Source of the DNA: a virus
IMG/VR virus record: IMGVR_UViG_3300013132_000261
Span: 1 to 23,762 of that record
DNA: 23,762 nt
Reading direction: 5' to 3' (one strand)
Shown: piece after piece, positions 1-23,762 of the stretch
Numbering within the stretch: the first letter of the stretch is position 1
Layout: each line of letters starts with the position of its first letter
Notes under the pieces: generated by a model
The model's database searches: none
Told to the model about the DNA's origin: nothing
Seen by the model: only the letters and a program-made list of their open reading frames with translations
Translations under genes and position numbers: made by a program

Positions 1-815
1 AACGAGTTATTCCATAAATTCCACATATCCCCAGCAGGCCCCCGTAACTGCCCACTAATCTGCACCGGTCTGTCTTGCGAATCCCTCACAACTTCAAAGC
101 CAACCGTACATCTGCAATTGCATACATTCCCTGCACTACCATTCGGATCACCTGGATATTCCATGATGTCAACTACTCCCATTCCTGGAACGGTGAACGG
201 TTGATCCGTTGGTACTTGTTTCCCATCCATGTGAAGATGATCGAATTTATCACGTGGTATTCTTCGAGTGCGATCATCATTCGTACTTATCCATTCTTTC
301 ACGGTAACAAGTCCTGTTGATACTGCACCAAGTAACGCTCCCTGATTTGCTGCCCTTGTTGTTTCTGTTCGTGCAATCAGTTCAGCACGGTAAGCATTGA
401 TACCTAACTTTTCAAGTTCACGCATCATCTCCATTATTGACCATCCTTCCTGCATTCCCTTTGTGAGAATCTTGCGCATATCTTCTTTTGTGGTTGATGT
501 TATGCCACCGGTCAACTTATCAAGTCCGCCCTCAAGCAGCATCTTAATAATCATCGCCCATCTTTGTTGAGGGGTCAAGTCATTCTTTACACCTGCCTTG
601 CGCATTACTTTGTCATAACTATACTTTGCCATTTGTAGCCCTGCCCCATTATGCAGATTGCGGATGGCACGTTTCAAACCCTCCTGGTCAGGTTCTTCGC
701 CTTTCAGTATTTGCCGGCATTGCTTATCAAGTTCACGCTTGATTATAACCCGGTACTTTTTGCGGTATGCGTTATACAGTTGGCGGTACATCTGTTGGCA
801 GTATGCTAAAATCAT
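1..815 (-). CDS. MuF-like minor head / head morphogenesis protein (3' end cut by window)
   Basis: Frame is open from 815 to the window edge, so the protein is C-terminally incomplete (271 codons seen). The middle shows a typical MuF (SPP1 gp7-like) core: ARTETTRAANQGAL, then WISTNDDRTR, an HMDG motif, and the terminal cluster GSAGNVCNCRC. This family is a minor capsid protein made just after the portal and thought to act in head assembly or DNA ejection. It overlaps the end of the portal gene by 44 bp from the ATG at 815, or by 20 bp from the ATG at 791. I see no ribosome site that decides between them. Order terminase-portal-MuF is the classical packaging order, which supports the call. Confidence 0.85.
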   Translation of the reverse strand, partial: MILAYCQQMYRQLYNAYRKKYRVIIKRELDKQCRQILKGEEPDQEGLKRAIRNLHNGAGLQMAKYSYDKVMRKAGVKNDLTPQQRWAMIIKMLLEGGLDKLTGGITSTTKEDMRKILTKGMQEGWSIMEMMRELEKLGINAYRAELIARTETTRAANQGALLGAVSTGLVTVKEWISTNDDRTRRIPRDKFDHLHMDGKQVPTDQPFTVPGMGVVDIMEYPGDPNGSAGNVCNCRCTVGFEVVRDSQDRPVQISGQLRGPAGDMWNLWNNS

Positions 816-2136
816 CAATCGGTTGCAAACCGGAAGGAATGTATAATTTCTGATAATCTTCTAACGGAACATTCGGGTCAGGTGCAAGGCCCTGAATCTT
901 TAACTTTTGTTCGGGTGTTAACCACCATGAAGTGTTCAGCCAAGTCGCTTGTTCCCCTCTGTTGGCTTCAAGTTCCTGATATACCGACATATCGAAGTCC
1001 ACGCAAATATCCGTTCCTTTATATCCCCAATCCGTGTATAATTTGCGGTTGATGTTGTCACGGATTGACACTAATTCCGGCAAAACGGCACGCAAAGTGA
1101 GGGATTTCTCCGCTTCTTTCATATTGTTATACGTTGCGGCTTCCTGACTGCCCAATAGAACTGGAGGAACACCGTAAATGCTGCATAGTGCTTCCTTATC
1201 CCATTTTTCCGATTCAATCAGTTGCAAGTCCTTTGCAGGTACGCCCATTTGCTGCCATCCTACTTTGTAACCCGATACTGCCGTACTTCCATACTTGCCG
1301 GCTCCAGTGTTGGCAGATATTTGCTGCTTTAGTGCTTGTCCTTGACTTTGTCCGGACATTGGATCGAAACGTACATCATCCATATAAAGTACGCCTAACG
1401 GCCCCATATTGTCAAACATCGCCACACTTGCCTCCTTTGATGAATTGGAACGGGTCAATACCTTACTTGCTGCCCGTAATGGTGAAAGACCGTATAACTG
1501 CCCACCAGTTGCACTCCATTCAGGATTAAAGTACTTGTCATGCAATATCTCTAACGTATTGAATGGAATGTATTGCCCGTAATACAACTGATAGGCAACT
1601 TTTTTCGGTGGGAATTGTTCAATGTCAACCTTTACTGCCATGTACTGACTGGGCAGCATATAAACCTCAAGCGGCTTGCCCTTGTTAACGGAAGCATCCC
1701 CCACCATCTTTGCATACATAAAGGCATTGCCCGTTATCTTCTTAAACCCCACCCATTGTTCAATGACGTCTGCCCATGTATCTTCAGGGTTCGGGTATTT
1801 GAGCATTTCCTCCAATCTTACATCCCTATATGGCTCCAACGCTTCATCCTTCAACTCCATCATTTTACGGATGTCGGGACTGCGGTCATTCAGCATTGCT
1901 TTGTACTTTTTCGCTGCATCTTTATTCTTTATGCGATACACTCCCCACGGTGCGACTTTTGCTTTTTGGGTGATTAGCTGAATGATAGCATAGACAAGGT
2001 CATTACCTACATAGCTATCCTTTACTATCTCTGCCTGATTTTGCCCGTCCCATGTAAGTAACCCACGCTCAACCGATATTTGAACAGGTGATTTTATTGG
2101 TGCTGCTTTTTTACGCAGAAAATCAAATACCCCCAT
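772..2136 (-). CDS. Phage portal protein (HK97-type)
   Basis: A 454-residue protein of normal portal length. It has the family look: N-terminal MGVFDFLRKK, 'VYAIIQLITQKAKVAPW' in the first 70 residues, a central 'YGLSPLRAASKVL' and 'GPLGVLYMDD', and a C-terminal part with 'ALCSIYGVPPVLLG' followed by 'NNMKEAEKSL', which are recurring HK97/PF04860-type portal segments. Portal dodecamers sit at one capsid vertex and form the DNA channel and packaging-motor dock. It follows the large terminase gene by 36 bp and overlaps the MuF-like gene. A possible promoter lies in the short gap before it. Confidence 0.92.
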   Translation of the reverse strand: MGVFDFLRKKAAPIKSPVQISVERGLLTWDGQNQAEIVKDSYVGNDLVYAIIQLITQKAKVAPWGVYRIKNKDAAKKYKAMLNDRSPDIRKMMELKDEALEPYRDVRLEEMLKYPNPEDTWADVIEQWVGFKKITGNAFMYAKMVGDASVNKGKPLEVYMLPSQYMAVKVDIEQFPPKKVAYQLYYGQYIPFNTLEILHDKYFNPEWSATGGQLYGLSPLRAASKVLTRSNSSKEASVAMFDNMGPLGVLYMDDVRFDPMSGQSQGQALKQQISANTGAGKYGSTAVSGYKVGWQQMGVPAKDLQLIESEKWDKEALCSIYGVPPVLLGSQEAATYNNMKEAEKSLTLRAVLPELVSIRDNINRKLYTDWGYKGTDICVDFDMSVYQELEANRGEQATWLNTSWWLTPEQKLKIQGLAPDPNVPLEDYQKLYIPSGLQPIDDFSILPTDVPPTV

Positions 2137-2152
2137 AATTAAGATTTAGTGA

Positions 2153-2180
2153 CAAAATTACATTGAAATATGTTACCAAA
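2153..2180 (-). promoter_or_regulatory. Possible Bacteroidetes-type promoter before the portal gene
   Basis: On the minus strand, TTTG (2180-2177) is followed 16 nt later by TAATTTTG (2160-2153), matching the TAnnTTTG -7 consensus. The spacing is shorter than the usual 19-21 nt. The upstream box reads TTTGGTAACAT, like the other promoters in this window. The portal ATG at 2136 is about 17 nt downstream of the -7 box. Confidence 0.35.
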
Positions 2181-3348
2181 CTGCCACCTGGAACTGGGGT
2201 TTGTGCAAGTGGGTAAAGATGGCATAACGCATAGCATCCATTGCATCATCATTTTCCTTCACCGGTTCATCGATAACACTATCATTTTTATCCTTCTTCC
2301 ATTTGTAGCTTTGCAATTCGCGAATTGTATCTCTGCTATCCTTGTGAACATACAACGGATAAGATTTTACTTTCAGTATGCCGGGCCATACTTCCTTATT
2401 TGCCGGCATAGCATTAATGCCACCTCTGTAAAGTTCCTCAATGCTTTTCGGCTCTGCTGCATCGCAGTACACGGGTTTGCGGTCATGGATGTGGTCCTTC
2501 ACCTCCTTTATCATTTCCGAAGGCGTCAGCCCTGACTTGTATAACAACTGTTTCACATAGTTTGCCCCTTCGTAATGCACTACCTTAACGAGTGCCAACG
2601 GGTGAACATATCCAAAGTCAAGGCCGTAGAACGTGTCGCCACCTTCGGGCAGCTCATCGGTTAGCATCCACTTTGTATAAATGATTTCCTTCGCTGCACC
2701 ACGTTCACCAAGGCCATAAACCTTCCACATGAAGTCATCGGGCAGGTTTTTATAGCTTTCAATGGTGTCAATCTGCATTTGTGACAGATTGGTTATGTTG
2801 TGTTCGTAAGTGGAATGTATTTTTTTGTACTTGGGATTGTCTGCCATTTCATACACCCAACTAACGAAGTCAGCAGGGTTCCAGTCAAGGAAGATTGTAC
2901 CCGTTGTACGCATTGCCAACTGATCGTATAGAACTTTGCGGATTAGGTTCGCCTCATTGACAAATAATATATCCCTACCCGGCCCCCTTGCCTTGCCTTC
3001 ATCCTCCAATCCGAATAGTTCAATATAACTGCCATTGTCGAAACGGTAAACAAAGTCCGTAAACGAGAACATATCATCATCCCAAATGCCCCAACCTTCC
3101 ATTATTGTTCGCAGGTCACGGTATGCACCTCGTTTGATGTGTGGTAATGAGTGAGAAACTATACTTATACGCTTGCCAGGTTCATTCGTTGCGATTTGAA
3201 CGAGCAACTGCACAATCGAATATGATTTACTTGATCGTGATCCCCCTTCATTACAGATTACGGGGTATCCCTGCTGATATGCTTTTGCATTTGCGGTGAA
3301 TACGTGTGTTACCTTAACTGGTTTTGATTCCACATTCTTTGAACTCAT
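2173..3348 (-). CDS. terL: Terminase large subunit
   Basis: 391 residues with the two-domain packaging-motor layout. N-terminal ATPase: Walker A-like GGSRSSKS (residues 35-42) and Walker B FVNEAN (128-133). C-terminal RNase H-like nuclease: GLDFGY with D243, YCDAAEP with D295, and the late acidic motif NDDAMDAMRYA (about 365-374). It cuts concatemers and drives DNA into the prohead. The first 35 bp overlap the end of the methyltransferase gene, so the terL start is embedded in the last cargo gene. The portal gene follows. The putative small terminase is separated from it by about 3.8 kb of cargo, which is unusual. Confidence 0.95.
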   Translation of the reverse strand: MSSKNVESKPVKVTHVFTANAKAYQQGYPVICNEGGSRSSKSYSIVQLLVQIATNEPGKRISIVSHSLPHIKRGAYRDLRTIMEGWGIWDDDMFSFTDFVYRFDNGSYIELFGLEDEGKARGPGRDILFVNEANLIRKVLYDQLAMRTTGTIFLDWNPADFVSWVYEMADNPKYKKIHSTYEHNITNLSQMQIDTIESYKNLPDDFMWKVYGLGERGAAKEIIYTKWMLTDELPEGGDTFYGLDFGYVHPLALVKVVHYEGANYVKQLLYKSGLTPSEMIKEVKDHIHDRKPVYCDAAEPKSIEELYRGGINAMPANKEVWPGILKVKSYPLYVHKDSRDTIRELQSYKWKKDKNDSVIDEPVKENDDAMDAMRYAIFTHLHKPQFQVAVW

Positions 3349-3892
3349 CTAACGTGCAAAATTTTTCATTAACCTTTTGAAGTACCGAATACACATTCCA
3401 ACCGTCTGTATAGTTGCCCATAGCAGCAACACTACCAACGCAGAGCAAATTATAACCACATTTGGCAGCAAGTTCACGATAAAAGTTTTCGGTGTAGTAG
3501 TTGAAGCCATGACCGGGCCAGTTGCCTGTCTTTGGGTTTTCGCTGATGATGTATCCTCCGACCTTAACGAGGTTGTGTTTGTTCTTCCAGCAGTTGTAGA
3601 TTGCTTTGATGTCATGCTTGCCACCGGTCCCAACGTGTTCGGATGTGCCAGCATCCACGAGTAGATCATATTGCTTTTCAAATTTTTGCAATTTTGATAA
3701 GTCCAACGGGGTGCTTCCGTTCTCCCCTGAAATGTCGATTGCTTCATAGTCCTTCCCTTTATAGTAGGTATCTTTAACGTATGGTGCCGGCAAAGGTACA
3801 CGGTAATCATTCTGCGCACCCAAGTCAACAACCGATTGAACGTGCTGCAGGTACTTGTCTATGATGTTTGTTGTTTCGTGAGTGTAGCCCAT
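3314..3892 (-). CDS. Class I SAM-dependent methyltransferase-like protein
   Basis: 192 residues. A Rossmann methyltransferase pattern is visible: glycine motif VVDLGAQ (21-27), an acidic strand end AIDIS (51-55), the post-II strand YDLLVDAGTSEHV (75-87), and a late NLVKVGGYIISENP segment (107-120). This is consistent with SAM binding; the methyl acceptor is unknown. Neighbours are glycosyltransferase-like genes, so a sugar or glycoconjugate acceptor is a reasonable inference. Its 3' end overlaps the terL start by 35 bp, and its start is 1 nt from the end of the upstream gene, so it belongs to the same transcript. Confidence 0.7.
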   Translation of the reverse strand: MGYTHETTNIIDKYLQHVQSVVDLGAQNDYRVPLPAPYVKDTYYKGKDYEAIDISGENGSTPLDLSKLQKFEKQYDLLVDAGTSEHVGTGGKHDIKAIYNCWKNKHNLVKVGGYIISENPKTGNWPGHGFNYYTENFYRELAAKCGYNLLCVGSVAAMGNYTDGWNVYSVLQKVNEKFCTLDEFKECGIKTS

Positions 3893-3893
3893 G

Positions 3894-4619
3894 TTAATTA
3901 TCTTTTACCCCCCAATTTATGAAATAAGGTTCAACCGGTAGGTAATGCCGGTATGCCAACCCACCATACGGCTGAACGGGAATGCCGTTCATATTCATTA
4001 GTGCCGACAATAATGCTTGGTCATGCCGGCTGCTTATGTAGTGTGGGTTTTTTGACTCGTCATGGTGGAAACAATTATTCTTTGCGCCCTCTATCCACTT
4101 TTCAAATATCGGCATTGTTTTCCGGTGGTCGAAGTCAAAGACAATGCAGCAGGCCATTATCTGATACATTTGCATAACATCCTGATAGCTATTAAGCCCC
4201 AACCATTCTATTTGATGGTCGGGCATATACTTGTGTAGCGGATGCCCTTCATTGTTCCAGGCGATTATCCCGTGTTCAGATGCCAGTTCCCACAACGGGT
4301 CGGGGTTCTGTATTACCCTGATAGTCGAATCGCACCAAATGATTTTCCTATACCCAAGTTCCAACGCCTCGGCAATCATAAAGGGTTTGAACTGATACGG
4401 CATATTTTGGTGGCTCCACGATTCGCCCCACTTACTTGATACAGGCCATTGACCTGTGAGTATTTGCCTTTGTTGGTACACATCGACATAACCATCCACA
4501 CTACGAAGGTGAGTGTCATAATGCGCAGCATGGCGGTTGATTGACTTAATTAGTCCTAACTGCGCCGCATTGTAGTTTTCCCGACCGGTGGAGGAAAGTG
4601 AAACGATTACCTTGCCCAT
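3894..4619 (-). CDS. GT-A-like glycosyltransferase (nucleotide-sugar transferase fold)
   Basis: 241 residues. It starts with a strand, MGKVIVSLSSTGRENY, and carries a donor-site-like 'KPFMIAEALELGYRKIIWCDST' stretch (78-98), where the CDST acidic motif sits where GT-A enzymes hold the metal/nucleotide sugar. Later 'HDQALLSALM' resembles the end of GT-A catalytic domains. No signal peptide or membrane segment is seen, so it is likely cytosolic. Donor and acceptor cannot be read from sequence. The first 14 bases of this gene are repeated exactly at the start of the next small ORF upstream (4858-4871), which suggests an insertion at this junction. Confidence 0.65.
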   Translation of the reverse strand: MGKVIVSLSSTGRENYNAAQLGLIKSINRHAAHYDTHLRSVDGYVDVYQQRQILTGQWPVSSKWGESWSHQNMPYQFKPFMIAEALELGYRKIIWCDSTIRVIQNPDPLWELASEHGIIAWNNEGHPLHKYMPDHQIEWLGLNSYQDVMQMYQIMACCIVFDFDHRKTMPIFEKWIEGAKNNCFHHDESKNPHYISSRHDQALLSALMNMNGIPVQPYGGLAYRHYLPVEPYFINWGVKDN

Positions 4620-4871
4620 TTGTTATTCGTTTTTGAGTGTTACTTCGCCATGAAAGTCAATAAAACTATCCATATTCCATTCATTTAGATATTTTCCAAT
4701 ACTGTAAGAATTAATACCTAAAAATCCACTAATGATTCCAGAAACAATGCATCCACTTCCAGGTGCTATCATTAAAACAATCAAAGACGTGTATTTGTCT
4801 TTCATTAATTTTGGAAACTCATGTTCTTTCTTTGTAACATTTTCAGTTACTACGCTTATTACCTTGCCCAT
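4606..4871. repeat. 14-bp direct repeat flanking the 82-aa ORF
   Basis: The sequence attaccttgcccat occurs at 4606-4619 and 4858-4871, 252 bp apart. Each copy encodes the start MGKV(I) on the minus strand. The upstream copy also contains the stop of the FkbM gene, so removing one 252-bp period would leave the FkbM gene directly overlapping the glycosyltransferase gene. 252 is a multiple of three. Confidence 0.9.
4623..4871 (-). CDS. Small unknown protein; faint resemblance to a sulfotransferase N-terminus
   Basis: 82 residues, function not recognised with confidence. After a short lead, a hydrophobic strand leads into APGSGCIVSGIISGFLGIN (36-54), which looks like the phosphosulfate-binding loop and first helix of sulfotransferase-family proteins, but the protein stops soon after and lacks the rest. 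It could be a truncated domain or an unrelated small protein. Its start overlaps the end of the FkbM gene (shared ATATGGGCAAGGTAA), and it lies exactly between two copies of a 14-bp repeat, so it appears to be a recent insertion. More AT-rich than the genes beside it. Confidence 0.45.
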   Translation of the reverse strand: MGKVISVVTENVTKKEHEFPKLMKDKYTSLIVLMIAPGSGCIVSGIISGFLGINSYSIGKYLNEWNMDSFIDFHGEVTLKNE

Positions 4872-5539
4872 ATGACGTTTTCTAAATTGAGAAGTAAAGA
4901 TTTATTTAACCCTGCTTTATTGCAGTATTCTTTTATCATGTGATACAGGTCAGCATTGCCGTTGTGTTCAATGCATAACATATCAGTATATTTCAGATTG
5001 ATTTGTTCCAGTATTTCATAGTCCACACCCTCAGCATCAATGGAAATGAAGTCGAATGTTTTATAGGGTGATTTTGTTAATAGTGTCTTAAATGTCCATA
5101 CCTCGGTCATTCGTTCTTTGAACTCCACACCGGGCCAACGCTTCAGCTCTGTTTTCTTTATGGTTGAAAGTAACGATACATCACGGGTGCCTAAATGCTC
5201 ACCCATTTCGTGAAATGTACAGGTGCCATCGGTATTGCCTATGGCTACATTGAATTTATGCACAAATGGGGTGACTGGGATGCGGTTGAACGCTTCCTCC
5301 GATGGTTCAATCAGTACCCCACTCCATCCTGATTTCTGCAAGGCATAGGTGTTGGATAAGGTAACCCCATCATTAGCACCGATGTCGAGGAAGGTGCCTT
5401 TGCGGTCTTTGAAGTAGTGCAGGATTATATCCTGTTCGTTGTTTTGTGAGTATCGTATCATATCGTATTGTATCGTATCATAAAGTCCATTTAATTCATC
5501 TGCTTGCATTACTTCAATTAGCAGTTGTTTGCGGTTCAT
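4859..5539 (-). CDS. FkbM-family methyltransferase
   Basis: 226 residues from the ATG at 5539. FkbM signatures are clear: FLDIGANDGVTLSNTYAL for SAM binding, GVLIEPS on the next strand, and FDFISIDAEGVDYEIL near the end. FkbM enzymes O-methylate sugars or other small molecules, often in surface-polysaccharide loci. I chose MNRKQLL as start because the same sequence begins the small ORF upstream, where it overlaps the GT2 stop codon, probably the ancestral arrangement. An in-frame ATG at 5581 would add 14 residues, but these come from a short repeat. Residues after the start include YDTIQYDMIRY, coded by a 10-bp tandem repeat. Confidence 0.85.
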   Translation of the reverse strand: MNRKQLLIEVMQADELNGLYDTIQYDMIRYSQNNEQDIILHYFKDRKGTFLDIGANDGVTLSNTYALQKSGWSGVLIEPSEEAFNRIPVTPFVHKFNVAIGNTDGTCTFHEMGEHLGTRDVSLLSTIKKTELKRWPGVEFKERMTEVWTFKTLLTKSPYKTFDFISIDAEGVDYEILEQINLKYTDMLCIEHNGNADLYHMIKEYCNKAGLNKSLLLNLENVIWAR

Positions 5540-5583
5540 TGTAAATATCGAACTATTAAATAAGCAATTGTATCGTATCATAA
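5451..5583. repeat. Short repeat tatcgtatca, three in tandem plus one displaced copy
   Basis: Units at 5451-5460, 5461-5470 (tatcgtattg variant) and 5471-5480 are in tandem inside the FkbM gene. A further copy lies at 5571-5580. The 16-mer ttgtatcgtatcataa is present at 5468-5483 and at 5568-5583, exactly 100 bp apart. Inside the gene the repeat encodes the YDTIQYDMIRY segment. Confidence 0.85.
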
Positions 5584-5806
5584 TACCTGCAAGGGCTATA
5601 GACGAACTTTGTCTATAAACTTACAAGTGCTTTTTATTGGGTTATATTCTATTTTTAGTATTATGTAATTGTCTTTAGTCTCATTTTGTTTCTTCATATA
5701 GTCACCACATCTTTCATAATCACTTACTGAAAAGTTTTTACAAAAATATTCTCGTTTTACCCATTCATCCCCCTTCGTAGAAAATAGCAGTTGTTTGCGG
5801 TTCATT
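5519..5806. repeat. 22-bp direct repeat flanking the 69-aa ORF
   Basis: A 22-bp sequence containing gcagttgtttgcggttcat is found at 5519-5540 and 5785-5806, 266 bp apart. On the minus strand both copies encode the protein start MNRKQLL. The right copy overlaps the stop of the GT2 gene in an ATGA arrangement; the left copy begins the FkbM gene. This fits insertion of about 266 bp at a stop/start junction with duplication of the gene start. Confidence 0.9.
5596..5805 (-). CDS. Small unknown protein inserted between GT2 and FkbM genes
   Basis: 69 residues, not recognised. It begins with MNRKQLLFSTKGDEW, whose first seven residues equal the start of the FkbM protein, then becomes lysine/tyrosine-rich with two cysteines (YFCKNF, YERCGD) and a third near the end (STCKF). 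Its ATG overlaps the GT2 stop as ATGA, so translation by coupling is likely. It lies between 22-bp direct repeats and is AT-rich, so it may be a by-product of insertion rather than a functional gene. Confidence 0.4.
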   Translation of the reverse strand: MNRKQLLFSTKGDEWVKREYFCKNFSVSDYERCGDYMKKQNETKDNYIILKIEYNPIKSTCKFIDKVRL

Positions 5807-6344
5807 TGTCAGTCCTGAATTGATAGTGATATAATTCTTTGTCAATCTTCACCTCGGTCTGCAATAGCTTACTATTGTGAATCGCAGTTGCCCACAAATA
5901 GTCCTCACCGATTTTAATGTCCTGAAATGCAAACTGAATCGCAATACTCCTGCGAATAGGTACAATGTGATTCGGGTACCGGTAATACGCCCCGTTCTTT
6001 GCCTCATATCCGTACTCCTTGCTTATGTACCACTTGCGCTCATCCTTTCCGTTGGTGGTCATTATGCCGTTAAATACAATTACATCGGGGTCTTGCTCTG
6101 CTGCTTTGAGAATATCGGAAACGTAAGTATCTGCAATTTCATCATCATCATCAACAAACACAACGTACTTTCCGGTTGACCGTTGCAGTAGTATATTTCG
6201 TTTCTTCCCAGTAGAAATAAAGCCGGCATCTGATTCTACCAATATCTCTACATCTTCTCTGCGTTGCGGTGCGAGTGATTGCAGTAACCTGGACAGGTAA
6301 CCTTCACGGCCTTGCAGGGTGCAGATTAGAATTGAGAGGGTCAT
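5802..6344 (-). CDS. Glycosyltransferase family 2
   Basis: 180 residues, short for GT2 but with the catalytic core. The start MTLSILICTLQGREGYLSRLL is a GT2 first strand and helix; a GKKRNILL motif (46-53) and YVVFVDDDDEI (60-70, the DxD metal/donor site) follow; GEDYLWATAIHN near residue 147 fits the acceptor-side ED motif. Likely cytosolic inverting transferase with unknown sugar. Its stop overlaps the ATG of the next ORF by 4 bp. It lies in the cargo cluster between the terminase subunit genes. Confidence 0.85.
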   Translation of the reverse strand: MTLSILICTLQGREGYLSRLLQSLAPQRREDVEILVESDAGFISTGKKRNILLQRSTGKYVVFVDDDDEIADTYVSDILKAAEQDPDVIVFNGIMTTNGKDERKWYISKEYGYEAKNGAYYRYPNHIVPIRRSIAIQFAFQDIKIGEDYLWATAIHNSKLLQTEVKIDKELYHYQFRTDK

Positions 6345-6366
6345 ACGTTATACCATTTCGTTGATG

Positions 6367-7128
6367 TCAACAATATGCTTTTGGAAATGCTGCCTTTGAC
6401 CTACGGATGTAGGTTATTTCATCGGCACGGAATGTTGATTGTGTTTTTTCTAATAAGGCATCCGGCCTTTCCCCAGTCCATGCAGGATGGACATGGTCAA
6501 AGATTTGTTTATTAACATATTTATGGCAGCCTCGTAATTTTGCCACATCCATTGCCTCATTATCGCACCAAAGGTTCTCGTATTGTGGATGGTAGATGTA
6601 GCCGTCACGGTCATAGTATGTCCTGCCCATGATTGACATGGTTGGGAGCAAATGGTTAACTCTGCCATCCGGGAAATGAATAAACTGGTCAAGATTGCCC
6701 TCGAATGCGTTAATGATGGCGATGTCATAGCCCGGCGCAATGAATCTCATATCATCGCTCATATTGACAACAATATCACCTTGCCAATCTACCATACCAC
6801 GGTTGATTGCATGTATTTTGTTTTTACTTGTTCCAGGCACAACGTATATCCGTTTGTCCTGAAGAACATCCATGAGTTGTGGTGAATCCAAAGTAGCCCT
6901 ATCATCATCATCAATGACAAGACCGATGGTGAAGTCCGATTTGTGGGAAAATGCTTTGATAGTTACGATTGCTGCTGCCATTTTATGTGGCCGGCTGCGA
7001 GTGGCAAAGTTGTAGTAAATGCGCATTGGGGATGCTTTGTGTTCACAAAAGTAACAAAATGATTTGGTGAAATCCATCTTTAACCGACAACATAGTTTTT
7101 CACATATTGTGCATTGTCTTTCATTCAT
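6367..7128 (-). CDS. Glycosyltransferase-like protein with N-terminal Cys cluster
   Basis: 253 residues. Residues about 35-130 look like a GT-A domain: MRIYYNFATRSRPHKM, then FTIGLVIDDDDRATL, a substrate-positioning NKIHAINRGM, and NMSDDM where a DxD-type motif is expected. The first 34 residues contain CTIC (6-9), CC (13-14) and CYFC (25-28), like a small zinc knuckle. An alternative start is the ATG at 7026 (MRIYYN), which would omit it. Neighbours are the putative small terminase upstream (33-nt gap) and the GT2 gene downstream (22-nt gap). Donor and acceptor unknown. Confidence 0.7.
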   Translation of the reverse strand: MNERQCTICEKLCCRLKMDFTKSFCYFCEHKASPMRIYYNFATRSRPHKMAAAIVTIKAFSHKSDFTIGLVIDDDDRATLDSPQLMDVLQDKRIYVVPGTSKNKIHAINRGMVDWQGDIVVNMSDDMRFIAPGYDIAIINAFEGNLDQFIHFPDGRVNHLLPTMSIMGRTYYDRDGYIYHPQYENLWCDNEAMDVAKLRGCHKYVNKQIFDHVHPAWTGERPDALLEKTQSTFRADEITYIRRSKAAFPKAYC

Positions 7129-7161
7129 AACGTGTCATTGAGCCGATTAATGACTGAAATA

Positions 7162-7434
7162 TCATTCAATCGGCTTACATCCTGGGTCGGGAATGAGTTG
7201 GATTATTGTGGTGGGTTTGATAGGATTGTCGGGGTCGGTACCTACCTGCAATGGAATTAGTTTGGATGCAAGGCGATAGAACTCTGTCGGGTTGTTTTCT
7301 GCCCAGGTTCGTAGGTTAGATGTTTCATGGCTCTGCAATAACTCAAAAGCGGTCTGAAAACGCTCCCTGACCGTTTGTGTGACCTTATTGGGTGTTCCCT
7401 TACTTCGCCCTCCGTATTTTGCTCCTTTTGGCAT
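7162..7434 (-). CDS. Putative terminase small subunit / DNA-packaging protein
   Basis: 90 residues. The basic N-terminus GGRSKGTPNKVTQTVRERF is typical of short phage packaging proteins ('GRPKGTPNK...'), followed by helices and 'FYRLASKLIPLQVG', also recurrent in this group. Position upstream of terL in the same orientation and a promoter directly before it fit a small terminase that recognises DNA and recruits TerL. A clear helix-turn-helix is not visible, so the label rests on resemblance and context. A cargo cluster separates it from terL. Confidence 0.6.
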   Translation of the reverse strand: MPKGAKYGGRSKGTPNKVTQTVRERFQTAFELLQSHETSNLRTWAENNPTEFYRLASKLIPLQVGTDPDNPIKPTTIIQLIPDPGCKPIE

Positions 7435-7460
7435 CTACTATGAACTAGTTTAGTCCGAGG

Positions 7461-7493
7461 CAAAGTTACCACATCCCCAGTTAAACTACCAAA
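7461..7493 (-). promoter_or_regulatory. Bacteroidetes-type promoter for the packaging/cargo operon
   Basis: Minus strand: TTTG (7493-7490), 21-nt spacer, TAACTTTG (7468-7461). The upstream box extends as TTTGGTAGTT, like other promoters in this window. The predicted start of transcription is about 20 nt before the ATG at 7434. The remainder of the 7435-7580 gap shows nothing else I can name. Confidence 0.6.
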
Positions 7494-7580
7494 TAGGCAT
7501 TTTATTGCACAATTCAGGTGATTTTGTGGATTTTATACCACATTATCAATGAGAAGTGCAATATAACGCCGATTTGATTG

Positions 7581-7928
7581 TCACTCATATTTCTGCAAAA
7601 TATCAATCACTTGCTTAGCAGAGTAAGCAATATGATATAAACTGCCCCACAATTCCTGAATTTGCTTTTGTGCCGGTGACTGGGTACCATTCGGCATTTT
7701 TAGTTCCAATGCGAATAATGGTTTGATACAAATTAAGTCCGGGCATCCTGGAAGTACCCCCATTGCCTTTAGCTTCATTCCCTCACGGGCATTTCTGCTA
7801 CCCCCATTGGGAACGTGAAAGATAAATTTTCGCATTTTTGGGTAGTTGTGATTGATAAATTTGAACACCAATGCCTGAAATTGGTCTTCATTTCGATACT
7901 CGTATGATAAAAATTCCTGTTTTGTCAT
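7581..7928 (-). CDS. VRR-NUC domain nuclease
   Basis: 115 residues, the length of a stand-alone phage VRR-NUC protein. Residues fit the PD-(D/E)xK-like site: E14/Q16 in the first helix, GCPDLICI with D64, ELKMPNG with E75 and K77, and a QSPAQKQIQELW helix (83-94). These proteins act on branched or flapped DNA. It lies just downstream of the iteron element and next to the primase-helicase, pointing to a role in replication or junction processing. A lone -7-like box TAACTTTG (8143-8136) lies upstream without a clear -33 box. Confidence 0.85.
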   Translation of the reverse strand: MTKQEFLSYEYRNEDQFQALVFKFINHNYPKMRKFIFHVPNGGSRNAREGMKLKAMGVLPGCPDLICIKPLFALELKMPNGTQSPAQKQIQELWGSLYHIAYSAKQVIDILQKYE

Positions 7929-7934
7929 GTTTTA

Positions 7935-8222
7935 TCCTTTACTGTAAAGGTTAATTTCATTTATCCTTTACATCGGAAACCCTTACTGGTATTGACTTTT
8001 AGCAAAGTGTAAAGGATGTAAAGGAAAAAAATGCATTTTTCCTATAGGAATACAATAATAATATGTGTGTGTGTGTGCATAGTGTGTATATATTATTCTA
8101 TTAACTTTATTAGAAATTATCCTTTACATCCTTTACAAAGTTACAAGATTCAATGGTAGTAAGGGTTTGAGGTGTAAAGGATAATTTTTTTTTATCCTTT
8201 ACAATCCTTTACATCCTTTACA
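7935..8222. other. Iteron-rich dyad element, candidate replication origin
   Basis: Fills the gap between the VRR-NUC and primase-helicase genes. Nine exact copies of TGTAAAGGA or its complement: 7964-7972, 8008-8016, 8017-8025, 8120-8128, 8129-8137, 8173-8181, 8195-8203, 8205-8213, 8214-8222. An imperfect back-to-back pair lies at 7935-7951. Segments 7964-8025 and 8120-8181 are mirror images with the same internal order and spacing (9-mer, 4 nt, AAACCCTTACT, 20 nt, two 9-mers). The 94-bp centre has the palindromes AAAAATGCATTTTT and CCTATAGG, (TG)7 at 8064-8077, and AT-rich DNA. Location and architecture suit an origin bound by an initiator; a transcription operator is an alternative. Confidence 0.7.
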
Positions 8223-10391
8223 TTAAAATGGGGCTGATTCGGTGAATTGACTGATTTGCGCCTCATTTTTCTCAACTTCATAGACCTGCATCACCTTAGT
8301 GTTAACTCGTTTTAACAAACATTTGAACCCTATTCGCTTTAATTCCATGCCTAATTTCCTCAATGATAGGTTTTTCAGGCCGCTTTGAATCTCCAGGTGA
8401 ACCTTTATTTCTGTGGCAGTCATAAACATTCCCCCGTTATTAAAGGGTAATGTGAAATATTTGTTAATTAATTCATATTCTATTGAGAAGTCCTGAAACT
8501 TGTCTGCTTTGTCATTTAATCGCTCTATATCTTCAGAAGATAATTGCCACTCAAACCCCTGATTGTAAAGATTATAGGCCTCAACAAATAGCTTGTCTTT
8601 ACATATTGAGTTGTACTTATCAAAATCAATACTTTTAATTTCTATTGGGATAAATCGCCTATTTCCGGTAGGATCATTAAGGATTGCTTTTGAATTGGTA
8701 GTTCCACAAAGTACTGCCAACCGGTTGAGGTCTATGTTAGTCCTACCGTATGGCTCACGGAGTGAAAATGTCTGCTTACTGGTCAAACCTTTGATGTGAT
8801 CTGCCTCCTTTTTGTTCTTTCCGGCCATTTCATCATCCAGGATAATTAACTTTTGAGTCATTAATATTTCATCATCCTTGCCGGCATCTAATTTGCTTTC
8901 ACCGTAGTAACTTTTTAGGCCCTTTGGCATCATTCTGCGAAATGCCTCTGTCTTGCCCGTTCCTTGCTTTTCGGAAACGTATATCAGCACCAATGGGGAA
9001 TGTACCCCGTATGCGCTGCTAATGACCGAAACGAGCCACTTTTTGCCAAAATAATGCAAATCATCATCTGTGTGGAAACAACTGAAAAACTTGTCAATCG
9101 TTCCTTCAGATGGCAAATCTTTATGTTCCTCAAACCATGACAATATTGGGTTATAGGATTCGGTGTTATTGCTTGTAAGCACCCGGTAAAACATATCAAA
9201 GGTTAAATCATCAAATATGACCTTTGCGTCAAGGAACAAGGTGTTGATAACTTTATCATCTAAATCTTTACCATCAAGTTCTATTCTGCGCGAAATGGTG
9301 TTAAATCTTAAATTGTATGTATGTTTAAGGTATGAGCGTATATTTTCCACCAGGGAGGTTGTATTGGAAAAATCTGCATTAGACTGAAAGGCCTGTTTAA
9401 CTATTTGCTCTGCCTCTTGCTTTTTTATGCCTTCAAACTTTTCTAAATTCTCCGCTATCTGATTGACTGATAATCCTGCCTTTTTTTGTGAGGATGTAAC
9501 TGCTGCAATGCGTTTTGTTTTTTCGCTGAATACATTGATTCCGGCTTGTTTGGCAAAGTAGTAAATGGTGGCTATGGTTATCTTACCGGTGCTTTGTGGC
9601 TGCCTTAAACAATGGGTAAACTGTCTGTCGCACATTGACCTTTCGTACTTGTTGCTGCATGAAGAAAGTTGATGGAAATACTCCCTACCTGCCTCTCCAA
9701 AATGGTCTGCCAGTCCGAATCCGATTGCTAACCAATCTCGGTAATCTTCGACACATGATACATTGGCCTCCACCATCTTTTTAACTACTTCATCAAATTC
9801 ACTTTTGACAAATATTGTACTTTGTATTTTGCGTTTTTTCTCCTTTGGCAGATACTTTTTAAATACGATGGCATTTGTGTTTAAGTATGCTTCAGGATCG
9901 TATGAAATAAAACGTGGTCTGCAAATGTCTTTTCCGCTTGGGTCAATTACTATCTGATACTTTTTTATTAGATAGTCGGCTATTGAGTTGAAAGCATCTA
10001 AATGCCTTTCGCCATCTATTTTAAATATGACACATAATCCGGTGCCGCTGATTGACATAAAACAAGCATAGACATAAGGGTCAGTAGAAAGCAGCGATTT
10101 TATTCCGTTAAGTTCATTGCTAATGTTATCTATGTCAATGCCTATGAATCCACTATGATTAGTTATGCTTTTGGCATTTCTTTCGGATGAAAAGTACCCT
10201 GATATTGTAACATAAGGCACCTGCAATTTTGCCTTTTTCCGTTCTTCATAGTCCTTCAATATGCGGATAGGGTTAACGTAATCCTCCCACTTACCAAAAC
10301 GAATATCATTGATAAATCTTTCAAGATCAATGGTTTCTTTTGATGTTGTCTGCCGGATGTTGTTGTAGATGCTTATTACAGAGGTTCCCAT
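8223..10391 (-). CDS. VirE/BT4734-like primase-helicase
   Basis: 722 residues, a replication protein joining two enzymes. N-terminal AEP-like primase/VirE N domain: GFIGIDIDNI (D86, D88), MSISGTGLCVIFKI (112-125) and RPRFISYDP (158-166). A PriCT-like region follows (about 215-285, 'DYRDWLAIGFGLADHFG'). C-terminal VirE-type helicase: Walker A GTGKT (477-481), Walker B KLIILDDE (514-521) and 'GTTNSKAILNDPTGNRRF' (563-580). It probably primes and unwinds phage DNA. Start overlaps the helicase gene end by 16 bp, and the stop codon directly abuts the last iteron of the putative origin. Confidence 0.88.
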   Translation of the reverse strand: MGTSVISIYNNIRQTTSKETIDLERFINDIRFGKWEDYVNPIRILKDYEERKKAKLQVPYVTISGYFSSERNAKSITNHSGFIGIDIDNISNELNGIKSLLSTDPYVYACFMSISGTGLCVIFKIDGERHLDAFNSIADYLIKKYQIVIDPSGKDICRPRFISYDPEAYLNTNAIVFKKYLPKEKKRKIQSTIFVKSEFDEVVKKMVEANVSCVEDYRDWLAIGFGLADHFGEAGREYFHQLSSCSNKYERSMCDRQFTHCLRQPQSTGKITIATIYYFAKQAGINVFSEKTKRIAAVTSSQKKAGLSVNQIAENLEKFEGIKKQEAEQIVKQAFQSNADFSNTTSLVENIRSYLKHTYNLRFNTISRRIELDGKDLDDKVINTLFLDAKVIFDDLTFDMFYRVLTSNNTESYNPILSWFEEHKDLPSEGTIDKFFSCFHTDDDLHYFGKKWLVSVISSAYGVHSPLVLIYVSEKQGTGKTEAFRRMMPKGLKSYYGESKLDAGKDDEILMTQKLIILDDEMAGKNKKEADHIKGLTSKQTFSLREPYGRTNIDLNRLAVLCGTTNSKAILNDPTGNRRFIPIEIKSIDFDKYNSICKDKLFVEAYNLYNQGFEWQLSSEDIERLNDKADKFQDFSIEYELINKYFTLPFNNGGMFMTATEIKVHLEIQSGLKNLSLRKLGMELKRIGFKCLLKRVNTKVMQVYEVEKNEAQISQFTESAPF

Positions 10392-11872
10392 TTTTTATAG
10401 TGTTTTTGTAATTGTTCAATAAATATTTTGCGTGTGAAATCTTTGTGCCATTGATTATACTTTTTGCCTACTAATCTGCACCATTCTCTGTGCTTATCTT
10501 CTAAAATGTCGAGAGTAAAAATAAACTTTTCCTGATTGAGTTCTTTGGTAGTATATTTTAATTCTTGGGCAAATGTTTTAGCTAATTCATAATAAGAAAA
10601 ATATTCTCTAAAGTGTTTAGTATTCCTTATTATTTCCAAAACATTTGTATTCCTTGTTACTAACACAAATTCGCTCAATTCATCCTCTACCTTTTGTTTT
10701 GGTGGTGGAAATTCGTGGCCACATTCAGGGCAGGTCATAACCTTAATATGTAAAATCTTCATACATTTCGGGCAGTCCTTTACTGGGGCAACTCCATCCC
10801 CCTTCTTTGGTGGGTTCCAAAATAAATACTCCCAATTGTGCCGGTCGCACCAATCTCCGTGGGTTATGGCATTTCCTCCCATGTCTATAATTGTGAAAGT
10901 TTTCTTAAATTCTGTAGGCCGTGAACCCCTACCGGTCATTTGTAACCATAAAGGCATTGACATCGTTGATCTATTTACTATTACCGTTTCTATGGTAGGT
11001 TCATCAAACCCGGTAGTGGCTATTCCCACATTGCATAGGATTGCACCTGGAGTGCTTTCAAACCATGCTAAAACCTCCGCTCTTTCGTTTGTATCTGTTT
11101 CCCCGTCAAAGTGCCGGCAATTATATCCTGCATCTTTGAAGGCATCTGTAACCTTTAACGAGTGTTCGATATTAACATTGAATACTATTGTCTTTGTTCC
11201 TTCTGCCTTTTGCTTGTAGATGGTAACTACATTTTTTATGTGTTGTGGTTGTGAAAATTCAAGGCCCATTAAGTTATTGTCAAACTCACCTGCTTTGATT
11301 GATAACGCTTTTCTGTTAACTGAATCTTTGGCAGCGTATGTTTCGTTAGCACAAAGGGAACCTAATTTTATTAAATCTGCAATGTCTATACCACACACAA
11401 TATCGTTATAGTAATTCTTTAGCGGCTTGTCTTTAGCTGCTGCCAGAGGTGTTGCTGTAAAACCAATAAAATAACTTTCGGGGAAATGGTTATGGATAAG
11501 ATTGAAGTTGGCAATGTGTGCTTCATCAATTATTATCAATCCTATGTTATGCAGTTGGTCAATTCTCCGCTTTACCGTTTCAACCATACCGACATAAATT
11601 TTGTTATGTGGTATTGTCTTCATGCCGGCTATAATGATTTGACAATCCAAACCAAAAAAGTTATGAAGCGATCTGCGAGTTTGTTGTAGTAGTTCCTTTC
11701 TGTGAACAAGTATTAGGACTGATTTTTCGTGCTTGTTAATGTATCTCTTTGCTATAGATGAAAAGCATACTGTTTTACCTCCACCAGTAGCAAGTTGTGC
11801 AATTACTTTTCTTTTTGATAATTTCCGAATGACATCATCCGTTAATTTAATTTGATAATCTCTTAACTCCAT
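10376..11872 (-). CDS. SF2 DEAD/DEAH-box DNA helicase
   Basis: 498 residues. Helicase motifs in order: Q-type start LRDYQ (3-7), Walker A ATGGGKT (28-34), DEAH (116-119), TATP (139-142), GIATTGFDEP (283-292) and motif VI QMTGRGSRP (311-319). A C-terminal zinc ribbon is likely: CPKC (367-370) with CPEC (381-384), followed by GHEF. This is the type found in phage replication/recombination modules (UvsW/Res-like) for fork remodelling. The leader RNA before the start codon is strongly structured. The gene overlaps the primase-helicase gene by 16 bp, so the two are probably co-translated. Confidence 0.92.
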   Translation of the reverse strand: MELRDYQIKLTDDVIRKLSKRKVIAQLATGGGKTVCFSSIAKRYINKHEKSVLILVHRKELLQQTRRSLHNFFGLDCQIIIAGMKTIPHNKIYVGMVETVKRRIDQLHNIGLIIIDEAHIANFNLIHNHFPESYFIGFTATPLAAAKDKPLKNYYNDIVCGIDIADLIKLGSLCANETYAAKDSVNRKALSIKAGEFDNNLMGLEFSQPQHIKNVVTIYKQKAEGTKTIVFNVNIEHSLKVTDAFKDAGYNCRHFDGETDTNERAEVLAWFESTPGAILCNVGIATTGFDEPTIETVIVNRSTMSMPLWLQMTGRGSRPTEFKKTFTIIDMGGNAITHGDWCDRHNWEYLFWNPPKKGDGVAPVKDCPKCMKILHIKVMTCPECGHEFPPPKQKVEDELSEFVLVTRNTNVLEIIRNTKHFREYFSYYELAKTFAQELKYTTKELNQEKFIFTLDILEDKHREWCRLVGKKYNQWHKDFTRKIFIEQLQKHYKKWEPL

Positions 11873-11967
11873 AAAAAAGGAAAGCCCCTAACGGTTGCAG
11901 CGAAAGGGGCTATATTTAGTAAATACTAAATGTCAAAACTCATAGTCGGCTGCAACTTCGCCTATGA
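11873..11967 (-). ncRNA. Structured leader RNA with terminator-like hairpin before the helicase gene
   Basis: On the minus strand the leader holds three hairpins. First: TCATAG/CTATGA (11967-11940). Second: ATTTAGTA/TACTAAAT with a 2-nt centre (11931-11914). Third: AGCCCC/GGGGCT (11911-11883), followed by TTTCCTTTTTT and then the ATG at 11872. The loops of the first and third hairpins are complementary (GTTGCAGC at 11894-11901 with GCTGCAAC at 11949-11956; also GCGAA with TTCGC). The third looks like an intrinsic terminator placed against the start codon, so attenuation or a loop-loop interaction could control helicase expression. Confidence 0.55.
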
Positions 11968-11976
11968 ATTAAAATG

Positions 11977-11984
11977 CAAATATA
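11977..11984 (-). promoter_or_regulatory. Possible -7 box upstream of the helicase leader
   Basis: TATATTTG on the minus strand fits TAnnTTTG and is placed so that transcription would begin just before the leader hairpins. No convincing TTTG lies 19-21 nt upstream, so this is weak. Confidence 0.3.
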
Positions 11985-12017
11985 CTGAATTATACCTCTG
12001 CCTGTAGGGTGGGTGTG

Positions 12018-12209
12018 TCATAATAGGTATGTCTTCCTCCCATCTGGATTCGGTTTTATTCCAACCTTCAGGGGTAGTGGATAAATACGGTTGAACTCTC
12101 GCTCGGTCATCCATCTTCCATTAACCAGGCGGTACATTTTACCGTTCTCCAGTTTTGCGGTGGTGTTAAGCCGGAAATATTTGCGTTCGAGGTATTCGTG
12201 GATGGTCAT
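12018..12209 (-). CDS. Small unknown phage protein
   Basis: 63 residues, not recognised by function. Basic and aromatic: starts MTIHEYLERKYFRLN, with 'YRLVNGRWMTEREFNRIYPLP' in the middle and a PNPDGRKTYLL end. No membrane segment or cysteine. It lies 42 nt downstream of the SSB gene and before the helicase leader, so it belongs to the replication operon and may be an accessory factor. Confidence 0.65.
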   Translation of the reverse strand: MTIHEYLERKYFRLNTTAKLENGKMYRLVNGRWMTEREFNRIYPLPLKVGIKPNPDGRKTYLL

Positions 12210-12251
12210 TGTGTAAAATTAAGGGGGAGTTGCTAACCTCCCCCGTAGTGA

Positions 12252-12536
12252 TTAGAAAGGGAGATCTTCAAGTACTGGTGTTGATGCCGGTGCAGTTGGC
12301 GTCGGTGTACTTGCAGCAGTCGGCTGCTTAAAGTTACCGATGTACTGCTTCTTCTCACCTGCTTCCCGTTGCTCTTTGGTTTGCGATACCTGAACGCTGC
12401 CAATGTTACCGAACTGATCGGGGGTATCATTCACCCAAAGTACAACATTTAGATATTTCTTCCCGTTTTTACCTTCCGTGATTTTGTCCTTCGGGATGTC
12501 GGACAGGCAAATACTGCCATTGTAAAATGTAGCCAT
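12252..12536 (-). CDS. ssb: Single-stranded DNA-binding protein
   Basis: 94 residues. The N-terminal two thirds fit a short OB fold (MATFYNGSICLSDIPKDKI, KYLNVVLWVND, SVQVSQTKEQREAGEKKQYIGN). A Pro/Thr/Ala-rich linker then leads to the terminal VLEDLPF, the acidic amphipathic tip by which SSBs recruit replication and repair proteins. The protein coats ssDNA in the replication/recombination module, which contains a putative annealing protein, helicase and primase. It is shorter than cellular SSB. The region before its start shares a 37-bp leader with the gene upstream. Confidence 0.75.
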   Translation of the reverse strand: MATFYNGSICLSDIPKDKITEGKNGKKYLNVVLWVNDTPDQFGNIGSVQVSQTKEQREAGEKKQYIGNFKQPTAASTPTPTAPASTPVLEDLPF

Positions 12537-12570
12537 AACAAAGCCGGATATTCAGAGCCGGTGTGATTAA
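12534..12570 (-). repeat. Leader repeat copy 1 (before ssb)
   Basis: Minus strand, from the stop codon of the upstream gene to the ssb start. Shares about 31 of 37 bases with 12909-12945, including the block CCGGCTTTGTTATG ending in the start codon. CCGGCT occurs twice within it. May be a conserved translation-initiation or RNA-binding element. Confidence 0.7.
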
Positions 12571-12911
12571 AGATATGGTTTGATTAATTTGTAAATGTCA
12601 GATGCTAATTTTTTTACATCATCGGAACCAATTAATTCAACAAGTGCATTGGTTGCAGGTTTCTTTTTGTTAGCCACTTTGTAATAATCTCTAACTAATT
12701 TAAAATAAGTTTCAACAGTTAAATTGCTTATTAAATTTGTAGCCACAAAATTACCTCTTCCTTCACTTTCTTTCAAGTAACCTGCCTTTGACAAAATCAT
12801 TGTCATATTATTAGTTACTTTGAAAAGTTGAATAACTTTTTTACCATTAAATGGTTGTTTTGTTTTGAGGTAGTTAATCATAACCTCAATGTTTTTTTTA
12901 TTCTTTTCCAT
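12567..12911 (-). CDS. Unknown phage protein, possible small winged-helix fold
   Basis: 114 residues, lysine-rich (MEKNKKNIEVMINYL). Residues 10-65 read as three short helices and a 'GNFVATNLISNLTVETY' wing, which might be a winged-helix DNA-binding fold, but there is no signature I can name. Remaining part is helical and basic (YKVANKKKPATNAL, KLIKPYL). The gene is AT-rich relative to its neighbours. It lies between ssb and another small protein and has a leader nearly identical to that of ssb. Confidence 0.6.
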   Translation of the reverse strand: MEKNKKNIEVMINYLKTKQPFNGKKVIQLFKVTNNMTMILSKAGYLKESEGRGNFVATNLISNLTVETYFKLVRDYYKVANKKKPATNALVELIGSDDVKKLASDIYKLIKPYL

Positions 12912-12945
12912 AACAAAGCCGGATATCGGGAGCCGGTGCCGTTAA
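12909..12945 (-). repeat. Leader repeat copy 2
   Basis: Same 37-bp leader as at 12534-12570, differing mainly at three positions in the middle and three near the far end. Here it does not overlap the upstream stop codon, so its conservation is not explained by coding on that side. Confidence 0.7.
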
Positions 12946-12955
12946 GAGTTTAGGG

Positions 12956-13156
12956 TTATAGTTCGTTTAATACTTTAATTAATTCGTCTGCAATAGTTAC
13001 AGATCTATACGCAGGGTAATCTATCGCATCGACTCCGTAATGTGCTATCAATCCCTGCAAAGCCATTGCAGCAAAGTATTCACGTTTAGTGAGGCCTTCT
13101 TGGGGATATTCATCACTATAACGAAATGCCGGTTCAAAAGGTTTTGTCTTTATCAT
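12956..13156 (-). CDS. Small conserved phage protein
   Basis: 66 residues. It contains LTKREYFAAMALQGLIAHYG (22-41) and ends IADELIKVLNEL, a pattern I recognise from many short phage proteins of unknown function located near recombination genes. No catalytic residues are visible. It is followed by the leader repeat of the next gene and preceded by an 8-nt gap, so it is part of the early operon. Confidence 0.7.
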   Translation of the reverse strand: MIKTKPFEPAFRYSDEYPQEGLTKREYFAAMALQGLIAHYGVDAIDYPAYRSVTIADELIKVLNEL

Positions 13157-13164
13157 ATCTAATG

Positions 13165-13629
13165 TTATTTAAGCGTAAACGCAACCGATGTGGTTGAACT
13201 TTTCGCAGGTGGATAATGTTTTTCAACTTCGCCTGATACGGGATCAAGTACCTCAATGCCGGAGGGGGGGAGTGCTTTGTGGTACGATTCCAGTTCTTTG
13301 ATTTTGGCATCTATTTCCGCTTGCTGCTTGTAAAGGTCAACTAACGTACTATTCCCACAATTACTGTAATCATACTTTATCCCAAATTCCCGTACATCGA
13401 CCTTTGCCGTTTGGTACTGAAAGGATTTGCCGTATTTGGCCGCTTCATCCAGGAGAATGCCTTTGTAAGCCGGCATTGATGTAAGGGCCTTTATGACTTC
13501 CTCGGCTGCCTTTAATCGCAAGTGCAGTTCTAACGGATTAACCCTGCCTTGCAGCACTTCCTCCATCATTTCCCGTACCACCTCCGAGCGCTGCTCTTTG
13601 GTGGTGTGATTGAATTTAATTAGTTCCAT
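13165..13629 (-). CDS. Conserved phage protein coupled to the putative annealing protein
   Basis: 154 residues from the ATG at 13629, which overlaps the upstream stop (ATGGAACTAATTAA is shared). Helical: MMEEVLQGRVNPLELHLRLKAAEEVIKAL, then 'KYDYSNCGNSTLVDLYKQQAEIDAKIKELESYHKAL', likely a coiled coil. This type of protein recurs in Bacteroidetes phage early operons next to recombinase-like genes; no activity is assigned. The translational overlap suggests it works with the upstream product. The upstream in-frame ATG at 13647 is less likely because it lies inside the other gene. Confidence 0.65.
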   Translation of the reverse strand: MELIKFNHTTKEQRSEVVREMMEEVLQGRVNPLELHLRLKAAEEVIKALTSMPAYKGILLDEAAKYGKSFQYQTAKVDVREFGIKYDYSNCGNSTLVDLYKQQAEIDAKIKELESYHKALPPSGIEVLDPVSGEVEKHYPPAKSSTTSVAFTLK

Positions 13630-14314
13630 TCGGCACCTCCTCTGCATTTAATACTTCGGTGAGTGCAGCTACCTGCGATTCGGTTAATGTAACATCTTCA
13701 ACCAACCATGCCGCAACTGACTTTGAGCCATCTTTGAGCATTCCGCCTTCCTTTACTTTTTTCAATGCACCGGCAAATACTTTGTCAGTTAGGGTGGTGG
13801 GTGCAGGCGCAGTCACAACCTCATGCGCCACATCCTGGGTGATTGGTGCCTCCATTTCTTCAGGAACATACACCGGGCCGGCAAATACATCGGGTGTGTA
13901 CCACTTCACCCCGTTACTCATTGCCCGTGCAAATAGCATATTACGGGCATACTTGTCAAGGTTTTTGGTGCCGGCTTTCTTCGCATCTTCAATAGTGAAG
14001 GTAGAATTGCCGATCAGTTCCTTGCCTTCATAAAAGTCAATGCTGCATAGCTTTTCGGTCTGCTCGGTAACCTTGTAATTGTACTTACCGGATGCCTTTA
14101 CCATTGATGCCATAACCCCGGCCCCGATGGTGGGTTTGCCTGCAATGATGTGAATACCTGACATTGACTGGAAAGGCCCGATGCCGAGTTCTGCCCCGGC
14201 TTGAATCTTTACAATGGCCTGTGCTGCTGACTTGATGTCCGGGAACATACCGGAGTCAGCAAACGCTTTACCGATGGCCATTACTTCGGTAGGCGTTGTC
14301 TTTTGTAGTTGCAT
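13616..14314 (-). CDS. Putative RecT-like single-strand annealing protein
   Basis: 232 residues from the ATG at 14314, about 20-30 nt after a good promoter. Contains 'AAQAIVKIQAGAELGIGPFQSMSGIHIIAGKP', then MVKASGKYNYKV, and 'YARNMLFARAMSNGVKWYTPDVF', a pattern shared by phage proteins I associate with the RecT/Red-beta superfamily. The C-terminus is a loose, acidic tail. Its place at the head of an operon with SSB, helicase and primase supports a recombination/replication role. The superfamily link is based on recall of similar proteins, so other early phage functions remain possible. Confidence 0.6.
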   Translation of the reverse strand: MQLQKTTPTEVMAIGKAFADSGMFPDIKSAAQAIVKIQAGAELGIGPFQSMSGIHIIAGKPTIGAGVMASMVKASGKYNYKVTEQTEKLCSIDFYEGKELIGNSTFTIEDAKKAGTKNLDKYARNMLFARAMSNGVKWYTPDVFAGPVYVPEEMEAPITQDVAHEVVTAPAPTTLTDKVFAGALKKVKEGGMLKDGSKSVAAWLVEDVTLTESQVAALTEVLNAEEVPNGTN

Positions 14315-14332
14315 AAAATAGGTTTTAGAAGT

Positions 14333-14363
14333 CAAAGATAAAATATTTTTGGAAGTTACCAAA
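14333..14363 (-). promoter_or_regulatory. Promoter for the left (minus-strand) early operon
   Basis: TTTG (14363-14360), 19-nt spacer, TATCTTTG (14340-14333), a full match to the Bacteroidetes consensus. The ATG of the RecT-like gene at 14314 lies about 19 nt after the -7 box. The -33 box overlaps the -33 region of the opposing promoter within the inverted repeat TTTGGAAGTTACCAAA. Confidence 0.7.
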
Positions 14364-14378
14364 TTTTTTTTATTTTTG
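14348..14378 (+). promoter_or_regulatory. Promoter for the rightward early genes
   Basis: TTTG (14348-14351), 19-nt spacer, TATTTTTG (14371-14378). The first rightward ATG is at 14400, about 15 nt after the likely start of transcription. Its -33 box is the mirror of the leftward promoter's, so one regulator bound there could control both. Confidence 0.65.
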
Positions 14379-14399
14379 TGGAAATTAAACCTAAATACC

Positions 14400-14600
14400 A
14401 TGACAGACAACTACGACAACCCGGCATTTCCAATCATTGAGTTCTTGAATGAGCAGATAAAGAAGGAAGAGCAAGATAAAGAATTTTGGGCCTTAAGTAA
14501 AACAATAGGCGCGCAAAGATTATACACCTTGGCAGTTAATCGATTAGTTGCCTTTAAGGAAGTGTTGGAATTTGTTGAAGAAACATTTAAACCCGAATAA
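14400..14600 (+). CDS. Small early phage protein, first of three related ORFs
   Basis: 66 residues starting MTDNYDNPAF; the ATG at 14400 is preferred over the in-frame ATG at 14349 because the promoter lies between them. Helical, charged, ends EFVEETFKPE. That tail recurs in the next two proteins (NETFNPE, NETFKSE). The stop is separated from the next ATG by a single nucleotide (TAACATG). Function unknown; these small proteins are common in Bacteroidetes phage early regions. Confidence 0.65.
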   Translation: MTDNYDNPAFPIIEFLNEQIKKEEQDKEFWALSKTIGAQRLYTLAVNRLVAFKEVLEFVEETFKPE

Positions 14601-14601
14601 C

Positions 14602-14826
14602 ATGGCACAACAGACAGCAGTAGAATGGTTATTTGATGAATTATACAGAAGATTTGAAATGAAGGGGGATGGTATGGAAATGGATAAAGTACTTGAACAA
14701 GCATTACAAATGGAAAAAGAGAATCATGAAATCACCTTCAACGAAAGCAGATTAACGCATCCGATGATTGGATGGAAACACACAACATTTGACCAATACT
14801 ACAACGAAACCTTTAACCCCGAATAA
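14602..14826 (+). CDS. Small early phage protein ('TAVEWL' type)
   Basis: 74 residues from the ATG at 14602. The start MAQQTAVEWLFDELYRRF, the helix KVLEQALQMEKEN and the end FDQYYNETFNPE match a small family I know from Bacteroidetes phages, with no assigned function. The next gene follows after one nucleotide, and it resembles that protein over the QALQME and YYNETF segments, so the two are probably tandem duplicates that have diverged. Confidence 0.75.
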   Translation: MAQQTAVEWLFDELYRRFEMKGDGMEMDKVLEQALQMEKENHEITFNESRLTHPMIGWKHTTFDQYYNETFNPE

Positions 14827-14827
14827 C

Positions 14828-15043
14828 ATGACCGCAGTACAATCGCTACTCAACAACCTTCTTGGCTATGGCTTATTGCGTTTAAGCAAGGAAGAGAATA
14901 AGCTATATCAGGCATTGAAAGAACAAGCCCTGCAAATGGAAGAACAAAACGCGTTTGAAATATTCAAAGCAGGTCAGGATTCAATGGAAGAAGGAGGGAA
15001 GTCATTTGAACAATATTACAACGAAACCTTTAAATCAGAATAA
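14828..15043 (+). CDS. Small early phage protein, paralogue of the preceding gene
   Basis: 71 residues from the ATG at 14828. MTAVQSLLNNLLGYG, then EQALQMEEQNAFEIFKAGQDSMEEGGKSFEQYYNETFKSE. The second half is the conserved part of the family. Spacing to both neighbours is one nucleotide (TAACATG), which makes translation by re-initiation along the transcript likely. No motif suggests an enzymatic role. Confidence 0.75.
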   Translation: MTAVQSLLNNLLGYGLLRLSKEENKLYQALKEQALQMEEQNAFEIFKAGQDSMEEGGKSFEQYYNETFKSE

Positions 15044-15044
15044 C

Positions 15045-15326
15045 ATGGAAAGAATTTTCAGATTAGAATTTAATGAACAACAGCAAGTGTTTCATAAAGA
15101 CGATTATACTCATGAACAAAACACTTATGGATGGTTTACCATTTTTGAATTTTGCACCAATTTAGAGTTTGTGATTTACAAATCCTATGTAAACCGTATA
15201 AAAAAAGATAAACTTACAAAAAATTATCTTTTACAATGCGCTGTGGAAGTTAAATCCTTTATGATTAATTTGTTAGAATATAATATAAGTATTTCCCAAA
15301 ATAAAACACCCACCGATGGCAAATAA
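15045..15326 (+). CDS. Unknown early phage protein
   Basis: 93 residues from the ATG at 15045, one nucleotide after the previous stop. Begins MERIFRLEFNEQQQVFHKDDYTHEQNTYGWFTIFEF, rich in aromatic residues, and continues with a basic helical half (YVNRIKKDKLTKNYLLQ). AT-rich. Its end overlaps the start of the next gene by 11 bp. No family recognised. Confidence 0.65.
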   Translation: MERIFRLEFNEQQQVFHKDDYTHEQNTYGWFTIFEFCTNLEFVIYKSYVNRIKKDKLTKNYLLQCAVEVKSFMINLLEYNISISQNKTPTDGK

Positions 15327-15519
15327 ACAATCCAGGGCGGATGCTCTGCGTGAATTACTGAACACGGATCACATCTTCAACCTTTGCGCAATTGAGCGAA
15401 AATTGGGCATTAGGAAACTGAAACTTAACGAATGGCGTAATGGCCGGACATATTTAGAAGACACGGAAGTATTGAAAATCAGCAAGTTATTAGAAAATGC
15501 AACAAAGTTGCAAAAATAA
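15316..15519 (+). CDS. Small helix-turn-helix-like protein, putative regulator
   Basis: 67 residues. Helical throughout, with 'LLNTDHIFNLCAIERKLGIRKLKLNEWRNGRTYLEDTEVLKISKLL', where NLCAIERKLGIRKLKLNEWRNG could be a helix-turn-helix. This resembles short Cro-like phage proteins. A 12-bp tandem repeat overlaps its last codons and the following promoter, a plausible place for it to bind. Autoregulation is inference. Confidence 0.6.
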   Translation: MANKQSRADALRELLNTDHIFNLCAIERKLGIRKLKLNEWRNGRTYLEDTEVLKISKLLENATKLQK

Positions 15520-15531
15520 TTGCAAAAATAT
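15508..15531 (+). repeat. Tandem 12-bp repeat next to a promoter
   Basis: TTGCAAAAATAA (15508-15519) followed directly by TTGCAAAAATAT (15520-15531). It covers the end of the HTH-like gene and reaches the -33 box of the downstream promoter, so it could be an operator. Confidence 0.6.
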
Positions 15532-15563
15532 TTGGAAGTTGTGTATAAATACCCTTATCTTTG
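15531..15563 (+). promoter_or_regulatory. Bacteroidetes-type promoter
   Basis: TTTG (15531-15534), 21-nt spacer, TATCTTTG (15556-15563), followed by a gene at 15589. The -33 region reads TTTGGAAGTT, identical to the rightward early promoter at 14348. Confidence 0.7.
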
Positions 15564-15588
15564 ATGTATTAAATCAAAACCAAAAACC

Positions 15589-15753
15589 ATGACAACAACT
15601 AAAAACTACAGAGGCATTGAAGTAACAGGATTTTACTCACCCTCTACTAGCAAAAGCAATTATTTCTGCATTATCAACGGCAAAATGTACAGTTCTCCTT
15701 CTTGGGATAATCTCAAAAAAACCATTAAGAAAAAACTTGCATCTAACAATTAA
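15589..15753 (+). CDS. Small unknown basic protein
   Basis: 54 residues: MTTTKNYRGIEVTGFYSPSTSKSNYFCIINGKMY in the first half and a lysine-rich tail (NLKKTIKKKLASNN). The ATG lies about 26 nt after a good promoter and the stop is 18 nt before the next gene, which argues that it is real. The basic tail might bind nucleic acid. Not recognised. Confidence 0.6.
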   Translation: MTTTKNYRGIEVTGFYSPSTSKSNYFCIINGKMYSSPSWDNLKKTIKKKLASNN

Positions 15754-15771
15754 CCAATAAACCCTCAACCC

Positions 15772-16170
15772 ATGATTAAGTTAGCAGTTTCCACACGCAC
15801 CCAAGCAATGCACTATGCAGAGCGCAGCCGGTTAGAATTTGACGAATTTGAAACCCCTAACGGTGGTGTCATTCAAACCTACAACGATGATGGCAGCGTT
15901 TGTCAGCAGATCAGATATTACAAGCCGGCAAAAAAACCAATCAGCACGCATAATGTATTTGAACTTTACAACCCTTTCCAAAACCGGTATGAGGAATATC
16001 AGTCCATGTGGAATATGATGATGGATTTTGATATTGAATTGCTGCACGTTCCGTATATGACCAGGCGCATAACCTTCAGCGATGGATCCCAGGAAGTTTA
16101 CCGCACAATGATCGACGGCTTGTCTGTTAACCAAAATGGCATTAACTTTGGTGGTAGTCATGCAATTTAG
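15772..16170 (+). CDS. Unknown phage protein
   Basis: 132 residues, MIKLAVSTRTQAMHYAERSRLEFDEF at the start and 'NMMMDFDIELLHVPYMTRRITFSDGSQEVYRT' later. Mixed alpha/beta, no motif I can name. It is followed 12 nt later by a strong terminator, so it is the last gene of the transcript that starts at 15563. No conserved catalytic residues seen. Confidence 0.65.
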   Translation: MIKLAVSTRTQAMHYAERSRLEFDEFETPNGGVIQTYNDDGSVCQQIRYYKPAKKPISTHNVFELYNPFQNRYEEYQSMWNMMMDFDIELLHVPYMTRRITFSDGSQEVYRTMIDGLSVNQNGINFGGSHAI

Positions 16171-16182
16171 AGGTTTTTGATT

Positions 16183-16214
16183 TCCCCCGGTTGGTTTTGC
16201 CGGGGGATTTTTTT
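16183..16214 (+). terminator. Intrinsic terminator
   Basis: Stem TCCCCCGG (16183-16190) with CCGGGGGA (16200-16207), 9-nt loop, followed by seven T residues (16208-16214). Ends the transcript of the preceding gene. Confidence 0.85.
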
Positions 16215-16331
16215 ATAGCTTCAAAATCAGTTTCAACCTTATGCAAAGGATATACACAAATCGAGAAAAAGACCTTGCAATTAAAATAGATCAATATGCT
16301 GAATTATTACGCATTGCCCGGAATGTTAAAT

Positions 16332-16667
16332 ATGAAAGACCCCATCACCACCAATATTATTTTGAACACGGTGTCAAAATACTTCGATGTTCCCGTTGCA
16401 AAAATCATGTCAAAAAGCCGGTATTCTAAATTGGTGATGGCCCGGCAAGTTGCACAATACCTCATGCGCAATCAAATGCACATGACCTATCCTGAATTAG
16501 GCAGGGTCTTTGAACGTGATCATACTTCCATTATCCATTCGGTCAAATACATTAACGAGCAAATGACGCTGAAAAACCCGGATGAAATAGTTGCTCATTT
16601 AGATAACATTAAAAAAGAATTGAAATGGCACTCTTCGCAGCAGTTGTCTTTGCCTTCACCGTTGTAA
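16332..16667 (+). CDS. Stand-alone DnaA domain IV-like DNA-binding protein
   Basis: 111 residues from MKDPIT at 16332 (an ATG at 16296 would add 12 residues). 'NTVSKYFDVPVAKIMSKSRYSKLVMARQVAQYLMR' and 'YPELGRVFERDHTSIIHSVKYI' are the DnaA C-terminal domain that reads DnaA boxes. The AAA+ ATPase, helicase-loading and N-terminal domains are absent. Such a protein might bind the host origin, compete with DnaA, or help phage initiation. Region 16241-16331 before it is open in another frame. Confidence 0.8.
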   Translation: MKDPITTNIILNTVSKYFDVPVAKIMSKSRYSKLVMARQVAQYLMRNQMHMTYPELGRVFERDHTSIIHSVKYINEQMTLKNPDEIVAHLDNIKKELKWHSSQQLSLPSPL

Positions 16668-16720
16668 TGGCTTATCATTTGGGCTATTATGAGAGGAAGA
16701 ATGGAAGGCAGGATAAGTAA
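16625..16720 (+). CDS. Very small single-span membrane protein
   Basis: 31 residues from an ATG inside the end of the DnaA-like gene. MALFAAVVFAFTVVMAYHLG is one membrane helix, followed by a charged tail YYERKNGRQDK. It overlaps the previous gene by 43 bp, so coding is not certain. The size and layout fit a short phage membrane peptide. Confidence 0.35.
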   Translation: MALFAAVVFAFTVVMAYHLGYYERKNGRQDK

Positions 16721-16726
16721 AATCAT

Positions 16727-16799
16727 AGTCAGGTGGCGGAATGGTGACGTTGTGGAGTCGCTCTCTGCATTGATACAGGTTCGAATCCTGTCCTGACTA
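16727..16799 (+). tRNA. tRNA gene or tRNA-like gene 1, identity unclear
   Basis: 73 nt. Acceptor arm AGTCAGG/CCTGACT is fully paired, T arm ACAGG-TTCGAAT-CCTGT is perfect, positions 8-9 are TG and the D arm begins GCGGAATGG. The anticodon arm folds as GTGGA-GTCGCTC-TCTGC with two wobble pairs, giving CGC, but the base after the anticodon is a pyrimidine, unusual for tRNA. No CCA encoded. Confidence 0.5.
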
Positions 16800-16889
16800 C
16801 AAAAATGAGTACCCGCAGTACGAAACTGCTATAAAGGAGTGGTTAAATAACGTAGGATTACCCAACGGAGCTCATTTTAATTTAAACAT

Positions 16890-16995
16890 AGTCAGGTGGC
16901 GATATTGGTGCCAAATAAGCCGTCTCCAAGCTTTACGTAAAAGAGATGAACGCCTAATTTGAAAACTATTACAGGTTCAAGTCCTGTCCTGACTA
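16890..16995 (+). tRNA. tRNA-like gene 2, oversized core
   Basis: 106 nt. Acceptor AGTCAGG/CCTGACT and T stem are identical to gene 1, T loop TTCAAGT. The core between them does not fold as a normal tRNA: a TGGC/GCCA hairpin and an AAGC/GCTT hairpin (loop CGTCTCCAA) are followed by about 36 nt. A 15-nt identity with gene 1 at the 5' end points to duplication. Confidence 0.35.
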
Positions 16996-17029
16996 CAAGT
17001 AAATCAAAAACTTTACTTTCACAGCTCAT

Positions 17030-17054
17030 AAGTCAATCTATGGGTTGACTTTTG
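17030..17054 (+). terminator. Possible hairpin terminator between tRNA-like genes 2 and 3
   Basis: AAGTCAA (17030-17036), 8-nt loop, TTGACTT (17045-17051), with a short T run (TTTTG). The T run is weak, so this may instead be a processing hairpin. Confidence 0.3.
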
Positions 17055-17056
17055 TG

Positions 17057-17146
17057 CCACCGTTGGCGTAACCGAAAATGAATATCGGCAAGGGTTAACG
17101 TCTCATCTGTGGGTGAGGGATACGGGTTCGAGTCCCGTACGGTGGT
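17057..17146 (+). tRNA. tRNA-like gene 3, possible His (GTG)
   Basis: 90 nt. Acceptor CCACCGT/ACGGTGG and T arm ACGGG-TTCGAGT-CCCGT are perfect. D stem GCGT/ACGT encloses a 17-nt hairpin (CCGA/TCGG) in the D loop. Anticodon arm CTCAT-CTGTGG-GTGAG contains GTG but its loop is one nucleotide short. Ends at the stop codon of the opposing gene. Confidence 0.4.
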
Positions 17147-17379
17147 CATGTATCAATCTTCCGGTACCCCTGCTCCCAAAGAACTTTCGTGAGCCGCTTT
17201 GATTTGCGAACAATAGTCGCCTCAGTATCCTTTGGATATAATATGTGCAATGCTTCGTGAATGGTAATTTCAAGGCGATAGCGACCCTTTAGTCGCTCAT
17301 CAATCTCAATGGTGTTGCTATGAACATGAGCCAGTCCATCGGCTTTTTCTTTGCCTAATTTACGATGGATGACTTTCAT
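17146..17379 (-). CDS. Small HExxH putative zinc peptidase-like protein
   Basis: 77 residues. ITIHEALHILYP contains HExxH (H41, E42, H45), the zinc-binding helix of gluzincin/SprT- or ImmA-like peptidases, with E54 as a possible third ligand. The N-terminal strand NTIEIDERLKG fits the substrate-edge strand. It is far shorter than normal peptidases, as in small phage proteins of this type. It begins 2 nt after the phosphoesterase stop, so the two are co-transcribed. Target unknown. Confidence 0.65.
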   Translation of the reverse strand: MKVIHRKLGKEKADGLAHVHSNTIEIDERLKGRYRLEITIHEALHILYPKDTEATIVRKSKRLTKVLWEQGYRKIDT

Positions 17380-17381
17380 TG

Positions 17382-18371
17382 TTACAAAAGTTTGCCTTTG
17401 TAAATGCGCTTGTTCCTAAATTCAAATGACTCCCCATCGCTGCCCAGTTCCACAAACCCGAACCCGTGATTCCATTTATTAAGTGGCATATATGCCGGAT
17501 GGAGTTCGGACAGGCAGCCTATACTGAAAGTGGTAACCATTGACCCTGATAGGGTGGGTTCGGTATGCTCTGAAGTTTGATGTGAATGACCTTGAAAGCA
17601 TGACAATTTAGAACGAAGGAATAAACCTCGTGCAGGGTTAACCGGTGCAGTTATGCCTCCAGGATATTCGTGTCCGTGCAATCCCCATAGGTTATTCATT
17701 CGTACAGGTTGCTTATCTCCGATCACTTCAATTCCTTCTGCCCGTGCCTTAATGATATTCTCAAGTTCAAATTCCTGCACGCCTATTAATTCACCGGCCT
17801 TCTCCATAAGAAAATGTTGATACCTTTCTTCATGGTTGCCAAGTTTATAATAGATTTTTGCCTTTGGAAATGTCTTTTGCAATATCGCAAAGAAATCTTT
17901 GAAGGAGGCCAACTCGGAGGCGAAGTCACGTTTTTTCGGGTCTTTTACAAACCTGGATAGCTTATGGCAGTCAAGTATATCACCGTTCAAAAGGATGGCA
18001 TCGGGTTGTTCTTTTTTGCCGTAATCTAGGGCCACCGTTAGGGCTTCTATGTTGTGGTAAGGTAAATGCACATCGGACAATATCAGTACCTTTTTATGGC
18101 CCTTAATTGTAAATGGTGCGAAGTCCGACTCAAAGGACTCCGGCAAGTTGTACGGGTTTCGTGGTCTGTCAGGCATTTCGTTTGCTTTATATTTTTGGCG
18201 AACTCTTCCATTCCCTACTTTATTCTCAATGTAACGCAGGGAAAATCTTGCATCTTCTACATTTTTATAGGTCAGTTTATTGTCTGCGTACATTATCCGG
18301 GCAAGTTTAAGGGTAGGCATATTCCATCCATGTTCTTCCCTGTACTTCAAAGCAATTTCCGACTTTGTCAT
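17382..18371 (-). CDS. Calcineurin-like metallophosphoesterase with N-terminal helical domain
   Basis: 329 residues. Metal-binding motifs in order: DVH (100-102), GD (130-131), GNHEE (178-182), LHGHEYPGG (231-239) and GHSH (261-264). Residues 1-60 form a helix-turn-helix-like lead (SEIALKYREEHGW, 'LTYKNVEDARFSLRYI') that is common in phage versions. It hydrolyses a phosphoester with two metals; substrate may be DNA ends or nucleotides. It overlaps the neighbouring virion-type gene by 4 bp and sits at the end of the tail/lysis block. Confidence 0.9.
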   Translation of the reverse strand: MTKSEIALKYREEHGWNMPTLKLARIMYADNKLTYKNVEDARFSLRYIENKVGNGRVRQKYKANEMPDRPRNPYNLPESFESDFAPFTIKGHKKVLILSDVHLPYHNIEALTVALDYGKKEQPDAILLNGDILDCHKLSRFVKDPKKRDFASELASFKDFFAILQKTFPKAKIYYKLGNHEERYQHFLMEKAGELIGVQEFELENIIKARAEGIEVIGDKQPVRMNNLWGLHGHEYPGGITAPVNPARGLFLRSKLSCFQGHSHQTSEHTEPTLSGSMVTTFSIGCLSELHPAYMPLNKWNHGFGFVELGSDGESFEFRNKRIYKGKLL

Positions 18372-18637
18372 ATATGCGCTTCAACTATCATTTGAACAAC
18401 CGAAGTCCAAAAGGTACTGCCTGACTTTACAACCTTACCTTGCAATACCCATACACAAAGTATGTCAACATCGCCAACGGAGGTCGTATAAACAAGCGAG
18501 TGATTCCCTTGTACGGTTGCAGTCCATACACCGGTCTGCCCGGATGGCTTTTTATAGTAAATTTCAGATACTCCCGGATTGTGCAAATTTGCATTAGCGG
18601 TGAGCGTGATTGTGATATTTGTACCGTTGTAGATCAT
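18368..18637 (-). CDS. Small virion-type protein, Ig-like strand content
   Basis: 89 residues, mostly beta: MIYNGTNITITLTANANL, 'YYKKPSGQTGVWTATVQGNHSLVY', ending VVQMIVEAHI. I have seen this kind of protein in Bacteroidetes phages near tail fibre genes, with no assigned role. The segment 'KKPSG..GVW..TV' is the conserved part. Overlaps both neighbours by 4 bp, in ATGA style, so it belongs to the same operon. Confidence 0.6.
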   Translation of the reverse strand: MIYNGTNITITLTANANLHNPGVSEIYYKKPSGQTGVWTATVQGNHSLVYTTSVGDVDILCVWVLQGKVVKSGSTFWTSVVQMIVEAHI

Positions 18638-18954
18638 CCGTTGAAATTTTTTGTGATGGTTACGTTATAATTGAAGTCCTTTGTTATAGTTACATTAGCC
18701 GAAAACTCTAACAAAGGTACAATCAGATTGGCATCAAAAGCGGTCAGTAGGAATGTTGCCCGGTCTGCTACAATAGATTTCTGTACGCTGAAATTCGCTG
18801 CTATACCAGTCAGCGTGAAAGTAGCCCTATCTGCTGCAATTGTCCTTGATGCCGTTAGGCCGGCATCATGCCCAGTAAGGGCAAAGGAACCTACATCGGC
18901 AACTAATGTAAATACTAGTGAAGCTATTACCGGCATCCTTATTCTTAGTGGCAT
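18634..18954 (-). CDS. Virion-associated repeat protein
   Basis: 106 residues. Three to four similar units of about 25 residues: 'ADVGSFALTGHDAGLTASRTI', 'ADRATFTLTGIAANFSVQKSI', 'ADRATFLLTAFDANLIV'. This F.LTG.DA.L repeat is familiar from phage tail-associated proteins. It ends with two related strands, FSANVTITKDFNYNVTITKNFNG. Likely structural; its partner is unknown. Confidence 0.7.
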   Translation of the reverse strand: MPLRIRMPVIASLVFTLVADVGSFALTGHDAGLTASRTIAADRATFTLTGIAANFSVQKSIVADRATFLLTAFDANLIVPLLEFSANVTITKDFNYNVTITKNFNG

Positions 18955-18998
18955 AGCTTGTTAGTTTTGAAAATAATAAACTTTAGTGTAATTGATTG

Positions 18999-19835
18999 TC
19001 ATATTATCGCTCTACCGATATTGTTTATAAGTTGGGTTATACGGGCATCCAGCAGGGCGAGGTCTAAGGCTTCGCCGATGTGATAAAACGCAATCCTGCC
19101 ATCGCTTGAAGCCGCAAGGCTACGGGTAAACACGCCGATATTCTGGTTGGCTGGCGTTTGGCTGGTCGTGGATTGCGTGGTGTTGGTGCCGTTACTTCGA
19201 ATAATATAGGTGTTGCTGGCGTTTCGGTTGGTTCCAATAAATCCACTGGCTGGAAATGCCATGCCATTCGCAACTGACGAGCTGTTACGGTTTCGGGCGG
19301 CTATGTTTGCTCCGGCGTTCGCCAAACCGGACGCGCCAGTGTTAATACCTCCCCCACCAATAAGCGCCATGCCAGTGGTATTTGATTGCGCCTCGGTCAC
19401 AAGCACGGACAGCGAGTAGCTATTCTGCGGGTCGGCGTTGTTGTTCCGGTTGCTGTCCAAATACTTGGTGCTGCCGTCACCCTTCAACCCCGTCTTTCGG
19501 TCATAGTCGCCGCTCACGAAGTTGAAATTGGTCGGAGCCGTCCCCACCAGCGGCTGCAATGCGCCGTTCAGCGTGCGAGCACCAGCCATAATGCACGATG
19601 CTTTGATGGCGTTCCAGATGCCGTCTGTCTTGCAGCCCGTGATAAATGTGTTGTAAGCAACTTTAACACCTGCCTCTAATGGTAAGCCATCCGCTTGTTC
19701 AACTCTATTGATATAACTTAATGTATCGGCATCAAAATACGGTGCATTGCCAAAATCGGCAAGAGCAAATGGATAATTATTATCAATTTGCATTGCTATA
19801 TACGATTGGTCGGCTATATTTATTCCTCTTGGCAT
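18999..19835 (-). CDS. Phage virion protein, laminin-G-like/receptor-side candidate
   Basis: 278 residues. N-terminal part (1-45) is AT-rich and resembles a phage attachment sequence, then 'YINRVEQADGLPLEAGVKVAYNTFITGCKTDGIWNAIKASCIMAGARTL' and 'NFVSGDYDRKTGLKGDGSTKYLDSN', a conserved block I know from metagenomic phages. The rest is Gly/Asn/Ser-rich beta (SGFIGTNRNASNTYIIRSNG), as in concanavalin-like jelly rolls. Codon use from about 19,000 to 19,660 is visibly GC-richer than the N-terminus and neighbours, which hints at a transferred domain. Confidence 0.7.
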   Translation of the reverse strand: MPRGINIADQSYIAMQIDNNYPFALADFGNAPYFDADTLSYINRVEQADGLPLEAGVKVAYNTFITGCKTDGIWNAIKASCIMAGARTLNGALQPLVGTAPTNFNFVSGDYDRKTGLKGDGSTKYLDSNRNNNADPQNSYSLSVLVTEAQSNTTGMALIGGGGINTGASGLANAGANIAARNRNSSSVANGMAFPASGFIGTNRNASNTYIIRSNGTNTTQSTTSQTPANQNIGVFTRSLAASSDGRIAFYHIGEALDLALLDARITQLINNIGRAII

Positions 19836-19839
19836 ATTA

Positions 19840-20253
19840 TTAAGCTATATCTTCGTTCCAAGGACTGATGTACAATTCGTTTCCGCTTGCAGCAAATGCA
19901 ACACCGGCGTTATTAATAACACTTATTCTCATTGAATAGGGATAGAGACGTGCCATATTTACAATGGCTATCTTTGCACTTCCTCCTGATGTTAGAGGAA
20001 TAACATAAATGTCACCACCAATCCTATCTGCTGTATCTGTACCGTCATTGAGAGTTACCCTAACGCTGATAGATCCACCCGTTGAAGGAGTTATTGAACC
20101 AAGTTTAATTGTAATTGTTCCGTACAGGTCTAGGTTTGTGCTATTGTCGTATGTTACAACTGAACTCTCTGAACCATTGGCTAAAGAGTTGAGTGTTGTA
20201 CTTGCGAAGTTAGCTGACCTTGATGAAGGAGTTGCCCATTTTGCTATTGCCAT
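19840..20253 (-). CDS. Virion-associated beta-rich protein
   Basis: 137 residues. MAIAKWATPSSRSANFASTTLNSLANGSESSVVTYDNSTN is followed by 'LYGTITIKLGSITPSTGGSISVRVTLNDGTDTADRIGG', and a short end PWNEDIA. This is a known type of phage structural accessory protein with unknown exact place in the particle. Four nt from the next gene and 11 nt from the previous, so all are co-transcribed. Confidence 0.7.
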   Translation of the reverse strand: MAIAKWATPSSRSANFASTTLNSLANGSESSVVTYDNSTNLDLYGTITIKLGSITPSTGGSISVRVTLNDGTDTADRIGGDIYVIPLTSGGSAKIAIVNMARLYPYSMRISVINNAGVAFAASGNELYISPWNEDIA

Positions 20254-20264
20254 ATACTATAAAT

Positions 20265-20756
20265 TTATGCGATTGCTCCCCGTTCTATCCCAACGGAGCG
20301 AGCATTCACTTGTGTATTGTTTAATTCTGCCCAACTTTTACCATAAATTGTTACGAGTGCTTGTTTTATAAGGGATAGCAAAATTTGTTTAGTTGTAAAA
20401 GAAATTATCCCTGCTGATTGCAAGTTGTCGGCTATTGTATTATACCCTACAAGATATTCCGGTATGTTCATGTCCAAAGTATCAAACCCGTTTAATGCCT
20501 CTATGACATTAACACATAATGCTTTAATTGGATTTTGACCGCTTACAGAAAGCTCCTTCATAACAGCATATTCTCCGCCAATGATTAAAAGTCCTTTTAT
20601 GTCTTTACAAACTATAGAAGTATATTTCTGCACTACAGATGATGGTTGTTCATTAAGCCTATCAGCTATAAACCAGTCAGGGACACTTTCAGGTGTGCAT
20701 CCAAAGCTGTCTTTATACTGATCAGCTACTTCATTAATTTTAAGAATAAATGACAT
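20265..20756 (-). CDS. Unknown phage protein in virion operon
   Basis: 163 residues, mainly helical: SFILKINEVADQYKDSFGC, then 'DWFIADRLNEQPSSVVQKYTSIVCKDIKGLL', and 'QLLSLIKQAL'-like helices toward the end. No signature or membrane segment. It lies between two beta-rich virion-type proteins, so it may be an assembly or capsid/tail accessory factor. Function not recognised. Confidence 0.6.
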   Translation of the reverse strand: MSFILKINEVADQYKDSFGCTPESVPDWFIADRLNEQPSSVVQKYTSIVCKDIKGLLIIGGEYAVMKELSVSGQNPIKALCVNVIEALNGFDTLDMNIPEYLVGYNTIADNLQSAGIISFTTKQILLSLIKQALVTIYGKSWAELNNTQVNARSVGIERGAIA

Positions 20757-20785
20757 TTTTTTTATTTAATTGGTTTACTGTAAAG

Positions 20786-21184
20786 TTAACAAGCCATTAC
20801 CTGATCAAAGTCAACCTGCAAAGATTCACCACTATTTAAAGTTAGTGAGGTACCGTAATCATACCAACCGATTAAAAGGTCATTTGTTGATGTGTCATTG
20901 TAGATTACAATGTAGCGGAATGGTCCGGTGGAACCTCTCGTACTTGTCAGCGTGGTGTCGGCAATCACTAACCTATAAAGACCCGATTTCTGCGAGGATG
21001 ATGTCCTTGTTAGGTTCCGGGTTGATAAGTTCGTGTAAGAAATCTGCGTGATATTTGATAGCTGCGTATTGCCGGCATTTGGTGCAGAGTTCGTGAGTGC
21101 AATAGTTAATTGGTCAGCACCCAGGTCATGCAACTTCTCCGCAACTGCTTCTACGAATGAATCAAATTTGTTGAAAACTGCCAT
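20786..21184 (-). CDS. Phage virion protein of the 'MAVFNKF' type
   Basis: 132 residues. MAVFNKFDSFVEAVAEKLHDLGADQLTIALTNSAPNAGN is a start I recognise from many phage structural operons, followed by 'LYRLVIADTTLTSTRGSTGPFRYIVIYN' and 'LIGWYDYGTSLTLNSGESLQVDF'. These are thought to be particle components; the exact position is unknown. It lies directly after the amidase gene in the lysis/tail block (27-nt gap). Confidence 0.75.
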   Translation of the reverse strand: MAVFNKFDSFVEAVAEKLHDLGADQLTIALTNSAPNAGNTQLSNITQISYTNLSTRNLTRTSSSQKSGLYRLVIADTTLTSTRGSTGPFRYIVIYNDTSTNDLLIGWYDYGTSLTLNSGESLQVDFDQVMAC

Positions 21185-21211
21185 TGTATATTATTTAGGT
21201 GTAAAATTAAA

Positions 21212-21754
21212 CTATTTCCGTGATTGAAAATGTGCAAGTGCTGCCGCCACCCTCCGAGCAATGCCATGCTTGTTGGCTTGGTATAACTTCATATCAGTTA
21301 TGTTACTGACAAAACATACCTCCAAAAGTACATTTTCTGCGTTCGGTCGCATCCATCCGAGTGTTCCCCGTGCGGTCTGCGATTCAGGCTTTACCCCTCT
21401 GTTACGAAAACCAAATACGGTAAAGCATTTCAGTAGTTCGGTTGCAAGATCATTCTCAAAGGCAGATGCCTTTTCTGGGACAATTACCTCCGTTCCTTTG
21501 GCTTCGGGGTTTGCCGATGCGTTCCAGTGGATGTCCAAAAGTATGTCGCCCTTTGTGAACTTGCCCCGTAGCCAGATTAATGTTTGTTTCAGTGCGTTCT
21601 TATCATCATCAATCAGGGCATTGATACCAAGTGCTTTGAGTTCCGATACTATCATATTGCGCAGTTCAATGGCAAGATCACGTTCTATGTAACCGTTCCC
21701 CGATGCTCCAGGGTCTGAACCTCCGTGTCCTGCTGATATGATAATCTTCCTCAT
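21212..21754 (-). CDS. N-acetylmuramoyl-L-alanine amidase endolysin (Amidase_3)
   Basis: 180 residues, exactly a catalytic Amidase_3 domain with no cell-wall binding module. Zinc ligands and acid: H10 in SAGHGGSDPG, E24 in YIERDL, H76 in LLDIHWNAS, and catalytic E145 in VLLEVCFVSN. It cuts the bond between peptidoglycan sugar and peptide and so acts as endolysin. No signal peptide, so release needs a holin. Its start overlaps the spanin candidate by 4 bp (ATGA). Confidence 0.93.
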   Translation of the reverse strand: MRKIIISAGHGGSDPGASGNGYIERDLAIELRNMIVSELKALGINALIDDDKNALKQTLIWLRGKFTKGDILLDIHWNASANPEAKGTEVIVPEKASAFENDLATELLKCFTVFGFRNRGVKPESQTARGTLGWMRPNAENVLLEVCFVSNITDMKLYQANKHGIARRVAAALAHFQSRK

Positions 21755-22245
21755 TTATATTTTTTATAGACAATGTAAAACATGGCTATTAACACAATGC
21801 CAAAAATTAAGTGCCAAGGAGTGCGTTTTGTTTCCTTCGTTTGTGTACTTGTTGCAGTTGTTACCGATTGTGCAAAATTCGTTCTTCCCGTTGTGCTATC
21901 TTTAGTAATGCCTATCTGTGCAGTTGTAACTTGCTGCTTTACATTTTCATAGATAATTCTTTGTCGAATGCGTGGCACTTCCGTGTAAACCGTGTCGAAT
22001 ATTTCAATTGTTTTCGTCATAAACTCTTGCAGTTCAGTTGTAATCTTCGATGTGTCCACAACTTTTACGTGAACGGTATCACGGACAAATACTGTGATTG
22101 TCTCTGTTTTGGTACTTGCTTTGGCTTTCTTACTAACGTTGCACGATACTAATGTTATCAGCACTGCAATGGTTACAATGGTTAGGAAGATGTACCAAAA
22201 GTTATTTTCCGGCTTCCGTGTCATGTGGTATTGCATATTCTTCAT
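21751..22245 (-). CDS. Candidate unimolecular spanin (u-spanin)
   Basis: 164 residues. The N-terminus (YIFLTIVTIAVLITLVSC) is a signal with lipobox LVSC ending in Cys35, so the protein would be lipid-anchored in the outer membrane. A polar, helical middle follows, and the C-terminus has one membrane span (HLIFGIVLIAMFYIVY, about 145-160) for the inner membrane. This lipoprotein plus C-terminal TM layout is that of T1 gp11-like u-spanins. It lies directly between holin-like genes and the endolysin gene. An in-frame ATG at 22224 gives a tidier signal (MTRKPENNFW). No sequence homology claimed. Confidence 0.65.
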   Translation of the reverse strand: MKNMQYHMTRKPENNFWYIFLTIVTIAVLITLVSCNVSKKAKASTKTETITVFVRDTVHVKVVDTSKITTELQEFMTKTIEIFDTVYTEVPRIRQRIIYENVKQQVTTAQIGITKDSTTGRTNFAQSVTTATSTQTKETKRTPWHLIFGIVLIAMFYIVYKKYK

Positions 22246-22456
22246 TTGCTAAAATTGCGGATAATACTTCCAATAAGGTTGGCAGGAAGGCGATGATAAT
22301 GCCAACGTTTGCCATTTGCTTATCGGTTAATTCAAATACCTGGAATATGGCCATAACGGTCGGCCCTGATAATAGACCTATGACCCGTTTTGCCTTCCGG
22401 TACCATTTGGGTGCGTAATGCGATACGCTTGTTAAATTAATGTTTGTCTTTGCCAT
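22202..22456 (-). CDS. Holin-like membrane protein
   Basis: 84 residues. Two membrane helices: about 25-43 (VIGLLSGPTVMAIFQVFEL) and 50-68 (VGIIIAFLPTLLEVLSAIL), with a basic N-terminus (KWYRKAKR) and charged tail. Length and position next to spanin and endolysin fit a class II holin. Its 3' end overlaps the spanin start by 44 bp. Confidence 0.6.
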   Translation of the reverse strand: MAKTNINLTSVSHYAPKWYRKAKRVIGLLSGPTVMAIFQVFELTDKQMANVGIIIAFLPTLLEVLSAILANEEYAIPHDTEAGK

Positions 22457-22610
22457 TTTTAAGTCGTTGTATGTTTACTAAAATTGTGAGTATTGCTGAA
22501 ATTATGGTGCAGTATGTTGCAAGTTGCGATGAGGTAACGTGTGCAAATAGCCAGAGTCCTACCGTTACTAAAAGTCCTTTCACCGAGGGGATGTCAAAAT
22601 GCTGCTCCAT
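22437..22610 (-). CDS. Second small holin-like membrane protein
   Basis: 57 residues, starting MEQHFDIPSVKGLLVTVGLW. Two hydrophobic stretches (about 11-26 and 31-46) and a basic end (RLKNGKDKH). Overlaps the next holin-like gene start by 20 bp. Two tiny two-helix proteins in tandem before a spanin candidate suggest holin/antiholin, although one may be unrelated. Confidence 0.55.
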   Translation of the reverse strand: MEQHFDIPSVKGLLVTVGLWLFAHVTSSQLATYCTIISAILTILVNIQRLKNGKDKH

Positions 22611-22637
22611 TGTTTTTTTTTTATACGATTAGCAAAA

Positions 22638-23762
22638 TTATTGAATTTTATTATTTTTAAGTATAGCTTCAAGTGCAGCCAAACGCTTTTCAAGTGATTG
22701 GATTTTGTCCTGTTGCTCTTGAATTGCTTTTGTTAATATTGGTATAATATTTTGATATGCAACGCTTAAATGTTTTCCTCCTTCCTTTACCAACCCACTC
22801 AAATATGATTTGTTTTTGAATACATTTTGAAGGTCTTGGGCAATGAATCCTGTTTGAATGGTGCTATCGGAGGAATATTGTTTTTTATACTTGTATGTAA
22901 CTGGTTTAAGTAGTTTCACCAATGCCAAAGAACTATCAATGTTTTGTATGTTTTCTTTGAGAGCGGAGTCCGAACCATTTACATACGCACCTGCACCCCA
23001 TACGCCTGTACCATTACATTGTAGGTTGTATGCTCCGTTGTCGGTGTTTTGTATTAGCACTTCACCCCCCGAAGTGATACGCATACGGTCGGTAGAATTT
23101 GTACCAAAAGAAAGAGCAGCGTTTGCATGATTCCAAATTTTGACACCTGCTGCACCTACATCAGCAGTATTTGCTGCATTATTTACCTCCACTCTTAAAT
23201 CACCACCTCCAGCATCTGTAAACATATTTAATGATGTCCTTGTACTTGCACCTGTGTTAGAATTTCCAAAAACAATAAATTTACTGGTATTTACATTAGT
23301 TCTAATATCCAAAATATCACCCGGATTTTCCGTACCTATTCCGACATTACCACTCACCAATAACCCATTTGTAGGGGCAGCAGTAGTTGTACCTATTGCC
23401 ATGTTCCCTGCTACTTGTAGGGTGTTGTTGGTGGAGGAGTAGTTGCCTCCGATGTTTAATTGACCCCCAGTTGTGATTGCTGCCCTAACTGAATTGTTGG
23501 TAATCAATCCAAGCAAGTGATTTGATTTTGTTCCTATATGACTAACATCTGTTAATGTAGTGAACATCATTGATGTTCCTTTAACTGTAGTTTCAACTAA
23601 TGATATAGGTTGAACCTGTGATATACTTCCTAAAATAGTTAATGATTCTCCTGCCGTAGGAAATGCAGTAAATATTCCTATTTGTCCACTACCATTTTCA
23701 TAAATGTTTGAATTTCCTAAACTTGTTGAAGATGTATAACGAGGTATATAGCCAGTTGTTCC
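22638..23762 (-). CDS. Tail fibre/spike with C-terminal S74 intramolecular chaperone (5' end outside window)
   Basis: 374 residues seen; the frame is open to the window edge, beginning GTTGYIPRYTSSTSLGN, a repeat-like motif of phage fibres. The central part has short beta-helix-like repeats ('ATNGLLVSGNVGIGTENPG', 'RITSGGEVLIQNTDNGAYNLQCNGTGVWGAG'). The C-terminal about 115 residues form the S74 chaperone: SDSALKENIQNI with the self-cleavage Ser, then PVTYKYKK, QTGFIAQDLQ, and the coiled coil AIQEQQDKIQSLEKRLAALE. It trimerises the fibre and is then cut off. Expected role is host receptor binding. Confidence 0.88.
   Translation of the reverse strand, partial: GTTGYIPRYTSSTSLGNSNIYENGSGQIGIFTAFPTAGESLTILGSISQVQPISLVETTVKGTSMMFTTLTDVSHIGTKSNHLLGLITNNSVRAAITTGGQLNIGGNYSSTNNTLQVAGNMAIGTTTAAPTNGLLVSGNVGIGTENPGDILDIRTNVNTSKFIVFGNSNTGASTRTSLNMFTDAGGGDLRVEVNNAANTADVGAAGVKIWNHANAALSFGTNSTDRMRITSGGEVLIQNTDNGAYNLQCNGTGVWGAGAYVNGSDSALKENIQNIDSSLALVKLLKPVTYKYKKQYSSDSTIQTGFIAQDLQNVFKNKSYLSGLVKEGGKHLSVAYQNIIPILTKAIQEQQDKIQSLEKRLAALEAILKNNKIQ

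What the first reader, a model, noticed from the sequence alone, without database searches (positions are those of the whole stretch)
3314..7128. Sugar/methyl-transfer cargo between the small and large terminase genes
Six to seven genes (three GT-like, FkbM methyltransferase, class I methyltransferase, two small ORFs) separate the putative small terminase from terL. This region is normally compact in phages. Tight overlaps (1-35 bp) and one promoter at 7461-7493 imply co-expression with packaging genes, so the products may be made late and modify virion or host-surface glycans. Such a set is a plausible receptor-blocking or capsid-decoration system, although its function is not shown.
Basis: partly seen in the sequence, partly recalled or inferred. 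Interest (0 to 1): 0.7.

Follow-up and report, generated by a model that had tools for sequence, protein, structure and literature searches.

The report
Phage capsid sugar-coating gene set
A family of uncultured freshwater phages, probably infecting Bacteroidota, carries a fixed set of sugar-adding and methyl-adding enzymes inside its head-building genes, most likely to decorate its own capsid with methylated sugars; this is known from soil actinobacterial phages but, in the papers I could search, not described for this lineage or gene arrangement.

Summary
Seven minus-strand genes (3314-7128) separate a TerS-like gene from TerL: three glycosyltransferase-like genes, an FkbM methyltransferase, a second putative methyltransferase and two small ORFs.

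The "cargo" reading needs changing. All 27 relatives that span the interval carry the same five enzymes in the same order under purifying selection; only the small ORFs vary. A sister clade has TerS overlapping TerL directly and lacks all five.

The genus also has a sixth enzyme, a GT4, fixed between the major capsid gene and the next head gene; the sister clade lacks it too. Unrelated phages place a GT4 homologue next to capsid or terminase genes, usually with a methyltransferase. The cassette's GT2 is homologous to LittleE gp15 (next to the capsid gene) and to Che8 gp108 (a GT2-methyltransferase fusion in a phage whose capsid protein is glycosylated).

Best explanation: a virion glycosylation/methylation system, inferred, confidence 0.6. 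Host-envelope modification is the main rival. DNA modification is disfavoured. No chemistry has been shown. New variant of a known kind.

The parts
7461..7493 (-). Bacteroidota-type promoter TTTG-N21-TAACTTTG upstream of TerS
   Evidence: 4 in window vs 0.75 expected; full motif upstream of TerS in 21/26 relatives, usually at -54; -7 element in 26/26
7162..7434 (-). TerS-like gene (90 aa)
   Evidence: synteny; phrog_11043; 42% homologue overlapping terminase large subunit gene in Sulfitobacter phage pCB2047-A; weak N-terminal profile match to sister-clade TerS
6367..7128 (-). Core enzyme 1: GT-A glycosyltransferase (253 aa) with N-terminal Cys pairs; SDDM motif invariant
   Evidence: phrog_14945 E 4e-12; Pfam GT2 E 0.002; alignment A3
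5802..6344 (-). Core enzyme 2: GT2 glycosyltransferase (180 aa), homologue of LittleE gp15 and N-terminal half of Che8 gp108
   Evidence: invariant DDDD and GED motifs
5596..5805 (-). small variable ORF (69 aa), accessory slot
   Evidence: found only in the near-identical relative L002
4859..5461 (-). Core enzyme 3: FkbM methyltransferase; probable true start 5461 (ORF listed from 5581)
   Evidence: PF05050 E 2e-15; TIGR01444 E 2e-12; alignment A5
4623..4871 (-). small variable ORF (82 aa), accessory slot; phrog_34898
3894..4619 (-). Core enzyme 4: putative GT-A/GT8-like glycosyltransferase (241 aa), no significant family match
   Evidence: alignment A2; weak GT8 hit in 3/16 members, E 0.03; no match in phages, PDB or genome scan
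3314..3892 (-). Core enzyme 5: putative class I methyltransferase (192 aa), motif I-like VVDLGAQND invariant, no family match
   Evidence: alignment A1
2173..3348 (-). large terminase TerL
   Evidence: PF04466/PF17288 and phrog_2
772..2136 (-). portal protein
   Evidence: PF04860 E 7e-43
1..771 (-). MuF-like gene, cut by the contig end; MCP and MCP-adjacent GT4 would lie beyond it
   Evidence: open frame; order in relatives

Best explanation
This is a virion glycosylation/methylation system built into the head-morphogenesis operon of a phage genus. One conserved promoter upstream of TerS transcribes TerS, three GT-A glycosyltransferases, two methyltransferases, TerL, portal, protease, major capsid protein (MCP), a GT4 glycosyltransferase and the head-completion genes. 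The soluble transferases would act in the host cytoplasm on capsid (or tail-tube) protein, building a short glycan, with FkbM and the second methyltransferase O-methylating it. An exchangeable slot before the second methyltransferase carries alternative methyltransferases in relatives and may vary the cap. Shown: gene content, order, conservation, co-occurrence with the MCP-adjacent GT4, promoter conservation, and homology to cassettes of phages with glycosylated virions. Inferred: enzymatic activities, the acceptor, the sugars, late timing and the benefit.
For: (1) All 27 loci spanning TerS to TerL carry all five enzymes in one order. Median dN/dS is 0.06-0.13 (TerL 0.044) and catalytic-type motifs are invariant. 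(2) A sixth enzyme (GT4, PF00534 E 9e-16) sits between MCP (PF05065) and the next head gene in every genus locus with that context; the MCP to next-gene gap is 975-994 bp, against 94-102 bp in the sister clade. (3) The sister clade (TerL 66-71% identical) lacks both the cassette and the GT4, and TerS overlaps TerL directly (G017 and G018 lack PF00534). (4) Independent recurrence: MCP-FkbM-GT4 in L217-L221 and L225; MCP-MTase-GT4 in L227; MCP-GT4 in L231 and L232; TerL-MTase-GT4-GT in L238; TurkishDelight GT4 lies between MCP and the major tail protein. (5) The window GT2 matches LittleE gp15 (38%, E 9e-36), directly after MCP, and Che8 gp108 (33%, E 6e-26), itself a GT2-methyltransferase fusion next to gp109-110. 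The Che8 MCP carries glycans (PMC11256854); Che8 gp110 and Corndog gp38 are essential for it (PMC12363180). (6) The five enzymes and the GT4 have no strongly hydrophobic stretch. There is one conserved upstream promoter and no further site of that type downstream in L055, L058, L068 or L070.
Against: No biochemical or mass-spectrometry evidence. The presence/absence contrast is one evolutionary event (genus against sister clade). The GT shown to be essential in Che8 (gp110) has no BLAST match in this cassette. Two of the five enzymes have no family match, so their chemistry rests on motifs. No serine/threonine enrichment or acceptor site was identified in the MCP (inconclusive). GTs made late could also act on host envelope precursors.
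Confidence: 0.6

Rival explanations
1. The enzymes modify the host envelope (LPS, capsule or S-layer glycan) late in infection, blocking re-adsorption of progeny to the cell or to debris (superinfection exclusion or receptor masking).
For: Phage GTs and FkbM-type methyltransferases are known from surface-polysaccharide modification; a comparable structural-module GT of Cellulophaga phage phi18:1 was discussed that way (PMC11946311). The cassette is co-expressed with packaging and head genes.
Against: No GtrA flippase in seven genus records; no membrane-spanning stretch in the enzymes; no recognised sugar-nucleotide pathway genes seen in the complete relative G002 (by inspection). The strict coupling to an MCP-adjacent GT4 and the homology to virion-glycosylation cassettes are not explained.
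Confidence: 0.2
2. The cassette glycosylates or methylates phage DNA bases (hypermodification) before packaging, hence its place between the terminase genes.
For: Position in the packaging operon. A member of the sister clade does carry a DNA-hypermodification set (ADDT E 9e-10, Tet_JBP E 3e-10, ParB-like, kinase) just upstream of TerS.
Against: No Tet_JBP and no thymidylate-synthase-type base hydroxymethylase in the genus, including the complete G002. The GT2 homologues lie in protein-glycosylation cassettes. The sister-clade GT-like protein has no BLAST match to the cassette GTs.
Confidence: 0.06
3. The set is ordinary mobile cargo (morons) that landed between TerS and TerL, with no link to the virion.
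For: The region is full of variable small ORFs and HNH genes, and a clade without the genes exists.
Against: All five enzymes are present in fixed order in 27 of 27 spanning relatives, under purifying selection, and they co-occur with an MCP-linked GT4. Only the small ORFs behave as cargo.
Confidence: 0.06

Closest known systems
Virion glycosylation cassettes of mycobacteriophages Che8 (cluster F, gp108-110) and Corndog (cluster O)
   Same: Several tandem small GTs plus an O-methyltransferase; the window GT2 is homologous to the GT2 half of Che8 gp108, whose other half is a TylF/Methyltransf_24-type methyltransferase. MCP glycans are shown for Che8 (PMC11256854); cluster O phages have three GTs downstream of an O-MTase (PMC11600133).
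   Different: Here the genes are split between the TerS-TerL gap and the MCP-next-gene gap; FkbM and a second methyltransferase are separate genes; a GT4 is included; the essential Che8 gp110 (GT25) has no counterpart found. Different phage lineage and probably a different host phylum.
Omegavirus LittleE (cluster J) capsid-adjacent GT block, gp15-gp21
   Same: GT2 homologue (38%) directly downstream of the major capsid gene, followed by further GTs and a methyltransferase-GT fusion, then head-tail connector genes.
   Different: Lies after MCP, not between the terminase genes; includes a kinase-domain protein; virion glycosylation was not read here as shown for cluster J.
Streptomyces phage TurkishDelight gp20
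   Same: GT4 homologue (28% over 95%) between the MCP and the major tail protein.
   Different: Larger protein (2037-bp gene); no terminase-linked cassette seen in the region read.
GtrABC-type serotype conversion
   Same: Phage-encoded glycosyltransferases.
   Different: Those modify host O-antigen through a membrane flippase and a lipid-linked sugar; GtrA is absent here.

Membership tests
Phage virion glycosylation system (actinobacteriophage type) | Phage encodes several GTs, typically with an O-methyltransferase | tested here: met
   GT2, second GT-A, GT4, FkbM; two further enzymes by motif only
Phage virion glycosylation system (actinobacteriophage type) | A GT homologous to a gene of a cassette in a phage with shown virion glycans | tested here: met
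   GT2 vs Che8 gp108, 33% over 181 aa, E 6e-26
Phage virion glycosylation system (actinobacteriophage type) | Homologue of the GT shown to be essential (Che8 gp110 / Corndog gp38) | tested here: not met
   no BLASTP match of any cassette protein to Che8 gp110 at E 0.1; Corndog record not in the collection
Phage virion glycosylation system (actinobacteriophage type) | Genetic linkage to virion structural genes | tested here: met
   TerS-TerL placement, MCP-adjacent GT4, single upstream promoter; linkage is not universal in the known systems (Che8 genes lie at the right end)
Phage virion glycosylation system (actinobacteriophage type) | Glycan covalently attached to capsid or tail protein | not testable with these tools
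   needs mass spectrometry of virions
DNA base hypermodification system | Base hydroxylase (TET/JBP) or dUMP/dCMP hydroxymethylase | tested here: not met
   PF12851 and PF00303 absent from genus records including complete G002
GtrABC serotype conversion | GtrA flippase and membrane-anchored GT | tested here: not met
   PF04138 absent in 7 records; no membrane-spanning stretch in the enzymes
Moron / auxiliary cargo | Patchy presence among close relatives | tested here: not met
   five enzymes in 27/27 spanning loci; small ORFs are patchy
Small terminase subunit (TerS) | Adjacent to TerL in related phages | tested here: met
   42% homologue overlaps the terminase large subunit gene in Sulfitobacter phage pCB2047-A
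Small terminase subunit (TerS) | Sequence family match to a known TerS | tested here: inconclusive
   phrog_11043 has unknown function; hhalign to sister-clade TerS covers only 17 residues at 58% probability

The most novel reading that the evidence does not exclude
A phage genus, probably infecting Bacteroidota, has made capsid glycosylation an obligatory part of head building, with six transferases split between the TerS-TerL gap and the MCP gap. It includes two enzyme families not in Pfam, PHROGs or NCBIfam, and an exchangeable methyltransferase slot (Methyltransf_11 or TylF type) that changes the glycan cap between strains.
Probability: 0.4. Interest if true: 0.62.

Novelty: new variant of a known kind. 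Interest (0 to 1): 0.48.

Why it matters
Capsid glycosylation in tailed phages was found in mycobacteriophages and explained mainly through antibody recognition. A fixed, selected system of the same enzyme classes in freshwater phages that meet no mammalian antibodies would point to a different benefit, such as capsid stability, protist grazing, adhesion or receptor decoys. It makes that question testable. It also gives a simple genomic signature (GT plus methyltransferase next to MCP or terminase genes) for finding glycosylated virions.

Tried and rejected
Cargo/moron reading: rejected for the five enzymes. DNA hypermodification: tested by searching for TET/JBP and thymidylate-synthase families, absent. 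GtrA: absent. Sigma-70 promoter: none at the site, but a Bacteroidota-type site is there. Genome scan with the 3894-4619 family found no cellular relative; genome scan with TerL found one short contig filed as a gammaproteobacterial MAG and distant hits, mostly in Flavobacteriia, so the host stays inferred. Serine/threonine comparison of MCPs was inconclusive because my out-group mixed lineages. Direct reading of the Freeman 2023 paper failed (not held); its results are cited through papers that quote it.

Full report
WHAT IS THERE. The window is a linear IMG/VR virus record of 23,762 bases. On the minus strand, in order of transcription, lie a promoter (7493-7461), a TerS-like gene (7434-7162), a GT-A glycosyltransferase (7128-6367), a GT2 glycosyltransferase (6344-5802), a small ORF (5805-5596), an FkbM methyltransferase (listed 5581-4859), a small ORF (4871-4623), a putative GT8-like glycosyltransferase (4619-3894), a putative class I methyltransferase (3892-3314), TerL (3348-2173), the portal (2136-772) and a MuF-like gene cut by the contig end. 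Family evidence is strong for GT2, FkbM, TerL and portal, moderate for the first GT, and absent for the last two enzymes, which rest on conserved motifs and a weak GT8 signal. The FkbM start is probably 5461, because 12 aligned relatives begin at M(I)R(Y/F)SQNNEQ.

CORE, NOT CARGO. A TerL scan of IMG/VR gave 80 relatives. Searching them with the window proteins showed that every locus spanning TerS to TerL (27 of 27) carries the same five enzymes in the same order. What varies is the filling between them: small ORFs, HNH genes, and in the slot before the last methyltransferase either a Methyltransf_11 enzyme (27 loci), a TylF-type enzyme (5 loci), a DNA N4/N6 methylase (2 loci) or small ORFs. 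Median dN/dS is 0.06-0.13 for the five enzymes against 0.044 for TerL and 0.20 for TerS. Catalytic-type motifs are invariant: SDDM, DDDD plus GED, FLDIGANDG and VVDLGAQND.

A SIXTH ENZYME NEXT TO THE CAPSID GENE. The window stops before the capsid gene, but longer relatives do not, including G002 (35,399 bp with a 123-bp direct terminal repeat, so taken as complete). There a GT4 glycosyltransferase (PF00534, E 9e-16) lies directly after the major capsid gene (PF05065) and before the next head gene. A scan with that GT4 shows the same position in every genus locus with that context. The MCP-to-next-gene gap is 975-994 bp in the genus.

THE SISTER CLADE LACKS BOTH. Phages with TerL 66-71%, portal about 50-56% and MCP about 46-59% identical have TerS overlapping TerL directly and an MCP-to-next-gene gap of 94-102 bp, with no GT4 and none of the five enzymes. 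Two of them, G017 and G018, also have no PF00534 hit anywhere in their records. This ties the cassette to the MCP-linked GT4. The contrast is one evolutionary event, so it supports the link but does not prove it.

INDEPENDENT RECURRENCE. A distant group has MCP, then FkbM methyltransferase, then GT4 (L217-L221, L225); L227 has MCP, a methyltransferase, a small gene and GT4; L231 and L232 have a Phage_capsid gene followed by GT4; L238 has TerL, a methyltransferase, GT4 and another GT. Among sequenced isolates the only full-length GT4 match is Streptomyces phage TurkishDelight gp20, between MCP and the major tail protein. The window GT2 has its best matches in actinobacteriophages. LittleE gp15 lies directly after MCP, and the Gordonia phage Mareelih homologue lies between the head-to-tail adaptor and the tail assembly chaperones; the Fryberger homologue lies outside the structural region. 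Che8 gp108 is a GT2 fused to a TylF/Methyltransf_24-type methyltransferase. That fusion is a direct link between this GT2 family and sugar-type methyltransferases.

PRECEDENT. Papers in the held library report that Che8 and Rita have glycans covalently attached to major capsid proteins (PMC11256854), that cluster O phages have three GTs downstream of an O-methyltransferase which modify capsid and tail tube (PMC11600133), and that Che8 gp110 and Corndog gp38 are essential for capsid glycosylation (PMC12363180). All cite Freeman et al. 2023, which I could not read. The homologue found here is to gp108, in the same three-gene set as gp110; gp110 itself has no match.

EXPRESSION AND HOST. The promoter at 7461-7493 fits TTTG-N21-TAnnTTTG, the Bacteroidota consensus (recalled, not looked up here). 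There are 4 such sites in the window against 0.75 expected, and 1 of 100 shuffles reached 4. The full motif lies upstream of TerS in 21 of 26 relatives, at -54 in most of them, and its -7 element in 26 of 26. No further site of this type is found downstream in L055, L058, L068 or L070. TerL matches to isolates are best among Parabacteroides, Phocaeicola and Bacteroides phages at 35-40%. A Bacteroidota host is therefore likely but inferred.

MECHANISM. The best-supported reading is that soluble GTs, co-made with head proteins, build a short glycan on a virion protein, with the capsid the favoured acceptor because of the MCP-linked GT4, and that the methyltransferases O-methylate it. The variable methyltransferase slot may alter the cap. 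Steps shown: anatomy, conservation, linkage, homology. Steps inferred: all chemistry, the acceptor, and the benefit.

RIVALS. Host-envelope modification cannot be excluded, but GtrA is absent, the enzymes are predicted soluble and the MCP linkage is unexplained by it. DNA modification lacks a base-hydroxylating enzyme in the genus, although a member of the sister clade does have such a set upstream of TerS. Cargo is refuted for the enzymes.

VERDICT. A real, conserved feature; a new variant of a known kind (virion glycosylation), in a new lineage with a new split arrangement and two unassigned enzyme families. Confidence 0.6 that virion proteins are the target.

Noticed in passing
L105:4085-6648; L098, L100, L102, L109 similar: Some sister-clade phages carry a DNA base hypermodification set just upstream of TerS: ParB-like plus ADDT (PF18724), kinase and Tet_JBP dioxygenase in L105; ParB-like plus a GT-like protein and a Tet_JBP-related protein in L109 and others.
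   Followed up: partly
L069-L077 (e.g. L070:9001-10983): TerL carries an in-frame insert of about 268-270 codons (CFVGETQI...FANGILVHNC) near the C-terminal nuclease motif that reads as an intein; the HNH_3 gene in L073 is read in another frame.
   Followed up: partly
L078:3049-5088: A second intein-like insert in TerL at the Walker A region (SR/CFAPDTRV...VHN/SSKS), with stops in the middle in the TerL frame, so degenerate or with an endonuclease in another frame.
   Followed up: no
window 4871/4619 and 5805/5539 (minus strand): Accessory small ORFs begin with a copy of the start region of the gene that follows (ATGGGCAAGGTAAT twice; ATGAACCGCAAACAA twice). In relatives HNH and small ORFs before the 3894-type gene also start MGKV. 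This suggests insertion with duplication of the translation start.
   Followed up: partly
window about 14350-15330 (+) and L010, L025, L045 cassette gaps: Many small ORFs share the N-terminus MAQQT and end in a YYNETF/YYKETY-like tail, in tandem in the early region and in the cassette gaps.
   Followed up: no
window 14333-14363 (-), 14348-14378 (+), 15531-15563 (+): Three further Bacteroidota-type promoter matches, two of them divergent and overlapping, at the switch point between the strands.
   Followed up: no
G009 (L087:6981-8635, minus strand): A more distant TerL relative without the cassette has two unassigned genes between MuF and protease that look to me like a GT (340 aa) and a heptosyltransferase fragment (94 aa); neither has a Pfam hit.
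   Followed up: partly

Follow-up and report, generated by a model that had tools for sequence, protein, structure and literature searches.

The 294-nt intergenic region at positions 7,929–8,222 of the window (the whole stretch of DNA analysed here, a 23,762-base IMG/VR virus record) is very probably a phage replication origin, with iterons read by the winged helix at the C-terminus of the primase-helicase encoded next to it. The best explanation of the data is an origin of the PICI/SaPI type inside tailed phages, with the primase-helicase rather than a DnaA-like protein as initiator. The repeats, their conserved geometry, their placement 3′ of the gene for the initiator, the turnover of the repeated word, its covariation with the wing and the exchange of wing and array as a cassette were all computed, and the comparison strongly supports, without experiment, the phage origin proposed in an initial annotation. 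The presence of portal and terminase genes assigns the window to a tailed phage. The gap is bounded on one side by the start of a VRR-NUC-type nuclease gene (7,581–7,928, minus strand), which had PHROG endonuclease and resolvase matches and no Pfam match at an E value of 0.001, and on the other by the stop codon of the primase-helicase gene (8,223–10,391, minus strand). The latter encodes the proposed initiator, a protein of 722 residues identified by domain and structure matches, with a BT4734-like N domain, PriCT-2, a VapE-like helicase and a C-terminal winged helix. Elsewhere in the window, glycosyltransferase and FkbM-methyltransferase genes (3,894–7,128) separate the terminase large subunit from the VRR-NUC side, and two tRNA genes were predicted by ARAGORN (Ala, cgc, 16,727–16,800; Leu, caa, 17,057–17,147), with a third tRNA-like copy recognized by eye near 16,890–16,996.

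The array contains nine exact copies of TGTAAAGGA, starting at 7,964 (−), 8,008 (+), 8,017 (+), 8,120 (−), 8,129 (−), 8,173 (+), 8,195 (−), 8,205 (−) and 8,214 (−), and two copies with one mismatch at 7,935–7,943 (−) and 7,943–7,951 (+). Motif counting thus bore out the number of exact and imperfect copies given in the initial annotation. When up to one mismatch was allowed, the window held 25 matches compared with 7.2 expected, a number reached in none of 100 shuffles, and 11 of the 25 fell within 288 b. The intergenic gap, given as 288 bp in the initial annotation, measures 294 nt. Two inverted 62-bp half-sites (7,964–8,025 and 8,120–8,181) share, exactly to the base as had been annotated, the order of a 9-mer, 4 nt, AAACCCTTACT or AGTAAGGGTTT, 20 nt and two tandem 9-mers. 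In arm 1, an outer inverted iteron (7,964–7,972, −), kept in the loci L004–L008, is followed by an inner tandem pair (8,008–8,025, +); arm 2 is composed of an inner tandem pair (8,120–8,137, −) and an outer inverted iteron (8,173–8,181, +). Both tandem pairs have a 9-bp step and point to the centre, and three further iterons occupy 8,195–8,222 (−), the last one abutting the primase stop codon. The centre (8,026–8,119) is a candidate melting region with 77% AT and a (TG)7 run at 8,064–8,077, in agreement with its earlier description. An inverted-repeat search recovered arms of 68 nt, 78% complementary and 88 nt apart, and in a de novo motif scan of the whole window the array was the sole strong match (score 150, with 69 for the next non-overlapping one). 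The AAACCCTTACT (7,977–7,987, −) and AGTAAGGGTTT (8,158–8,168, +) elements are positioned in the spacers as annotated, but their reading as a separate conserved signal was rejected: they score as weak iteron sites, one copy of AAACCCTTACT, in one arm, is destroyed in the relative L008, and both elements are probably decayed iterons. A possible IHF-like site within the 35-nt spacer, judged by eye, was likewise dropped because its place is not constant. GC skew does not switch at 8 kb; this speaks only weakly against an origin, since transcription in the fragment runs mostly in one direction.

Five IMG/VR contigs encode a primase with 90–95% identity to that of the window, and in all five the iterons are nearly unchanged and the spacers variable. 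A profile search added about 90 more distant loci, most with 36–64% primase identity, and reference phages were also included. In these distant relatives a different repeated word follows most primase stops at nearly constant offsets, about 1, 10, 20, 43, 86, 95, 199, 208 and 251 nt past the stop. The frame, called by a de novo motif search in each region and a subsequent check of orientation, reads minus, 45, plus plus, centre, minus minus, about 50, plus. It was found in 72 of 87 distinct regions 3′ of related primase stop codons, with no clear frame in the other 15; among the 76 regions with a strong motif, 60 showed the full frame and 12 showed three of its four parts. More than ten words are used, depending on the lineage. 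Random placement of an equal number of sites produced the frame in a mean of 6 of 70 regions, and matched control regions of genuine sequence, taken from the same loci, produced it in 0 of 44, three times over. The 44 representatives of the control comparison were chosen among positives, the unbiased figure being 72 of 87. Many of the 87 regions are related and do not count as independent cases; what does count independently is how many different words and deep lineages keep the frame. These results uphold the argument of the initial annotation that the equal spacing is not due to chance. Related phages that shared the gene order and lacked the dyad would have refuted the origin; a search for them gave the opposite outcome, since most relatives keep the position, order of orientations and spacing although the word changes.

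Across the 44 representatives, the inverted iteron and the tandem pair of the left arm are separated by 45–47 bp in 29, the tandem step is mostly 9 (7–9), and the centre has a median length of 92 nt and an AT content of 73%, compared with 60% in the locus. A CA/TG run of at least 8 nt is present in the centre of 22 of them. Array centres of clade B (for example L118 and L137) carry (CA)n runs of up to 32 nt, the length of which varies between close relatives. The same frame is present in Muminvirus snusmum6-1 and, with the word GGGGTGACCA, in Marinobacter phage PS3, and therefore crosses phage genera and host phyla. No clear frame was found within 360 nt of the stop in Nonlabens P12024L and Cellulophaga phi46:1 (35–37% identity), nor in the distant VapE phages Leuconostoc P974, Xanthomonas FoX5, Glutamicibacter Montesquieu and Bacteroides SJC20. 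A blastn search against phages yielded no match. Exact 18-mer matches in 84,980 genomes amounted to 66 scattered single matches without a dyad and were dismissed as chance, as was a single match in L012. In two unrelated lineages, a T5orf172/GIY-YIG-like nuclease gene (PF10544, PF13455) that close relatives lack was observed directly following the primase stop, either inside the array or at its edge (8,238–8,801 in L089; from 7,235 in L085, which is the same contig as L168); it possibly represents an origin-homing endonuclease.

The repeated word covaries with the C-terminus of the primase-helicase. One clade comprises 28 distinct proteins and three word classes (GGACA, GTTGC and GTATC); here residue 700 predicts the class fully (K for GGACA, I or V for GTTGC, L for GTATC) and ranks best of the 722 columns, followed by residue 695. 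On a tree constructed without the C-terminus, the word and residue 700 each change eight times, and all six independent pairs agree (p 0.031). Among the other 29 representatives, with the register of the word across clades set by hand, base 6 is best tracked by residue 702 (NMI 0.82), Q corresponding to A, R to C, and K or M to T with few exceptions; the window fits this correspondence, with Q702 and an A at base 6. The predicted structure of the primase (pLDDT 84) ends in a winged helix formed by helices 637–645, 659–670 and 677–687 and a hairpin of 691–696 and 699–708. Residues 695, 700 and 702, considered here as specificity residues from the covariation and the model, all belong to this wing hairpin, and the wing codons (residues 691–709) lie at 8,265–8,321 on the minus strand. 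In the absence of binding data, the covariation points to the primase-helicase as the putative reader of the word.

Comparison of phage pairs with different words whose primase bodies share about 93% DNA identity revealed wings that are only 69% and arrays that are only 65% identical, compared with 94% and 92%, respectively, in pairs with the same word. One such example is L114 and L120, which are near-identical up to the wing codons and divergent through the array, with similarity resuming at the next gene. Wing and array therefore travel together. Part of the covariation may reflect recombination linkage, given that the two adjoin each other. Nevertheless, K700 recurs in different flanking backgrounds (L106, L124 and L132), a pattern that argues for function as well as linkage.

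The array could instead be an operator for the downstream genes, bound by a phage repressor or by the primase in autoregulation, with no origin involved. It does precede the next gene of the operon, and iterons often serve as operators too. However, its position tracks the primase and not the downstream gene, which encodes VRR-NUC in the window and snusmum6-1 and a helicase in L084; the array stays 3′ of the primase when its other neighbour differs. The mirror-symmetric frame around an AT-rich centre and the word that tracks primase residues also speak against an operator alone, which is considered improbable, although an autoregulatory role alongside that of an origin is not ruled out. Still less credit is given to an origin bound by the phage DnaA domain-IV protein (16,296–16,667), for which TTATCC in TTATCCTTTACA would serve as a DnaA-box-like half. 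The window contains a strong Bac_DnaA_C match (PF08299, E 3e-21), and TTATCC lies at the flank of several iterons. Nevertheless, TTA is missing from the second repeat in either tandem pair, other lineages have words that lack any TTATCC, the words are not DnaA boxes, and the domain-IV family was found in just 3 of the 20 records with a dyad (which, as virus records, may be incomplete). The array thus does not conform to a DnaA-dependent origin, in which a phage DnaA-like protein acts on DnaA boxes. The protein is a stand-alone domain IV, and similar single-domain proteins are found in a few related phages. Both it and the primase-helicase had been named as candidate initiators; the residue-word covariation favours the latter, and the sparse distribution of the former counts against it. 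A packaging (cos/pac) or partition site is just as hard to sustain: both the window and snusmum6-1 have terminase genes further downstream, but the array of L084 still follows the primase although the next gene encodes a helicase, and packaging leaves the covariation with wing residues unexplained. Plasmid origins of the RepA/pi/TrfA type have a double winged-helix Rep acting on same-direction iterons; the array does not conform to this type, its neighbour being a VapE primase-helicase and its iterons standing in inverted sets.

For the favoured reading, an origin read by the primase-helicase, the steps of binding, hexamer loading and melting, and origin activity itself, are inferred. The winged helix of the primase-helicase would bind the opposed iterons flanking the roughly 92-bp AT-rich centre, and its wing hairpin would read those bases of the word that vary. 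If SaPI Rep is a guide, two hexamers would then be loaded head to head and would melt the AT-rich centre, after which the same primase-helicase would unwind and prime both forks. For most environmental phages the origin is not known, and a fixed frame beside a common primase family permits origin calls from sequence alone in many uncultured phages. Moreover, natural phage pairs that differ mostly in the wing and the origin word offer direct tests of initiator specificity. More tentatively, and with the odds somewhat against it, tailed phages may form a large set of replication incompatibility groups, in which the word is set by a simple correspondence between primase wing residues and bases and the group is switched by swapping one cassette of wing and origin, a change driven by the pressure that rivals, satellites or origin-targeting nucleases exert.

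The solved structure nearest to the primase-helicase is 7pds, PriRep1 with dsDNA, which matches the helicase part with a profile E value of 5.6e-14, a Foldseek E value of 3e-14 and a VIA Z score of 23.1 over 373 residues. In the SaPI and PICI origins described previously (PMC6092414, PMC7581432, PMC9894130), the origin lies directly 3′ of the primase-helicase gene, as in the window, where the last iteron abuts the stop codon as it does in most relatives, and is composed of two opposed sets of short iterons around an AT-rich region; the base-level geometry was not compared. The initiators belong to the same structural family (7pds; 7ola and 7om0 of SaPI5), and a C-terminal dsDNA-binding domain is common to both, recognized in the window protein as the winged helix of the model. 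The opposed SaPI repeats recruit two head-to-head hexamers (PMC9894130), and a 2018 paper termed such a layout unique to PICIs. No paper describing such a dyad in phages was found, subscription journals being mostly outside the search. The frame carries a layout thought special to PICIs over to Bacteroidota tailed phages and to at least one phage of a gammaproteobacterium. A PICI is a satellite mobilized by helper-phage structural genes, whereas portal, terminase and further phage genes are present in the window itself; only the type of origin, not a PICI element, is therefore claimed. The phage system further differs from SaPI and PICI in the BT4734-like N domain and PriCT-2 of its initiator, in the outer inverted iteron placed mostly 45–47 bp from the tandem pair and in its many words with their wing-residue correspondence. 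Two other systems share the position of the element. In pRN1, a required non-coding element lies 3′ of the gene for ORF904, a protein of the primase-helicase type with a C-terminal winged helix (PMC4234260), but this origin is a stem-loop without iterons. In SCCmec, the C-terminal domain of the Cch2 helicase binds iterons just downstream of its own gene at a putative origin (PMC7581432), but these are three 5-nt direct repeats and the primase is separate. Exchange of an origin together with the DNA-binding domain of its initiator is known from the PLEs of Vibrio cholerae, in which origins and the RepA DNA-binding domain covary and swap as modules (PMC8263062, PMC7145576). The RepA_N initiator of PLEs is not a predicted helicase or primase and its iterons are semi-palindromes of ~30 bp, whereas the part exchanged in the phages is the C-terminal winged helix of the primase-helicase.
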